59,801 nucleotides of DNA, from contig NZ_KB894602.1 of assembly GCF_000374545.1 (NCBI RefSeq), positions 1-59,801 on the forward strand, in the 5' to 3' direction. Shown here in pieces: positions 1 through 59,801 of the stretch. Below the pieces are notes generated by a model, which worked only from the letters and a program-made list of their open reading frames with translations, searched no databases and was not told the DNA's origin. How positions within the stretch are numbered: position 1 is the stretch's first letter; each line of letters begins with the position of its first letter. The DNA comes from Anaeromusa acidaminophila DSM 3853. Lineage in GTDB: Bacteria > Bacillota > Negativicutes > Anaeromusales > Anaeromusaceae. The translations under genes and the position numbers were made by a program.

Positions 1-57
1 ATCTTCTTTCTGTGTGGAGTTTTGAGGGAGCATGCAAATGCAAACTCAGTAAGACAA
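1..57 (+). other. rRNA operon internal spacer (before 5S)
   Basis: These bases lie immediately 5' of the 5S rRNA and have no coding character. They are most likely the end of a 23S-5S spacer; the 23S gene itself is not visible in the window. Confidence 0.5.
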
Positions 58-173
58 TCCGGTGACGATAGCTGTGGGGTTCCACCTGTTCCCATCCCGA
101 ACACAGCAGTTAAGCCCACATACGCCGAAAGTACTTGGCTGGAAGCGGCCTGGGAGGATAGGTAGTTGCCGGT
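58..173 (+). rRNA. rrf: 5S ribosomal RNA
   Basis: About 116 bases carry the classical bacterial 5S landmarks: the CCCATCCCGAACACAG block at 91-106, the GAAAGTACT loop at 127-135, and a closing helix between CCGGTGAC (59-66) and GTTGCCGG (165-172) with two wobble pairs. It is the last gene of an rRNA operon transcribed into the window. A strong hairpin terminator follows within ten bases. An apparent reading frame across this region is a shadow of the RNA gene. Confidence 0.97.
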
Positions 174-226
174 TAAGAAAAAGCACTCGCGAAGGCGAGT
201 GCTTTTTTCTTTTACCGGCAACTACC
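161..226. repeat. 66-bp near-perfect palindrome spanning the 5S 3' end and its terminator
   Basis: The last 13 bases of 5S (161-173) recur exactly as a reverse complement at 214-226, with the terminator hairpin nested between them. The arms 161-190 and 195-226 differ only by a two-base length difference and one or two positions. The downstream copy would pair with the 5S 3' strand without the wobbles found in the mature closing helix. Confidence 0.85.
178..212 (+). terminator. Rho-independent terminator of the rRNA operon
   Basis: A perfect 9-bp stem (AGCACTCGC at 182-190, GCGAGTGCT at 195-203) with a GAAG loop is followed by a T-rich run. It is nested inside a larger palindrome that repeats the 5S 3' end in inverted form at 214-226. 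Confidence 0.93.
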
Positions 227-289
227 CCAAGCTTTCTAAGGCCGCGTAGCGGCGTGCGACGGAACAGGAAGTTCCTAGTGTCCTGAGCG

Positions 290-384
290 CCATGGATGGC
301 AAAGCGAAGGACGGGAGGGATAGGTAGGTTGCCGGAGCATCTAAGCGGACCAAATGAGATGGCTTCTAGCGTCCTTACCCGTCA
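290..384 (+). repeat. Direct repeat unit 1 with a 5S-3'-end-like core
   Basis: It begins CCATGGATGGCAAAGCG and includes at 313-335 a sequence matching the 5S 3' end (152-172) apart from two inserted G residues. The first 46 bases match unit 2 (from 587) at all but one position; similarity then falls but remains traceable for about 50 more bases. Confidence 0.85.
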
Positions 385-482
385 TCTGTGTCAAAACAAG
401 AGCTCGCTCAGCTCCTGCGCAGCCAGCTGAAAGGGAAATACGGGAACTCGCTGTGCTCAGACATCCGTATTTCTAATCCTTC

Positions 483-552
483 CAGCTGGCCTCGCAGGCC
501 CTGCGGAGCGCTTCGCTCGCAAAAGTTTTGTCGCAGACGCCGGGTGCGGACG
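483..552 (+). repeat. Dispersed 70-base repeat, copy A
   Basis: It aligns without gaps to 11446-11515, with 61 of 70 positions identical by my count. The core GCTCGCAAAAGTTTTG is exactly shared. Both copies are in non-coding spacers. Confidence 0.85.
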
Positions 553-586
553 TTCGGCTATAGCATCCGGTCTCCTCTGAAAACAG

Positions 587-683
587 CCATGGATGGCAAA
601 GCGAAGGACGGGAGGGATAGGTATGTTGCCGGGGAGGTTAAGCTGACTAAATGAGATAGCTGGTAGCGTTCTTATTTGTTTTG
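587..683 (+). repeat. Direct repeat unit 2 with a 5S-3'-end-like core
   Basis: This is the second copy of the unit at 290. The 5S-like core is at 610-632 and differs from unit 1 by one base. Downstream, both units continue with a related GGGAAATACGG block followed by an inverted partner. Confidence 0.85.
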
Positions 684-940
684 ATATTAGCGTTCTCGTT
701 AGCCGCTTTAGCGCGGTGTGCTTGTCGAAACAAGAAGAGTCTCAACTCAAAAAACGATGGCTTACAGGGAAATACGGAAACTCACTGCGTTCAGACAACC
801 GGATTTCTTATCCTGAAAGTCGTCTTTTTTTGTCCTGCGGACCATCTCGCCTCTAAAGGTTTCTCAAAGCATACCGCGTTGCCGGTTTTCAAGTCAGCTT
901 GGCTTTCTTGTGAAAAACACAACGCGTCATAATCCTTAGT

Positions 941-1021
941 CGTATCCTCGCTTGACTTCGTTTCTCTTGTTCAATCCATCCTTGTCGATCCCTCATTCTA
1001 CTCTCTTGCCCCGTGTTTAAT
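941..1021 (+). repeat. Pyrimidine-rich intergenic repeat, copy 1
   Basis: This is a degenerate member of a family with blocks CGTA-CCCTC, a GACT-CTTGTTCAAT box and a TACTC-CT-CTACTC box. It sits upstream of the citrate carrier gene. Six other copies lie at 9282, 10182, 13887, 14481, 18874 and 28299, all in the same orientation. Confidence 0.6.
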
Positions 1022-1143
1022 GTATCGTACTTCGTTTTTTCTCACTGAGCATTACGCGCACTATGAACAAAATGAGCAAAAACTATGGCAGCCCCATCTG
1101 GCGTGTTTTAATAATATTGAAAAAACAATCAGGAGGGGTTTGC

Positions 1144-2544
1144 TTGAGCAAAACGGTATCATCTATTCTTACTGTGGGCATTGTTGTTGCCCTGTGGCTT
1201 ATACCGACGCCGGATGGCTTGTCCTTGCAAGCATGGCATCTATTTGCCATCTTTATGGGCACGGTAACAGGCTTTATTTTGCAGCCCATTGCAGCGGGGT
1301 CCGTAGCGCTGATTGCTATGGTCTTGGCGGCGCTGACAGGAACGCTTAAATTCTCCCAGGTGTTGGGGGCCTTCAGCGGCGGTACGGTTTGGTTAATCGT
1401 GTCGGCTTTCATTTTAGCGCGGGCCTTCATTATTACCGGTTTGGGTAAGCGTATTGCGTATTTGGTAATGCGCTCCTTCGGCAACAGCAGTTTGAAGCTG
1501 GTGTACTCCTTGGCCATCAGTGATATTATCATTGGTCCGGCGATTCCGTCCAACTCGGCGCGCGCCGGCGGTCTGGTATTTCCGATTGTGGCCAGTTTGT
1601 GCGAAGCTTTTGAATCGCATCCTGGCGAAACAGCGCGGCGAATCGGCGCGTTTTTGGTAACCTCGGTCTTTCATATTGATTTGGTCGTTTCTGCAATGTT
1701 TATGACAGCCATGGTGGGCAACCCAGTGGCGGCGGCGATGGCGAAGAAGATTTTGGATGTAGATATTACTTGGATGGATTGGTTTGTGGCCGCCTCAGTG
1801 CCTGGCATAGTGGCGCTCGTTGCCATTCCGTATGTGCTGTTCAAGGTGTATCCGCCGGAAATCAAGAAAACTCCTGAAGCTCGTGACATGGCGGATAACG
1901 TGCTGAAAGAAATGGGACCGATGTCTCGGGCGGAAAAAATCATGCTGGTCGTCTTTGTGATGCTCATTGGCTTGTGGGCTACAGCGCAGTACACGAAGCT
2001 GGATGGCACGCTGATTGCGTTTATGGGCTTGTGCATTTTGTTGGCTACCAATGTATTGACTTGGAACCATGTTATCAAGGAAACTAGAGCATGGGATACC
2101 TTGGTTTGGGTAGGCAGCGTTATTGCCTTATCGGATTATCTGAACAAGCTAGGCTTTATTTCGTGGTTTGCTAAAATTCTAGAAAATCAGATGGTCGGCG
2201 TAGGGATGCTGACGGCGGTGGTGCTGTCTTTTGTGATTTACTTGTACAGTCATTATTTCTTTGCCAGCATGTCGGCGCATGTTACCGCCATGTATGGCGC
2301 GCTGATTACGCTGGGCGTGGCTGCTGGAGCGCCGCCGTTTATTTCGGCTTTTGTCGTGGCCTTGGCTTCTAATATCTGCGGCTGCCTGACTCATTTTGGC
2401 ACAGGACCGGCTCCAGTATATTTTGGTGCGGGCTATGTAGATCAAAAGACATGGTGGCAGCTGGGCTTTTTAGTTTCGCTTATGCATATAGTTATTTGGC
2501 TGGGCGTTGGCGGCGCTTGGTGGAAAGTACTTGGTTACTGGTAA
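1144..2544 (+). CDS. DASS-family (CitT-like) citrate/dicarboxylate carrier
   Basis: This is a 466-residue polytopic membrane protein of the divalent anion:sodium symporter family (CitT/SLC13 type). It probably imports citrate, possibly in exchange for succinate or acetate. The family signature appears as SNSARAGGLVFPI in the first half, and alternating hydrophobic segments span the whole length. I place the start at TTG 1144 because a strong AGGAGGGG lies at 1131-1138; the frame stays open upstream to 1063 but has no ribosome site there. The citrate lyase subunit genes follow 50 bases later, which supports citrate as substrate. It is not of the CitS (2HCT) type usual in several citrate fermenters. 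Exact substrate and coupling ion are inferred. Confidence 0.85.
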   Translation: MSKTVSSILTVGIVVALWLIPTPDGLSLQAWHLFAIFMGTVTGFILQPIAAGSVALIAMVLAALTGTLKFSQVLGAFSGGTVWLIVSAFILARAFIITGLGKRIAYLVMRSFGNSSLKLVYSLAISDIIIGPAIPSNSARAGGLVFPIVASLCEAFESHPGETARRIGAFLVTSVFHIDLVVSAMFMTAMVGNPVAAAMAKKILDVDITWMDWFVAASVPGIVALVAIPYVLFKVYPPEIKKTPEARDMADNVLKEMGPMSRAEKIMLVVFVMLIGLWATAQYTKLDGTLIAFMGLCILLATNVLTWNHVIKETRAWDTLVWVGSVIALSDYLNKLGFISWFAKILENQMVGVGMLTAVVLSFVIYLYSHYFFASMSAHVTAMYGALITLGVAAGAPPFISAFVVALASNICGCLTHFGTGPAPVYFGAGYVDQKTWWQLGFLVSLMHIVIWLGVGGAWWKVLGYW

Positions 2545-2594
2545 AAAAGCAGGCAAGCTTGCTTTTAAATTAGTAGAGAAGGGAAGGGTCCAAA

Positions 2595-2870
2595 ATGGTT
2601 TTGCAAACAACAGCGCAGGCGGGGACGTTGGAATCTAGCGATGTGATGATTACGGTGTCGCCATTGCCTGCAGGCAGCGGCGTGGAAATGGAATTGACCA
2701 GCGTGGTTATGAAGCAATATGGCGAGCAAATTCGCTCCTTAATGCTGGAAATGCTTCAAGAAGCGCAGTTGACCGATGTGAAGCTGCTGGTGAATGACCG
2801 AGGAGCTCTGGAATGTACCTTACGGGCTCGGCTGACTACGGCGTTGCGGCGCAGCTGCGGCGAAGCGTAA
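2595..2870 (+). CDS. citD: Citrate lyase acyl carrier protein (gamma subunit)
   Basis: This 91-residue protein is the usual CitD length. It carries the 2'-(5''-triphosphoribosyl)-3'-dephospho-CoA arm of citrate lyase, which shuttles acetyl and citryl groups between CitF and CitE. The attachment motif GTLESSD is at residues 10-16, and Ser14 is the expected modified serine. The gene lies between the carrier and citE with short gaps and a GAAGGG ribosome site, consistent with one operon. The enzymes that make and attach the prosthetic group (CitG, CitX) and the activating ligase CitC are not in the window. Confidence 0.95.
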   Translation: MVLQTTAQAGTLESSDVMITVSPLPAGSGVEMELTSVVMKQYGEQIRSLMLEMLQEAQLTDVKLLVNDRGALECTLRARLTTALRRSCGEA

Positions 2871-2898
2871 GGCGGAGAGAAAAAGGAGGGACCACTTG

Positions 2899-3792
2899 AT
2901 GGAACGTTTGCGTCGGGCCATGATGTTTGTGCCCGGAAATAATCCTGGGATGCTGCAAAATGCAGGTATTTACCAGGCGGATACGGTTATTTTGGATCTG
3001 GAGGACTCGGTGGCTATCAGCGAGAAGGATGCCGCGAGAGACTTAGTATATCAAGCCATTAAAACGATTTCGTATCCCTGCGAAGTTGGGGTGCGCATCA
3101 ATCATATCAGCACTCCTTACGGTCGCAAGGATTTAGAACGGGTGCTGCCGGCGAAGCCGGAGCTGATTCGTCTGCCCAAGGCGGAATCGGCAGAGGAAAT
3201 TCAAGAAATCGACGCAATTATTACCGCAGCGGAAGAAGCCAACGGCTTTGAACCGGGTTCGATTCGCATGATGGCTGCTATTGAAACAGCAAAGGGTTTG
3301 CGCCAGGCTTATGAAATTGCCACTGCTAGCCCGCGTATGGAAGCGTTGGCTATCGGCGGCGAGGATTTCCTGGCGGACTTAAAAACATCCCGCACCCGCC
3401 ATGGCGGGGAATTGGCGGTGGCCAGAGGCCAGCTGGTGCTGGCGGCTCGGGCGGCAGGGGTTCAAGTTATCGATAGCGTCTTTTCGGATATTCGCGATGA
3501 AGAAGGCTTTATTGCGGAAACGACACGAATTAAAGAAATGGGCTTTGACGGCAAGTCGGTAGTCAATCCTCGGCAGATTAAGCTGATTTATCAAATCTTT
3601 GCGCCTGCGGAAAAAGAAATTGATTTGGCGGAGCGTATTTTGGAAGCCTATCAGGAAGCGCTGGCGAAGAACTCCGGCGTTATTTCGCTGAATGGCAAAA
3701 TGATTGATACGCCGGTAGTGCTGCGGGCGGAGCGGACGTTGGCCTATGCCAAGGCGCTGGGCTTGTGGAAGGAGGAAGAAGCACATGATTAA
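2899..3792 (+). CDS. citE: Citrate lyase beta subunit (citryl-ACP lyase)
   Basis: A 297-residue protein of the HpcH/HpaI aldolase superfamily. It cleaves citryl-ACP to oxaloacetate and acetyl-ACP. The N-terminus has the typical FVPGNNPGML segment, and the barrel shows DLEDSV, MAAIETAKG and GGEDF motifs expected of CitE. AAGGAGGG ends 8 bases before ATG 2899; a TTG at 2896 is a possible alternative. The gene overlaps the start of citF by 8 bases, implying translational coupling. Confidence 0.95.
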   Translation: MERLRRAMMFVPGNNPGMLQNAGIYQADTVILDLEDSVAISEKDAARDLVYQAIKTISYPCEVGVRINHISTPYGRKDLERVLPAKPELIRLPKAESAEEIQEIDAIITAAEEANGFEPGSIRMMAAIETAKGLRQAYEIATASPRMEALAIGGEDFLADLKTSRTRHGGELAVARGQLVLAARAAGVQVIDSVFSDIRDEEGFIAETTRIKEMGFDGKSVVNPRQIKLIYQIFAPAEKEIDLAERILEAYQEALAKNSGVISLNGKMIDTPVVLRAERTLAYAKALGLWKEEEAHD

Positions 3793-5323
3793 TGCAGCAG
3801 GTCGGTTTATTCCGGAAGAAATTCCTGGCTTGGGACGGGTGCGTCCGTATGAAGGGCCGTTTGCCTATCAGCCGCAGGGGCGTCTGCGGGGACCGAAAAT
3901 TCCTGTAAACATGCCTAAATCGGAGAAGCTTCTTTCCTCCATTGATCAAGCCATTGAAGCGTGCGGCCTGCGGGACGGCATGACCATTTCCTTTCATCAT
4001 CATTTCCGTAACGGCGACGCCGTACTGAACATGGTGGTGGAAGCTATCGCCCGCAAGGGAATCAAGGATCTGACGATTGCCGCCAGCTCGCTGACCAATG
4101 CGCACGAGGCGATTCTGCCCTATATCCGCGAAGGCGTTATTACGGCGGTAGAGACCAGCGGCACCCGAGGCCAGCTAGGAGAGCTATTTACTTCCGGCTT
4201 TTTAAAGAAACCGGTTATTGTTCGCTCTCATGGCGGACGGGCTCGCGCTATCGAATGCGGCGAACTGTCCATTGATGTAGCTTTCATCGGCGCGCCTGCC
4301 TGCGATCGCAACGGCAACATTAACGGCGTTGAAGGAAAATCGGCCTGCGGCTCCATGGGCTATGCTATGAGCGACGCGGCGTATGCCGATAAGGTAGTGG
4401 CTATCACTGACAATCTCGTGGACCAGCCGCTGTATCCCATCAGCATTCCGCAGACGCAAGTAGATTTTATTGTGGCCGTAGACAGCATTGGCGACCCCAA
4501 GGGCATTGCTTCCGGCGCACTGCGCATCAGCAGCGACCCGCGGGAGCTGTTGATTGCTGAATACGCTTCGCAGGTGATCGAGTACTCCGGTTATTTCAAA
4601 GAAGGCTATTCTCTCCAGTTGGGCAGCGGCGGCGCGTCCTTAGCGGCAGCCCGCTTTATGCGTGAAAAAATGCTGGCCCAAAATATTACAGGCAGCTTTG
4701 GCGTTGGCGGCATTACCGCTCCCTTTGCAGCCATGCTGGAAGAAGGCTTGTTCAAAACTCTTTACGACGTGCAGGACTTTGATATTCCTTCGATTGCTTC
4801 TTTGAAAAACAATCCAAATCATATTGAAATGTCGGCTTCGTATTACGCTAATCCCCATTGTAAGGGCCCTATCGTCAATAGCTTGGATGTGGTGATTCTC
4901 AGCGCTACCGAAGTGGATGTGAACTTTAATGTCAACGTCATCACCAACTCTAACGGCGTTATGATGGGCGCTTCCGGCGGGCACTGCGATACGGCCGCCG
5001 GCGCCAATCTTTCGATCGTGGTAGCGCCGCTGTTGCGCGGACGGCTGCCGATGGTACTGGACAAGGTGCAGACCATCGTTACCCCCGGAGAAACGGTGGA
5101 CGTCATTGTGACCGAGCGCGGCGTAGCCATCAATCCGCGGCGTCAGGATTTGAAAGAAAATCTGAAGCAGGCTCATATTCCGGTTATGGAGATTGAAGAG
5201 CTGCAGAAGATGGCCTATGATTTGGCGGGCGTGCCGGCGCCGATTGCGGTGACTGACGAAATTGTCGGTGTCGTGGAATACCGCGATGGCAGCATTATCG
5301 ACGTGATTCGCAAACCGCTCTAA
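3785..5323 (+). CDS. citF: Citrate lyase alpha subunit (citrate:acetyl-ACP transferase)
   Basis: A 512-residue CoA-transferase-type protein. It exchanges citrate for the acetyl group on CitD, forming citryl-ACP. Length and sequence fit CitF throughout, including the glycine-rich LGSGGASLAAARF region and the segment MGASGGHCDTAAGANL near residue 395. I choose ATG 3785 because GGAGGAAG lies just upstream and this start overlaps the end of citE by 8 bases; an in-frame extension to 3746 lacks a ribosome site. A hairpin with a T run follows and also reaches into the start of the sensor kinase gene. Confidence 0.95.
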   Translation: MINAAGRFIPEEIPGLGRVRPYEGPFAYQPQGRLRGPKIPVNMPKSEKLLSSIDQAIEACGLRDGMTISFHHHFRNGDAVLNMVVEAIARKGIKDLTIAASSLTNAHEAILPYIREGVITAVETSGTRGQLGELFTSGFLKKPVIVRSHGGRARAIECGELSIDVAFIGAPACDRNGNINGVEGKSACGSMGYAMSDAAYADKVVAITDNLVDQPLYPISIPQTQVDFIVAVDSIGDPKGIASGALRISSDPRELLIAEYASQVIEYSGYFKEGYSLQLGSGGASLAAARFMREKMLAQNITGSFGVGGITAPFAAMLEEGLFKTLYDVQDFDIPSIASLKNNPNHIEMSASYYANPHCKGPIVNSLDVVILSATEVDVNFNVNVITNSNGVMMGASGGHCDTAAGANLSIVVAPLLRGRLPMVLDKVQTIVTPGETVDVIVTERGVAINPRRQDLKENLKQAHIPVMEIEELQKMAYDLAGVPAPIAVTDEIVGVVEYRDGSIIDVIRKPL

Positions 5324-5347
5324 AACGAAAGGGCAATTCCATAAAAG

Positions 5348-5417
5348 CCACCTCTTTTTACGGCAGGAATCCGCAAGGCTTTGTGGAATGTGCTGAAAAA
5401 GAGGTGGTTTTTTGTTG
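5348..5417 (+). promoter_or_regulatory. Hairpin at the citF / sensor kinase junction that buries the kinase ribosome site
   Basis: CCACCTCTTTTT (5348-5359) pairs perfectly over 12 bp with AAAAAGAGGTGG (5396-5407). An inner stem, CCGCAA 5371-5376 with TTGTGG 5381-5386, lies inside the loop. The right arm holds the only good Shine-Dalgarno (GAGGTGG) for the next gene, whose TTG starts at 5412 and 5415 follow a run of six T. The element therefore looks like an intrinsic terminator for the cit operon and a translational lock on the sensor kinase. The structure is seen; its regulatory role is inferred. Confidence 0.75.
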
Positions 5418-6989
5418 TATAAAAGAAAACGGCTGTCTTTGCAGCTGAAAATTATGGCCCTTTCCATTGCCGCGGTCTGCGTGGCGTTGATGGTGGGAGG
5501 CGGTTTGGTAGTCAACGGCATTTACCAACAGGTAGTGGCTGATATGTCGGAGCGGGCTTTTACCATTGGCCGGGGTGTGGCCAATGATCCGTTGGTGAAC
5601 AGCCGCCCTTTGACACCGGAGGATTCGGCGCGCGTCCAGCCGTTTGCGGAGCAGGTCCGTCATTACAGCGGCGCGGCTTTTATCGTTGTGGCGAATATGG
5701 ATAAAATTCGTATTGCTCACCCGCTGCCGGATTACATCGGTCTGCCTGTGAGCGATTTGTACCGGGATCCGGTTATGGAGGGTCACGAATTTCACAGCGT
5801 AGATCACGGTTTGCTGGAGACGACCTTGCGAGGGTATGTGCCTATTTTTGCCGCCGACGGCAGCGGCCAGATCGGCTTTGTTTCGGTGGGCTTTTATCTG
5901 GACGATATCTACGCTCAGGTTTTGGCGCAAGCCCAGAATGTTTTGTACGGGCTTTTGGCGGCTTGGATCTGCAGTGTGGTTGGCGCCTGGCTGCTGGCGA
6001 AAAATATCAAGAAGGCTATTTTCGGCTTGGAGCCGCATGAAATTGCTACGTTGCTGCGGGAAAAAGAAGCCATGCTGGACGCGTTGAAAGAAGGCTTGGT
6101 AGCAGTAGATAGCCAGGGGCGCATCCGCTTCTTTAATCAATGGGCGGCCTCCTATTTAGGGGATGATTTTGTCGGTAAGCCGCTGCAAGAGTACCTCCCC
6201 CAACTGCCTCTGGAGCAAGTGCTGCAGGACGGCAAGGCGCTGTATGATTTAGAGCAGCGGCTGCAGGGAATTATTATTTTGGCTAATATTGTGCCGGTAG
6301 TCTCCGAAGGAGAAAACCGCGGCCTGGTGATTACCTTCCGTGACCGAACGGAAATGACCCGCCTCGCGGAGGAAATGACAGGCATTCATCAGCTGATTGA
6401 ACTGCTGCGGGCGCAGGCTCATGAATTCAAGAACAAAATGCATGCGGTAGCCGGCTTGATTCAGCTGGGAGAGACGGACGAAGCCGTCAATCTTTTGGTG
6501 GAACAAGACCAGCGCGGCCAGGAAACTATGCTGCAGCTGCAGAAGAATATTAAAAATCCTATCATTTTTGGCTTGCTTTTGGGAAAATACAGTCGCGCCC
6601 GAGAATTGGGCGTAACCCTGGAAGTAAAAACGTCCACCCTGATTCAGCGCTTGCCGGATCAGCTGACAAATGGCGATTTAGTCATTATTCTGGGGAATCT
6701 GCTGGAAAATGCTCTGGAGGCAGCCGTAAACTCTGCTGCCAAGAGAGTTGAAGTTTTCCTGGAGAATACAGCGGAGGCGTTAGTATTGGAAGTCTACAAT
6801 ACAGGAGACGGCATTGCAGAAGAGATTGCGAACGCCATGTATCAAAAAGGCTTTTCCAGTAAAGGGGGCCAGCGCGGCTACGGGCTGGCGCTGACGGCGG
6901 AAAAGGTGGCGGTGAATCGGGGGACGATTTCCCATGAAAACGTTCCGGGCGGCGTACTGTTTCGCGTAGCCTTGCCTCATAAAAGTTAG
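5415..6989 (+). CDS. CitA/DcuS-type sensor histidine kinase
   Basis: A 524-residue membrane kinase, probably sensing citrate or a related carboxylate outside the membrane. It has an N-terminal transmembrane helix (about 10-32), a periplasmic sensor domain of PAS/Cache type (about 35-170), a second helix (about 178-198), a cytoplasmic PAS domain (about 215-320), and a CitA/DcuS-type phosphoacceptor box AHEFKNKMH with His336. An HATPase domain with NLLENALEA and GYGLAL ends the protein. It lies directly after citF and just before its response regulator. Its start is TTG (5412 or 5415), with a ribosome site inside a hairpin stem. Confidence 0.92.
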   Translation: MYKRKRLSLQLKIMALSIAAVCVALMVGGGLVVNGIYQQVVADMSERAFTIGRGVANDPLVNSRPLTPEDSARVQPFAEQVRHYSGAAFIVVANMDKIRIAHPLPDYIGLPVSDLYRDPVMEGHEFHSVDHGLLETTLRGYVPIFAADGSGQIGFVSVGFYLDDIYAQVLAQAQNVLYGLLAAWICSVVGAWLLAKNIKKAIFGLEPHEIATLLREKEAMLDALKEGLVAVDSQGRIRFFNQWAASYLGDDFVGKPLQEYLPQLPLEQVLQDGKALYDLEQRLQGIIILANIVPVVSEGENRGLVITFRDRTEMTRLAEEMTGIHQLIELLRAQAHEFKNKMHAVAGLIQLGETDEAVNLLVEQDQRGQETMLQLQKNIKNPIIFGLLLGKYSRARELGVTLEVKTSTLIQRLPDQLTNGDLVIILGNLLENALEAAVNSAAKRVEVFLENTAEALVLEVYNTGDGIAEEIANAMYQKGFSSKGGQRGYGLALTAEKVAVNRGTISHENVPGGVLFRVALPHKS

Positions 6990-6999
6990 GAGGATGACT

Positions 7000-7689
7000 A
7001 TGGAGCCCATTAGAGTGCTGATTGTAGAAGATGATCCTATGGTAGCCGATATCAATACTCGCTTTACCGAAGCGGTTAAAGGGTTTACCGTAGTCGGCGC
7101 GGCGCGAGACGGCCAGGAAGCATTGCGGCTGCTTGCAGAATGCAAGCCGGATTTGGTAATTCTCGACGTCTATATGCCGCACCTGGACGGGCTGAGCGTA
7201 CTGGCTACGCTTAGACAGGAAGCGGCGGAAGTAGATGTAATTCTGATTACTGCCGCCAACGACAGTGAGAGCGTGCGCCTGGCTCGGCAAGGAGGCGCTA
7301 TTGATTACATTATTAAACCTTTTAAGTTTGATCGCTACCAACGCACCTTGGAAAGTTATCGGGAGTATCGAGGCAAGGTGTTTCAAAAAGAAAGCTTTAC
7401 CCAGGCAGAGTTAGACCAGGTGCGCGAGATAAAAAAAGAAACGCCCCCGCAGGGGCTGCCCAAGAACTTGCATCCGCAGACGCTGGGACTGGTGGTAAAT
7501 TTGCTCAGTCAGGCCCAAGGGGCGTTATCGGCTGAAGAAGTAGCTACCGAGCTGGGATTGTCGCGAGCGACGGCGCGCCGCTATTTGGAGTATTTGACAG
7601 AAACGGAAAAAGTGAGTTTGGTTTTGGAATATGCCACAGTAGGAAGGCCCGTTCATCGCTTTCGCTTGCATGGCGTGCAGGGAGGATAG
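7000..7689 (+). CDS. CitB/DcuR-type response regulator
   Basis: A 229-residue two-component regulator. The receiver domain has the acidic pair at residues 11-12, phosphoacceptor Asp56 in ILDVYMP, and a lysine in the IIKPFKF motif. The C-terminal half carries a helix-turn-helix of the CitB/DcuR class (LSAEEVATELGLSRATARR). I prefer ATG 7000 over ATG 6994 because GGAGG ends at 6993. It follows the kinase by 10 bases and is expected to activate the citrate genes upstream; no binding site was recognised. Confidence 0.92.
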   Translation: MEPIRVLIVEDDPMVADINTRFTEAVKGFTVVGAARDGQEALRLLAECKPDLVILDVYMPHLDGLSVLATLRQEAAEVDVILITAANDSESVRLARQGGAIDYIIKPFKFDRYQRTLESYREYRGKVFQKESFTQAELDQVREIKKETPPQGLPKNLHPQTLGLVVNLLSQAQGALSAEEVATELGLSRATARRYLEYLTETEKVSLVLEYATVGRPVHRFRLHGVQGG

Positions 7690-7769
7690 TCGAAAATTGG
7701 GCTTTGGTTTTTAAGGGGCGCTTCTGTTACAATAATAAGAACCGATTTATTGTACGCAGGAGGTTTGTT

Positions 7770-8660
7770 ATGTCGTGGCAAGGACCGTTGCATTTATCGC
7801 TGGCTGCTTCCCTATGGGGAGGCGCGTATGTGGCAAGTAAATTTATTTTGGATGTTGTGCCGCCCTTTACGCTGCTTTTTTTGCGGTATCTTTTTGCAGG
7901 AATTTTGTTGTATCTTTGGTGCCGTATGGAAGGACTGTCGCTGGAATGCCGCCGGGATTGGAAAGATATGGCGCGCATTGGCTTTTACGGTTATTTTCTT
8001 TCCATTGCTGCGCAATTTGCCGGGACGATGCTGTCCTCGGCTCATTTGGGGGCGGTGATTACCTCGCTCTCGCCGGTATTTCAGTCAGCCTTTGCAGTCT
8101 GGCTGCTGCGTGAGCCGATGAGCCGCAAGCAAAAAGCGGCGACAGGCATTGCGCTCTTGGGCGTGCTGCTTATTGTCGGCATGCCGCAGGAGGGAGAAGC
8201 CGACAATTTGTGGGCTAACTTATTTTTGTTGGCGGCGGCGCTGCTTTGGGGTTACTATTCGGTTGTTTCCCGCGGCTTGTCTGGGCGACATCCGGCGTTG
8301 CGCATTACTTTCTGGGGCGTACTGATTGCTACGGTATGCGCAGTGCCTCCGGTGGCGTTCGAATGGTCTTCCTGGAATCAAGCGGAGTTGTTGAGGCTGC
8401 CGATTTTACTCAGTGTTTTGTATTTAGCGGTGTTTGCTACGACGGTAGCGTATTTTTGCTGGAACCGGGGGCTGGCGTTGGTCGATTCCCACAAGGCAGG
8501 GCTGTTTTTCTTGATGCAGCCGGTGGTGGGAAGTCTTTTAGGCGCCATGCTGCTGGGAGAGGTGTTGACTCCGGCGTTTTTTGGCGGCGGCGCTTTGATT
8601 TTAGCGGCGGTATATCTGGCGCTGGAACAGAAGGAAACAGCTAAAGGAGAAGAAGCATGA
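7770..8660 (+). CDS. EamA/DMT-family transporter
   Basis: A 296-residue, roughly ten-helix membrane protein of the drug/metabolite transporter superfamily with two EamA repeats. The first begins near residue 5 (LSLAASLWGGAYVASKF), the second near 155 (LLAAALLWGYYSVVSRG). Such proteins commonly export amino acids or metabolites; the substrate here is unknown. ATG 7770 has CAGGAGG six bases upstream, so the longer open frame from 7704 is not used. The stop overlaps the next start by four bases (ATGA), so it is translationally coupled to the YfbR-like gene. Confidence 0.88.
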   Translation: MSWQGPLHLSLAASLWGGAYVASKFILDVVPPFTLLFLRYLFAGILLYLWCRMEGLSLECRRDWKDMARIGFYGYFLSIAAQFAGTMLSSAHLGAVITSLSPVFQSAFAVWLLREPMSRKQKAATGIALLGVLLIVGMPQEGEADNLWANLFLLAAALLWGYYSVVSRGLSGRHPALRITFWGVLIATVCAVPPVAFEWSSWNQAELLRLPILLSVLYLAVFATTVAYFCWNRGLALVDSHKAGLFFLMQPVVGSLLGAMLLGEVLTPAFFGGGALILAAVYLALEQKETAKGEEA

Positions 8661-9235
8661 GTCATTTTTTTGCCTATTTGTCTCGGATGCGCCTGATTTG
8701 GCGCTGGGGTTTGATGCGCAATACGCAGAAGGAAAATATTCAGGAGCATAGTCTGCAGGTAGCTACGGTTGCTCACGCACTTGCTCTGATTCGTAACGCT
8801 TATCATGGCGGGCAGGTGGATGCGGAGAGGGTTATGGCGCTGGCCATGTTTCACGAAGTGGCGGAGGTATTTACAGGAGACTTACCGACGCCGATTAAAT
8901 ACTTTAACAATGAAATTAAAAGTCTCTATGACGACATTGAGACACAGGCTAAAAATAAGCTTTGTTCCATGCTGCCGGAACCGTTGCGGAAGGAATACGA
9001 AAAGCTCCTCTTCGTGCAGCCGCAGGAAGAAGAGCTTTGGCAATTGGTAAAAGCAGCAGATAAAATCTGCGCCTATTTAAAATGTGTGGAAGAAGACAAA
9101 GCTGGCAACGCGGAATTTCGTAAGGCGGAAAAAACTATCCGCGCCGAGCTGGCGGCGTCGCCATTACCAGAGGTAGAAACCTTTATGGAGCTCTTTGGGG
9201 AGAGCTTTGCTCTCAGCTTAGACGAGATGGGCTAA
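8657..9235 (+). CDS. YfbR-like HD-domain 5'-deoxynucleotidase
   Basis: A 192-residue protein closely resembling E. coli YfbR along its whole length. YfbR dephosphorylates deoxyribonucleoside 5'-monophosphates using a divalent metal. Conserved landmarks include MRN at 20-22, EHSLQVA at 30-36, TGDLPTP downstream of the metal motif, and KAADKICAYLKC. The usual HD metal-binding pair is HE (His66-Glu67), a substitution at a metal ligand. The start overlaps the EamA stop. Activity of the variant is not predictable from sequence alone. Confidence 0.9.
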   Translation: MSHFFAYLSRMRLIWRWGLMRNTQKENIQEHSLQVATVAHALALIRNAYHGGQVDAERVMALAMFHEVAEVFTGDLPTPIKYFNNEIKSLYDDIETQAKNKLCSMLPEPLRKEYEKLLFVQPQEEELWQLVKAADKICAYLKCVEEDKAGNAEFRKAEKTIRAELAASPLPEVETFMELFGESFALSLDEMG

Positions 9236-9281
9236 GTGAGGGAGCGGCTCCCTTAAGGAGTTCTACAAAAGTGTATAGATA

Positions 9282-9370
9282 CGTGCCCTCCCTGTACTCC
9301 CTCTACTCCTGTTTAAAATTACGTAATCCTCAGTCATACCCTCTCGCGACTCCGATTCTCTTGTTCGTTC
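9282..9370 (+). repeat. Pyrimidine-rich intergenic repeat, copy 2
   Basis: It contains CGTGCCCTCC, TACTCCCTCTACTCCTGTT and a second half ending GACTCCGATTCTCTTGTTCGTTC. It fills the gap between the convergent YfbR-like and metallo-hydrolase genes. Confidence 0.7.
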
Positions 9371-10090
9371 TTATAGGGTGATTTCAAAGCGCTGGTTGGC
9401 ATGTTCAATGACTTTAGTCTTTATGCCAAGCTCGGCGGCTTTGGCCGCAAAAAGGCGGCTGGCTTCCACGTCTTTGCCGAAGTGCATAGGCAGCAGCCAA
9501 GTAGGCTTGATTTCTTTGGCGAAGGTTTCTGCGCCTAAAGCGTAGAATTCCTCCAAGCGGCGATCCACCGGGAAAAAAGCGATATCGATTTGCTGGCCGC
9601 GTAAAGCGGCCATTTTTTCGTGGAAAAGGTTTTTGGCATAAGCCTGTTCAGCCGCTGTTTCTCCCTTCCAGTGCCACCAATTGAGATCGCCAGCGTGGAA
9701 GATTCGCAGGCCGTCCGCTTCGATTAAGAAGGAAAGGCCGAGATCGGAAGAGCCGTAGGCGGTGATAATAAGTCCGTCCTGGCTAAGTTTTTCGCCTTCC
9801 TTGAGAACGTGGCAGCGATGGCCAGCGGGGATGCGTTTGGGAAATACATCGTCGCTGAGCACATAGGTAAGCGGCTGTTCGGAAGAGTCCCAGGTGAAAA
9901 TAACCGGGTCAAAATGATCGCCATGGGAATGGGAAGCGAACACCCAGGCGGGCGGTTTGTTTTGGAAGGAGCGAGATGTTAAAAATTGCAGGTCCTCGCT
10001 GGGCTGGTAATAGTCAAAAACGAAAAAGCGCTTGGCTGTTTCTACGCTGTAACCGCTGTGAAAAAGATACGTTATATTTGCTTGCGTCAT
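9371..10090 (-). CDS. Metallo-beta-lactamase-fold hydrolase (UlaG-like), first copy
   Basis: A 239-residue protein of the metallo-beta-lactamase superfamily, beta-lactamase_2/UlaG-like group. The metal-binding motif reads SHSHGDHFD. A later HAGDLNWWHW segment provides the second metal aspartate, and LPMHFG near the C-terminus the last histidine. AAGGAG lies 9 bases before the ATG at 10090, so I use that start and not the upstream one at 10111. The substrate is unknown. The gene is preceded on its strand by a second, more distant metallo-hydrolase separated by a terminator and a repeat. Confidence 0.85.
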   Translation of the reverse strand: MTQANITYLFHSGYSVETAKRFFVFDYYQPSEDLQFLTSRSFQNKPPAWVFASHSHGDHFDPVIFTWDSSEQPLTYVLSDDVFPKRIPAGHRCHVLKEGEKLSQDGLIITAYGSSDLGLSFLIEADGLRIFHAGDLNWWHWKGETAAEQAYAKNLFHEKMAALRGQQIDIAFFPVDRRLEEFYALGAETFAKEIKPTWLLPMHFGKDVEASRLFAAKAAELGIKTKVIEHANQRFEITL

Positions 10091-10181
10091 CGAGAGACAA
10101 CTCCTTTGCAATGGTGATTTTCTAAAAATAATAATTCGTGCTGCGGGAGGAAAAACCCTTTCTTTCTTCTACGTTCTCTGT

Positions 10182-10239
10182 CGTTCTTCGTGACCCTCAT
10201 TCGAACCCTCTGGTGACTCCCTCTGCTTCTGTTCAATAT
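10182..10239 (+). repeat. Pyrimidine-rich intergenic repeat, copy 3
   Basis: It reads CGTTCTTCGTGACCCTCATT, then CGAACCCTCTGGTGACTCCC, then TCTGCTTCTGTTCAAT. It shares the CCCTCATTCGNNCCCTC and GTTCAAT blocks with copies 4 and 7. Confidence 0.7.
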
Positions 10240-10284
10240 CCGTATTTTCATGAATTGTGTTCTTTCATTTTTTCTCTCACAAAT

Positions 10285-10320
10285 AAAAAAAAGCCCCGGA
10301 GCCTGGCGAGACTCCGGGTT
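10285..10320 (-). terminator. Rho-independent terminator (minus strand)
   Basis: Read on the minus strand, CCCGGAG pairs with CTCCGGG (10312-10318 and 10295-10301), followed by a long T run (10285-10292). It lies about 145 bases after the stop of the metallo-hydrolase at 10466-11218. Confidence 0.8.
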
Positions 10321-10465
10321 CAGAAAAAGAGGAGGAGTTATGGGCGGGAAACCATCGTCGGTTGGCTTCCCTGGGATCACAATGAAGAGAGAACCTATTA
10401 ATAGAATATTTGAAAAATTAACACTTGTCAAGAGGGAAAAGGAAAATTTTGCAAAAAAGTTAATT

Positions 10466-11218
10466 TTAATCCAATTGAATGATGTCTCCGTCGTTAGGTA
10501 CGAGGGCATTGGCTCCTGCAGCTTCAAGGGCTAGACGAAGCTGTTTGCGCGAAAGCAGGCAATGGTCGAAGGCCTCCATATGAACGACAATGATCCGGGC
10601 TTGCGGTGCATGGCGGCAGACGGTGAGAATGTCTGTTTCGGTCATGGTGATAGGACCGGCGTGAGTAAAGCGTGCGCCGCCGCCATAAAGAATAATGATG
10701 TCCGGCTGATGCGTTGACAGCGTTTCGGCCACTTCGGGGCACCAAACGGTATCGCCAGCCAGATAGATGCTGGGTCTGGCAGGGCCGGTAAGAACGAACC
10801 CGGCGACAGCGCCCATCTGGCGGCCAATATCTCCCAAGCCGTGCTGCCCGCTTGTCAGGGTGAAGGTTAACTGTTTCCAGCGGGCTTGGGGGGCTGCCGT
10901 ATGGACGGATTTGAATCCCTGTTCTTGTAACGCTGCCGCAGCAAAGGGCGGGCTGAAAATAAGCAGTTCTTTAGGCAAAAGCTGTGCGGCGGCAGCGTCA
11001 AAATGATCGCGATGCAGATGGGTGACAAGGCAGGCATCGCTGCTTTTTACAATTTCGTCAGGCAAAAGAGGCAAAGGTACAAGCGGATTCGCGCGGGGGC
11101 TTGGCGAGTGGGGAACGGGATCTAAGGCTCCTGGCGCAGATAGCATGGGGTCGATCAAAAGCGTTCCTTCAGGTAACGATAACTGCATCGTGGCATGGCG
11201 AAATAATTGTAAATGCAT
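10466..11218 (-). CDS. Metallo-beta-lactamase-fold hydrolase (UlaG-like), second copy
   Basis: A 250-residue metallo-beta-lactamase-fold protein. Its THLHRDHFDAAAA motif supplies metal ligands, and YLAGDTVW the bridging aspartate. The N-terminus (LQLFRHATMQLSL) matches the UlaG-like group, in which the fold begins with a short beta hairpin. AAGGAG lies 8 bases before the ATG. It is only distantly similar to the neighbour at 9371-10090, so this is not a recent duplication. The substrate is unknown. Confidence 0.83.
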   Translation of the reverse strand: MHLQLFRHATMQLSLPEGTLLIDPMLSAPGALDPVPHSPSPRANPLVPLPLLPDEIVKSSDACLVTHLHRDHFDAAAAQLLPKELLIFSPPFAAAALQEQGFKSVHTAAPQARWKQLTFTLTSGQHGLGDIGRQMGAVAGFVLTGPARPSIYLAGDTVWCPEVAETLSTHQPDIIILYGGGARFTHAGPITMTETDILTVCRHAPQARIIVVHMEAFDHCLLSRKQLRLALEAAGANALVPNDGDIIQLD

Positions 11219-11310
11219 GGGCTCAGCTCCTTCGTGCTTGTTTTCTTACTTCTAGTATAGTCTTTGCGCGCTTAGGAGAAAAAAGAAAATGGCGGTGCGG
11301 GCTTTCTTAG

Positions 11311-11351
11311 TGAAAGAAAAAAGCCTGCTTGCCCAAATTGGCGAAGCAGGC
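11311..11351 (-). terminator. Terminator-like hairpin (minus strand), no obvious gene feeding it
   Basis: GCCTGCTTGCC (11323-11333) pairs with GGCGAAGCAGGC (11340-11351) with one mismatch or bulge. On the minus strand it is followed by TTTTTTC. No minus-strand gene ends upstream of it, so it may be a relic or terminate an unrecognised short transcript. Confidence 0.5.
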
Positions 11352-11445
11352 CAGGCAAAGAAGGCTTGAAAAGGATTTTTCGATTGCGAAGAGAATGGAG
11401 TGCATATAAATATAGAAGAAGCGAGGAACGGACTTTTAATCCGTT

Positions 11446-11515
11446 CAGCTAGTCTTGCAGGCCATGCGGACCGTTTCGCTCGCAAAAGTTTTGCCGCAGA
11501 CGCTGGGTGCGGATG
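11446..11515 (+). repeat. Dispersed 70-base repeat, copy B
   Basis: This is the gap-free partner of 483-552 (61 of 70 positions by my count). It is preceded by a short inverted repeat, as is copy A by a CCGTATTT segment. Confidence 0.85.
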
Positions 11516-11619
11516 CTGGTTTTGCATGGCAACCGATGTCTACTTTCTAAAGGGAGGGGGCGTCGGAGAATTTAAGATGCGAAAAGAGAAAAGCCAGAGA
11601 AATGAGAAAGGAGCAGGTT

Positions 11620-12030
11620 ATGGACGAAATCGATAAGCAGATTGTGGAAATTCTGTCTAAGCAGGGACGGCTGCAATGGAAAGAGCTGGGCGAAGCCGTA
11701 CATTTGAGCGGGCCCGCGGCGGCCGAGCGTGTGCGCCGCTTGGAAAAGCAAGGCATTATCTGCGGCTATAAAGCCGTAGTAGATGAAAGCAAAACAGGGA
11801 GAGCGACGACGGCGCTCATTACCATTATTTTGAGCAGCGGCCGTCATGGCGAAATGCAAGCATTGCTGCGTAGCCACCCTGCAGTGCGTGAATCTTATCG
11901 GGTAAGCGGCGACGGCTGTTATTGGTGCCGGGCTGCTTTCTCCGGGCAGTCCGAGTTGGCTGCTTTTTTAGATGAATTATCCAAACTGGGGAATTATCGC
12001 TTAATGCTGGCCGTAGACGCGATCCGCTAA
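11620..12030 (+). CDS. Lrp/AsnC-family transcriptional regulator
   Basis: A 136-residue protein with an N-terminal helix-turn-helix (DEIDKQIVEILSKQGR then LGEAVHLSGPAAAERVRRLE) and a C-terminal RAM/AsnC ligand domain from about residue 65. Such proteins sense amino acids. ATG 11620 has AAAGGAG seven bases upstream; the longer frame from 11602 is not needed. It converges on the HxlR gene with only six bases between stops, and its target is not evident from context. Confidence 0.92.
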   Translation: MDEIDKQIVEILSKQGRLQWKELGEAVHLSGPAAAERVRRLEKQGIICGYKAVVDESKTGRATTALITIILSSGRHGEMQALLRSHPAVRESYRVSGDGCYWCRAAFSGQSELAAFLDELSKLGNYRLMLAVDAIR

Positions 12031-12036
12031 GGGCCG

Positions 12037-12399
12037 TTAACGGTTGGCGGCTTGGGGCGGGGCTATAGCGTCGTGCCGCTCCGCATAGCCTTGTCCCCAT
12101 TGGCAAAGCTGCTCTAAGATGGGCAGTAGACTTTGGCCCTCGTCCGTCAAGGAATATTCTACTTTGGGAGGGACCTGAGCGTACACAAGCCGGTTTACTA
12201 GACCGTGCTCCTCCAGCTCGCGCAGCTGCTGGGTAAGCATCTTTTGAGTGACCTTGGGCAACTGGCGGCGCAGCTCGCTGAAACGGAGCGTCTGATGACA
12301 TCCTAAATGCCAAAGAATCAGGGCTTTCCATTTGCCGCCGATTAGGCCTAAGGAAAGCTCCATGCTGCATTGATACTCGACATTGTTAAAACAAAACAT
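12037..12399 (-). CDS. HxlR-family transcriptional regulator
   Basis: A 120-residue winged-helix regulator of the HxlR/YodB class, with the typical early cysteine ([17 protein letters not shown], Cys9). The recognition helix region reads [24 protein letters not shown]. Family members often respond to electrophiles, quinones or thiol stress through that cysteine. AAGGAG lies 8 bases before the ATG at 12399. It is divergent from the LUD/nitroreductase pair and shares an intergenic operator with it, so it probably controls both units. Confidence 0.92.
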
Positions 12400-12423
12400 A
12401 GCATAATCTCCTTTATCCAAACA

Positions 12424-12493
12424 ATAGTATCCTTTTAGATACTATAATACAAAAATGTTTGTACTTGCGATTAATTATAGCCAATTTTATAAT
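12424..12493. promoter_or_regulatory. Divergent HxlR/LUD control region: operator and two promoters
   Basis: A perfect inverted repeat ATAGTATC-N6-GATACTAT lies at 12424-12445. On the minus strand, TTGTAT (12447-12452) and TACTAT (12424-12429) form a promoter with a 17-base spacer, and the operator covers its spacer and -10. On the plus strand, TTGCGA (12465-12470) and TATAAT (12488-12493) are also 17 apart, with the operator just upstream of the -35. This layout suggests autorepression of HxlR together with activation or control of the LUD gene. Sequence elements are seen; the logic is inferred. Confidence 0.7.
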
Positions 12494-12531
12494 GAAAATC
12501 AAAGAGAAATGATTGCTAAGGAGGCGTCGAG

Positions 12532-13167
12532 ATGACAATACAGACGGAAAGCACAGGGAAAGTGACCCAGACGCTAGAGGCGTTAAAGAAAAATCGTTTT
12601 GGAGTGCAGCATTTTTCCAACGCATCAGCTGGGGTGGCTAAATTGTTGGAAGAGATTCCTGTAGAGGCAACCGTGGGCTTCGGCGGATCCTGGACCTTGA
12701 TGCAGCTGCAGGTGGCGGAGCAATTAGAAGCTAGGGGAAATGTCGTATTCAACCACAACAAACAAGGCTTGTCCAAGGAAGAAGTGCTGGAAATGCGGCA
12801 GAAGGAGCTTTCCTGTGATGTGTTTTTGACCAGCACGAATGCCTTGACGGTAGGTGGACAGCTTGTCAATGTAGACGGCGTCGGCAACCGTGTGAGCGCT
12901 ATGGTCTTTGGGCCGAAGAAGGTTATTGTTTTTGCGGGGGTTAACAAGATTGTCGATGATTTAGAGGGGGCCATAGAGCGCATTCGCGCGATCGCGGCGC
13001 CGCGAAACAACCAGCGATTAAAGTTACCTAATCCTTGCGTGCAAAGCGGTCATTGTATGAACTGTCAGGGGCCGACGCGCATTTGCAATGTAACCACCAT
13101 TATTGATAAGAAGCCGCCGCTGACGGATTTGCAGGTTTGGCTTGTGGAGGAAGAGCTGGGTTATTAA
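12532..13167 (+). CDS. LUD-domain protein (YkgG/LutC-like)
   Basis: A 211-residue protein of the LUD family, related to the LutC/YkgG components of lactate oxidation, but standing alone with no lutA or lutB nearby. It has the glycine-rich GFGGSWTLM segment, TSTNALT and the common C-terminal cysteine motif CVQSGHCMNCQGPTRIC. The four cysteines could bind a metal or iron-sulfur cluster. AAGGAGG precedes the ATG. A nitroreductase follows by 12 bases. With the divergent HxlR gene, the unit looks like a redox or electrophile-response module; the reaction is unknown. Confidence 0.85.
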   Translation: MTIQTESTGKVTQTLEALKKNRFGVQHFSNASAGVAKLLEEIPVEATVGFGGSWTLMQLQVAEQLEARGNVVFNHNKQGLSKEEVLEMRQKELSCDVFLTSTNALTVGGQLVNVDGVGNRVSAMVFGPKKVIVFAGVNKIVDDLEGAIERIRAIAAPRNNQRLKLPNPCVQSGHCMNCQGPTRICNVTTIIDKKPPLTDLQVWLVEEELGY

Positions 13168-13179
13168 GGAGGGGCTTAG

Positions 13180-13809
13180 ATGGGGAAGCTGGATTTTATT
13201 TATCAGCGTAAAAGCGTTCGTTCTTTTCAGGCAACGTCGATACCGGCAGAAGATTTGCGTCAAATTTTAGCAGCGGCGACGCAAGCGCCGTCAGGAAAGA
13301 ATTTGCAGAATTGGCATTTTGTCGTCGTGCGCAACGGCCATAAGATCGCAGAGATAACTAAAATTGTTGAAGATAAAAACGCCCAAATGGCGGCCTTTTT
13401 AACAGAAGAAAAAGCACGTTCTTTTCGCGGTTTGTTACCCTATTATACGGTGTTTCGCGGTGCGCCGGTGTTGGTGCTGGCTTATGGCGGGCCCTACCCG
13501 GCAAGCGATTTGCAAGGCTGCGCGGAGCCACGGGTAGTGGAGGCGGCTAAAACCTCGCAACTGGCTCGGCCAGGCATTCAGAATGTGGCAGCGGCTATGG
13601 AAAACTTGTTGTTGGCTGCTGCAGCACTTGGCTATGGCGGCTGCTGGATGACAGGGCCGACGTTTGCGGCGAAGGAAATTAGTGCGTGTCTAGGTTTTGC
13701 CAAGGAAGACTATCAATTGCTGGCGGTGACTCCCTTGGGAGTGCCTGCAACCGCGCTCGGCAGTCCGCCGCGCAAAGAGTTGGAAGAAGTAGTGACCTTT
13801 ATAGACTAA
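13180..13809 (+). CDS. Nitroreductase-family flavoprotein
   Basis: A 209-residue FMN-dependent nitroreductase-like protein. The FMN-binding start RKSVRSF is at residues 11-17, APSGKNLQNWHF lies near 38, and the C-terminal half has LGYGGCWMTGP and VTPLGVPA. It likely reduces quinones, nitro compounds or enoates with NAD(P)H. It is cotranscribed with the LUD gene under the HxlR control region. Its last codons and stop lie inside a 21-bp hairpin. Confidence 0.9.
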   Translation: MGKLDFIYQRKSVRSFQATSIPAEDLRQILAAATQAPSGKNLQNWHFVVVRNGHKIAEITKIVEDKNAQMAAFLTEEKARSFRGLLPYYTVFRGAPVLVLAYGGPYPASDLQGCAEPRVVEAAKTSQLARPGIQNVAAAMENLLLAAAALGYGGCWMTGPTFAAKEISACLGFAKEDYQLLAVTPLGVPATALGSPPRKELEEVVTFID

Positions 13810-13846
13810 GAGAAGCTAGGCGTTAGCCTGGCTTCTCTTAGTCTAT
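13801..13846 (+). terminator. 21-bp hairpin overlapping the nitroreductase stop codon
   Basis: 13801-13821 pairs with 13826-13846 over 21 bp with a single wobble and a GTTA loop. The left arm contains the last two codons and the TAA stop. No T run follows, so it may act as an RNA-protecting hairpin or a weak terminator. Confidence 0.65.
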
Positions 13847-13886
13847 ATTAGAAATTATAAGCTTTTACGAACGGCATGAGTGTCTT

Positions 13887-14009
13887 CGTAACCCTCATTC
13901 GGGCCCTCCGGTTCTCATCGTGACTCTTGTTCAATCTAATCCCGTCGTACTCTCCATTTACTCTTGTTCAATCTAATCCCGTCGTACTCTCCATTTACTC
14001 CTGTTTAAT
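13887..14009 (+). repeat. Pyrimidine-rich intergenic repeat, copy 4, with a 37-bp tandem duplication
   Basis: It starts CGTAACCCTCATTCGGGCCC and continues through the CTTGTTCAAT and TTTACTC boxes. A 37-base unit (13923-13959) is repeated exactly at 13960-13996. It lies between convergent genes. Confidence 0.85.
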
Positions 14010-14353
14010 CAGTTTTCAGGGAAGAGCACTAAAAGAATCATTTTAAAATCCTCTACAGCTTCTACGGCATGGGGAACATTGGCCGGCATGAGAATGCTGC
14101 TGCCAGCTGGCACGTCCTGCGTTGTTTCGCCAACCGTAATGCGGGCGCTGCCGCTGAGGACGGTAATCAGAGCGTCGCCGTGGGAAGCGTGGGTACTGAT
14201 GGCCTCGCCGGCGGCAAAAGCGAACAGTGTCACATTGCCATGAGGATTTTGTGCCAGCGTCCGGCTGACAATTTCACCGTCGCGGTTGGCGACCAATGAA
14301 GGCAGCTCGACGGCTTGGGCAACAGGCAGATTTTTAAATACAGCAGTATTCAT
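14009..14353 (-). CDS. Small cupin-domain protein
   Basis: A 114-residue single-domain cupin. Motif 1 is partly conserved (GEAISTHASHGDALITVLSG) and motif 2 reads GSSILMPANVPHAVEA, providing likely metal-binding histidines. AGGAGG lies 7 bases before the ATG at 14353. Small cupins of this kind may be enzymes, isomerases or ligand sensors; the function is unknown. It is flanked on both sides by copies of the pyrimidine-rich repeat. Confidence 0.85.
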   Translation of the reverse strand: MNTAVFKNLPVAQAVELPSLVANRDGEIVSRTLAQNPHGNVTLFAFAAGEAISTHASHGDALITVLSGSARITVGETTQDVPAGSSILMPANVPHAVEAVEDFKMILLVLFPEN

Positions 14354-14480
14354 GAGACATTCCTCCTTATACAAAGCCGCTGCTTGAATCAAAGGCTTTG
14401 CTAACCTGATTCCAGTATAAAGCAGAAGGAAGCGAATTGCCTGTGATGGTGCTCACAAAATAAAATAGAATTTTCTCTTG

Positions 14481-14520
14481 CGTACCCTCTCGTGACTCTG
14501 ATTCTCTTGTTCGTCTTTTT
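14481..14520 (+). repeat. Pyrimidine-rich intergenic repeat, copy 5
   Basis: A short copy, CGTACCCTCTCGTGACTCTG then ATTCTCTTGTTCGTC. It is very like the second half of copy 2. Confidence 0.7.
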
Positions 14521-14525
14521 AGTGG

Positions 14526-15413
14526 TTAGCAGTCCTTGAAGATGTTGCAAGCTTGGCCAATGTCGATGTTGCCGCCGCTGATTAAAAGGCCGATGCGTTT
14601 GCCGGAAAGCGGCAGCATCCCGGCTAAAAGCGGCGCTAGAGCTAAGGAACCGGCGGGCTCCACCACGATTTTCAGACGCGACCACAAATAGAACATGGCT
14701 CGCAGAACGTCTCTTTCGGAAACCGTCATGATGTCATCTACATGCCGCTGGATGAGGGAAACCGTTAGCTCGGAAGAGGGCGGGAGCGGTGCGGCCGCCT
14801 CTACAGCTTCTTGAACGCCGATAACCTGACAGTGGGGATGCGCTTGCTTGATGTAAGCGGCGCTGCCGGCTAGAAGACCGCCGTGGCGGCAGGGAACCAA
14901 TAAATAATCCAGGCTGTAGGCGTCGTCGATCAATTCTTTGGCGGCGGTGGCATGACCAGCCAGCATTGTTTTATGCTCCCAAGGAGAAACATATTGCCAT
15001 TGTTCTTCCTTCGCCATGAGGCAAGCTTCCTTTTCTCGGCTGAAAAAATCATCGGCGCCGAAATGGAGAATTGCACCGTAGGCTAGCAGGGTCTGGCGAG
15101 TTTGTGGAGAAAGGGTATCTGAAAGCAATACATGTACCGGCGTGTCCAACAAACGGCCTGTGAGGGCCAACGCTAAAGCCTGGTTGTCAGGGCCGGCGGT
15201 GAGGACGCCGCGTTTTCTGGCGTCGGCGGTCAGGGTACTGACAAACTGATACGCGCCGCGGAACTTGAAAGAACCGGTGCGCTGAAAATTTTCGCATTTT
15301 AGAAACAGCAAATTACCGCCGCTTTCTTCATCCAAAGAACGCGACGTTAAAACCGGCGTGCGGTGCACAATGCCGGCCAAACGGTGGATGGCGTCAAAAA
15401 TAGCTTGTTGCAT
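14526..15413 (-). CDS. Degenerate threonine/serine dehydratase-like PLP fold-type II protein
   Basis: A 295-residue protein aligning with threonine/serine dehydratases over its length, including the Schiff-base lysine context TGSFKFRGA (Lys50) and the C-terminal VEPAGSLALAPL. Several active-site motifs differ from the family. The usual SAGNHAQ is TAGPDNQA (72-79), and the glycine-rich phosphate-binding loop (normally GGGGL) is CRHGGLL (175-181). The GQGT stretch has become GHAT (153-156). I start at ATG 15413, preceded by AAAGGAG; the upstream extension is unsupported. It may be a catalytically altered enzyme or a ligand-binding relative. Confidence 0.8.
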   Translation of the reverse strand: MQQAIFDAIHRLAGIVHRTPVLTSRSLDEESGGNLLFLKCENFQRTGSFKFRGAYQFVSTLTADARKRGVLTAGPDNQALALALTGRLLDTPVHVLLSDTLSPQTRQTLLAYGAILHFGADDFFSREKEACLMAKEEQWQYVSPWEHKTMLAGHATAAKELIDDAYSLDYLLVPCRHGGLLAGSAAYIKQAHPHCQVIGVQEAVEAAAPLPPSSELTVSLIQRHVDDIMTVSERDVLRAMFYLWSRLKIVVEPAGSLALAPLLAGMLPLSGKRIGLLISGGNIDIGQACNIFKDC

Positions 15414-15646
15414 AGCTTGTCTCCTTTCAGGAAACAGGATGCTGAAACATAATAATGTATTAAGTAAAATTCGACGAAACAGATGCAAACCCCTGCTGGC
15501 TGACCAAGGATGCATGAATATAGGAGATAAGGAATAATTTCCGGTTGACTTCTGCGAGGAATTTGGAGAAAATGGACAATGGAGCGTCTATAAGTTGAGG
15601 CTCTCTGCCCTGCGGCGTTGGCCGGAGGGTTGGGAAGGAGTGTTTG

Positions 15647-16735
15647 TTGTTGAAGACCCCCTTAGATACGATTGAGGCGAAAGTCCGGGCCGGGGAGCGG
15701 CTGACCAAGGAAGACGGGCTGACGCTTTTTGCTTCGCCGGATATTGCGCGTATTGGTTATTTGGCGGACTTGGTTCGCCAGCGCATAAGCGGCAACAATG
15801 TCTACTTTAATGTGAACCGCCATGTGAATCTGACTAATATTTGCGTTTCGCGTTGCCGGTTCTGCGCCTTTGGACGGGATGAAGGAGATAAGAAGGCGTA
15901 CGCAATGAACCAGGAGGAAGTATTGCGGATTGCGAAGCTGGCCGCGCAGGACCCGGACTTGCGGGAACTGCATATTGTCAGCGGTTTGCACCCGGATTGG
16001 CCCTTTGAATACTATCTGGATGTTTTACGCATGTTGAAACGGGAATTGCCGCAATTGCATTTGAAGGCATTTACCGCTGTGGAAATTCATTATTTTTCTA
16101 AGTTATCCGGTTTGTCGGTGGCGGAAGTGCTCAAAGCCTTGCAGGAAGCTGGCTTGCAGTCTATTCCCGGCGGCGGCGCGGAAATTCTTTCCGACCGGGT
16201 GCGGCAGGAGCTGTGTCCCAACAAAGCAACCGCTTCCGAATGGCTGGAAGTGCAGCGTACAGCGCATAAGATGGGCATTCGCAGCAATGCGAGCATGCTT
16301 TACGGGCATATTGAAACACTGGAAGAACGAGTTGATCATCTGTTGTCGCTGCGGGCTTTGCAGGACGAAACAGGCGGCTTCCAGACCTTTATTTGTTTTC
16401 CGTTCCATCCCGGCAATACGGAACTAGAGTCGACGCATCAGCGGACCTCTTTGTGGGATGAGTTAAAAACAATGGCTATTTCACGCTTAATGCTGGATAA
16501 TTTCTCCAATATCAAGGCTTACTGGGTGATGCTGACGCTGCCGATTGCACAGTTGGCACTCGGTTTTGGCGCTAATGATATTGACGGGACGGTCAGTGAA
16601 GAAAAAATTATGCATGCCGCTGGCGCTAAATCGGCTACCTTTTTGACGCAGGAAACGATTATTGAAACCATTCGTCAAATTGGCCGAGTTCCGGTGGAAC
16701 GAGATTCTATGTATAAAATAATCCGTACCTTGTAG
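15647..16735 (+). CDS. mqnE: Aminodeoxyfutalosine synthase (radical SAM)
   Basis: A 362-residue radical SAM enzyme of menaquinone synthesis by the futalosine route. It joins the chorismate-derived enolpyruvyl benzoate to SAM-derived adenosine to give aminofutalosine. The cluster motif CVSRCRFCAF is near residue 62, and the MqnE-type motifs PGGGAEI, MLYGHIET, DETGGFQTFI and GANDIDGTV are present. The start is one of three consecutive TTG codons (15644, 15647, 15650) behind AAGGAG; 15647 gives the best spacing. Other mqn genes are not in the window. Confidence 0.93.
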   Translation: MLKTPLDTIEAKVRAGERLTKEDGLTLFASPDIARIGYLADLVRQRISGNNVYFNVNRHVNLTNICVSRCRFCAFGRDEGDKKAYAMNQEEVLRIAKLAAQDPDLRELHIVSGLHPDWPFEYYLDVLRMLKRELPQLHLKAFTAVEIHYFSKLSGLSVAEVLKALQEAGLQSIPGGGAEILSDRVRQELCPNKATASEWLEVQRTAHKMGIRSNASMLYGHIETLEERVDHLLSLRALQDETGGFQTFICFPFHPGNTELESTHQRTSLWDELKTMAISRLMLDNFSNIKAYWVMLTLPIAQLALGFGANDIDGTVSEEKIMHAAGAKSATFLTQETIIETIRQIGRVPVERDSMYKIIRTL

Positions 16736-16788
16736 GTCGGGAACTAAGAAAAAACCGGAGACGGAAAGCGGACAAGGAGGGTTCAGAG

Positions 16789-18537
16789 ATGCGTAAGCGG
16801 AGAATCCAAGGACTTTGTATACTGCTGATCTTAGTGGGAGTTTATGTATTCGTGCGGATGCCGGTGTTGGCGCTGGGCTTTACGGATTGGTCATTTCTTG
16901 CTTTTTGGGGCGGCGTAGCCTTGCTGGCGTGGCCCTTATCCGCATTGACGGAGCGGTTTCCTCATTTAATTACCCGCAATGCCTGGGAAGAGTTGCTGCG
17001 GCGTCTTTTGCCTTGGGCTTTTAAGCAGCGTCCGAGGGTGGTGGAGATCACCAATCATCGCCGTTTGGCTATGCTGATGATGCGTTATAAGGCCATGACT
17101 TTTATCGGGGCGGCCTTGTTGATTCTTGCGTTTTGCAATTTCTTTGTGTTTCCCATTTTGCTGAGCACGCCGGTTCTTTTCAGTCAACAGTATCGCAACT
17201 TGCTGGGACCGGTTACGGAAAGTTCCTTTTCATCGGATGTGGCGCCTATCAATCTAGGACAAATCCGCATTGTCGACGAGGAAATCGCCGCTAGGCTGGC
17301 AGATAAGAAGATCGGAGAAATTCCAGCCTTGGGCAGCGAGGTGCAGTTAGGGCAGATGTCTCTGCAGAAGGTGCGAGATCAGCTGTTTTATGTGGCGCCT
17401 TTAGAGTATCGCGGCTTTTTTCAATGGTGGAGCAACCGCCAAAAAGGCAGCCAAGGATATGTGATGGTTTCGGCGACTAATCCGCAGGATGTGCATTTGG
17501 TACAGCAGGTGAATGGTGAAGATATACGTCTGAAATACCAGACGAAAGGATTTTTTCTCGAAGACTTGCATCGGCATTTGTATCTTTCGGGACTTGTTGA
17601 TGTGGGTATTGGCGATCTTAGTTTCGAAGTGGATGACGATTTGCATCCCTACTGGGTGGCAACGTTATATCGGAATAAAATTGGCTATGGCGGCAGCGAT
17701 GTAGTTGGCGTGGCGGTGGTTGACGCCCAAAGCGGCGAGATTCAGCGTTATGGGCCGGAAGAAGTGCCGCGCTGGGTGGATCGGGTGCAGCCGGAGGATT
17801 TTCTTTTCCATCAAATTCGTGACTGGGGCGCCTATGTCAATGGCTTCTGGAATACGCTGCTGGCGAAAACCGGCACGCTGCGTCCCGCCGGAGACGGCTT
17901 GCATTTGATTTACGGCGATGACGACAATGTGTATTGGTATACAGGCATTTCTTCTTCCGGTAAGGATGAAAGTACCGTAGGCTTTGTGCTGGTTAACTCC
18001 CGAACGAAGGAAGTGCGGTGGTACAAGGTAGCGGGCGCCAATGAACTGAGCGCTAAGAAATCGGCGGAAGGTCAGGTACAGGAAAAAGCGTACCGCGCCG
18101 GCAGTCCGGTATTGTATAATATCGGCGGCGTGCCGACGTATATCATGCCTATGAAGGATAAGGAAGGCTTGTTGAAAGCCGTAGCCTTTGTCTCCGTGGA
18201 AAATTATAATATTGTCGGTGTTGGAGCTGACATGGAAAGCGCATACCGTTTGTATCGGCAGAACTTGGCGCAGACCGGCTTGGCGGATATTGGCTCCAGC
18301 GAGATGAAACAGAGTATTCTGCGCGGTCCGGTATCTCGCATCTCGCAGGTAGTACAGCATGGCGAATCGTACTATTTCCTGATGCTCGAAGGACAGAGCC
18401 CGGTGTTTATGGGGGCGGCGTCGCTTTCGCCCAAGCTGCCCTTAGTGCGTCCCGGCGATGTGGTGGATATTTCATTCACCGCTGGACATGGCGCAGCTCC
18501 GGCGGTGATGCATCAGTTTAAGACCGACTCCTATTAG
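16789..18537 (+). CDS. Conserved membrane protein of unknown function
   Basis: A 582-residue protein with three predicted transmembrane helices near the N-terminus (about 7-27, 33-55, 100-125). A long extracytoplasmic part of roughly 440 residues follows. That part contains segments such as VGVAVVDAQSGEIQRYGPEEVP and, later, VGFVLVNSRTKEVRWYKV, which look like two copies of a PepSY-like beta-strand unit, but I do not recognise the family. AAGGAGG precedes ATG 16789. It follows mqnE by 53 bases and ends in a good terminator. Confidence 0.7.
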   Translation: MRKRRIQGLCILLILVGVYVFVRMPVLALGFTDWSFLAFWGGVALLAWPLSALTERFPHLITRNAWEELLRRLLPWAFKQRPRVVEITNHRRLAMLMMRYKAMTFIGAALLILAFCNFFVFPILLSTPVLFSQQYRNLLGPVTESSFSSDVAPINLGQIRIVDEEIAARLADKKIGEIPALGSEVQLGQMSLQKVRDQLFYVAPLEYRGFFQWWSNRQKGSQGYVMVSATNPQDVHLVQQVNGEDIRLKYQTKGFFLEDLHRHLYLSGLVDVGIGDLSFEVDDDLHPYWVATLYRNKIGYGGSDVVGVAVVDAQSGEIQRYGPEEVPRWVDRVQPEDFLFHQIRDWGAYVNGFWNTLLAKTGTLRPAGDGLHLIYGDDDNVYWYTGISSSGKDESTVGFVLVNSRTKEVRWYKVAGANELSAKKSAEGQVQEKAYRAGSPVLYNIGGVPTYIMPMKDKEGLLKAVAFVSVENYNIVGVGADMESAYRLYRQNLAQTGLADIGSSEMKQSILRGPVSRISQVVQHGESYYFLMLEGQSPVFMGAASLSPKLPLVRPGDVVDISFTAGHGAAPAVMHQFKTDSY

Positions 18538-18558
18538 GAAATCTTGGAACCATGAAGC

Positions 18559-18592
18559 AAAGACGTAGCAGGAGGTGCTGCGTCTTTCTTTT
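18559..18592 (+). terminator. Rho-independent terminator
   Basis: AAAGACGTAGCA (18559-18570) pairs with TGCTGCGTCTTT (18576-18587) over 12 bp with one wobble, then CTTTT. Confidence 0.85.
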
Positions 18593-19005
18593 ACGGAGCT
18601 GCTGCATTGCTCACATCTTGCGCCAAAGCAGACCTTTTTCCGCCAAACTTTGTCAGAAAGCCTCGGCATAGCTCCACTTAGCCAGGGCCCTGCCAATTTA
18701 TTCGTATCACACGTCAGAGGCAATTCTTTTTTCACCTGGCTGTGTCAGAAAACCTTGAAAGAGCGCCGCTATTCCTGCGGCATTCTTCCTTGCCAGGAGA
18801 AAAAATCTCTTGTCCTGGCGGTGCACTCATTAAATCAGCAGGACCCTATAAACTTAAATCAGCGGGGCTTTTCGTACCCTCCATTTACTCCCTCTACTCC
18901 TGTTAAAATCCTCTGTCCCGCATCCTGTTTTTTGGGGCAGGAAACCAAGAGAGCATGCCGAATATAATGAAGAATATTTGTTTTTGGAAAAAATTATGAG
19001 GTGAA
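18593..19005. other. Spacer upstream of the PBP gene
   Basis: No convincing gene. It contains short inverted repeats (for example CCAGGA/TCCTGG near 18794-18819) and pyrimidine-rich repeat copy 6. An open frame of 130 codons spans the repeat, lacks a ribosome site and resembles no protein I know. Confidence 0.7.
18874..18908 (+). repeat. Pyrimidine-rich intergenic repeat, copy 6
   Basis: CGTACCCTCCATTTACTCCC followed by TCTACTCCTGTTAAA. It matches the first half of copy 2 closely. Confidence 0.75.
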
Positions 19006-19014
19006 ATGATCTAT

Positions 19015-21099
19015 ATGCTACGACGTTTACGTGGATGGAGCGTTCTCTGTTTGTTGATGGCTGCCGTGTCGCTAGTGAGCGGCTGCGGTTTCTTTGATTT
19101 TGGCAGCAGTGATTTGCAGAAAAACAGCGCCGCTTCGACGCAGCTGTATGATGCGGCGGGGAACTTGCTGGCGACGCTGCATGCCGAAGAAAATCGGGTG
19201 CCGGTGCCGTTGAAGGAAATTCCGGACAATTTAAAGAAAGCCTTTATTGCGACGGAAGATTCCCGATTTTATGATCATCCAGGCATTGATGTACGCGGTA
19301 TTGCTAGAGCTGTCTGGGTAAACGTTACCTCCGGCGGCGTAGCGGAGGGCGCTAGCACGATTACGCAGCAGTTGGCCCGTAATGCCCTTTTGACGCATGA
19401 GCGTACGTTCACGCGCAAGGTGCGGGAGATTTTTCTAGCCTTTGAGTTGGAAGCAAAGTACTCTAAAAACGAAATTCTGGAAATGTATCTGAACCAGATT
19501 TATTTCGGCGAAGGCGCTTATGGCGTCCAGGCGGCGGCGCAGGTTTACTTTGGCAAGGATGTGCGCGAGCTGTCTTTGGCCGAATGCGCCATGCTGGCTG
19601 GCTTGCCGCAGCGTCCTAGCGAGCTGTCGCCGCTGCGCAATCCCAAAGGGGCCAAAGAGCGCCAGCAGGTTGTGCTGGATCAGATGGTTAAATATAACTA
19701 CTTGGATTCCCTGAGCGCTGCCAAGGCTGCCAAGGTTGAATTGCATTATGGCGGCAGCGGGGCTCGTAAGAAGGAAACAACCGCCTCGTATTTCGTGGAT
19801 TATGTGACACAGCGCCTCATTGAAAAATACGGAGCTCGCATGGTATATTCCGGCGGCTTAAAGGTATACACTACCTTGGATTCCGATATGCAGCAGGCGG
19901 CGGAGCAGGCTCTTTGGAGCCAACTGCCGAAAAGCCATACTTCGGAAGGCGGCGTACAACAGCCGCAAGGAGCATTGGTGGCTATTGAGCCTTCGACCGG
20001 GGCCATTCGCGCGATGGTGGGAGGCCGGGGAACGGACCAGTTTAACCGTGCTGTGCTGGCGGAACGGCAGCCAGGCTCGGCATTTAAGCCGTTTGTTTAC
20101 TTGTCGGTACTCCAGCAGGGCGTTTCGCCGGAGGCGCGCATTGATGACCGAGCGGTTACTTTCGGCAGTTATGCGCCGCAGAACTATGATGGGCGTTTTC
20201 GCGGTGTCGTAACGCTGCGGCAAGCGTTAGAGCAGTCCCTCAACGTGGTGGCGGTTCGTTTAGCGCGGCAGGTAGGACCGGAAAAAATTGTAGAAAATGC
20301 TGAAAAAATGGGCATTACTACATTGGTGAAAAGCGGCAGTGTGAACGACATGACGTTGGGCATGTCGCTGGGGGGTCTGACGCGGGGGGTTACGCCTTTG
20401 GAATTGGCGGAGGCTTATGGCGTTATGGCCAATCAGGGGGCGCGTGCGCCTTCGATGGCGATTTTGAAGGTTGTGGATCGGAATGGTAAAGTGCTGGAAG
20501 ACAATCGTCCTCAAAGTACTCAGGTCGTTGACAGCCGGGCCGTATCGGTGCTGGTGGATATGATGCGCGGCGTCATTAGCCAGGGTACCGGTACTGGAGC
20601 AAGCATTGGCCGTCCTGCGGCGGGCAAGACGGGAACTACCAACGATTATAAAGACGCTTGGTTTGCCGGCTTTACGCCGAATTTGGCGGCGGTAGTTTGG
20701 CTGGGGGCTGACGACAACCGCAGTCTGGGCGGTATTACCGGCGGGGAAACGCCAGCATCCATTTGGCGGCAGTTTATGAAAGCGGCTACAGCTAAATTGC
20801 CGGTGAAGGACTTCCCTGGTCCGGCAGGCGGCTTCTATAAAGGGCTGGGAGAGCTGGGTGCGTCCCAGGCAAGCCAACTTCCGCCGGAAGAGCTTAAGGA
20901 TGCTATTATACTCGACGGAGAGATGAAACCAGATAAGACGAAGGAAACTGAAAAAGGGACGTCCGGGGCAGGCGCTAAAGACGCCAAAGGGCAGTCGCCG
21001 ACGTTGCGTCTAGAAGACCGGCCGTTAGAAGAGCCGGGGGGCAAAGGGAAAGCGGCAACACAGCCGCCTACAGCGCCACCCCCTAAAGAGGCGCCTTGA
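19015..21099 (+). CDS. Class A penicillin-binding protein (PBP1A-like)
   Basis: A 694-residue bifunctional peptidoglycan synthase. The glycosyltransferase (GT51) domain has EDSRFYDHPGID, GASTITQQLARN and LEMYLNQIYFG. The transpeptidase domain has SAFK (SxxK serine), SLN and KTGTT motifs. A roughly 70-residue tail rich in Lys, Glu and Pro ends the protein. With ATG 19015 (GAGGTG 10 bases upstream) the N-terminus reads like a lipoprotein signal: RRLR, a hydrophobic core, then LVSGC with Cys24. Class A PBPs are normally anchored by an uncleaved helix. An alternative start is ATG 19006. Confidence 0.93.
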   Translation: MLRRLRGWSVLCLLMAAVSLVSGCGFFDFGSSDLQKNSAASTQLYDAAGNLLATLHAEENRVPVPLKEIPDNLKKAFIATEDSRFYDHPGIDVRGIARAVWVNVTSGGVAEGASTITQQLARNALLTHERTFTRKVREIFLAFELEAKYSKNEILEMYLNQIYFGEGAYGVQAAAQVYFGKDVRELSLAECAMLAGLPQRPSELSPLRNPKGAKERQQVVLDQMVKYNYLDSLSAAKAAKVELHYGGSGARKKETTASYFVDYVTQRLIEKYGARMVYSGGLKVYTTLDSDMQQAAEQALWSQLPKSHTSEGGVQQPQGALVAIEPSTGAIRAMVGGRGTDQFNRAVLAERQPGSAFKPFVYLSVLQQGVSPEARIDDRAVTFGSYAPQNYDGRFRGVVTLRQALEQSLNVVAVRLARQVGPEKIVENAEKMGITTLVKSGSVNDMTLGMSLGGLTRGVTPLELAEAYGVMANQGARAPSMAILKVVDRNGKVLEDNRPQSTQVVDSRAVSVLVDMMRGVISQGTGTGASIGRPAAGKTGTTNDYKDAWFAGFTPNLAAVVWLGADDNRSLGGITGGETPASIWRQFMKAATAKLPVKDFPGPAGGFYKGLGELGASQASQLPPEELKDAIILDGEMKPDKTKETEKGTSGAGAKDAKGQSPTLRLEDRPLEEPGGKGKAATQPPTAPPPKEAP

Positions 21100-21130
21100 T
21101 GAAGTCCAACTGCGATGGAATAAAGGGGGA

Positions 21131-22240
21131 ATGATCGTGCTCGGAAACTGGAAAAAAGCCGGTGCAGTCGTAGTGTTGGCGTGCTGCTTATGCCTGCCGC
21201 AGGCGTTTGGGGCGGCAAAACCCGTAGCGAAGGCGCCGGTGGTATCTGCGACCTTGCTGCAGCAAGGGGATAGCGCTTATGCGGCGCAAGATTACGCTCA
21301 AGCAGAAACGGTTTACGGGGCGGTGCTTCAGCAAGATAAGTCGGCAGCTGTTTATGTTAAACGCGGAAATTCCCGCTATGCCCAAAAGAGATATCAAGAG
21401 GCCTTGGAAGATTATAATCAGGCCTTGGAATTATCACCTGCTTCGTGGTCATGGTATGAACAGCGAGGCCATGCGTACTTAGCATTAGAGCAATGGCAGC
21501 AGGCGGCGGACGATTACGCCAAAGCCGCTCTCAATAGCGCGCTGTCGCCAGACGGCTTTATCTATAAAGGACGTGCGCTGGCTGCTTTGGGGCAGCATCA
21601 AAAAGCGGCGGAGGCGTATGGGCAGGCCATGGGGTTGTTGGCTGGCCGGGCGGATCTATTGGCTGCTCGGGCGGGAGAGCTGATGTATCTGGGCGAGTGG
21701 GAAGCCGCCTTGATTGATTATGACGAAGCGCTGAAACGGCAGCCCGGACAGGCATACTGGCTTTACAACCGCGGCAATGTGCAGCGGAAATTAGGACGCA
21801 ACGAAGGCGCTATGGCAGACTATAACGCCGCTGTGCAAGCAGAACCGAAGCTGGCTATGGCGTACTATCAATTGGCGAACATGCAAGCGGCGGGAGAAAA
21901 CGTGAGCGGTGCCATTGAAAATTATACGAAGGCCATTGACGCTCAACCGGAACAGGCTATGTTTTGGCATAATCGAGGCGCGTTGTTCTTGCGGCAGCAA
22001 AAGGAAAGTGAAGCTTTGGCGGATTTCCGCAAGGCCTTGTCCATACAACCGGAATATGGCTTAGCTTACTATAGCAAGGCGCTGGCGCTGGAAAGCCTCA
22101 GCCGCAAGCAGGGCGGCTGGGGACAGGATTTGTTGCAGGAAACCATTGGCGCTTACGAACAGTATCTCAAGTATGCCGGTGATGACGCGACGCGTCGAGA
22201 TTGGGTGGAACGAAGACTGAAAGAGCTGCGTAATTCATAA
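21131..22240 (+). CDS. Secreted tetratricopeptide-repeat protein
   Basis: A 369-residue protein with an N-terminal signal peptide ending near AFGAA. About eight TPR units follow (for example YVKRGNSRYAQKRYQEALED and FWHNRGALFLRQQKESEALA). It is likely an extracytoplasmic scaffold. It starts 31 bases after the PBP gene and is probably cotranscribed, so it may assist cell-wall synthesis; that link is inferred from position only. Confidence 0.85.
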   Translation: MIVLGNWKKAGAVVVLACCLCLPQAFGAAKPVAKAPVVSATLLQQGDSAYAAQDYAQAETVYGAVLQQDKSAAVYVKRGNSRYAQKRYQEALEDYNQALELSPASWSWYEQRGHAYLALEQWQQAADDYAKAALNSALSPDGFIYKGRALAALGQHQKAAEAYGQAMGLLAGRADLLAARAGELMYLGEWEAALIDYDEALKRQPGQAYWLYNRGNVQRKLGRNEGAMADYNAAVQAEPKLAMAYYQLANMQAAGENVSGAIENYTKAIDAQPEQAMFWHNRGALFLRQQKESEALADFRKALSIQPEYGLAYYSKALALESLSRKQGGWGQDLLQETIGAYEQYLKYAGDDATRRDWVERRLKELRNS

Positions 22241-22271
22241 AAATTAGTGGTTCCCTAAGGGAGGCGGCGAA

Positions 22272-22964
22272 ATGAGAATTATCATTATCGGTGCAGGTCG
22301 GTTAGGGCGTGCGCTAGGAATATTGTGGAAGAACCAGCATGAGATTGTCTTTTTTGACCGAGATGAAAAGGTAGCGCAGGAAGCGGCGGCGGAATTGGGA
22401 GTGGCAGCGGTTGCAGCCAAAGAGCAGTTGCCGGAGGAGGCGATCGTTGTCTTGGCGGTGCCGGGACCTGTGGCGGCGCAGGCTTTAAATACGCTAGCCA
22501 AGCTGGAGCGCCCTTATGCCGTGCTTTCCGTGGCAACGGCATTAAGCCGCAAACAGCTGGATGTAGCTACCGAAGAGCCGCTGCGTTCGTTGGGGGTAAA
22601 AATTGTCGGACAGGCGGATCATATGGCTCAAGGGGAGCACCCGGTGATTGTGATCGATCAAGGTCCGGAGAAACTGGTTGCTTTGGCGAAGGAGCTTTTT
22701 TCTTCGGTAGGCAAAACTTGCGTGGGCGTGGCGGATGTAGTGACGGAAATCAACCGTATTGCTACGCAGGCGGCGCTGGAGGCGGCAGTGCATATTGAGA
22801 GCACGCTGCGCCATAAGCTGGACGTTTGTGATCCCGCTGTGATTCAAAGCGCAATAAGCCAAGTGGCGGCAGGCACGCTCAAGGCCTATGCGGCAGGAGA
22901 TTTGGGGCCGTTTGCGCGGGATATTGTACGGCAATTGAAAAAAAGTTCCGAAGGAACTGCATAA
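22272..22964 (+). CDS. NAD(P)-binding Rossmann protein of the prephenate dehydrogenase / F420-type reductase clan
   Basis: A 230-residue protein starting with the dinucleotide-binding motif IIIGAGRLGRALG. It continues with FFDRDEK (second strand acidic residue), VVLAVPGP and VLSVATAL. It resembles ProC, TyrA and F420-dependent reductase relatives but lacks clear catalytic signatures of any one of them. A GGGAGGCGG site precedes the ATG. It follows the TPR gene by 31 bases and ends with a terminator. Confidence 0.7.
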   Translation: MRIIIIGAGRLGRALGILWKNQHEIVFFDRDEKVAQEAAAELGVAAVAAKEQLPEEAIVVLAVPGPVAAQALNTLAKLERPYAVLSVATALSRKQLDVATEEPLRSLGVKIVGQADHMAQGEHPVIVIDQGPEKLVALAKELFSSVGKTCVGVADVVTEINRIATQAALEAAVHIESTLRHKLDVCDPAVIQSAISQVAAGTLKAYAAGDLGPFARDIVRQLKKSSEGTA

Positions 22965-22986
22965 AAGGCATCAGCAAATTGGTTAG

Positions 22987-23034
22987 GGCTGTGGCTAAAC
23001 TTTTGAAAAAGTTGGCTGCAGCCTTATTTCTTTT
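22987..23034 (+). terminator. Rho-independent terminator before pdxS
   Basis: GGCTGTGGCTAAACTT pairs with AAGTTGGCTGCAGCC (one bulge and one mismatch) around a short loop, followed by TTATTTCTTTT. Confidence 0.75.
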
Positions 23035-23189
23035 AAAACTGTACTTGCTTAAAATGATATTTCTGTATATTTCAACAGGATCAGATTTGATTTATACTAC
23101 AGTTGTGTTTTGCAAAACGCTTGGTTTTTAAAGAGACCTGAGACGAAAATGTTAAATTTTTGGCACGGGAAGTAATAGGAGGAAGTACG

Positions 23190-24071
23190 ATGCAAGAAGG
23201 AACTTTTCGAGTGAAAGCCGGTTTAGCGGAGATGCTCAAAGGCGGCGTAATTATGGATGTAACTACACCAGAGCAGGCGAAAATTGCAGAAGAAGCTGGT
23301 GCTTGCGCCGTTATGGCTCTGGAGCGGGTTCCTGCAGATATCCGGGCTGCTGGCGGCGTCGCCCGCATGGCGGATCCTGAGGTGGTGCAGCGGATTATGG
23401 AAGTGGCCACCATTCCGGTCATGGCTAAGGCGCGGATTGGGCATTTTGTAGAGGCGCAGATTTTAGAAGCTCTGGGGGCGGATTATATTGACGAGAGCGA
23501 AGTTCTTACGCCTGCAGACGACAAGTTCCACATCAATAAACATAATTTTAAGGTGCCTTTTGTTTGCGGAGCTAAAAACTTAGGCGAAGCGCTGCGGCGT
23601 ATTGGCGAGGGCGCGGCCATGATTCGCACTAAAGGAGAGCCCGGAACGGGCAATGTAGTAGAAGCGGTCAAGCATATGCGTATGGTTTCCAGTGAAATTC
23701 GAGTGCTGCAAAATTTGCCGGAAGAAGAAGTGGCATCGTTTGCTAAAAATATAGCAGCTCCCTTGGAGCTAGTCTGGGAAGTCCGCAAATTAGGACGGTT
23801 GCCGGTAGTTAACTTTGCCGCCGGCGGTATCGCCACCCCGGCTGACGCCGCGCTGATGATGCAGCTTGGCTGTGACGGCGTGTTTGTGGGCTCCGGTATA
23901 TTCAAGTCCGGTGATCCGGTAAAACGCGCCAAAGCCATAGTAGCGGCGACTACGTATTATAATGATCCTAAAATGCTGGCGGAAATCTCCCGGGACTTAG
24001 GCGAACCGATGGTGGGTATTGAAATTGATGTGATTCCGGCGCATGAGCGCATGCAGGAACGCGGCTGGTAA
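23190..24071 (+). CDS. pdxS: Pyridoxal 5'-phosphate synthase subunit PdxS
   Basis: A 293-residue synthase subunit of the DXP-independent PLP pathway. It condenses ribose 5-phosphate, glyceraldehyde 3-phosphate and ammonia from PdxT. Catalytic Lys80 lies in [11 protein letters not shown] (Lys81 in Bacillus numbering), and the second lysine in the [10 protein letters not shown] phosphate loop. AGGAGG lies 7 bases before ATG 23190. pdxT follows after 6 bases. No PdxR-type regulator is adjacent. Confidence 0.97.
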
Positions 24072-24077
24072 GAGCTG

Positions 24078-24653
24078 ATGAAAATTGGCGTGTTGGCGCT
24101 GCAAGGCGCTTTTCGAGAACATATACTTATTCTGGAGCGCTGCGGCGCGGACGTGCGCGAAGTGCGCAAAGCGGCGCAGCTAGAGGGACTGGCTGGTCTC
24201 GTTATGCCGGGAGGAGAAAGTACGACCATCGGCAAGCTCATGGTGGAGTTTGGCTTGGTGGAGAAAATTAAGGAACGTTATGCCGAGGGCATGGCCATTT
24301 ATGGAACCTGCGCCGGAATGATTCTTCTTTGCCGGGAGATTGTAGGCAGCGACCAGCCAAGATTAGGGCTCTTTGACGCCAGCGTACAGCGCAATGCGTT
24401 TGGGCGGCAGAGGGAAAGTTTTGAAGCGGATCTGCTTGTGCCGGAGATAAACGCCGGCGAGAAACCCATTCGCGCCGTGTTTATTCGCGCTCCGTATCTA
24501 GAGCAAGTAGGGCGGGATGTGCAAGTTTTGGCGGAGGTGAATGGGAAAGCGGTCATCGCTCGTCAAGGAAAGATCTTAGTGACTTCCTTTCATCCGGAAT
24601 TGACTACGGATGACCGCATTCATCAGTATTTTTTGCAAATGATAACCAAATAA
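24078..24653 (+). CDS. pdxT: Pyridoxal 5'-phosphate synthase glutaminase PdxT
   Basis: A 191-residue class I glutaminase that supplies ammonia to PdxS. The oxyanion and nucleophile motifs are MPGGEST and GTCAGMILL (catalytic Cys), and the catalytic His-Glu pair is in SFHPEL. It is coupled to pdxS (6-base gap) and closed by a strong terminator. Confidence 0.97.
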   Translation: MKIGVLALQGAFREHILILERCGADVREVRKAAQLEGLAGLVMPGGESTTIGKLMVEFGLVEKIKERYAEGMAIYGTCAGMILLCREIVGSDQPRLGLFDASVQRNAFGRQRESFEADLLVPEINAGEKPIRAVFIRAPYLEQVGRDVQVLAEVNGKAVIARQGKILVTSFHPELTTDDRIHQYFLQMITK

Positions 24654-24670
24654 CGTGGGCGTGTTTTTTG

Positions 24671-24708
24671 TAGCAAGCTGTTTGCCTGGCAAATAGCTTG
24701 CTATTTTT
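24671..24708 (+). terminator. Rho-independent terminator of pdxST
   Basis: TAGCAAGCTGTTTGCC pairs with GGCAAATAGCTTGCTA with only one wobble, followed by TTTTT. Confidence 0.9.
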
Positions 24709-24858
24709 GAGACGTAGAGCCTGCAGAAGCAGGACTTTTAGGTGCGAACGGGAATAATAAAATGAGAACCCCCAAAGCCATTTCCGTAGAAACTATAATT
24801 GTGGGATGTAGGATGAATAACCTAAAAAAAACTTGCGCGAGCAAGTAGGAGTTGTGCG

Positions 24859-26040
24859 ATGCAATTGGATGTGAGGACGCTTGTAATTTCCCTAATGCTG
24901 GTGGCTGGCGTTAACAGCCTGGTGATGCTGCTGGCTTGGCGTTATACTTCATTGATGCGCAATATTACTGGCTTTTGGAGCCTAAGCCAGCTGCTTTTTT
25001 TATTGGGCACGGCCTTGTTGGCGTTGCGTTACGCTATACCTGGCTTTTTTTCTATTGTCGTAGCAAATTTGGCGTTGCTTGGCGGTCATGCGGCGATGCA
25101 GGAAGGGCTGGGGTATTATATTGGCCAGCCTGGTCTTTACCGCGGCTGGACGTTAAGCATCGTGACTGTGCAATTGGGTTTGGCGGCTTTCTTTACTTAT
25201 GGTATTCCTTCTTTGGAATGGCGCATTATTTGCTATAGTGTGATGGTTGCCGGCATGTGTGTTCTTGGCGTACTGACGCTGCGCGAAAACGGGGAGCAAG
25301 AAGAAGCTCCTAAACGATTTCTGCGCGGAGTCTTTTTTATGACCATGGGAATTATGGCAATTCGCGTTGTGGCTGCGTTTATGGAACCCTTGTCATATGA
25401 AGCGCAGGCCCAGAATCGTTTGTGGCATACGTTGCCTTTAGCGGGATTGCTTTGCTTGTATGTCGCCTTATCATTAGGTTTGTTTTGGATGATTATGCAC
25501 AAGATGAGCTTGCAGTCTCAGCAGCAAGCGGAAACCGATTCGCTGACCGCCGTGGCGAACAGGCGAGCGATGGACGCTTATTTTGCGCAGCTGTATTTAA
25601 AGCAGCCAGGAGCAATCGCAGTGATGATGATTGATATTGACAAGTTTAAGGACATTAACGATTCTTTCGGACATCGAGCCGGAGATTGTTATTTGGTTGC
25701 GATCGCCCAGGAGATCAAAAAAAACTTGCGGCCGGAAGCGGCGTTGTTCCGTTATGCTGGTGATGAATTTTTGGTAGTGATGCAGCAAGCGGATCGGCAA
25801 GCCGTAACGGTTTTCGCGCAGACGGTGCAACAAAAGGTGGAAAAATTGCTCGTTCCCTGGGGGGCGGGCGAGATCATTCAGACTACTGTAAGCTTGGGAT
25901 TGGCCTTGTCGGAGAAACGAGCCAACAGTTGGGATGAGCTGGTACAACTGGCTGACTTGGCGATGTATCGCGTAAAGAGTCAGGGCGGAAATGGCGTTGC
26001 GTGGTATGAAGAGGAAATAAAATTTACGCAAAGTATTTAA
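24859..26040 (+). CDS. Membrane diguanylate cyclase (multi-helix sensor plus GGDEF)
   Basis: A 393-residue protein with about seven transmembrane helices in residues 5-220, resembling a MASE-type integral sensor. A GGDEF domain follows from about 225. The catalytic motif is AGDEF (301-305) in place of GGDEF, with the metal aspartate in MMIDIDKFKDIND. The inhibitory RxxD site is missing (RPEA). Activity is plausible but the Gly to Ala change should be kept in mind. The gene stands alone; a short ACTTGC/GCAAGT hairpin lies just upstream of its start. Confidence 0.88.
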   Translation: MQLDVRTLVISLMLVAGVNSLVMLLAWRYTSLMRNITGFWSLSQLLFLLGTALLALRYAIPGFFSIVVANLALLGGHAAMQEGLGYYIGQPGLYRGWTLSIVTVQLGLAAFFTYGIPSLEWRIICYSVMVAGMCVLGVLTLRENGEQEEAPKRFLRGVFFMTMGIMAIRVVAAFMEPLSYEAQAQNRLWHTLPLAGLLCLYVALSLGLFWMIMHKMSLQSQQQAETDSLTAVANRRAMDAYFAQLYLKQPGAIAVMMIDIDKFKDINDSFGHRAGDCYLVAIAQEIKKNLRPEAALFRYAGDEFLVVMQQADRQAVTVFAQTVQQKVEKLLVPWGAGEIIQTTVSLGLALSEKRANSWDELVQLADLAMYRVKSQGGNGVAWYEEEIKFTQSI

Positions 26041-26065
26041 GAATGAAAACTAATTAAGAATTTAT

Positions 26066-26096
26066 TTGGAACTGTTCAGGAGATATATGGTATAAT
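26066..26096 (+). promoter_or_regulatory. Likely promoter of the hemerythrin gene
   Basis: TATAAT at 26091-26096 is preceded by TGG, giving an extended -10. TTGGAA at 26066-26071 is a possible -35, with a long 19-base spacer. Confidence 0.5.
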
Positions 26097-26147
26097 CAAG
26101 TCAGTTTAAAATGGGCTTTGGATGTGTGGCGGAAAGGGTGTTAGTAA

Positions 26148-26552
26148 ATGTTGCAATGGAAAGAAGAATATGAAGTAGGAGTAGCGGAAATTGATGAACA
26201 ACATCAGAAATTAATTGACATTGCCAATCGGGTATACGAATTAATGCGTAATGAACTAGCGCTTGATAAATATGACCAGATTGTAGAAATTTTACAGGAA
26301 CTGAAAGAGTATACGGTGTATCATTTTCACTTTGAAGAAGGGCTTATGCAAAAAGCAAAGTATAAAAAACGCTTTTCGCATAAATTATTGCACCAGGAAT
26401 TTTTGGCGCAGGTGGAAGCGGTGGATTTGTCCGCTGTAGACGAAGAACAAGATGCATATCTTGTTCGTATTATGGATTTCATTGCCAATTGGCTGATTGA
26501 GCATATTGTTGGTGAAGACAAAAAAGTGGGCCAAAGTGTTCGGGCTCAGTGA
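26148..26552 (+). CDS. Bacteriohemerythrin
   Basis: A 134-residue single-domain hemerythrin that binds oxygen at a di-iron site. The expected ligands are all visible in order: His in EIDEQH, His and Glu in HFHFEE, two His in HKLLHQEF, and His and Asp in WLIEHIVGEDK. In an anaerobe it probably senses, stores or scavenges oxygen. It stands alone, with its own promoter and terminator. Confidence 0.95.
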   Translation: MLQWKEEYEVGVAEIDEQHQKLIDIANRVYELMRNELALDKYDQIVEILQELKEYTVYHFHFEEGLMQKAKYKKRFSHKLLHQEFLAQVEAVDLSAVDEEQDAYLVRIMDFIANWLIEHIVGEDKKVGQSVRAQ

Positions 26553-26560
26553 GAAAAACG

Positions 26561-26598
26561 AAAAGAGCGCTATACCGTTACGGTATAGCGCTCTTTTT
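26561..26598. terminator. Bidirectional terminator between hemerythrin and MarR genes
   Basis: A perfect 17-bp stem (26561-26577 with 26581-26597) around a TTA loop has A and T runs on the two sides. It serves both convergent genes. Confidence 0.92.
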
Positions 26599-26613
26599 AA
26601 ATAGGCCAAGTCA

Positions 26614-27117
26614 TTACTTTTTTTCAGGGGGCATTTCAGGAATCTCGGCGACATCTCGCAAAGGCGCCTGCCAGCCGCGTTCCTTCTGGTCACGGATGTT
26701 CAAACTAACTTTGCGCAGCAGCGTCAGCAGCGTTTGATTTTCTTCGGGTGTCAGGCCGAGCACGGAGACTTCGTTCCAGCGATGTAGTACATCGTAAATA
26801 GGCTTGCGCACTTCGCGAGCTTTATCCGTCAAATGTACTCGCAAGACACGACGGTCTTTTTCGTCGCGGATGCGGACAATGTAGCCGGAGGCTTCCAGTT
26901 TAGCCAGCGCCCTAGCGGTGGTTCCCTTGTCCATGTCAATGGCTTTGGCCAGATCATCTTGCTTCCGTCCGTCTTCGCGGTAGAGCAGCAAAAGAAACGC
27001 GAACTGGCCGCTGCTGAGATTGTACCGTTTGAAGTATTGATCCACATAGGATTGGGACATGCGATAAATGAAGGATATCCAGCGTCCCATACTGTGGCTC
27101 AAATCATAATAACCCAT
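26614..27117 (-). CDS. MarR-family transcriptional regulator
   Basis: A 167-residue winged-helix regulator. The recognition region reads KQDDLAKAIDMDKGTTARAL and the wing IRDEKDRRVLRVHLT, both typical of MarR. ATG 27117 is preceded by AAAGGA at 8 bases. It is convergent with the hemerythrin gene and divergent from a gene for an unknown secreted protein. Ligand and targets are unknown. Confidence 0.92.
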   Translation of the reverse strand: MGYYDLSHSMGRWISFIYRMSQSYVDQYFKRYNLSSGQFAFLLLLYREDGRKQDDLAKAIDMDKGTTARALAKLEASGYIVRIRDEKDRRVLRVHLTDKAREVRKPIYDVLHRWNEVSVLGLTPEENQTLLTLLRKVSLNIRDQKERGWQAPLRDVAEIPEMPPEKK

Positions 27118-27250
27118 GGCATTCGTCCTTTGCATTAAAATCAGCTGACTTTATTATAATACAAAACCAATTTTTTTCCCAGCCGGAGAGGGGGTTGCCG
27201 CAAGGACGCCGAAATAAAAGGAAAAAATAGAAGAACTGGGGGCGGGAGAA

Positions 27251-28108
27251 ATGGGCAGATGCGGGGCGATGTTAGCTTTCTTGCTTTTTTGGTGCAGTAT
27301 TTCTTATGCAGCTCCACCACTAGCATATGTGACTGGAAATGTAGCTGGTTGGAAGGTAATACATCAAGGCAGTGCCGTTGCGGCGCAGGAGGATATGCCA
27401 TTAGTGGCTGGGGATATTCTCTTGGGAGGCGCATTGTCTAAACTGCCTATGGTGTTGCATCCATTGGCGCAAGCGCAGCCTCGGGAAGGGGGAGGCGTGG
27501 TGTTACTGCCCCATGAGGTTCCCTTTGATTCCTTGTGGACGGTAGTACCCCAATATGTGGAGTATTTGCGGAAGGAACCTCTGCATGGACTTGCTTATAG
27601 CCGTGAGGATACGGTATTGCGTCCGGGAACAGCAGCCTCTTTATTGCCTGGGTATGGCGTAGATCTGGTCTGGGTGGGCGAGCCCAAAAGCCTTGTAACG
27701 GTGCGGGATGAGCAAGGCGGCATCGTGCTGCAAAAGCAAGGAGAAGGAGGTTGGGTGCGCCTACAGCCGCAAGAGGTATCGCTGTTGTCTGAGGGACGTC
27801 GTTATTTTTGGCAGACTGAGAATCAGAGCGTTCCGTTTCAACTGCAAGTACTGCCTCGGTCTTCGGTAACGGTAATTTTAGAAGGCTTGAAGCAGTTGGA
27901 CGCCGACCGCAGCGTGCAAGAAGAAGTGCGCTTGGTGCGCAAGGCCGCCTATTTGCGTTTAGTCAGCGATTTGAGGCCGGGGATCGATTTGTACTGGCTG
28001 AGCGTGCAATTGGCATCCGGTGTTCGTGGTGAAAGCATGATGACCGAACGCTACTTAAAAGTGGTGGATCGTCTGAAGGAAGCCTATTTGCGGCACTTGC
28101 TGTCTTAA
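27251..28108 (+). CDS. Secreted protein of unknown function
   Basis: A 285-residue protein with a signal peptide (MLAFLLFWCSISYAAP) and no further membrane segment. The first mature segment (VTGNVAGWKVIHQGSAV, then LVAGDILL) is reminiscent of the start of FecR-type domains, but the match is weak and I do not assign a family. A GGGAG site is close to ATG 27251. It is transcribed alone and ends in an excellent terminator. Confidence 0.6.
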   Translation: MGRCGAMLAFLLFWCSISYAAPPLAYVTGNVAGWKVIHQGSAVAAQEDMPLVAGDILLGGALSKLPMVLHPLAQAQPREGGGVVLLPHEVPFDSLWTVVPQYVEYLRKEPLHGLAYSREDTVLRPGTAASLLPGYGVDLVWVGEPKSLVTVRDEQGGIVLQKQGEGGWVRLQPQEVSLLSEGRRYFWQTENQSVPFQLQVLPRSSVTVILEGLKQLDADRSVQEEVRLVRKAAYLRLVSDLRPGIDLYWLSVQLASGVRGESMMTERYLKVVDRLKEAYLRHLLS

Positions 28109-28123
28109 AAGCTAGAAATAAAG

Positions 28124-28168
28124 AAAAGGCTGTAGAAAACTTGTCTTTAAGTTTTCTACAGCCTTTTT
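28124..28168 (+). terminator. Rho-independent terminator
   Basis: A perfect 19-bp stem (28124-28142 with 28149-28167) around a 6-base loop, with A and T runs. Confidence 0.93.
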
Positions 28169-28298
28169 AATATACTAGAGTTTATATTTCGTGCTTTTCG
28201 TGGTTGGATAATAATTTTGCAGGACGTAGATAACGAACCGCGAAACACACGAAAGACGCGAACGGGTTTTTATTGTTGGACTTTCAATTATTATTATT

Positions 28299-28388
28299 CG
28301 TAACCCTCATGCGAGCCCTACGGTTCTCGTCGCGACTCTTGTTCAATCCAACCCCGTCGAGCCCTCCTTTTACTCCCTCTACTCATGT
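28299..28388 (+). repeat. Pyrimidine-rich intergenic repeat, copy 7
   Basis: CGTAACCCTCATGCGAGCCC, then GTTCTCGTCGCGACTCTTG, then TTTTACTCCCTCTACTC. It is very similar to copy 4 and sits between convergent genes. This is the last copy seen; none was found from 28.4 kb to the window end. Confidence 0.85.
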
Positions 28389-28389
28389 T

Positions 28390-29340
28390 CTATTCTTCAC
28401 TTCGTACCCGCAGGACGATCTTGCCGCGCGTATGTCCGGTTTCGATTTGCTCATGCGCTTTTTGCGCTTGCTCTAAGGGGAGGATCTCGCTGACTTGAGG
28501 GCGGATGAGGCCTTGTTCCACCAGACGTCCAAGGGAGGCCAATTGTTCGCCGTTAGGCTGCATGAATACATAATGAGCTTGGACTTCAAATTTTTCCATC
28601 AGCTGTTCATCCGGCTTGCTGATGAGGGAGACTAAAATGCCTCCTGGACGCAGCATTTGATAACTATTGCGTCCGGCTTCGCCGCCGCGGGTGTCCAAGA
28701 CTAAGTCAAAAGAGCCATGCTGAGAGGATTCTTCGGCGGAAGCGTAATCCAGAGCTTCATCAGCTCCGAGGGAGCGGACGAAGTCTAAATTGGCGCGGCT
28801 AGCGTTTGTGCTGACCCAAGCTCCGTAGGCCTTGGCAAGCTGAATAGCCAGGGAGCCGACACCTCCGCTGCCGCCATGAATGAATACTTTCCAGCCTTCT
28901 TGCAGCCCACCGGCCTCCAAAAGGGCTTGCCAGGCTGTGAGTCCGACCAGGGGAAGGGAAGCGGCTTCAACAAAAGAGAGGTTGCTGGGCATGGGGGCTA
29001 CGAGATTTTCTTCTACTACGAGATATTCTGCATAGGCGCCGTTGCGCCGGATGTCAGGGCGTACAAAGACAGCGTCTCCTACCGAGAATTGGCTGGTATA
29101 TGGGCCCGCATCGTCAATAATACCGGCGGCATCCCAGCCGAGGATGAGAGGCATAGTGTGCTTTACTTGCCCCTGGGGGCGATTGTAAAGGGCTCCTTGA
29201 CGAACTTTGGCATCCACTGGATTGACGCCGGCCGCGTACACGGCAATGCGAACCTCGCCAGGTCCTGGCTGTGGCAAGGGCATATCGCGCAGTTGCAGGA
29301 CGTCCGGTCCTCCGAAGTGATCCAGAACAATGGCTTTCAT
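28390..29340 (-). CDS. Zinc-free NADPH:quinone reductase-like oxidoreductase (MDR family)
   Basis: A 316-residue medium-chain dehydrogenase/reductase of the quinone oxidoreductase type. The N-terminal GroES-like fold has AAGVNPVDAKVRQG, and the NADP-binding motif is IHGGSGGVGSLAIQLAK. There is no zinc-binding cysteine cluster. It likely reduces quinones or enones. It is the last gene of a minus-strand group hexokinase - REC-GGDEF - this gene, 17 bases after the preceding stop. Confidence 0.9.
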   Translation of the reverse strand: MKAIVLDHFGGPDVLQLRDMPLPQPGPGEVRIAVYAAGVNPVDAKVRQGALYNRPQGQVKHTMPLILGWDAAGIIDDAGPYTSQFSVGDAVFVRPDIRRNGAYAEYLVVEENLVAPMPSNLSFVEAASLPLVGLTAWQALLEAGGLQEGWKVFIHGGSGGVGSLAIQLAKAYGAWVSTNASRANLDFVRSLGADEALDYASAEESSQHGSFDLVLDTRGGEAGRNSYQMLRPGGILVSLISKPDEQLMEKFEVQAHYVFMQPNGEQLASLGRLVEQGLIRPQVSEILPLEQAQKAHEQIETGHTRGKIVLRVRSEE

Positions 29341-29357
29341 AAAGCTTGCTCCTTTCC

Positions 29358-30257
29358 TTAACTTTGGCAGACGCGGCAGCGGCCTTGGGTTTTGGCTTCG
29401 TACATGGCTTCATCCGCGCGTTTGACAAACTCGTCGAAGGTATCGGGGGGCTGATAACGCATCTGGGTAACGCCCAGACTGGCGGTAATAAAAAGCGGCT
29501 GCGGAGCGTCCGCAACAACGATAGGCAGCTTTTGGAGTTTGGCAAGGAGTCGGGAAGCTAGTAAAAAAGCGGCATGTACTACTGTATCAGGCAAGACAAT
29601 AATGAATTCTTCACCGCCGTAGCGCCCGACAAAGCCTTCAGCGCCCACTTCTTTTTGCAACAGCGAGGATAAAGTTCGCAGAACTTGGTCGCCGCTGGTG
29701 TGTCCGTAGGTGTCGTTTATTTTCTTGAAGTGATCAATGTCCAGAAGAATTAAACTTAAAGGCTTTTTAGAGTCGCGAGAGCTGCGCATGGCTTGGGTTA
29801 GCTTTTGCGTAAGCATACGGCGATTCAAAAGGCCGGTGAGGCCGTCGATCATAGCCATTTGCTCAATAACCTTGCGATGCCGCTCCGCTTCTAAAAGGCG
29901 CTTGACCCGATGGCGCAGAACCAACATATTGCAAGGCTTAGTGATGTAATCATCAGCGCCGGCGGCAAAAGCGATGTTGATGGTTTGATCATCATCGCGG
30001 CCAGTGATCATCAGAATGGGTACTGTGTGTCCCTCCGGGAGTGCGCGCAGGGCGGCACAGGCATTGGGACCGTCGATGCCCGGCATGATAACGTCTAAGA
30101 GGACGATATCCGGTTTGTGCTGGCGAAAAAGATCAATAGCCTGATGGCCGGTGCTGGCTTCAATAAATTCATAGCCTTCTGAAGCTAAAGCATCGCGCAG
30201 CATTTGGCGCAGCATGGGTTGGTCATCTGCGATGAGAATCAGCGGGTGGTTGCGCAC
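29358..30257 (-). CDS. Response regulator diguanylate cyclase (REC-GGDEF)
   Basis: A 299-residue protein. The receiver domain (1-120) has an acidic pocket near residues 10-12, the phosphoacceptor in VLLDVIMPGIDG and the lysine in ITKP. The GGDEF domain (about 135-295) has the motif GRYGGEEF and an intact LLDIDHFKKIND. No inhibitory RxxD site precedes the motif. The start is GTG 30257 with AGGAGAG upstream. It lies between a hexokinase gene and a quinone reductase gene on the same strand; no partner kinase is adjacent. Confidence 0.93.
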   Translation of the reverse strand: MRNHPLILIADDQPMLRQMLRDALASEGYEFIEASTGHQAIDLFRQHKPDIVLLDVIMPGIDGPNACAALRALPEGHTVPILMITGRDDDQTINIAFAAGADDYITKPCNMLVLRHRVKRLLEAERHRKVIEQMAMIDGLTGLLNRRMLTQKLTQAMRSSRDSKKPLSLILLDIDHFKKINDTYGHTSGDQVLRTLSSLLQKEVGAEGFVGRYGGEEFIIVLPDTVVHAAFLLASRLLAKLQKLPIVVADAPQPLFITASLGVTQMRYQPPDTFDEFVKRADEAMYEAKTQGRCRVCQS

Positions 30258-30301
30258 AATAATCTCTCCTGTTCAAAATACAAGTTAAAAAGGCGAGTGC
30301 C

Positions 30302-31480
30302 TTACAACAGATTTTTTGAAGCAGCGCAGGCGGCGAGCGCCGCTCCCAGAGCGCTGCCTCCCTTAAGGAGGCGGACGGGAATGCGGTAGCCGTGCTCTTC
30401 CAAGGTGACGCGCACCATGGCGGCGTAGCCTGGCAAGTGCTCATAAAGAGAACCGTCGATGGCGATGGGGCCGCTGGAACCCAGATGGCGAAAGAGCGCT
30501 ACATAGGTTAAGGCGGCCAGGCGGGCGGAACGCAAGGTGGCCCATTGCGCAAGCTGACGCGCGCTTCCTACCACATCCGGCGGCAAGGGGAAGGGGCAGC
30601 GTTCGCCAGGATGCAGCCAAGCGGCCAAATGAAACGGAGTTACGCAGTAAGGTTGAGTTAAGCCGCAATGGGGATGCTCTTTGAGCAGCGCTAAACGAAC
30701 CAGCTCTCCTAAATAACGTCCCGAGACTCGCTTTTCTAAAGGCTGTTCGCCTGGATGCAAACTGGCGGCGTCTAAGGCGGCGTCAAATTCGTTTTCCGGT
30801 ATGGCGCGAAAGGCGCCGGATTCCAGATTGAGCAGCATATTTCGAGAGGGTTCGAAGTAGGCGGTATTATGACCAGTGCCAAGGATGGAGCCTATCTGCG
30901 TGCCTGGCAATAGATAGGTTCCCGCTAAGAGCGTGGCAATAGTATCGTTGATAATGGCGACAGGCTGGATTTGCAGGCCTGCCCGAGCAAACGCCTCGCA
31001 TAATAACTGGTTGACATCCTGACCAATAACGCCGGGCGTGGCAATTTCTTTACTCCAGCGCAGCAACTGCGCTTGTTGCAGATTGGTTTGCTCACAGGGG
31101 AAAGAAAAGGTGTGCCCCAATGGCAGGCGTTCTTCCGGATCAATGATATCAGCAGCCAGAGAAGCGAGAAAATCAAAGAGTCCTTCAGCATGTCCCGCTG
31201 CTGTTAAATGGACGCCAAGAGGCCGACTGACCTGTTTTAGCACTTTGTGGCGACCCTGGCCGTCGAGGCGGATACGAGCCATTCTGGCGTTGGTGCCGCC
31301 AAAATCGAGAGCGAGAAACTCTCCTTCTTCTTGCCCTGTAGCAGGAAGTAAAAAAGAAGGGAGCAAAGATAGGGAAGAAGCGGAGCCGGCCAGTTTTGCG
31401 GCCAGGTCTTCTTGAAAAGCGGCAATGATTTCTTCTTGGGCAGGGGGGAGCAGTTGCCAAAGTTGTAGTTTTTGTTTCAA
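30302..31480 (-). CDS. Hexokinase of the eukaryotic sequence family
   Basis: A 392-residue protein with the full motif order of eukaryotic-type hexokinases. These are the phosphate loop LALDFGGTNAR (56-66), the sugar-binding GHTFSFPCEQ (122-131), catalytic Asp179 in INDTIATLLAG, GTGHNTAYFE (201-210), NLESGAF (218-224) and EKRVSGRYLGEL (249-260). It probably phosphorylates glucose or another hexose with ATP. It is shorter than the roughly 450-residue eukaryotic enzymes and differs from the bacterial Glk and ROK glucokinases. The start is TTG 31480 behind GGGAGGG. It heads a minus-strand group with REC-GGDEF and a quinone reductase. Confidence 0.9.
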   Translation of the reverse strand: MKQKLQLWQLLPPAQEEIIAAFQEDLAAKLAGSASSLSLLPSFLLPATGQEEGEFLALDFGGTNARMARIRLDGQGRHKVLKQVSRPLGVHLTAAGHAEGLFDFLASLAADIIDPEERLPLGHTFSFPCEQTNLQQAQLLRWSKEIATPGVIGQDVNQLLCEAFARAGLQIQPVAIINDTIATLLAGTYLLPGTQIGSILGTGHNTAYFEPSRNMLLNLESGAFRAIPENEFDAALDAASLHPGEQPLEKRVSGRYLGELVRLALLKEHPHCGLTQPYCVTPFHLAAWLHPGERCPFPLPPDVVGSARQLAQWATLRSARLAALTYVALFRHLGSSGPIAIDGSLYEHLPGYAAMVRVTLEEHGYRIPVRLLKGGSALGAALAACAASKNLL

Positions 31481-31679
31481 AGAAGGTCACCCTCCCAGTG
31501 CTTGAAAGTTGAAATAATATCATCCATACATTCGTTTATTTATGTGCAGAATCCTCTTTTTTACAGGGATAAGACCGATTTATTTGTCAGTTGCTGCGCC
31601 GACGCAATGAGAGGTCCTTGCGTTGGGAGTAGGTGTATTTTACAATGGACATAGCTAAGGGGTGTGAGGAGGAAGGTCT

Positions 31680-32489
31680 GTGAGGATGGCTGGGCTTGCG
31701 GGCGGATTTTTGGTAGCTTGGTTGTGCGCAGCCTCCTGTCAGGCTGCGGGACTTGCGGTTATAGCAATGCTGGAAGAAGGGACGCCTCAAGAAGCGGCGG
31801 TTGAGGTAGAGTACGCGGTACAAGCGATAAATCGGACCATGCAACAGGTGTATGCTTGGGAGGCGGAACGAACTGTCACGTTGTGCTTGACCCCTAACCG
31901 CCAGAGTTATCAGAATGCTTTACAGCGGCGTTTTTCCATGTCGGAAAGCGAGGCGTTATCCTTAAGTCAAAGAACAACTGGCTGGACGACGGGGAGCATT
32001 GTCTTGACGAATGTGGAGGGGACGCCGACTTCGTCGGCGCGCCAGCGCCATTTTATTCACGAACTGACTCACCAGTACGTATATTCGCTGGTGGACGAGG
32101 CGCAGGCAACAGAGCTACTGTGGCTTTCCGAGGGCCTGGCGGAAGTGGTCGCCTTTCAAGCCAGCGGCATAGACGGTCCAGCGGTCTGGAAGCAAACGCT
32201 GCGGGTGGCGCCGGCTTTGCCCTATTTAAGTCAATTGCGGCGGCCGGGCTTGTGGCGGCGTACGGCGGATGTGTACGGAACGCCGGTATGCTATGCTATG
32301 AGCGCTTTGGCGGTTTGGCGGTTGGAAGAGGCCGCCGGTGCGGGAGCGGTGCGGAAGTATTATCAGCAATTGCGCGGCAATCCGGATAAAGTAGCTGGCT
32401 TTGCCAACGCCATGGGACAAGACTTGCTGGAATTTGAAGAGGATTTTGAACGTTGGTTGGCAACGGAGTCGCTACGGCGAAGTAAGTAA
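31680..32489 (+). CDS. Secreted gluzincin-type metallopeptidase (peptidase MA-like)
   Basis: A 269-residue protein with a signal peptide (about 1-23). A zinc protease signature HELTH (127-131) is followed at 151 by a glutamate in WLSEGLAEVVAF, the arrangement of gluzincins and peptidase MA-like proteins. The start is GTG 31680, preceded by AGGAGGAAGG. The following small membrane-protein gene begins 39 bases after its stop, suggesting cotranscription. The substrate is unknown. Confidence 0.85.
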   Translation: MRMAGLAGGFLVAWLCAASCQAAGLAVIAMLEEGTPQEAAVEVEYAVQAINRTMQQVYAWEAERTVTLCLTPNRQSYQNALQRRFSMSESEALSLSQRTTGWTTGSIVLTNVEGTPTSSARQRHFIHELTHQYVYSLVDEAQATELLWLSEGLAEVVAFQASGIDGPAVWKQTLRVAPALPYLSQLRRPGLWRRTADVYGTPVCYAMSALAVWRLEEAAGAGAVRKYYQQLRGNPDKVAGFANAMGQDLLEFEEDFERWLATESLRRSK

Positions 32490-32528
32490 GCATTGACTTT
32501 GCCAAAGGCTGTGCAAGGAGGTTGCGGT

Positions 32529-33122
32529 ATGCGTCGTTATCAAAAAAAGTATTCCCAACAGCAGGCTGCCTATGAAGAGGCTGCCTTGTTTTTACGTTCT
32601 TTGGAAATGCTTCTTTGGACGATGGCCGCCGTGCTGGCAGTATGGTTGTCTTATCGCGTGGGGCTGCAGCATGTGGACTGGTTGTGGCTGCTTTTTGCAG
32701 CGCCCTTTGGCGTGGTGATGCTGGTTATTAGAGGTTTGCAGTATTTGCATAAGCGGATGTTTCAAACGCAGGAAGCGGAGGAAGCATACCCGCTTTCTCC
32801 TTCTGGGTATTTGCGGCCGGATGAACAGGGGACGGTGTATGATGAGGCTGGGCGAAGACTCTTGCTTTTGACGGGGCATAGCCTGGCAGGAACTGGGGAT
32901 GAGCGAATCTTGCGGGTGGATGTAGGCAACCAGTCGGGAAGAATGCTAGAGGGCGTTTTATTGCGCGCTTTGCTGTATGACCGGCAGGAACAATTGCTGG
33001 GAGTGGTTACGGCAGTTGGCCCCAAGCTGGAGATAGGCGATGTTTGGCAGGCGGAGGCCCCCGTGAAGGCGCAACAGGCGGTGCGGGCGGTACTTTGTTT
33101 TCATGTGCAGCAGTACATGTGA
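32529..33122 (+). CDS. Small membrane protein of unknown function
   Basis: A 197-residue protein with two transmembrane helices (about 22-42 and 50-68). A hydrophilic part of about 130 residues follows and looks like a beta-rich domain (ERILRVDVGNQSGRMLEGVL). I do not recognise the family. ATG 32529 follows AAGGAGG. It probably forms a unit with the upstream peptidase gene. Confidence 0.6.
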   Translation: MRRYQKKYSQQQAAYEEAALFLRSLEMLLWTMAAVLAVWLSYRVGLQHVDWLWLLFAAPFGVVMLVIRGLQYLHKRMFQTQEAEEAYPLSPSGYLRPDEQGTVYDEAGRRLLLLTGHSLAGTGDERILRVDVGNQSGRMLEGVLLRALLYDRQEQLLGVVTAVGPKLEIGDVWQAEAPVKAQQAVRAVLCFHVQQYM

Positions 33123-33282
33123 AGGGGGCTTTTTTGTGAGTTCCTTTTTTGTTCTAACTCTGAATTATTCAAAGTCAGCCATCATTGCAGGAAAAAAGAA
33201 GAGCATTGTGGAAATTTATAAAAATATATTAAATTAATAATTTTTGCACGTCGCCCGAAGAAAAGCATTTGGAGGGAGTTCA

Positions 33283-35850
33283 TTGCGGAAATTATGGCGG
33301 ATTTTTAGCTGTGTAGCGCTTGTCGTAATTATGGTTGTAATCTGGCAGGCGGATCCAGTCGGACGAGCGGAAAATTCCGCTCTGAAGCGGGTATTGATTT
33401 TAAATTCTTATGGGCAAAGCTATAAATGGACGCGCAGCATAGTGGATGGAGCCTCTTCGGTATTGTTGGGACAAGGCGATCGCATGGAATTGACCGTAGA
33501 GGACATGGATAGCAAAAATATCAAAGAACCGGCTTATTTTCCTTTAATCAAAGAGGTCTATGCGTATAAATGGAGGCAAAAGCCTTTTGATTTGATTATT
33601 GCTTCTGATGATACGGCGTTGCAATTTTTGCTGCAGTATCGACAGCAGTTGTTTCCGCAAACGCCGGTTGTTTTTTGCGGCGTCAATGACTACGTGCCGG
33701 AATTGCTGCAGGGCCAAGAGGAATGGTATACAGGCGTAGCGGAAGTAAGCGATTTGAAAAGTACGCTAGAAACTGCACTGCAGGTGCAGCCGCAGGTACG
33801 GCATGTATATGTCATTAATGATCAAACCAATACAGGCAAGGCGATTGAGAAAGAGCGAGAAGTTTTGCAACGCCAATTTCCGCAGCTGCAGTTTCACCCT
33901 TTGGAAGGTAAAACCATGGCGGAGTTGGAAGATGCGGTTTCATCGTTAGGCGAAGACAGCATTGTTTTATTGCTGGTTTTTTTTGAGGACGCTCAAGGTC
34001 AAGCTTTTTCCTACCAAGAAGCTGCCACGCGTTTGTCAGCCCGGAGCAGCGTGCCCATCTACGGGGCTTGGGATTTTTATTTGGGTCATGGAATATTGGG
34101 CGGTAAGCTTGTTAGCGGCTTTGATCAAGGCCGTGTGGCGGCGCAAATGGCGGTGCGCGTTTTAGAAGGTGAATCTCCTTCTAAGATTCCTGTTGTGCGA
34201 GAAAGTATGAATCGCTTTCAATTTGACGACCTCCAGCTGCGGCGCTTTGGAATCGCGAAAGAGCAACTGCCGTCAGGCAGTTTGATTATCAATCGCTCGT
34301 ATAGTGATCAGAAGCAGGTGCTGGTGTTGTATTCGTATGATCCGGATATGCTTTGGGAGCAGCATGTAGATGAAGGCTTGCGCAAGGAACTGGCGGGAGA
34401 CGATTCGGTTAAATTAATCCATGACTATATGGATGTACGCCGCAATATCATGCCGGAATACCCGCAGCATTTGTATGAACTGTATCGGACTAAATATAGT
34501 CAAAAACATTTTGACGCCGTTGTTGCAGTAGACGATGCGGCGTATCAGTTTGTGCAAAATTATCGGCAAGAGCTGTTCCCGGGAGCGCCGCTTATTTTTG
34601 CCGGAGTCAATGATGTTGAATCAGTGCGCGCCTTGCGTCCGGGAGATTCGGTAACAGGCGTAGTGGAGAATATTGACTTGCGAGGCACTCTGGAAACGAT
34701 TACGACGGTCCAGCCGGAAACCAAGCGCATTGTGGTTATCCAGGATACTAGCGCCGTAAGCATGCTTCATAGGCAGCAATTGGAAGAGGAGTGGCCGGCT
34801 TTTGCGGGGCGTTTGGAAAAGGTATATTTAGACGATCTGAATATGTGGGAGCTGCAGGAACGGGTAGCGGCTTTAAAGCCGGACGATGTGGTGCTGTTGC
34901 TGACCTTTACCCAAGATCGTTCGAATAATGTATTTGCCATTGAGGAAAGCTGCCGTTTGCTGGCGCAAAAGTCGAGCGTGCCTATTTATACGCCCTGGGA
35001 TTTTTATTTAGGATACGGGGCTCTTGGCGGCAGAATCAGTCGCGGCAGCGAACATGGAGAATTGACGGCGCAACAGTTAAAGCGCGTCTTAAAAGGCGAA
35101 GAGGCTCGCAACATACCTGTGCTTTGGGAAGCTCCCAGCCGTCATGTCTTTGACTATCAGGTAATGAAAAAATTTGGTCTTGAGGAGGATCGTTTGCCTC
35201 AAGGAAGCGTATTGCTTAATCGGCCTGAGTCCTTTTATGAACAGCATCGCCAACTGGTATGGGGTACGAGCGCGATTTTGACGTGCTTGTTAGCAGTTAT
35301 TTTTTCTTTATATAGCAATATTCGCACTCGGAAGAAAGTGCAACAAAGGTTGGCGGTCCAAGCGGATACAGACCAGCTTACAGGCGTTTTCAATCGGCGC
35401 AGAGGGTTAGCCGAGCTGGAGAGGCTGCATGCTCGTTCATTGGAATGCGAAGCGGCGATGACCATTATCTTTGCGGATGCCAATAATTTAAAGAAGATCA
35501 ATGATCAATACGGGCATACGAACGGTGATGCGGCTATTATCGCCATTGCGGAAGTGCTGAAAAGCTGTCTGCGTCAAAATGATGTTCTTTGCCGTTTGGG
35601 CGGAGATGAGTTTTTGATCATTTTAGAAGGGTGTACGTTGGAGCAGGCGGAAGTTTTTTGGGAACGTGTAGAAAAAACGTTGCGAAAAAGGAATCGTGAA
35701 CGATTTTCGAACATGATTTTGAGCGTCAGCCGGGGCATGGCGGAGTTGAATCCTCAGGAGCCGGTTTCGGTGGAAGCGCTAATTCATTTGGCGGATCAAC
35801 GGATGTATGAAAACAAACGAGAGTATAAGCAAATCAAGGAAATGATCTAA
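33283..35850 (+). CDS. Diguanylate cyclase with two tandem ABC-substrate-binding-like sensor domains
   Basis: An 855-residue protein. After an N-terminal signal anchor come two homologous periplasmic domains of the ABC_sub_bind type (about 30-330 and 345-635). Each starts with a VLILNSY or VLVLYSY strand and contains a FDAVVAVDDAAYQF-like core and a PxTPWDFYLGxG-like segment. A transmembrane helix (about 658-678) leads to a GGDEF domain with GGDEF at 773-777 and an RQND inhibitory site. The start is TTG 33283 behind GGAGGGAG. It probably converts an extracellular ligand signal into c-di-GMP; the ligand is unknown. Confidence 0.9.
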   Translation: MRKLWRIFSCVALVVIMVVIWQADPVGRAENSALKRVLILNSYGQSYKWTRSIVDGASSVLLGQGDRMELTVEDMDSKNIKEPAYFPLIKEVYAYKWRQKPFDLIIASDDTALQFLLQYRQQLFPQTPVVFCGVNDYVPELLQGQEEWYTGVAEVSDLKSTLETALQVQPQVRHVYVINDQTNTGKAIEKEREVLQRQFPQLQFHPLEGKTMAELEDAVSSLGEDSIVLLLVFFEDAQGQAFSYQEAATRLSARSSVPIYGAWDFYLGHGILGGKLVSGFDQGRVAAQMAVRVLEGESPSKIPVVRESMNRFQFDDLQLRRFGIAKEQLPSGSLIINRSYSDQKQVLVLYSYDPDMLWEQHVDEGLRKELAGDDSVKLIHDYMDVRRNIMPEYPQHLYELYRTKYSQKHFDAVVAVDDAAYQFVQNYRQELFPGAPLIFAGVNDVESVRALRPGDSVTGVVENIDLRGTLETITTVQPETKRIVVIQDTSAVSMLHRQQLEEEWPAFAGRLEKVYLDDLNMWELQERVAALKPDDVVLLLTFTQDRSNNVFAIEESCRLLAQKSSVPIYTPWDFYLGYGALGGRISRGSEHGELTAQQLKRVLKGEEARNIPVLWEAPSRHVFDYQVMKKFGLEEDRLPQGSVLLNRPESFYEQHRQLVWGTSAILTCLLAVIFSLYSNIRTRKKVQQRLAVQADTDQLTGVFNRRRGLAELERLHARSLECEAAMTIIFADANNLKKINDQYGHTNGDAAIIAIAEVLKSCLRQNDVLCRLGGDEFLIILEGCTLEQAEVFWERVEKTLRKRNRERFSNMILSVSRGMAELNPQEPVSVEALIHLADQRMYENKREYKQIKEMI

Positions 35851-35875
35851 GTAGGAAGTTGAAAAAGAATTTTGG

Positions 35876-35915
35876 GAAACGGCGTCAAAGCATGTCCTTG
35901 GCGCCGTTTTCTTTT
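35876..35915 (+). terminator. Rho-independent terminator
   Basis: AAACGGCG (35877-35884) pairs with CGCCGTTT (35902-35909), with further CAAG/CTTG pairing inside, followed by a T-rich run. Confidence 0.85.
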
Positions 35916-36037
35916 TTATGTTCCATAATTCTAAGCAGGATAAATGCCAACCGGTGCGAATAATAGTAGGTAATTGTTTGTTAAAAATAAAGGTTATAGG
36001 TAAGAAAGTCATAGTGGAACGATGAGGAGTGATGGTC

Positions 36038-36928
36038 GTGTTGCAGCAGCTTTGGGATTTGCGGGAAAAAGTGCGCCAAGAACGCCCGCTGGTGTATAAT
36101 CTGACAAATAATGTTGTAACCAATGTGACGGCGAATATTTTGCTGGCGACCGGCGCCAGGCCGATCATGTCGGAAGGGGCTGCAGAAGCCGAAGCGTTGG
36201 CTCGGGCGGCGGATGCGCTGGTGCTGAACATTGGCACGCTGCATACCCGGCAGATTACATATTTTCTGAAAGCGGGTTCCTACGCCAACGAGTACGGCAA
36301 GCCGGTCGTGCTGGATCCGGTGGGCGTGGGAGCTACGCCGTATCGGGATATTACGGTCAAGCAACTGCTGGGAGAACTCAAAATGACCCTGATTCGGGGC
36401 AATTACGGCGAAATTTCTTATTTGGCCGGTAGCGGCGGCATCGTGAACGGCGTGGATACGGCTAGTACGGAACTTCCGTTAGAGTCGTTCAAGAAGTTTT
36501 CCGTTGCTACGGGCGCCATTGTAGCGGCAACCGGCAAAACGGATTATGTAACCGATGGGCAGATGTTACTGGCTTCGCAAACAGGGCATGAGTGGCTGCA
36601 ATACGTTACCGGAACCGGTTGTGCGCTGACTTCTCTAATGGCTGCTTTTACGGCGGTGGCCCAAGAAGAAACCTTGCTGGCGGCAACGGCTGCCGTTGCA
36701 TTTTATGGCGCGGCGGCGGAAAAAGCGGCCGCGAAAAGCAAGGGACCAGGCTCCTTTGGCGTGAAGTTTATTGATGCCCTTTATAATTTGGATTTCAAGG
36801 ATTTTCGACATTATTGTGCGGGCAAAGTACAGCCTGCCTATGAAGATAGTGCTAAAACGGCTGTAGAAGACGAGCCGCAAGCGGACGAGAGCGAAGCGGC
36901 AGTTGACGAAAAATGGATGGAGGATTGA
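36038..36928 (+). CDS. thiM: Hydroxyethylthiazole kinase
   Basis: A 296-residue ribokinase-like enzyme that phosphorylates 4-methyl-5-(2-hydroxyethyl)thiazole in thiamine salvage. Conserved parts include PLVYNLTNNVVTN, VVLDPVGVGAT, TLIRGN and the catalytic cysteine region VTGTGCALTSL. The last 30 residues are an acidic extension not typical of ThiM. GTG 36038 fits GAGGAG (36024-36029); GTG 36029, ATG 36032 and TTG 36041 are alternatives. No thiD or thiE is nearby and no TPP riboswitch was recognised. sixA starts 2 bases after its stop. Confidence 0.93.
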   Translation: MLQQLWDLREKVRQERPLVYNLTNNVVTNVTANILLATGARPIMSEGAAEAEALARAADALVLNIGTLHTRQITYFLKAGSYANEYGKPVVLDPVGVGATPYRDITVKQLLGELKMTLIRGNYGEISYLAGSGGIVNGVDTASTELPLESFKKFSVATGAIVAATGKTDYVTDGQMLLASQTGHEWLQYVTGTGCALTSLMAAFTAVAQEETLLAATAAVAFYGAAAEKAAAKSKGPGSFGVKFIDALYNLDFKDFRHYCAGKVQPAYEDSAKTAVEDEPQADESEAAVDEKWMED

Positions 36929-36930
36929 AG

Positions 36931-37416
36931 ATGGAATTGATCCTGATGCGTCATGGGAAAGCGGAGCCGGCGATTCCGCCGATGAAAGATGAAGAACGGG
37001 ATTTGACGGAGCCAGGCAGAGAAAAAGTGATTGCAGCGGCTCAAGGGTTGGCCGGAGGCTTGGCGGATGCCAGTCGCCTGCAAATTTGGACTAGCTCATT
37101 GGCCCGCGCTTTATCAACGGCCAGTATTGTAGCGGAAGTGTTAGGGGTGGAGGAACTGCGCCTATTACCCTGCCTGGAAGAGGGGAAGCTGCCGGAGCTA
37201 TTGCAGGAACTAGCAACGGTAGAAGAAGACGCTCAAGTGCTAGTGGTAGGTCATGAACCCTACTTAAGCTTGTGGACGGAGCATTTAGCAGGTTCGTCTC
37301 TGCCCTTTAAACCGGCGACAGCAGCGTGCTTGACTCCCTGCGCCGGACGCAGCGAGCGGTGGCGCTTGCGTTGGTATGCTCAGGCGGGAATCTTAGGCTG
37401 TTTGGGTAAGAAATAA
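36931..37416 (+). CDS. sixA: SixA-like phosphohistidine phosphatase
   Basis: A 161-residue histidine phosphatase-superfamily protein. The catalytic RHG motif (LMRHGKAEP) is at its N-terminus and the second histidine is in VVGHEPYLS. SixA proteins remove phosphate from phosphohistidine residues. It is linked to thiM (2-base gap) and followed after 18 bases by a CYTH-CHAD gene. Confidence 0.88.
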   Translation: MELILMRHGKAEPAIPPMKDEERDLTEPGREKVIAAAQGLAGGLADASRLQIWTSSLARALSTASIVAEVLGVEELRLLPCLEEGKLPELLQELATVEEDAQVLVVGHEPYLSLWTEHLAGSSLPFKPATAACLTPCAGRSERWRLRWYAQAGILGCLGKK

Positions 37417-37434
37417 AGAACCGGAGGAACGCTC

Positions 37435-38925
37435 ATGGAAACCGAACTGAAGCTGCAGGTGGCGGAACCAAAGTGCTGGCAGGCGATTTTGGATTTTTTG
37501 CCGACTCTGGACGGTGGCGGTGAAATACAGAGCGGCCGTTTCCGGGCCATTTATTACGATACGCCGGAAGGCTCTTTGCGTAAGGCTCGCATGGCGTTGC
37601 GCATTCGCCAGGAGAACGGACGCTGGATGGCGACGCTGAAAGGCGGCGGTACCAGCTTGGGCGGCTTGCATCAGCGGCAGGAATGGAATGTGCCTCTGCC
37701 GCGCAAGCAGGCGCCTTCATTAGCCTTATTTGAAGACGCGGAAGCGGCGGCTTTGTTGAAGGAAGCAGTGCAGGCGGAAGAGCAGGAATTGTCATGGAAG
37801 GCGCTGCTAGAAACGGATTTTGAAAGAACTTTTTTGCGTGTGTCTTTAGCGGACGGCAGTTGTGTAGAGATTGCCGCCGACAAAGGGAAAATTCTTGCTG
37901 CAGGACGTCGGGCTGCGATACTGGAACTGGAGCTGGAATTGGTGTCCGGCCAGGAAACAGCGCTCTTTTCTTTGGGGGAAGAGCTGGCCCGACGCTTTCC
38001 GCTGCTCCCGGCCAGCAGCAGCAAGTTTCATCGAGGCTTATTGCTGGCGGGATTGACGGAAGCAAGCGAGGAAATTTCACCGAGCTGTGCGGCGGGGACC
38101 CGCTTGGCGATGCTGCATTGGCTGCGTACGGCGATATATTGGCAAGAACAGTTTTTGCAGCGTCCTGAGGAAGTGCGGCCGGTCCATCAACTGCGCGTGG
38201 CGTTGCGGCGGATGCGCTCGGTGCTTTCTTTTTGTCGTCCTTTTTTGGAGGTCGAGGCGTGCCGGCATTATCAGGAAGAATTGCGTCATTGGGGCGAGCA
38301 ACTGGCTGGCGTGAGAGAAACCGATGTTCTCTTGGCAACTCTTGCTGCCAGCGGTCTAGATGCGGGAGCCGGAGTGCTGGGGGAACTGGAAACGGATTTG
38401 ACTGCTCGCCGGCAGGTGCTGGCGGCGGATGTGGCTCGCGAGATGGCGAAAGGCTGGTCGACTCCCTTAGTACTTGCGTTGTGGCAGTGGCTGTTGTCGC
38501 CGGCTTGGGCGGCGGAGCCAACCGCGTCCGAGTTAACAGCGCGCCTGTCAAAGTGGTTGGTTAAACTGCGCAAAGTGGGCGACGCAGCGGACCTTACGCT
38601 ACAGGATGAATTGCATGATTGGCGCATTCAAGGAAAAAAGGTGCGTTACGCGTTTGAATTTTGCTTGTTGCAGCGGCTACGTCTGGCTCCGGAAATGATT
38701 GAAACGCTGGTGGAAATTCAAGACGCCCTTGGAGAACTTCATGATATTCAAGTACAACATCAATTGTTGATGCAATGGCGGGATGTTCCGGGGACGGCAT
38801 GGGAAGCCGGCTTTTTAGCCGGCTGGCAGGAACATGAGCGGCGGCGCATGCTGCCGGATTTAAAGAAGCTGCGGAAGGATTTTCGCCGCTATGTTCGGCG
38901 GTGGCTGCGAGAGCACGCCGGTTAG
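37435..38925 (+). CDS. CYTH-CHAD protein (inorganic triphosphatase-like)
   Basis: A 496-residue protein with an N-terminal CYTH triphosphatase domain (about 1-195). This starts with the signature METELKLQV and has the basic and acidic strands RMALRIRQENGRW and LELELELVSG. A C-terminal CHAD domain (about 215-490) carries conserved histidine segments HQLRVALRRMRSVL and LHDWRIQGKKVRYAFE, expected to bind polyphosphate. It likely hydrolyses triphosphate or polyphosphate-related substrates. It is adjacent to sixA and rpoN in one run. Confidence 0.92.
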   Translation: METELKLQVAEPKCWQAILDFLPTLDGGGEIQSGRFRAIYYDTPEGSLRKARMALRIRQENGRWMATLKGGGTSLGGLHQRQEWNVPLPRKQAPSLALFEDAEAAALLKEAVQAEEQELSWKALLETDFERTFLRVSLADGSCVEIAADKGKILAAGRRAAILELELELVSGQETALFSLGEELARRFPLLPASSSKFHRGLLLAGLTEASEEISPSCAAGTRLAMLHWLRTAIYWQEQFLQRPEEVRPVHQLRVALRRMRSVLSFCRPFLEVEACRHYQEELRHWGEQLAGVRETDVLLATLAASGLDAGAGVLGELETDLTARRQVLAADVAREMAKGWSTPLVLALWQWLLSPAWAAEPTASELTARLSKWLVKLRKVGDAADLTLQDELHDWRIQGKKVRYAFEFCLLQRLRLAPEMIETLVEIQDALGELHDIQVQHQLLMQWRDVPGTAWEAGFLAGWQEHERRRMLPDLKKLRKDFRRYVRRWLREHAG

Positions 38926-38943
38926 CAAGATGGAGTAACGAAA

Positions 38944-40284
38944 ATGAATCTTCAACTTTCGACACAATTAAAACAGCAACTGACGCTGACTCCTGCGCTC
39001 TGCCAGTCTTTAGCGGTGCTGCAGATGGCTGCGCTAGAACTGGAACAGAACTTACAGCAGCAGGCTGAAGAAAATCCGCTGTTGGAGTGGGAAGAGGGCG
39101 CTCCGCCGGATTATGAGGCATTGGCTCGTTATTTAGATACTCCCGGAACGGCGGCGGGAACGGCGGCAACCAAGGACGATGAGGAAATGCCGCCTCCCTG
39201 GGAACGCGCTGCAGCGGAGCAAACGTTAACTTTAGGGACTTTTTTAGAAAAACAGCTTGTAGAAAGCGGCTGCCCCCAAGGGCTAAAATCGTTGGTGCGT
39301 TTTTTTATCGGCTGTCTGGATGAACGAGGGTATTTGACGGTGAGCATAGAGGAAGCGATTGCTTGCCTGGAACGTGACGCCGAAGAGGTGCAAGCGGCGT
39401 TGTTTTGGCTGCAGTCGCTGGAACCACCAGGCGTAGGGGCGTCCGGCTTGGAAGAATGCTTGCTTTTGCAGTTGCAGCGTCAAGGAGCGGGTGAATCATT
39501 AGCGGCTAAGCTGGTGGAAAAAGGGCTGCTGGATGACGTGGCTCAAGGTCGTTGGAAGAGGTTGACGCAGGCGTTGGCCTGCACGCAGGAAGAGCTGGAT
39601 GAGGCATTACATTGCTTGCGGTCTTTAGACCCGCGCCCAGGCCGGGCCTTTGCTACGGCGGAAACGGTGTATGTACTGCCGGATGTGCGAATTGAACGGC
39701 AGGGGGACGAGTTTCGCGTAGAAGTGGCAATGCCTTGGAAAGGGCTTACCATTAGCCAGGAATACCGTAAAATGGTTTCTGGCGGCGGCGAAGCGGTTAA
39801 AGAATTTGTACAGGGACGGCTGAATGCGGCGCTGCAGCTTTTGAAGAGCTTGGATCAGCGTCGACAGACGCTGCAAACACTGGCGGAAATCTTGGTGCAG
39901 CGTCAGGAAGACTTTTTCTTGCATGGTCGGCGGCATATGAAGCCGTTATCTATGCGCCAAATGGCGGATGAACTGGGAGTTCATGAATCAACGGTCAGCC
40001 GGACCGTGGCCGGGAAATACGCCTTAACGCCGCATGGTTTGCTGCCGTTGCGCGATTTCTTTCCAGCCGCCGCCTTTGCTGTAGGCGGGGAGAATGTTGC
40101 AGCCGATGGCGTCAAGGAGCGCATTCGCGCCTTGATCCAGGAGGAGCCGCAGGGGGAACCGCTGAGCGATCAAAAACTCTGCGAAATGTTGAGTGAAGAA
40201 GGAATTCCTATTTCGCGGCGTACAGTAGCTAAATATCGCGAAGAAATGCATATACCGTCTTCTTCGAAAAGAAAGAGAAAATAA
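38944..40284 (+). CDS. rpoN: RNA polymerase sigma-54 factor
   Basis: A 446-residue sigma-54. It has the N-terminal activator-interacting region (LTPALCQSLAVLQM), an acidic linker, the core-binding region, a helix-turn-helix (MADELGVHESTVSRTVAGKY) and the RpoN box ISRRTVAKYRE near the C-terminus. It requires enhancer-binding AAA+ activators, none of which are in the window. It is the last gene of the thiM-sixA-CYTH/CHAD-rpoN run and ends at a strong terminator. Confidence 0.96.
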   Translation: MNLQLSTQLKQQLTLTPALCQSLAVLQMAALELEQNLQQQAEENPLLEWEEGAPPDYEALARYLDTPGTAAGTAATKDDEEMPPPWERAAAEQTLTLGTFLEKQLVESGCPQGLKSLVRFFIGCLDERGYLTVSIEEAIACLERDAEEVQAALFWLQSLEPPGVGASGLEECLLLQLQRQGAGESLAAKLVEKGLLDDVAQGRWKRLTQALACTQEELDEALHCLRSLDPRPGRAFATAETVYVLPDVRIERQGDEFRVEVAMPWKGLTISQEYRKMVSGGGEAVKEFVQGRLNAALQLLKSLDQRRQTLQTLAEILVQRQEDFFLHGRRHMKPLSMRQMADELGVHESTVSRTVAGKYALTPHGLLPLRDFFPAAAFAVGGENVAADGVKERIRALIQEEPQGEPLSDQKLCEMLSEEGIPISRRTVAKYREEMHIPSSSKRKRK

Positions 40285-40312
40285 AAAGACCGCGCGGTTG
40301 CGCGGTCTTTTT
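40283..40312. terminator. Bidirectional terminator after rpoN
   Basis: AAAAAGACCGCGC (40283-40295) and GCGCGGTCTTTTT (40300-40312) form a perfect 13-bp stem with a GGTT loop. It can serve the convergent gene at 40330. Confidence 0.92.
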
Positions 40313-40329
40313 GTATCCAAAAGAGAGTA

Positions 40330-40851
40330 TTACTTAAAGTTCCAAGCTTCTTGAAGCTGCGAGGCGAAGCCGCGGATCTCTTCAAGCCGGTGCTGGGCGG
40401 CAGCTGCGATCTCTTCTTGCAGTGTCGGTACAATCCACTCTTTTTGCTGAGCCAGCAAATGCAAAGAAAGTAGAGAGTGAACAACAATTAAAACGTCTTC
40501 TTCTTGACGAGCCCATTTTGCTAAGAGCTGCACTACTTGCTGCAGATCCCACTCATCCCAGAAAACACGCCCATAAAACAAAGCAATTTTGGCGCGCACC
40601 GTTGGTTGGGTGATTTTAGAAAGCTCATATACTAAAAGGCGCTTGTAAGGAGAGAGAAAAAGAGGCCGCTCTTGGGTCACGCGATCGACGAGTTCTGCGG
40701 CTAATGTGCGAATATGCGCTTCTTCATGTGTTAAGCCTCGCATGATTTCATCCATAACAAGCGGATCGGCGGCCGCCACTTCGGGGAGCCTTTCAAAAAG
40801 ATCATGCGCTTCAGCGGTGTTTTCGGTAAATAATTCCCATGGCACTGACAA
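40330..40851 (-). CDS. HEAT-like helical protein of unknown function
   Basis: A 173-residue, wholly helical and acidic protein without signal peptide or membrane segment. Paired helices with a spacing like HEAT repeats are visible (LVMDEIMRGLTHEEAHIRTL, RAKIALFYGRVFWDEWDLQQ), but I recognise no named family. AGGAGG precedes its start on the minus strand. It is divergent from the chemoreceptor gene. Confidence 0.6.
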   Translation of the reverse strand: MSVPWELFTENTAEAHDLFERLPEVAAADPLVMDEIMRGLTHEEAHIRTLAAELVDRVTQERPLFLSPYKRLLVYELSKITQPTVRAKIALFYGRVFWDEWDLQQVVQLLAKWARQEEDVLIVVHSLLSLHLLAQQKEWIVPTLQEEIAAAAQHRLEEIRGFASQLQEAWNFK

Positions 40852-41153
40852 AATAATAGCCTCCTTATAACTTGGCTGTATAATTTTTACACTAAAAAAG
40901 GATTAAGGCGATACAGTTGACGAATTTAATAAAGTTAGCATAACACGACTTGGGCGCAACTGCAAGGGAGGCCGTGAAGCATTGTAAATGCTGGCGAAGC
41001 GTTCCTTGCAGCGGTGAATTTAAAAGCGTAATTAGCAGTTGATGAAGCGCGAAGAAAGTAGCTCCTTGCTTTGATTCCGCTAGAAAACAAGGAATTAAGC
41101 GGATAAACACGAATGTATTTTTAATAGTAGGATGAGATATGGAGGGTTCGGTA
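40852..41153. other. Divergent spacer upstream of the chemosensory operon, with a folded element
   Basis: CTGCAAGG (40960-40967) pairs perfectly with CCTTGCAG (41004-41011). Inside, AGCATT (40978-40983) pairs with AATGCT (40987-40992). The element could be a leader RNA of the MCP-CheA-DGC operon. It does not match the c-di-GMP riboswitch classes I remember. No gene is seen. Confidence 0.55.
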
Positions 41154-43352
41154 ATGAGCGTACGGAAAAAAATGGTTCTTTCCTTTTCAGGCTTGTTTGC
41201 ATTGATACTGCTGCTTGTTTCGGCAGGCGGATATTTTTTTGTTAAAGAGCAGCTTTCAAGGCAGCTCGAGCAGCGGTTGGAAGCTTCTGTGGAGGCGCAA
41301 GAGCATCGCATAGAAGGCTGGCTGAATACGAAAAAAGCCGTTGTAGAATTAACGGGAAGCATGGTTCGGAAATTATCGGGCAATGCGGCCGTTGCTCCCG
41401 CTTGGCTTGGCGCATATCAAGGCATGGATAAAGACTTTTTGGATATGTATTTTTCGGATACTGCAGGGAAAATGGTCAGCGCCAACGGGTGGGCCCCTCC
41501 GGCTGGCTTTGATTCGCGCCAACGGGTTTGGTATCAAGCGGCGTCTAAGGCGAATAAGGCAGTGTTTAGCGATTTTTACATAGATGAAGGCTCTCGGAAA
41601 CTAACAGCCACGATTTCGATGCCTGTGTTTACCGCAGCGGGTCAAGTTAAGGGCGTCTTGGGAGCGGATATTTTCCTAACGGCGTTGCCTGAGTTTGTTA
41701 AAGACCTGCACTATGAAGGCGAAGGCCAGGCTTTTTTAATGAACCGCCAAGGGCTGATCGGCGTGCATCCGTCGGAGGAAATGATTTCAAAAAATGCACT
41801 GAATGCAGAAGCATACCCTGAACTGGCGGCGGCGTTGCAGCTTGCTCTGCAACAGGAGAATGGACAAGTTGCTTATAAAGAGCAAGGCGTAGAGCGGGTA
41901 TTGGTATACCGAGCCATTTCAGGAACACCATGGGTATTGTGTTTTCAAATGGAAAAAAGTTTAGTCTACCAGCCTCTGCAACAGCTTTTGCTGTTCTTTG
42001 CAGCCGTGACCTTGGGCGCTATTTGCCTGGTAGTGTTTGTGACGTACCGTCTGGCCGGGCGGATGGTTGAACCGTTGCAAGAGCTCAATGCCAAGGTGGG
42101 GGATTTGGCGCAGGGAGATTTGCGTGTTCGTGCGGCAGCCGAAGGCGACGACGAAGATGAAATAGTCCAATTAGCTGCTGGTTTTAATCAAATGGCGGAT
42201 GATTTGCAAAGCATGCTAAAAGATGTTCATAAAGCGACGGATGAGCTTCATACGCAGGCGAATATTCTTGTTGATACGGCGTCTCATGTAGCGGCGAATA
42301 CGCAGGAGTTAAGCGCGACAATGGGCGAAGTCAGCGCGGCAGTAGAAGAAATTACCGCCGGCTCGGAAGAAAATGCCAGCTCAGTAGTGCAGGTGGAAAA
42401 CCATGTTGCTAAGGTTGATGAAAAAGCGCACCAAATGTTTCAAGCGGCTACCGAGAGCGTCGGCGTTTCCTTGGAAGTTGCCAAACAAGTGGCTCAGGTG
42501 AGCGGTTGGATGGAAGAAATGTCTCAGAGCATTCAAAGAATGAGCCTGTTGTTGCAAAAAGTTTCTGTTTCTTGTAAGCATTCTTTGCAAATTGCAGGAC
42601 AGGCGCAGGCGCGTTCACAGGAAACAACCGCCATTATGACCGCGTTAAACGGCTCTTCTAAACAAATTAATAGCATTGTCGGCATCATTCGAACGATTGC
42701 GGAACAGACGAACATGTTGGCGCTGAATGCAACCATCGAAGCGGCGGGAGCTGGAGAAGCCGGCAAGGGTTTTGCCGTAGTCGCTAGGGAGGTAAAGGAG
42801 CTGTCGAGAAGAACCTCCGAAGAAGCAGGGCGCATTGCGGCGCAAATAGAGACGATGCAGGATGATATGGCCAGCGCAGTGAAAGCGGTGGAAAACATAA
42901 ATGGCGTTATTGGGGAAACAAGAAAAATTACTCGTTCCATTGCAGCTTCTGTTAACGAGGAGGATGTGAGCGAGCTGGAGGCGGAAGAGCGTCAGGAAAC
43001 AACGCTGCGCCAGGAAATGGCTTTGATTGTGGCTAAAAGTTCACATGTTGCGGAAAATGCGGTACTGGCCGCACAAGAAGTCAAAAATCTATCGCAAACC
43101 AATGAAGATATAGCGCAGCAAGCCGAATCGGTAGCTCAGAGTACTGGAGAAATGGCGCATATGATGCGAAATATTGCGGAAGCTACTCATGAAATCGCCA
43201 AAGGAACCCAAGCCATTTCGTGCAGCCTGCAGGAGTCGGAAAAAGCGATTGTTGATACCGCCGCCAAGGCGAGCACGGTTAGCGGCTGCGCCTATGAAAC
43301 CGAAGGCATGTCCGACAAGCTGAAAGAACTGGTAGCTAGATTTAAGGTCTAA
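41154..43352 (+). CDS. Methyl-accepting chemotaxis protein with dCache sensor
   Basis: A 732-residue transmembrane receptor: helix 1 (about 8-30), periplasmic dCache_1 domain (about 35-280), helix 2 (about 288-310), HAMP, then a long signalling coil. The sensor has [14 protein letters not shown] and GADI at the positions of the amino-acid-binding dCache motif. The hairpin tip reads [23 protein letters not shown], with Gly where the family has Arg (AARAGE). A charged stretch [11 protein letters not shown] interrupts the C-terminal coil arm, and no CheR pentapeptide ends it. ATG 41154 follows GGAGGG. It is the first gene of the operon with hybrid CheA and REC-GGDEF. Confidence 0.93.
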
Positions 43353-43391
43353 TTTTTGCCGTTGTAGAGGCCGAATTGCAGGTGAATGACG

Positions 43392-45956
43392 ATGGAAACC
43401 GATGAGGAATTGCGACAAGAATTCGTGCTGGAGGCAAAAGCTCATTTGGCGGCGATGGAAGAAGCGTTGTTGAGGCTGGAAAAGCATTCCGCCGATGAAG
43501 AGGCTGTACGAGTTATTTTGCGCGGGGCGCATAGTATAAAAGGAACGGCTGGCTTTTTTTCAATGGAAGCATTGGTGCGAGTGGCGCATAGTTTGGAATC
43601 TTTTTTGGGAAGCATCAGAGAACGGCAGGCTATTGTGACATCTCCTATGATGGATGCGCTGTTGAATGTATTGGATGCGCTTCGCAAGCTGTTGCAGAGT
43701 CCGCCTGAAGTTGCGCTGACTCCAGATGTGGAGGCGGTGTTGAAGCGGCTTCAGGAGCAGCTGGAAGAAAAGCCTTCGGTAACGTCCTGTTATCCCGGTG
43801 CGGTTGAGGAAGAAAAGGAAGAAATCGGCGAAGGGCTGTCTGTTTTAAACAGCACCGATGAATATGTGCGTGTAAACAAACGAATTTTAAATGATTTGCT
43901 AGCTCTGGCGGGAGAAATGGTTTTACGCCGCAATCAACTTCTCAGGCTTTCTCAGCAAATGCAGGGGATGCCGCAATTAGAAGCGGTTTCCAATGGCATT
44001 GACGAGTTGACGACGCAATTGCAGAAAAAGATATTGCAAACGCGCATGCAGCCTATGGGCGGGATTTTGAATAAATTTCCGCGTATTGTCAGGGATTTAT
44101 CACGCAAACTGGGGAAAGAAGTGTCACTGCATCTTTCGGGGTTGGAAGTTGAATTAGATCGCTCCATGATTGAGGCGTTAATGGATCCGATGAACCACTT
44201 GATACGAAATGCCCTAGATCATGGCATTGAAGAGCCAAGTATGCGGCGACAACTGAAAAAATCCAGCCAGGCGTCTTTGGCAATTCGGGCGTATCATGAA
44301 AGCGAACGCGTTGTGATCGAGGTTAGTGACGACGGCAGGGGCATTTCTTTGAAGCGCATCAAGGAAACGGCTGTGCAAAAAGGATTCGCAACGGAAAAAG
44401 AACTGGAGCTGCTGAGCTCAGGTCAATTGCTGCGCTTTGTGTTGCATCCCGCTTTTTCTACGGCGCAAACGGTAACTGACTTATCGGGGCGCGGCGTAGG
44501 GCTGGATGTAGTAAAAGCGAATATTGAAAAGATCGGCGGAAAAATCGAAATTGAATCTTGCGAGGGGCAAGGGACGACATTTCGCCTGGTGCTGCCGTTG
44601 ACTCTGGCTATTATATCCGCCTTTATCGTGTTGTCCCAAGGGCAAACATTTGCCATTCCCCAAGCCAATGTGAGGGAATTAGTGTTGATCTTGCCTGACA
44701 GCGGGCGTGATAAACGATTGGAGAAAGTCAATGGAAAGCCAGTTCTGCGTCTGCGCGGACAATGCATGCCTCTTGTATACCTTCGTGAATTATTAGGAGA
44801 GGACAATGCCAGCGAGACTCTTTCAGCCGATGAATATGTGCGGATTTTAGTGATCAAGGCCGGGGCGCAGGACTACGCATTGGCGGTAGATTCCGTCTAT
44901 GATACGGAAGAAGTGCTGGTCAAGCCGGTACCGGAAGTGATGAAAAGCAGAAAGATCTATTCCGGCCTGACGGTGCTTGGAGATGGCAACGTTGCGATGA
45001 TTTTGGATGCGGAGGGACTTTGCTTAGAAGCTGGACTTGCGTTAGGAGAAAAGAAGCTGGTTCCAGCCGAAGCATTTATTTCGGAGCGTGCTGAGCAAGA
45101 GGAAATGTATTTGCTTTTGTTTCAGTGCAGCGGGCCGGAGCAACTGGCGGCGGATTTGTCTTTCGTTGCCAGGATTGAAGAAATTTCACGCGATCAATTG
45201 CAAGAAGTCGGGGGCAAGCAGTATGCGCTGCTTCAAGGAGAGACGTTGCGTGTTTTTCAGCCTGAAGAATATTTGCCGTTTGCCAGCAATGCGCTTGCGC
45301 AGGAGAAGCTGTATGTAATTGTTACTAAGAAGCTTCACGCGAAAGTAGGTTTTTTAGCAAGCGTTATTCACGATGCGATTCGTTTACACTTGGTGTTGGA
45401 TGAACACGGCGTACAAGGAAACGGCATAATCGGTTCCGCGCAAGTCGACGGGCGTATTGTAACGGTATTGGATTTGCATAGCCTTGTTATGTATGCGGCA
45501 CCGGAATACAATAAAAGAATAGGGTTGCCAGAGGGAGTTTTTGATAAACCGCTGGACCGGAAAACAAGGGTTTTACTGGCGGAAGATTCGCCGGTATTTG
45601 CCCGGCTAGTTCAAAGCTGTTTGACGAGTGCCGGCTATATAGTGAAGATCGCCGAAAACGGAAAAATAGCATGGGATTATTTGCAAGAAAAGTCTTTTGA
45701 CGTGCTTATTAGCGACATGGAAATGCCGGAGCTGGACGGACTGGAATTGATTGCGTTATTGCGAAGCCAGGAAAGACTTAAAGCTATGCCTGCCGTCGCG
45801 CTGACTTCTTTGGCGGATGAAGAACATCGCAAGCAAGCGTTGCAGTCAGGATTTGACCGCTACTTAGTGAAGCTGGATCGCAGAGAATTGTTGGAGACCC
45901 TTCAAGAGTTACGATTAGAGTCGGCGAGGGAGGTGCAAGATGGAGGAGAGGCCTAA
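43392..45956 (+). CDS. Hybrid CheA kinase: Hpt - kinase - CheW - CheW - receiver
   Basis: An 854-residue CheA-type kinase. The Hpt domain (1-110) has phospho-acceptor His47 in RGAHSIKGTAGFF. A short linker without an obvious P2 domain leads to dimerisation helices (about 155-215) and an HATPase with HLIRNALDHGIE, DDGRGIS and GRGVGLDVV. Two CheW-like domains follow (about 402-540 and 565-705). A receiver (about 725-845) has AEDSP, ISDMEMPELDG and YLVKLD. ATG 43392 fits the ribosome site CAGGTGA. It overlaps the next gene by 17 bases. Built-in CheW domains may remove the need for a separate CheW. Confidence 0.93.
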   Translation: METDEELRQEFVLEAKAHLAAMEEALLRLEKHSADEEAVRVILRGAHSIKGTAGFFSMEALVRVAHSLESFLGSIRERQAIVTSPMMDALLNVLDALRKLLQSPPEVALTPDVEAVLKRLQEQLEEKPSVTSCYPGAVEEEKEEIGEGLSVLNSTDEYVRVNKRILNDLLALAGEMVLRRNQLLRLSQQMQGMPQLEAVSNGIDELTTQLQKKILQTRMQPMGGILNKFPRIVRDLSRKLGKEVSLHLSGLEVELDRSMIEALMDPMNHLIRNALDHGIEEPSMRRQLKKSSQASLAIRAYHESERVVIEVSDDGRGISLKRIKETAVQKGFATEKELELLSSGQLLRFVLHPAFSTAQTVTDLSGRGVGLDVVKANIEKIGGKIEIESCEGQGTTFRLVLPLTLAIISAFIVLSQGQTFAIPQANVRELVLILPDSGRDKRLEKVNGKPVLRLRGQCMPLVYLRELLGEDNASETLSADEYVRILVIKAGAQDYALAVDSVYDTEEVLVKPVPEVMKSRKIYSGLTVLGDGNVAMILDAEGLCLEAGLALGEKKLVPAEAFISERAEQEEMYLLLFQCSGPEQLAADLSFVARIEEISRDQLQEVGGKQYALLQGETLRVFQPEEYLPFASNALAQEKLYVIVTKKLHAKVGFLASVIHDAIRLHLVLDEHGVQGNGIIGSAQVDGRIVTVLDLHSLVMYAAPEYNKRIGLPEGVFDKPLDRKTRVLLAEDSPVFARLVQSCLTSAGYIVKIAENGKIAWDYLQEKSFDVLISDMEMPELDGLELIALLRSQERLKAMPAVALTSLADEEHRKQALQSGFDRYLVKLDRRELLETLQELRLESAREVQDGGEA

Positions 45957-46923
45957 AATACTTGTAGTTGACGATAGTCTGGTAGAGCTTAAAATTATTC
46001 GCAAACGGCTAGGAGAGCAATATCACGTATTGCTGGCTGCGAGTGGCGCGGAAGCTTTGGAATTGCTGAAAAAAGAAACGGTAGACCTAATCTTGCTGGA
46101 TATATTGATGCCGGAGATGGATGGTATTTCGGTTTGTAAAATTCTCAAGTCGGCGGAAGCGACGCTGGAAATTCCCGTGTTGTTTCTAACGGCGTTGGCT
46201 GACTCTCAGAGCATTGTCGAGGGGTTTACGGCTGGAGGGCAGGATTATATTACGAAACCGTTTCAAGAGGACGAGTTTCGAGCGCGCGTGAAAGTTCACC
46301 TGGAATTGAGGCAGGCCAAAAAGCAGTTAGAACGGTATGCGACGGAACTTGAGGAAAAAAATATGCTGTTGCAGACGCTGCTGGATAAGATGGAAAAAAC
46401 AGTCCGCACCGATTATCTTACAGGTCTGGAAAATCGGCGCAGCGCCACGAAACGCTTGCGTGAGGAACTGGCCAGAATGCGTCGCCGAGGCGAGTCGGGA
46501 AGCTTGCTTTTGGCGGATATCGATTCGTTTAAAGTGATTAATGATACCTATGGTCATGAAGCCGGCGACGTAGTGCTGCAACTGGTATCGCATCGAATGG
46601 AGACGGCTGTGCGTGAAGAAGATATTGTCGCCCGCTGGGGAGGGGAAGAGTTCTTAATCCTTTTGCCGGAACTTTCTTTGCCGGAAGCGCTGCATGTTGC
46701 CGAGCGCATCCGCAAAACCATCTCGCAAGAACCGGTTATCTATCAAGGAGAAAAGCTGGAGATAACGGTTACTCTAGGCGTGGCGGCAATAGATGTGAAC
46801 GTAGGCATGGAGGAAAGTATCAAACGAGCGGATCAAGCCTTATATGAAGGGAAGCATCAGAGCAAGAATTGTGTTGCCTACTGCGGGGCGGAAGGTCAGT
46901 GCTTAGTATGCCGTGAAAATTAA
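45940..46923 (+). CDS. Response regulator diguanylate cyclase (REC-GGDEF) of the chemosensory operon
   Basis: A 327-residue protein. The receiver (1-125) has VVDDS, phosphoacceptor Asp in LLDILMPEMDG and TKPF. A coiled linker (about 130-160) leads to a GGDEF domain with ARWGGEEF and an REED inhibitory site. The last 15 residues hold three cysteines (NCVAYCGAEGQCLVC has four counting the first), an unusual ending. It overlaps the hybrid CheA gene by 17 bases, so it is the likely phosphorylation target and would turn the chemoreceptor signal into c-di-GMP, in the manner of WspR. Confidence 0.94.
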   Translation: MEERPKILVVDDSLVELKIIRKRLGEQYHVLLAASGAEALELLKKETVDLILLDILMPEMDGISVCKILKSAEATLEIPVLFLTALADSQSIVEGFTAGGQDYITKPFQEDEFRARVKVHLELRQAKKQLERYATELEEKNMLLQTLLDKMEKTVRTDYLTGLENRRSATKRLREELARMRRRGESGSLLLADIDSFKVINDTYGHEAGDVVLQLVSHRMETAVREEDIVARWGGEEFLILLPELSLPEALHVAERIRKTISQEPVIYQGEKLEITVTLGVAAIDVNVGMEESIKRADQALYEGKHQSKNCVAYCGAEGQCLVCREN

Positions 46924-47066
46924 TATTCTTTTTGGTTATTTGTTGCATAAAAAATATTCATTTCCATTATAGAAAAAATTGTCTTACAATACAGATGGAA
47001 TGACGGACAAGAAGTATCCTAACGAGGGAAAAAGCGAAAGACGCTTATTTTACGAGGAGGGTTAGT

Positions 47067-48023
47067 ATGAAAACGGTATTTTTGAATGCAACCAAATTGG
47101 ATTTCGATCAAAAGCTGGATTTTTCATCGGTACAGGCGCTGACAGAGTTGACAAACTACGACGACACGAGCAATGAACAAATTTTGGAGCGGGTACAAGG
47201 ACAGACGGTTGTAATTACCAAGGAAATGCCAGTAGGCAAGGATGTAATTTCCAAATTTCCGGATTCGGTTAAGCTGATCTGTGAAGCAGGTACCGGCTAT
47301 AATAACATTGATATTGCGGCTGCCCGCGAAAAAGGAATTTCCGTTTGCAATATCCCCAGCTACAGTACGGTGGCGGTAGCGCAATTGGCGATGACCTTTG
47401 TGCTTAATCTCAGCGCATCACTGCCGCAGCAGCAAAGTATGCTGGGACGCAAGGATTTTTCCAACTTTACGAAGTTCTTGCAAGTGCCGCACTTTGAAGT
47501 GGCCGGCAAAACGCTGGGGGTTATCGGTGCTGGCGCTATTGGCCGTGAGTCGATCAAAATCGGCGTGGCTTTGGGCATGAACGTGCTGGTGTATGATCCC
47601 TTCCCGAAAGAGTGGACTGAAGGCAATGTGAAAAACGCTTCTCTGGAAGACGTATTGCGCCAAAGCGACTTCATTACGCTCCATTGCCCGCTTATGGACA
47701 GCACGCGGCAGATCATCAATAAAGAGCGCATTGCCCTGATGAAGCCTACGGCGTATATCGTCAATACTTCGCGCGGCGCGCTGATCAAAGAAGACGATTT
47801 GATCGAGGCGCTGCAGCAAGGACGCCTTGCGGGCGCCGCCTTGGATGTACAGGACCCAGAACCGCCTGCGCTCGACAATCCTCTCTTTGCGATGGATAAT
47901 GTGATTATGACGCCGCATATCGGCTGGCGCCGCTACGAATCGCGCCAACGTCTGGTGGATTTAGTTGCGGAGAACATTAAAGCGTTTATTGACGGCAAAA
48001 CCGTTAATGTAGTAAACAAATAA
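47067..48023 (+). CDS. D-2-hydroxyacid dehydrogenase
   Basis: A 318-residue NAD-dependent 2-hydroxyacid dehydrogenase. The Rossmann motif GVIGAGAIGRE is near residue 150. The substrate arginine is in VNTSRGALI, the catalytic Glu region in ALDVQDPEPP, and the catalytic His in MTPHIGW. It may act on lactate, glycerate or a branched hydroxyacid in fermentation; the substrate is not decidable. AGGAGG precedes the ATG. It stands alone and ends in a strong terminator. Confidence 0.92.
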   Translation: MKTVFLNATKLDFDQKLDFSSVQALTELTNYDDTSNEQILERVQGQTVVITKEMPVGKDVISKFPDSVKLICEAGTGYNNIDIAAAREKGISVCNIPSYSTVAVAQLAMTFVLNLSASLPQQQSMLGRKDFSNFTKFLQVPHFEVAGKTLGVIGAGAIGRESIKIGVALGMNVLVYDPFPKEWTEGNVKNASLEDVLRQSDFITLHCPLMDSTRQIINKERIALMKPTAYIVNTSRGALIKEDDLIEALQQGRLAGAALDVQDPEPPALDNPLFAMDNVIMTPHIGWRRYESRQRLVDLVAENIKAFIDGKTVNVVNK

Positions 48024-48049
48024 AGATTGAAGTACCGAAATTCATCAAG

Positions 48050-48090
48050 CAAGCCTGTGTCATGAGAATGATGTAGGCTTGTTTTTCTTT
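48050..48090 (+). terminator. Rho-independent terminator
   Basis: CAAGCCTGTGTCAT pairs with ATGATGTAGGCTTG (14 bp with wobbles) around a GAGA loop, followed by TTTTTCTTTT. Confidence 0.9.
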
Positions 48091-48209
48091 TCAAGGACGG
48101 CAGGGGGAAGAATCAATGACGCCGAAAAGTAGCAGAAGGTAGTTCGCGGCGGGAAGGGAGCCTGGAGGCGTTCCTGTTTTTTTGCAGCTTGAAAGAAAGG
48201 GGATTGAAC

Positions 48210-49430
48210 ATGAACATTTGTTGGCAAGATAATCGTTCTAGTAAATTTTACCAACATCCAGCGAGCTCTCCGGAGAAATTTTCTTTAGAGGAGACTGCAA
48301 AAGTTCGCGCTTTTCACAGCAGCTTTCCGCAGTACCAGCCCACGCCTTTGCGTTCGTTGCCTCGATTGGCGGAACTCTTGGGAGTCGGGGGAATTTATGT
48401 AAAAGATGAGTCCTTCCGATTTGGTCTCAATGCGTTTAAAGGCCTTGGCGGTTCGTATGCTATGGGGAAGTATTTAGCAGAGCGCCTGGGGATGGATATT
48501 AGCGAGCTTCCTTTTTCAAGATTAACGGGGGCTGAGGTAAAAGCCCGCTTGGGAGATATTACCTTTGCGACGACGACCGATGGCAATCACGGACGAGGCG
48601 TAGCTTGGACGGCGAAGATGTTGCAGCAAAAAGCGGTGGTGTATATGCCGAAAGGCTCGACGGAATATCGTTTGGAAGCGATTCGGCAAGAAGGCGCTGA
48701 GGCGGAAATTATGGACTGGAATTATGACGATACGGTTCGTTATACAGCCCGTCGAGCGGCGGAAGAAGGCTGGGTTATTGTTCAAGATACGGCATGGGAA
48801 GGATATGAAGAAATTCCACTTTGGATTATGCAAGGATATGCGACCATGGCGGATGAGGCGTTGGAACAGTTAAAACAAGACCATGGCTTAACGGCGCCTA
48901 GTCATGTAATGATTCAAGCGGGTGTCGGTTCTTTGGCAGGCATGCTGCAAGGCGTACTGGCGGCGCGCTATGGAGAGGAGCGGCCTCGTTTAGCCGTGGT
49001 GGAAGCACGCCCAGCTGATTGTTTGTATCGTTCTGCCGTAGCGAATGACGGCAGTCCTCATGCGGTTGGAGGCGATTTGACTACCATTATGGCGGGGTTG
49101 GCCTGCGGCGAAGCAAATTATATGGGTTGGGAATTGTTGCGGGATTACGGGGAATTCTTTTTCTCCTGCTCCGATGAAGTAGCGGCGCGCGGTATGCGCG
49201 TGCTTGGCAATCCGCTTCGCGGCGATGCACAGGTGATTTCCGGAGAATCCGGAGCGGTGCCGCTTGGGCTGCTATCCTTGTTGCTGGAGCGCAGCGAATG
49301 GCGAGAAGCTAAGGAAATGATGGGCCTTACATCGCAATCTCAAATCTTGCTGTTTAGTACGGAAGGGGATACGGATCCTCAGCGTTACCGTGATGTTGTC
49401 TGGGACGGCAGCTATTCCAGCGGTCGATAA
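48210..49430 (+). CDS. Diaminopropionate ammonia-lyase
   Basis: A 406-residue PLP-dependent enzyme of the YgeX type, splitting 2,3-diaminopropionate to pyruvate and two ammonia. The PLP lysine lies in NAFKGLGGSYA. TTDGNHGRGVAW and QAGVGSLAGML match the family, and GGDLTTIMAGLACG is typical. ATG 48210 follows AAAGGGG. Adjacent ygeY or related purine-type genes are absent; the next gene is 100 bases away. Confidence 0.93.
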   Translation: MNICWQDNRSSKFYQHPASSPEKFSLEETAKVRAFHSSFPQYQPTPLRSLPRLAELLGVGGIYVKDESFRFGLNAFKGLGGSYAMGKYLAERLGMDISELPFSRLTGAEVKARLGDITFATTTDGNHGRGVAWTAKMLQQKAVVYMPKGSTEYRLEAIRQEGAEAEIMDWNYDDTVRYTARRAAEEGWVIVQDTAWEGYEEIPLWIMQGYATMADEALEQLKQDHGLTAPSHVMIQAGVGSLAGMLQGVLAARYGEERPRLAVVEARPADCLYRSAVANDGSPHAVGGDLTTIMAGLACGEANYMGWELLRDYGEFFFSCSDEVAARGMRVLGNPLRGDAQVISGESGAVPLGLLSLLLERSEWREAKEMMGLTSQSQILLFSTEGDTDPQRYRDVVWDGSYSSGR

Positions 49431-49530
49431 ATTTGAGATAAAAGGGAGACTGTAATTGCCGCCTAAGCAGGGAGAAGTCTTTTATATGGCGAAAATACAA
49501 GTAAATACTGTCTAAGGAAGTGAACCGGAA

Positions 49531-49887
49531 ATGGTGAAAATTAGCGGGCAGGCTCAGCGTTTGCGCGTGTATGTGGGAGAGTCGGATCGGTATCAAGGAC
49601 AGCCTGTATACCATGCCATTGTCGCGAAGGCCAAGGCGCTGGATTTGGCTGGCGCTTCGGTGTTTCGCGGCTTGGAGGGCTTTGGCGCCAATAGCCGGAT
49701 TCATACATCGCGTTTGGTAGAGCTATCTAGTGATTTGCCGATTGTGGTGGAACTAGTAGATAGCGAAGAATACATCGCCAAGCTGCTGCCATTTTTGGAT
49801 GAAGCCGTAGGGCAGGGCATGGTAACCTTGGAGAACATCGAAGTGGTTCATTATCGCCACAACGACGGCAAGGAGAAAATACGATGA
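49531..49887 (+). CDS. DUF190-family protein
   Basis: A 118-residue ferredoxin-like, PII-resembling protein of the DUF190 family (YVGESDRYQGQPVYHAIV, SVFRGLEGFGANSRIHTSR). DUF190 genes often sit next to crcB, as here, where the start of crcB overlaps the stop by four bases. It is thought to modulate the channel, but the role is not established. A GGAAGTGAACC site precedes the ATG. Confidence 0.9.
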   Translation: MVKISGQAQRLRVYVGESDRYQGQPVYHAIVAKAKALDLAGASVFRGLEGFGANSRIHTSRLVELSSDLPIVVELVDSEEYIAKLLPFLDEAVGQGMVTLENIEVVHYRHNDGKEKIR

Positions 49888-50267
49888 GCATGGCCTTGGA
49901 TCTGGCGATTATCGCTTTTGGCGGCGGGATGGGGGCTGTGACGCGGTACTTGGTTACCATTTGGGCGGCGGAGCGTTTTGGCAGCGCTTTTCCCTATGGA
50001 ACGTTGTTGGTAAATGTGGCCGGTTCCTTTATTATCGGGTTATTTATGACCCTGTTTTTAGAACGATTGGAATTGGATCCGCAATGGCGTTTATTTATAT
50101 CCGTAGGCTTTCTAGGCGGTCTGACAACCTTTTCTTCCTTTAGCTATGAAACGCTGCGGTTGGTCCAGGAAGGGGCTATGAGTCAGGCCTTCGCCAATGC
50201 AGGCAGCAATGTGATCCTTTGCTTGGCATCTACTTGGGCGGGCTTTTTCTGCGCACGTCTGTGGTAG
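49884..50267 (+). CDS. crcB: CrcB/FluC fluoride channel
   Basis: A 127-residue four-helix membrane protein that exports fluoride as an antiparallel dimer. Signature motifs GGGMGAVTRY, GTLLVNVAGSFIIG and GGLTTFSSFSYE are all present; the last contains the polar track and phenylalanines lining the pore. It is overlapped with DUF190 (ATGA). Only one crcB is seen here. No fluoride riboswitch was recognised upstream. Confidence 0.95.
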   Translation: MSMALDLAIIAFGGGMGAVTRYLVTIWAAERFGSAFPYGTLLVNVAGSFIIGLFMTLFLERLELDPQWRLFISVGFLGGLTTFSSFSYETLRLVQEGAMSQAFANAGSNVILCLASTWAGFFCARLW

Positions 50268-50299
50268 AGGACGGAGAGAATAAGAAGGAGGCGGGACAG

Positions 50300-51082
50300 A
50301 TGAGTGAAAGAACAGTAATGGTAACAAAGCAGGCGGAAGTGTTGACCGTGACGTTGCATCGTCCGGAAGCGCTCAATGCGCTTAATGATGAAATGACGGA
50401 AGAACTGCGGCAGGTGTTGGAAGAGGCGGCGGTTGACGCGTCGGTACGGGTGGTAGTGCTGACTGGCAGCGGCCGCGCCTTTTGCGCCGGCGGTGACTTG
50501 AATTATCTAGAGTCTATTGCCGGTACGTCCCAGGCTAAGACGTTTATCGAAGAAGTTGGCAATTTGGTAAAAATTATTCGGGAGATGCCAAAGCCGGTTT
50601 TAGCCAAGGTGCATGGCGTAGCAGCCGGAGCGGGCTTTAATTTGGCCTTGGCCTGTGATTTGGTTATTGCATCCCGGTCAGCAAAATTCGCGCAGAGTTT
50701 TGCTAAAGTGGGTTTGGTGCCGGATTGCGGCGGTCTATATCTGCTGCCTCGTCTTTTAGGTATGCATCGGGCTAAGGAATTGATGTTTATCGGTGATGCG
50801 GTTTCGGCGGAAACCCTTTATGAATGGGGCTTGTTAAACCATCTGGCGGAAGCCGACGAATTGGATGAGGAAGCCGGTTTTTGGGCGACTCGCCTAGCGT
50901 TAGCGCCGCCCTTGGCGTTGGCAAAAACAAAGGCTGCTTTGCATACCAGCCAGGAAGCGGATTTTGAGCAGATGGCGCAGTTGGAGGCGCAACTGCAGGC
51001 GCAGTGCTTGGAAACCGAGGATCATCAGGAAGGCGTAGCGGCGTTTCGGGAAAAAAGAAAACCTGCCTTTAGCGGACGCTAA
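50300..51082 (+). CDS. Enoyl-CoA hydratase/isomerase family protein
   Basis: A 260-residue crotonase-fold protein. The oxyanion-hole segments are GRAFCAGGDLNYL and HGVAAGAGFNLALACDL. The catalytic-glutamate region reads AKVGLVPDCGGLYLLPRLLG: Asp-Cys lies where many hydratases have a Glu, so the family could act as an isomerase. ATG 50300 follows AGGAGG. It is followed by a small membrane protein gene after 30 bases. Confidence 0.88.
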   Translation: MSERTVMVTKQAEVLTVTLHRPEALNALNDEMTEELRQVLEEAAVDASVRVVVLTGSGRAFCAGGDLNYLESIAGTSQAKTFIEEVGNLVKIIREMPKPVLAKVHGVAAGAGFNLALACDLVIASRSAKFAQSFAKVGLVPDCGGLYLLPRLLGMHRAKELMFIGDAVSAETLYEWGLLNHLAEADELDEEAGFWATRLALAPPLALAKTKAALHTSQEADFEQMAQLEAQLQAQCLETEDHQEGVAAFREKRKPAFSGR

Positions 51083-51112
51083 GGCAGGAACAAAGAAAAA
51101 GGAGGCGCCAAG

Positions 51113-51448
51113 ATGACGGATTGGGGTAAAACGTCGGTGGGATTAAGCGCGAATACGGCGGCAGGCTTGTGCTATTTGCTGGGCTGGCTGTCGGGGATCG
51201 TATTTTTACTGCTGGAAAAGGAAAACAAATTTGTTCGCTTTCACGCCATGCAGTCGTTGGTGACCTTTGGCTCTTTGATGGTTATTTCGCTAATGGCGCA
51301 TTTGCTGCCGTTTATTGGAATGCTCATTTCCATCGTGATTGGACCAGCTACGCTGTTTGTTTGGCTGCTAATGATGTACAAGGGTTTTCAAGGGGAGCGG
51401 TATAGCTTACCGTTTTTTGGGGAGCTGGCGGAACGGCAATTGCGGTAA
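51113..51448 (+). CDS. Small membrane protein, DUF4870/Tic20-like
   Basis: A 111-residue protein with three transmembrane helices and the typical DUF4870 opening (TAAGLCYLLGWLSGIVFLLL, then KFVRFHAMQSL). Its function is unknown. AAGGAGGCG precedes the ATG. It ends 17 bases before a convergent radical SAM gene. Confidence 0.85.
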   Translation: MTDWGKTSVGLSANTAAGLCYLLGWLSGIVFLLLEKENKFVRFHAMQSLVTFGSLMVISLMAHLLPFIGMLISIVIGPATLFVWLLMMYKGFQGERYSLPFFGELAERQLR

Positions 51449-51465
51449 GCAGCTCTCGGCAGTCT

Positions 51466-52362
51466 TTACCTTTCTACATTGTTGTAAGGATCCCAGCTTT
51501 TGAGGAGCGCCAACTTGTCTTGAGCCGCCAGGCTTTCGGACAAAAGGCGCTCTTTGTCTTTAGGCAGCGTGCCGGCGAAATTGATGTAGTTGGAAATATG
51601 GTTGCTGCGAAAAAGGCAATGATGCTCCGGCGGCAGTTCAATGCCTTGCAGCAGCAAATGTAGCTCCCCCATGATGCCGGCAGGAGAAAGAATGGGGAAA
51701 CGGCCGCTTTCAAACTCTTCCAGCAGCTCGCTGCCGCGGTACATCATCAGCGTCAGGGCGCTGAGCATATGCGGACGGATAGCGCTGACCGCCAAGGCGG
51801 TGTTGTGGGCGTGACGCTCTGATGCTTCTTGGCCGCCCAAGCCGAGAATAACCATCATCGAAAGCTTGATGCCTGCGGCTGTGATGCGCTGGCCGGCTTC
51901 GATGGATTCCGTAGCGGTGACTCCTTTATTGACATGAGCCAGCACGACGTCGTCGCCCGACTCCATACCGTAGTAGACTAGCTTAAGCCCGGCTTGGCGC
52001 AGAGCGACCAGCTCGGCTGGCGTTTTGCGCAGCATGTCCTTGGGGCCGGCATAGCAGGAGACGCGGCGCACTTTTGGCAATACAGCTTGAATTTGTGCTA
52101 AAATAGCCAAGAGACGCTCTGTTGGCAGTACGAGAGCGTTGCCGTCGCCCAGGAAGACCCGGTGAATATGAGCGGCATAGCGCTGCGCCTGCTGTAGCTG
52201 CGCGTCAATTTCTTCTTGGGGGCGCATGCGAAACGCAACGCTGCGATACATATTACAATAGGTGCAGGCATTGTGGGAGCAGCCGATAGTGACGCGGAGG
52301 ATCAAACTGTCGGCTTCGCTGGGGGGGCGGAAAACAGGACCTTCGGCATTATCAAAATACAT
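51466..52362 (-). CDS. Radical SAM protein
   Basis: A 298-residue radical SAM enzyme with cluster motif CSHNACTYCNMYR near residue 29. Later segments YYGMESGDD, MVILGLGGQ and LTLMMYRGSELL match a poorly characterised group often annotated simply as radical SAM protein. The substrate is unknown. It is divergent from the polysaccharide deacetylase, with about 48 bases between starts. Confidence 0.9.
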   Translation of the reverse strand: MYFDNAEGPVFRPPSEADSLILRVTIGCSHNACTYCNMYRSVAFRMRPQEEIDAQLQQAQRYAAHIHRVFLGDGNALVLPTERLLAILAQIQAVLPKVRRVSCYAGPKDMLRKTPAELVALRQAGLKLVYYGMESGDDVVLAHVNKGVTATESIEAGQRITAAGIKLSMMVILGLGGQEASERHAHNTALAVSAIRPHMLSALTLMMYRGSELLEEFESGRFPILSPAGIMGELHLLLQGIELPPEHHCLFRSNHISNYINFAGTLPKDKERLLSESLAAQDKLALLKSWDPYNNVER

Positions 52363-52410
52363 GAATATTCCTCCCGAAAAATAGTATTGTTAGTTTAGGA
52401 GATGCAGTAG

Positions 52411-53211
52411 ATGAGAAAAATAGTTTTTACTTACTTGAAAACAAGCGTAATGGCGGTTACGGCCAGCCTGCTGCTGTTTTTGCCGGTTAGCGTGCAAGCG
52501 CAGGCCGCCTTTAAGGGGATTCCTGTGCTGCTGTATCATTATGTGGGAGAAGAAGCTCCGGATTATCCGTATTTGAATGTGGAGACGTCGGAGTTTTCCC
52601 GGCAAATGAAGGAGTTGCATGAGCGGGGGTATCAGAGCGTTTCTTTGGCTGATCTGACCTCCTACATGAAGGGAGCTTCGGTCAAGTTGCCGGCTAAGCC
52701 GGTCTTAATCACCTTTGACGATGGCTATGAGGATAACTATACGCAGGCGTTCCCTGTGCTCAAACAGGAAGGGTTTCGAGCGGCTATTTTTATGGTGCAA
52801 CGCAATTTTGACCGCAAGAATCGCCTTTCGGTGCAACAGATTCAAGAGATGGAGCAGGCGGGTATCGAAATTGGCTCTCATACGCGTAGCCATCCCGATC
52901 TGACAAAATTAGCAGCGGTCGAGCTGGAGAAGGAAGTGGGGCAAAGCCGTCGCGGCGTAGAGCGCTTGGCGGGACGGCCGATCGATTATTTTGCCTATCC
53001 TGGCGGTTTTTACAATCTGGAGGTGCTGGAGAAAACGGCGCAAAGCGGTTATGCCGGAGCCTTTACCGTGCTGCCGGGCATCAACTGTCCAGACAAAGAC
53101 AACCCTTATTTGCTGCGGCGTATTCCTGTTTTCAGCTATACAGATTTCGACGCGATACTGGACCGGCTGGAAACAACGGAAGACGCTTCCTTGCTGGATT
53201 ATTTAGATTAG
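52411..53211 (+). CDS. Secreted polysaccharide deacetylase
   Basis: A 266-residue NodB-domain protein with an N-terminal signal peptide (ending about VQAQAA). The catalytic motifs are TFDDGYEDN (metal aspartates) and GSHTRSHPDL (metal histidines), with a later YPGGFYN segment. It resembles PgaB/IcaB-type deacetylases of surface polysaccharides. Link to biofilm control by the local c-di-GMP genes is speculation. Its stop overlaps that of a convergent acetyltransferase by four bases. Confidence 0.9.
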   Translation: MRKIVFTYLKTSVMAVTASLLLFLPVSVQAQAAFKGIPVLLYHYVGEEAPDYPYLNVETSEFSRQMKELHERGYQSVSLADLTSYMKGASVKLPAKPVLITFDDGYEDNYTQAFPVLKQEGFRAAIFMVQRNFDRKNRLSVQQIQEMEQAGIEIGSHTRSHPDLTKLAAVELEKEVGQSRRGVERLAGRPIDYFAYPGGFYNLEVLEKTAQSGYAGAFTVLPGINCPDKDNPYLLRRIPVFSYTDFDAILDRLETTEDASLLDYLD

Positions 53212-53702
53212 CGTTCTAAATCCAAAGTCATATCGTACCATTCGGCGCCTCCGTGGGTGGATTGCGAAAGACCGTTATTTACATAGCCGAAGGTTTCGTA
53301 ATAGCGAAGCAGATGTTTTTTGCAGGTAAGGATGACATGGCGTTGCCCTTGGCGCTGCGCTTCGCTGATGAAGTGACGCATTAATTGCGCGGCTATGCCT
53401 TGACGACGGCGGTTAGGAACAACATCCAGGCCGAAAATGGCTGCATGAGTTCCTCCTGGAATATGGCGGCTTGGGTCTTGGAAAAGCTCATCTTCAATGA
53501 TCGGGCTGTTGGTAACGCAGCCATTGACGAAGCCGATGAGGGCGCCATTTTGTTCCGCTACAAAAAAATAGGATGGAAAAGCGGCAATCCGTGCGGCAAT
53601 TGTTTGAGCGGAAGCCGCTTCGGCGGCGGGAAAACATAACGCTTCAATTGCGGCGACGGCTTCGGCGTCTTGGGCGCGGGCGTTGCGAATTGCAATGGTC
53701 AT
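53208..53702 (-). CDS. GNAT-family N-acetyltransferase
   Basis: A 164-residue acetyltransferase. The acetyl-CoA motif is FGLDVVPNRRRQGIAAQLM, with RQGQRHVILTCKKHLLRYYETFGY after it. It resembles AANAT-like or polyamine/peptide acetyltransferases; the substrate is unknown. ATG 53702 is preceded by a weak AGAAGG; a longer frame to 53753 is unlikely. It is convergent and overlapping with the deacetylase gene. Confidence 0.88.
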   Translation of the reverse strand: MTIAIRNARAQDAEAVAAIEALCFPAAEAASAQTIAARIAAFPSYFFVAEQNGALIGFVNGCVTNSPIIEDELFQDPSRHIPGGTHAAIFGLDVVPNRRRQGIAAQLMRHFISEAQRQGQRHVILTCKKHLLRYYETFGYVNNGLSQSTHGGAEWYDMTLDLER

Positions 53703-54045
53703 AAAAAAGCCTTCTTTCTTGCCAATACTATCTAAGAGGAAGCTATACATCAATTCGTTTGATTATAGCATCAATCCTCCTTAAAAATAATTTTTGAGAA
53801 TCTTACAAAATGTTATTGAAGCCTAAAGAAAACTGACAGGACTTTCAAAAGCAGTGGCGAACTAGATTAAAATTATAAAGATACGCAGGCTGACAGGACT
53901 GACACGCCAAGTGAGGCCGTGGTCGCTTGAGGTTGCGATGGCGCACTTGGACAGCATGGAGGAATCTGTGCTGGTTGAGTGCGTTTTTGCAACTCCAAGG
54001 CGCAAGCTAACGCTGCTGATCGAAAAAAGTTAGGAAGTGTAGAAA
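53703..54045. other. Leader region of the symporter gene with repeats and a folded element
   Basis: CTGACAGGACT occurs twice (53833-53843 and 53890-53900). CCAAGTG (53907-53913) pairs with CACTTGG (53944-53950), with GCC/GGC and TCGC/GCGA pairs nested inside. It may be a leader RNA of the downstream symporter. I see no gene. Confidence 0.5.
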
Positions 54046-55335
54046 ATGAAAGAGATTGCCAAGGAGTATATGTTTTCCATTATCTTATTGCTCGCCGTGT
54101 TGGCGGGCGGAGTTCTGGGAGTTGTCATGGGGCCGGAGGCGGTGGTGTTGAAGCCGCTGGGAGATTTGTTTTTAAACCTGCTCTTTATGATTATCGTACC
54201 CATGGTGTTTTTTAGCATTGCTTCGGCTATCGCTTCGATGGGCGGAGAAATGCGTCGCTTAGGCAAGATTATGAGCAGTGTAGTGGTCGTATTTGTAGTT
54301 ACCGCCTTATTGTCCGCTGTACTGGGATTAGGCGTGACTGTTGCTATGAATCCGACCGAAGGCATTAACTTCGCTACGTTGCAAAGCGTCGTGGCTGCGG
54401 AAGGCGGGACGCCGGAAAAAGCGAAGCAACTGAATACGGCGGAGCAATTGGTCAAAACCTTTACGGTGAGCGATTTTTCGCAGGTTCTTTCTAAGTCGCA
54501 TATTTTACCGCTGATTGTGCTGGCTGCCTTGACCGGTTTGGCAACGGCCCTAGTGGGCGAGGCGGCGAAGCCGGTTGCATCCTTTTTGGCGGCAGCCACG
54601 CAGGTTATGATGAAAATAGTACAATTAGTGATGTATTATGCGCCGATTGGCTTAGGCGCGTATTTTGCCAATGTGGTAGGTGAATTAGGTACGCAAATTT
54701 TGCAAGGCTACTTGAATACGTTTATTGTGTATCTGGTATTGACGGTTATTTACTATTTCGGCTTCTTTACACTCTATGCGTATCTGGCGGCAGGGAAGCA
54801 AGGCGTAGGCGTTTTCTGGCGTAATGCATTGCCGCCGTCTTTAACGGCCATTGCCACCTGCTCCAGCGCTGCATCCATTCCCGTTAATCTTATGGCCGCC
54901 AAAAAAATGGGCGTGCCGGCGGATATGGTGGAGACGGTCATTCCATTGGGCGCTAATTTGCATAAGGATGGTTCCGTGTTCGGCGGGGTGCTGAAAATTA
55001 CTTTTCTCTTCGGCTTGTTCGGTATGGATATGACAAGCTGGAGTACCTGGCTGGGGCTTATCGGCGTTTCTTTCCTGGTCGGCGCTGTAATGGGGGCCAT
55101 TCCGGGAGGCGGCATGATCGGCGAGATGTTGATTATCAGCGTGTACGGTTTTTCACCGGAAGTGCTGCCGATTATTGCGGTTATCAGCACCATTATAGAC
55201 GCGCCGGCAACTCTTCTTAACTCCACCGGGAATGTGGCTTGCTCTATGTTGGTGGCGCGCTTGGTGGAAGGAAAGAACTGGCTAGCGAATAGCCTTGGCG
55301 AGCAGGAAGAAGATTGTCAAGAAGCGGCGAGTTAA
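54046..55335 (+). CDS. Dicarboxylate/amino acid:cation symporter
   Basis: A 429-residue transporter of the DAACS/glutamate-aspartate family with eight helices and two hairpin loops. The hairpin motif reads CSSAASIPVN. The normally NMDGT unwound segment is LHKDGS in PLGANLHKDGSVFGG, a variant. The second hairpin is in AVMGAIPGGGMIGEML. It probably takes up an amino acid or C4-dicarboxylate with Na+ or H+. GAAGTG lies upstream of the ATG. A bidirectional terminator separates it from the M20 gene. Confidence 0.9.
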   Translation: MKEIAKEYMFSIILLLAVLAGGVLGVVMGPEAVVLKPLGDLFLNLLFMIIVPMVFFSIASAIASMGGEMRRLGKIMSSVVVVFVVTALLSAVLGLGVTVAMNPTEGINFATLQSVVAAEGGTPEKAKQLNTAEQLVKTFTVSDFSQVLSKSHILPLIVLAALTGLATALVGEAAKPVASFLAAATQVMMKIVQLVMYYAPIGLGAYFANVVGELGTQILQGYLNTFIVYLVLTVIYYFGFFTLYAYLAAGKQGVGVFWRNALPPSLTAIATCSSAASIPVNLMAAKKMGVPADMVETVIPLGANLHKDGSVFGGVLKITFLFGLFGMDMTSWSTWLGLIGVSFLVGAVMGAIPGGGMIGEMLIISVYGFSPEVLPIIAVISTIIDAPATLLNSTGNVACSMLVARLVEGKNWLANSLGEQEEDCQEAAS

Positions 55336-55352
55336 AGACAAAAAGAATTGCT

Positions 55353-55398
55353 AAAGAGAACCGGCAAGCGTTTTCATAAACGCTTGCCGGTTCTCTTT
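55353..55398. terminator. Bidirectional terminator
   Basis: A 21-bp perfect stem (55353-55373 with 55378-55398) with loop TCAT lies between convergent genes. Confidence 0.93.
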
Positions 55399-55402
55399 GC
55401 GC

Positions 55403-56863
55403 CTAGGTAGTGGCCTTTTTTGTATTGGTCTCAAGCGGCGGCTGTATGTCCTGCGGAATGGGGCATTGATAGGTGCGGCCATCCAAAGTCTGAAGCAGCT
55501 CTGCTTTGGCGAGCTGAATCTGCTCCGGCTGAGAGAAAAGCTCCAAAGCGGTGCGGGCTAGGACTTTAGCGGCGGTCAGCATGCCCTGGTGCGCTAACGA
55601 GGAAGTTCCTTGGGCGACCATTTGCCAGGAATGGCCTGGCGTGCCGAATACGTAGCAAGCCGTACTGCACTGCGCAGTCGGTACTAGCCAGCTGACATCT
55701 CCGACGTCGCTGGAGCCAGGCAGCAGAGAAGCCGCGTGAACATGGGGCAGAATTCTGTCAGCGACAAGCTGCTTGCGGATGCCTGGCAGCAGCTCGCGGT
55801 GCTGTCCTCCTAAAAGCAATTCCGCCATATGCAGATCGTTTTGCAAATCCTCTTGCGTCATGGTTTGGTGAAGCTGCTGCGCCAGTTTCTGTTCGTTTTC
55901 CGGTAACGCAGGGAGGGTAACTTGCTGCAAGTGGCGATACATGATAGTTTCTAAGGCGTTGTTTGGAATGTAATTGGAGCAGGCTTTTTGAAAAAGGACT
56001 TCGTGGGTGGTTCCGGTCATTAAAGCAGCTCCATGGGCGATGGCGCAGACGCGCTCATAAATGTCTTGAACCTGGGCTAGCTCCGGCGCTCGCAGCAGGT
56101 ACAGCACTTCGGCTTCGCTTTGGACGACGTTGGGGGAGGCGCCGCCGCTGTTGGTAATGGCATAGTGCATGCGTGCGTCCGGGACGACATGTTCCCGGAG
56201 GTAGTTCACGCCGATATTCATGAGCTCTAAGGCGTCTAAGGCGCTGCGTCCTACATGAGGCGCGGAAGCGGCATGAGAACTCTTGCCGTGAAAACGGAAC
56301 GCGACTTGGTAGTTGGCTAAAAAGCGGGTGGACCAGATGGCGTTATGCGTCAGGGGGTGCCAGGTTAAAGCGGCGTCGACATCCTCGAAGACGCCGGCGC
56401 GGGCCATAAAGGCTTTACCGGAGCCGCCTTCTTCGCCAGGGCAGCCATAGTAGCGCACCGTGCCGGGGAGCTTATTTTTTTCGAGAATCTCTTTGACAGC
56501 TACCGCTGCCGCCAGGGAGCCGACGCCGAGCAGGTGGTGGCCGCAGCCATGGCCGTTGCCGCCTTCTTCAAGAGGCTTTTTTTCAGCGAGGCGTTCTTGC
56601 TGGCTCAAACCGGAAAGGGCGTCATATTCGCCGAGAAAGGCAATGACCGGCGCGCCGCTGCCAAAGGAGGCGGCAAAGGCGGTGGGCAAACCGGCGACGC
56701 CGGTTTCGACATCAAAGCCTTCTTGCTCCAAAAGCGAACAAAGCAGTTCGCTGGAGCGCGTTTCTTGGAATTTTGTTTCGGCATAGCTCCAAATTTCATC
56801 GCTGGCATGGGTCCAACGTTGCTTTTTTTCTTCAATTAGCCGTTCTAAATCGTTGTAAACCAT
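55403..56863 (-). CDS. M20-family amidohydrolase (AbgB-like)
   Basis: A 486-residue metal-dependent amidohydrolase related to the AbgB subunit of p-aminobenzoyl-glutamate hydrolase. Metal ligands appear in GNGHGCGHHLLG, the catalytic Glu pair in PGEEGGSGK, and GKSSHAASAPHVGRSALDA is the dimerisation-domain start. It probably cleaves an acyl-amino acid or aminobenzoyl-glutamate. I choose ATG 56863 (AAGGGA 8 bases upstream) over two earlier starts. An abgA partner is not adjacent. Confidence 0.9.
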   Translation of the reverse strand: MVYNDLERLIEEKKQRWTHASDEIWSYAETKFQETRSSELLCSLLEQEGFDVETGVAGLPTAFAASFGSGAPVIAFLGEYDALSGLSQQERLAEKKPLEEGGNGHGCGHHLLGVGSLAAAVAVKEILEKNKLPGTVRYYGCPGEEGGSGKAFMARAGVFEDVDAALTWHPLTHNAIWSTRFLANYQVAFRFHGKSSHAASAPHVGRSALDALELMNIGVNYLREHVVPDARMHYAITNSGGASPNVVQSEAEVLYLLRAPELAQVQDIYERVCAIAHGAALMTGTTHEVLFQKACSNYIPNNALETIMYRHLQQVTLPALPENEQKLAQQLHQTMTQEDLQNDLHMAELLLGGQHRELLPGIRKQLVADRILPHVHAASLLPGSSDVGDVSWLVPTAQCSTACYVFGTPGHSWQMVAQGTSSLAHQGMLTAAKVLARTALELFSQPEQIQLAKAELLQTLDGRTYQCPIPQDIQPPLETNTKKATT

Positions 56864-57146
56864 ATCGTTCATCCCTTCCGTTACCAAGGCTTTTTTGTGA
56901 TTTGTTCTTGTTCTACCGTCCTGTTGCTTGGCGTATCCTTAAAAGAAGTTTAGTGAAAAATTTATCGGCGGAGTCTTCGCTCACTTCCTTTATTTTAGCA
57001 CATTTCCGGAGGCTCAACGCCGTTAGGCGGGAAAAGTAAGGAAACTAGAAGCGATGAAAAGGGATTAAAGAGTGGTGCATGGAATATAACAGCAAAACTA
57101 AAATTGGCATACTTTTACAATGGTAAAGAGAGGAGCATGCCAGAAG
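56864..57146. other. Divergent spacer
   Basis: The region between the M20 gene and the last diguanylate cyclase holds no feature I can support beyond the expected leader sequences. Confidence 0.6.
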
Positions 57147-59186
57147 ATGGAGCAGAAACAGAAGGCGAAAACGAAGTTTGTTTCGATGGATCGAATCATC
57201 CTCTATTTAGGGATCGGGCTGTTGCTGCTGCTTTGGTTTTCCACGTGGCACCGGATTTTAGTAGAATCGGAGATTGAAAAACGGGAGGCTATAAGAGTCA
57301 GTGTAACCTATGGCCGCTCCTTTGCTGACCATGTGTATCATTCGGTGCAGAATGTCGATGATGCGCTGAAAATTGTGCGTCAACATCATCAATGGTTACG
57401 AAATGGATCCGAAGAGGCATCGGTTTCACAAAACTTCTTACAAGAACGAGTATTGTCTTTGGCGGTGGCTGATGAAACAGGGCGTGTGGTTGCTGTTTAT
57501 ACCGGAGAAGAAGCTCGTAAATCGGTAGCGAATGAACCTTTTTTTAAGCATCATCAGCAGCAAGCTCAAGATCAATTGCATAGCGCTTCTCTTATGACGA
57601 CAGAAGATTCGATGTTGACCTGGAGTCGAGGTATTTGGGATAAGGCGGGCGTATTTCGAGGTGTTGTATTTGCGACAAGTTCTAAACGCGCTTTGACGGA
57701 ATTTCTTTGGGAATTGGAATTGGAAAGTGATGCGGTGCTTGTTGTTTTAGGAGAAGATAATACCCTTCGTTCTTGGCAGCCAGAGGCTCTTCTAGAAGGA
57801 AAGCAAGAAGCGTTGGGGCAATTTTTAGGACAGCAGACGCGGCAGCAAATGGAAGGTGATACAGGGTCTTTTTATGATCAGAGTGGCGAGGAGCGAATTT
57901 TTCATTACTATGCACTGGAATCATATCCTTTGATTGCTGCGACTGGTGTGGACGTAAGCCAGGTTAAAAAAGATATTGCCGAAAGAAGGCAATTTTATCT
58001 ATTGGCTTCTTTGGCGGTTACTCTATTGATTAGCGCGGTTACGGCGCTATTGGTGCGACGCGTGAAAAAAGAGGAAGCTTTGACAAGGCAGGTGGAAACT
58101 TTTGCGCGACAAATGGCTTCATTTCAAACAATAACGAGTCATTTAGTACAGGACCGAGATGAAGTAGGGGATCTGCTGAAAACCATCATTACCGATGCGG
58201 CGCAGCTTATGGATGCGCCGGATGGTTATATTTCGGTTGTTGATAGTAAGGGAAATCTGGAATTTCCGTATGCTGTCGGCTTATATAACGATATGAAAGA
58301 GAGGAAATTTGATAGTACGGCTGGCGTAAGCGGCCAAGTGCTAGCGCAAGGAAAAAGACAGCATATACCGGATTACCAACAAGTGCCGGATAAACTGCTG
58401 GAGCCGGAACTGAGACAGGTCAGTACGGTGCTTATGTATCCTCTGAACAGCGGAGGCCGAACATTGGGCGTGTTTGGTATTTCGTGGAGAGAGAAGCCTT
58501 TTTCTCCTAGCGAAGAGCAGCTAAGTTTCTTGGAGCAGTATGCATTTTTGGCGGCCGTGGCCTTAGAAAAAGTACAGGTTAAGGTGCAGCTGCGCGAAGA
58601 ATTAAAACGTAGCGAAGAACAGCAGATTGATTTGCAAATGGCTTGGAGGATGCTTGATGAAAGCAATCGTAAGCTGCGCATGGCGAATGAGCATTTGGAG
58701 GAGATCGCTCTGACGGATCGGTTGACCGGAGCCTGGAATCGACGCAAGTTTGAAGAAACAGCGGAACAAGAAATGCTGCGCAGTCAGCGTTATCAAGAAG
58801 AAGTATCGATTCTACTTATTGATATTGATTTCTTCAAGCAGATCAATGATGAGCACGGACATCTGGTGGGGGATCAGGTTTTAGTGGAGGTAGTGGAACG
58901 GATCCAGCAAAATCTTCGCGTTGTAGACTCGATTTATCGCTGGGGCGGCGAGGAATTTGCGGTGTTGTTGCCCTGTAGTACGGGCGAGGCGGCTGTGGCG
59001 GCAGCAGAGAAGTTGCGCAGAGAAGTAGAAAACAAGCCTCTTTCAGCTAAAAAGCTACGTCTGACCGTGAGCATTGGAGTGGCGGAATTTATGAGCGAGG
59101 ATACGTTGGAATCTTGGTTAAAACGAGTGGATGACGCCTTATATCAGGCGAAAAAGAGCGGCAGAAACAAAGTCGTATTATTTTAG
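57147..59186 (+). CDS. Diguanylate cyclase with Cache-like and GAF sensors
   Basis: A 679-residue membrane protein: helix 1 (about 17-36), an extracytoplasmic Cache-like domain (about 40-275), helix 2 (about 280-300), a cytoplasmic GAF domain (about 330-480), and a coiled coil (about 485-525). The GGDEF domain has GGEEF at 600-604, an RVVD inhibitory site and LIDIDFFKQIND. It would make c-di-GMP in response to external and internal cues. The start is uncertain: ATG 57147 is some distance after GAGGAG; ATG 57120 lacks a site. A strong terminator follows. Confidence 0.9.
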   Translation: MEQKQKAKTKFVSMDRIILYLGIGLLLLLWFSTWHRILVESEIEKREAIRVSVTYGRSFADHVYHSVQNVDDALKIVRQHHQWLRNGSEEASVSQNFLQERVLSLAVADETGRVVAVYTGEEARKSVANEPFFKHHQQQAQDQLHSASLMTTEDSMLTWSRGIWDKAGVFRGVVFATSSKRALTEFLWELELESDAVLVVLGEDNTLRSWQPEALLEGKQEALGQFLGQQTRQQMEGDTGSFYDQSGEERIFHYYALESYPLIAATGVDVSQVKKDIAERRQFYLLASLAVTLLISAVTALLVRRVKKEEALTRQVETFARQMASFQTITSHLVQDRDEVGDLLKTIITDAAQLMDAPDGYISVVDSKGNLEFPYAVGLYNDMKERKFDSTAGVSGQVLAQGKRQHIPDYQQVPDKLLEPELRQVSTVLMYPLNSGGRTLGVFGISWREKPFSPSEEQLSFLEQYAFLAAVALEKVQVKVQLREELKRSEEQQIDLQMAWRMLDESNRKLRMANEHLEEIALTDRLTGAWNRRKFEETAEQEMLRSQRYQEEVSILLIDIDFFKQINDEHGHLVGDQVLVEVVERIQQNLRVVDSIYRWGGEEFAVLLPCSTGEAAVAAAEKLRREVENKPLSAKKLRLTVSIGVAEFMSEDTLESWLKRVDDALYQAKKSGRNKVVLF

Positions 59187-59237
59187 AACCCGGTGTGCGC
59201 TTTTCCCGAAGAGTGTGCCTTACTGCATAAAAAGAAT

Positions 59238-59282
59238 AGACCGCGCTTGGGCAGTTCGTACTGCCAAGCGCGGTCTGTTTTA
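59238..59282. terminator. Bidirectional terminator
   Basis: AGACCGCGCTTGGGCAG pairs with CTGCCAAGCGCGGTCT with one bulged G, followed by GTTTT. It lies between the diguanylate cyclase gene and the convergent cupin remnant. Confidence 0.9.
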
Positions 59283-59530
59283 GGTGCGGGCATGGTAGAG
59301 CATGCAATGAAAAGAAAGTTCCTGGAGGCAGGGATTGTGGTAATGGTGAGGCTGGCTAGCTGGAAAACGCAGGGCGTCGCCGCTTTGCAGCTTATACTCC
59401 GTGTTGTTTACGTTTATGTATAAGGAACCTTCGCTCAATAGGACGTATTCTTCCGAGCCGATAGCGTGGGGAGATGCAAAATGCGTACTCTGCGGCTGCA
59501 ATTTTGCGGTAAATATTTCAAAAGGGGGGA
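59280..59530 (-). pseudogene. Cupin-domain gene fragment, probably the C-terminus of an XRE-cupin regulator
   Basis: The minus-strand frame reads FEIFTAKLQPQSTHFAS, then SEEYVLLSEGSLYINV, YKLQSGDALRF and HHYHNP. This is the C-terminal cupin of helix-turn-helix/cupin regulators. The frame runs in from 59530, where an IS3-type end begins, and no helix-turn-helix part is present beyond it. The gene therefore appears truncated by the insertion. The short frame starting at TTG 59501 is not a natural start. Confidence 0.75.
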
Positions 59531-59801
59531 TGCGGACAAAAAGTTGGACTCGGGTGGCATTCTGAAAGGGGCAAGAAAAATGTATTCAGAAGGCCAGAAA
59601 AAACGAGCGCTAACACTGTATGACCAATGCAAATCCGTGACTAAAGTTATTCAGTGCTTGGGGTTTCCAACAAGGAAGGCATTATATAACTGGATAGCAG
59701 AAAGAGATTTGCCACCCAGAATAAAAGCTTCAAGGAGGCAATGGAATAACAAACCGGATCACCCTAGACATCCACCAGTGGATCTTAAGTTAGCAACAAT
59801 T
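59531..59801 (+). mobile_element. IS3-family insertion sequence, left part (cut by window end)
   Basis: The likely left inverted repeat starts at 59531 (TGCGGACAAAAAGTTGGACT), the form seen at ends of IS3/IS150-like elements. About 50 bases later the orfA frame begins. The element continues past the window. It interrupts the cupin gene on the other strand. Confidence 0.8.
59580..59801 (+). CDS. IS3-family transposase OrfA (partial)
   Basis: The frame is open from ATG 59580 to the window end (74 codons, no stop). It encodes MYSEGQKKRALTLYDQCKS, VTKVIQCLGFPTRKALYNWI and a basic region. This is the helix-turn-helix and leucine-zipper-like start of an IS3-family OrfA, which binds the element ends and is normally joined to OrfB by a -1 frameshift. 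Confidence 0.85.
   Translation, partial: MYSEGQKKRALTLYDQCKSVTKVIQCLGFPTRKALYNWIAERDLPPRIKASRRQWNNKPDHPRHPPVDLKLATI

Follow-up and report, generated by a model that had tools for sequence, protein, structure and literature searches.

A three-gene operon of a Negativicutes bacterium (genome of 3.48 Mb in 61 contigs) probably encodes a self-contained, reduced chemosensory pathway, in which a receptor-kinase complex apart from the flagellar array would act on the second messenger c-di-GMP. To judge from its gene content, the operon is a new, conserved minimal variant of the Wsp-like chemosensory/c-di-GMP design, with a predicted function. The evidence comprises gene content, intact catalytic residues, conservation across relatives, clade structure, and the differences of the receptor in tip and length.

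Organization of the operon

The window, i.e. the whole stretch of 59,801 nucleotides that was analysed, carries the genes for receptor, kinase and REC-GGDEF protein side by side on the + strand, at 41154-46923. The initial annotation had described three tightly packed genes, the last two overlapping by 17 bases, and open reading frames and Pfam matches bear this out in full:

41154..43352, + strand: chemoreceptor (MCP), 732 aa (ORF with GGAGGG site; Pfam dCache_1 1.4e-29, HAMP 1.9e-10, MCPsignal 4.6e-33)
43392..45956, + strand: hybrid CheA kinase, 854 aa, with Hpt, P3, P4, CheW (P5), CheW2 and REC domains and without P2 (ORF, Pfam)
45940..46923, + strand: REC-GGDEF diguanylate cyclase, 327 aa (Pfam GGDEF 2e-46, REC 5.7e-27; PleD/DgcR-like by PDB and NCBIfam)

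The receptor frame is open from 41139, but because the ATG at 41154 lies 3' of a GGAGGG ribosome site, 41154, the start first proposed, is preferred. The kinase frame is open from 43386, but a second start codon (ATG at 43392) stands at a more favourable distance from AGGTG; the phospho-accepting histidine is His47, the number first given to it, when counted from 43392, and His49 from 43386. Receptor and kinase genes are separated by 33-39 bases, and the kinase gene ends at 45956, 17 bases into the cyclase gene that starts at 45940. Pfam domains and intact active residues support the proposal of a compact receptor-kinase-diguanylate cyclase pathway within one operon.

A sigma-54 gene (rpoN, 38944-40284) lies upstream of the operon, with an opposite-strand gene in between; inspection by eye showed no clear sigma-54 promoter ahead of the receptor. 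The noncoding stretch 5' of the receptor (40852-41140) is strongly conserved within the genus, which suggests regulatory sites; a promoter scan of this stretch brought out no candidate, and a terminator scan found no excess.

Conservation within the Negativicutes

A search over 150 relatives, followed by annotation of the surroundings of the matches, found the receptor-kinase-REC-GGDEF order in three genomes of the same genus and in one further genome (G010). Kinases whose flanks are free of CheW, CheR and CheB genes were found at 19 loci in 18 Negativicutes genomes (two loci in G038), an absence that covers the flanks examined, some of which end at contig ends. The search suggested at the outset, for the same gene order without CheR and CheB, thus had a positive outcome. 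The 19 kinases, hereafter the compact kinases, form one clade (support 98/92 in the kinase tree). In the rest of the phylum a strong match occurs in only 3 further genomes of 398, at loci with CheW plus CheB and/or CheR. Since the flanking genes vary between genera in size and position, the three-gene block appears to be conserved as a unit. The arrangement is beyond chance and conserved across one class of anaerobic bacteria; we found no description of it in Negativicutes in the open-access literature (PMC text).

CheW, CheR and CheB: lost or relocated

The initial annotation had stated that no separate CheW, CheR or CheB gene lies beside the operon. This can be extended: a domain search found none of the three domains outside the operon anywhere in the 60-kb window. 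The same genome encodes two CheR, two CheB, several CheW and a CheV protein elsewhere, and CheR and further CheW-family proteins are present in all 18 genomes that have the compact operon. Local absence alone therefore means little, and help in trans would be possible.

Phylogenies of these proteins are more informative. CheR proteins encoded beside orthologous systems in the sister groups form, with those of F5-type and related systems, a cognate clade (100/98). The tree covers both CheR proteins of the window's genome and 28 from the other compact genomes, and all of these branch outside that clade. Likewise, the cognate CheW clade (nine rows, 100/96) contains none of the five stand-alone CheW and CheV proteins examined from the window's genome, and both CheB genes of this genome sit in other che clusters. 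A mere relocation of CheW, CheR and CheB within the genome is not supported for the proteins examined in the CheW and CheR trees. As neither set of proteins falls in the cognate clades, the cognate CheW and CheR look lost, not moved.

Three observations concern the other chemosensory genes of this genome. The CheR gene of a second cluster (G000:C17 near 48437-49281; L153:8438-9282) is split over two overlapping frames and is intact in G001 and G002, which indicates a frameshift or a sequencing error in G000. A third CheA (L153:12404-15319) starts with a receiver, followed by two Hpt domains and the kinase core, and adjoins a receptor with three HAMP domains. A PocR-domain receptor with no HAMP match (L156:7141-8671; G000:C16) is paired with its own CheW, with an 11-base overlap.

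A receptor of its own length class

By Pfam, the receptor consists of a periplasmic dCache domain, a HAMP domain and a long signalling hairpin:

41253..41942, + strand: dCache ligand-binding domain (Pfam PF02743; receptor residues 39-268, numbered from 41139)
42573..42575, + strand: codon 479 (from 41139), the N-arm point of a 21-residue (three-heptad) deletion, 60 residues before the hairpin turn (23-receptor alignment)
42951..43001, + strand: non-coiled C-arm segment facing the N-arm deletion, residues 605-621 (alignment; a low-confidence model breaks the helix here)

The hairpin arms have 181 (N) and 199 (C) residues, and thus unequal numbers of heptads. The 22 other receptors examined in the genome have 44H-like arms of about 153/156 residues, roughly four heptads per arm shorter than those of the window receptor, while in relatives without the deletion the arms are 58H-like, with 201-206 residues (N) and 205-211 residues (C), or about 29 heptads per arm. 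Among 23 receptors aligned, 11 compact receptors, the window's included, share the one-sided deletion of 21 residues in the N-arm only, and in 10 of these 11 the opposite C-arm segment is variable in length and sequence and non-coiled. The receptor of G075, in which the deletion is present and the C-arm still coil-like, looks like an intermediate stage. Prolines occur in the facing C-arm segment of 8/11 receptors with the deletion and 0/12 without it (Fisher p 0.0003, which overstates the case because the sequences share kinship). A structure model of the hairpin (pLDDT 61.5) breaks the helix at the expected place, with a confidence too low to establish a bulge. Length changes in receptors have been described as symmetric in heptads (PMC5907407); going by the alignment, the one-sided deletion is an exception to this description.

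The tip differs as well. It includes [GS]AG in the compact set vs NLLALNAAIEAARAG in nearly all other receptors examined of the genome, relative to which several conserved tip positions are changed in the window receptor, e.g. Gly for the usual Arg. A difference of two heptads per arm, that between classes 36H and 40H, is reported to prevent co-assembly in one array (PMC5907407); given this precedent, a difference of about four heptads per arm makes it likely that the window receptor sits in an array apart from the other receptors of the genome. Consensus methylation-like motifs number three on the N-arm and none on the C-arm, a motif match alone not amounting to methylation, and the receptor C-terminus (ARFKV) lacks an aromatic CheR-tether pentapeptide.

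A hybrid kinase with a probable P5 duplicate

Pfam assigns Hpt, H-kinase_dim, HATPase, two CheW and Response_reg domains to the kinase, and no P2; in an alignment of homologues its Hpt histidine and ATP-binding boxes are intact:

43530..43532, + strand: phospho-accepting His codon (CAT) of the Hpt domain, His47 from 43392 (AHSIKGT motif; His in all aligned homologues)
44625..45020, + strand: first CheW-like domain, the P5 regulatory domain of CheA (PF01584 82.3 bits; groups with P5 of all CheAs)
45114..45488, + strand: second CheW-like domain, CheW2 (PF01584 34.2 bits; separate W2 clade; CheW-like barrels in tandem model)
45570..45902, + strand: kinase receiver domain, with the phospho-Asp codon at 45714-45716 (Pfam 3.4e-24; key residues conserved in clade)

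P5, a CheW-like domain, belongs to every CheA. The initial annotation, which had the CheW function built twice into the kinase, does not hold on this point: the first domain is an ordinary P5, and the second appears to derive from P5 and coexists with a separate CheW in relatives. The CheW2 match is weak but real (34.2 bits vs a cut-off of 23.5 for PF01584). In a domain tree, CheW2 domains form one clade (95/90) that takes in F5-type, Nostoc, betaproteobacterial, verrucomicrobial and planctomycete kinases, and CheW2 and P5 together are set apart from stand-alone CheW (100/99); in an earlier, larger tree CheW2 was not one clade, which traces to a single Verrucomicrobial domain with a wrong positional label. 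CheW2 most plausibly goes back to an ancient duplication of P5; capture of a stand-alone CheW was rejected, as the domain branches with P5. Most relatives with CheW2 kinases have kept a stand-alone CheW, which argues that CheW2 was not born as a CheW substitute; it may nevertheless have made CheW dispensable in the compact clade. A tandem model gives CheW-like barrels in both halves, with an unreliable mutual placement (pTM 0.51). About 8% of all CheAs have two CheW domains, and most of these belong to F5 (PMC10782961); the kinase core of the window protein groups with two-CheW kinases, including the alphaproteobacterial flagellar F5-type (98/100), the deep order being open in a larger tree.

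The kinase receiver and the lone CheY

The acidic pair, phospho-Asp, Thr/Ser and Lys of the kinase receiver are retained in 19/19 compact kinases. Among relatives, the receiver is absent in G014 and four f6 genomes and has lost its phospho-Asp in G008 and G044; all these loci carry a lone REC gene where the locus is not cut. In betaproteobacterial relatives REC has a gene of its own and is missing from the kinase, and the Polynucleobacter group combines a separate REC gene with a decayed or absent kinase receiver. In Pirellula relatives the reverse is found: a kinase REC, along with CheW, CheB and CheR, and no lone REC gene seen. Because G037, G464, G263 and the F5-type systems combine a kinase REC with lone REC genes, the trade-off is a tendency, not a rule. 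f6 genomes with CheR, and with no CheB seen nearby, have a decayed or lost kinase receiver.

The receiver thus follows the absence of a lone CheY, not that of CheR/CheB, and tends to replace the lone CheY. It had first been suggested to be a phosphate sink or the adaptation element; the former suggestion gains from this distribution and the latter loses, a role as CheY substitute or phosphate sink fitting better than adaptation. H. pylori, which is not known to have CheR/CheB, still has CheW and CheV proteins, and its pathway acts on flagella instead of a cyclase. Its CheA, like the window kinase, has a fused receiver, which acts as a phosphate sink (PMC10782961).

The cyclase and other outputs

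46612..46623, + strand: I-site RxxD (REED), product-inhibition site (sequence)
46639..46653, + strand: GGEEF active-site motif (sequence)

The Asp/Thr/Lys residues of the cyclase receiver and the GGEEF motif are intact, and the RxxD I-site, lost in three relatives, stands five residues ahead of GGEEF. PleD and Leptospira DgcR are nearest in sequence (PDB, NCBIfam), with scores below the curated equivalog cut-offs of NCBIfam. PleD, DgcR and WspR are REC-GGDEF proteins with GGEEF and I-site that are activated by receiver phosphorylation, and the window protein is alike in sequence. Judging by domain content, it is the only candidate output inside the operon. Four further GGDEF proteins, one of them REC-GGDEF, are encoded in the same 60-kb window (24859-26040, 29358-30257 on the - strand, 33244-35850 and 57120-59186), so c-di-GMP specificity may depend on locality.

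A REC-GGDEF gene lies beside the kinase gene at 13/19 compact loci and a GGDEF gene without REC at 2 more; at the remaining 4 no GGDEF gene is next to the kinase, by which a universal c-di-GMP output of the clade was rejected. At 14 compact loci the operon includes an additional, conserved response regulator, which the window's genus and G010 lack. With four loci lacking GGDEF and 14 having another regulator, c-di-GMP is not the sole output of the clade. At the loci concerned (most of L126-L138, and L149) the extra regulator has 1-2 receivers and a C-terminal domain of STAS/SpoIIAA-like similarity, a weak match (E 0.017, in 1/3 sequences).

Comparison with known systems

The Wsp system of Pseudomonas and the Wsp-like Halomonas cluster 2 (PMC5907407; L237) share with the window operon a receptor of its own length class, a CheA with a C-terminal receiver, and a REC-GGDEF output. 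They differ in that CheW, CheR(-TPR) and CheB are encoded in the cluster and the kinase carries a single CheW domain, whereas the window operon has none of these genes and two CheW domains. The two-CheW clade leaves out the Halomonas ACF kinase (98/100), although a grouping with this single ACF reference, which sits on a very long branch, is for that reason not rejected (AU p 0.31). The parallel with Wsp that the initial annotation drew consequently stands as a shared logic (receptor, CheA-REC, REC-GGDEF) and not clearly as descent: homology to Wsp by descent was set aside because the kinase tree favours the two-CheW/F5 side, the ACF placement not being formally excluded.

F5-type flagellar systems (Azospirillum, Rhodovastum) have the same Hpt-P3-P4-CheW-CheW-REC kinase without P2, and their kinases and CheW2 domains fall in the same clades as those of the window. 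Their loci (L228, L234) have CheW, CheB, CheR, CheY and flagellar genes adjacent, unlike the window operon, which lacks such che genes, and no diguanylate cyclase was seen in the F5-type stretches examined. Sister two-CheW systems occur in Bacillota (G014, f6, G464, G401, G263), with an orthologous kinase, the same receptor family and, at the G014 and f6 loci, a REC-GGDEF gene as in the window. In contrast to the window operon, these systems have retained CheW, mostly also CheR and a lone REC gene, and in some cases CheB, and in G014 and most f6 genomes the kinase REC, intact in the window, is lost or decayed.

Proposed pathway and alternatives

We propose that the dCache receptor and the CheA hybrid form a signalling complex of their own, separate from the flagellar array, in which the state of the receptor would set the autophosphorylation of His47. 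Phosphate would then pass to the receiver of the REC-GGDEF protein and raise c-di-GMP synthesis, which the I-site would limit. On a second branch, it would pass to the C-terminal receiver of the kinase, which would stand in for the free CheY that has been lost and most likely serve as sink or brake. CheW2 is older than the apparent loss of the cognate CheW and probably cushioned it, by taking up the place beside P5, beneath the receptor tips, that CheW would occupy. As the cognate CheR appears lost too, the pathway would run without dedicated methylation. A bolder version, which we put forward tentatively, is that receptor and kinase alone make up a minimal array feeding c-di-GMP, with CheW2 as a permanent coupler, neither CheW nor methylation, and a four-helix hairpin shortened on one strand and bulged on the opposite one.

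Could the missing parts simply be shared? Other chemosensory systems in the same cell might lend the operon CheW, or CheR and CheB, or all three; CheR and additional members of the CheW family occur in each of the compact genomes, the window's genome has both CheR and CheB in two copies besides several CheW and one CheV, and the receptor still shows consensus methylation motifs on its N-arm. Yet the tip and arm lengths of this receptor differ from those of the receptors that such proteins serve, most of these CheW, CheR and CheB genes lie in other che clusters, the CheRs placed in the tree belong to other systems, and the ARFKV terminus offers no CheR tether; we regard borrowing as possible but rather unlikely.

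A role as CheY substitute or phosphate sink also suits the kinase receiver better than an adaptation or feedback role, in which the phosphorylated receiver would inhibit the kinase and restore the pre-stimulus state without CheR/CheB. That role draws on the intactness of the receiver in all compact kinases and on a negative regulatory role reported for the REC of FrzE, in work cited in PMC5907407. It seems improbable, because the receiver also occurs in relatives with CheR and CheB and has decayed or vanished in f6 genomes with CheR and no CheB seen nearby, and so follows the lone CheY instead. Even less probable is a direct feed from the operon to the flagellar motor through a flagellar CheY, with the cyclase as a side branch: the closest named two-CheW kinases do belong to F5-type clusters near flagellar genes, and the window's genome encodes several CheY-like proteins, but the tight partner of the kinase gene is the overlapping REC-GGDEF gene, the operon has no lone CheY, the kinase lacks the CheY-docking P2 domain, and the genome owns a separate che cluster with CheB, CheA and CheW.

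Implications

The compact clade offers a natural experiment on which parts of a chemotaxis system are dispensable, since it retains CheW2 and the fused receiver and its cognate CheW and CheR seem to have disappeared. With only three genes, the operon is small enough for full reconstitution, making three questions directly testable: whether an array can form without CheW, whether chemosensory signalling can proceed without CheR/CheB, and what job the fused receiver does in the kinase. If the bolder version of the proposal is true, these bacteria would have a minimal, two-protein signalling array that feeds c-di-GMP.
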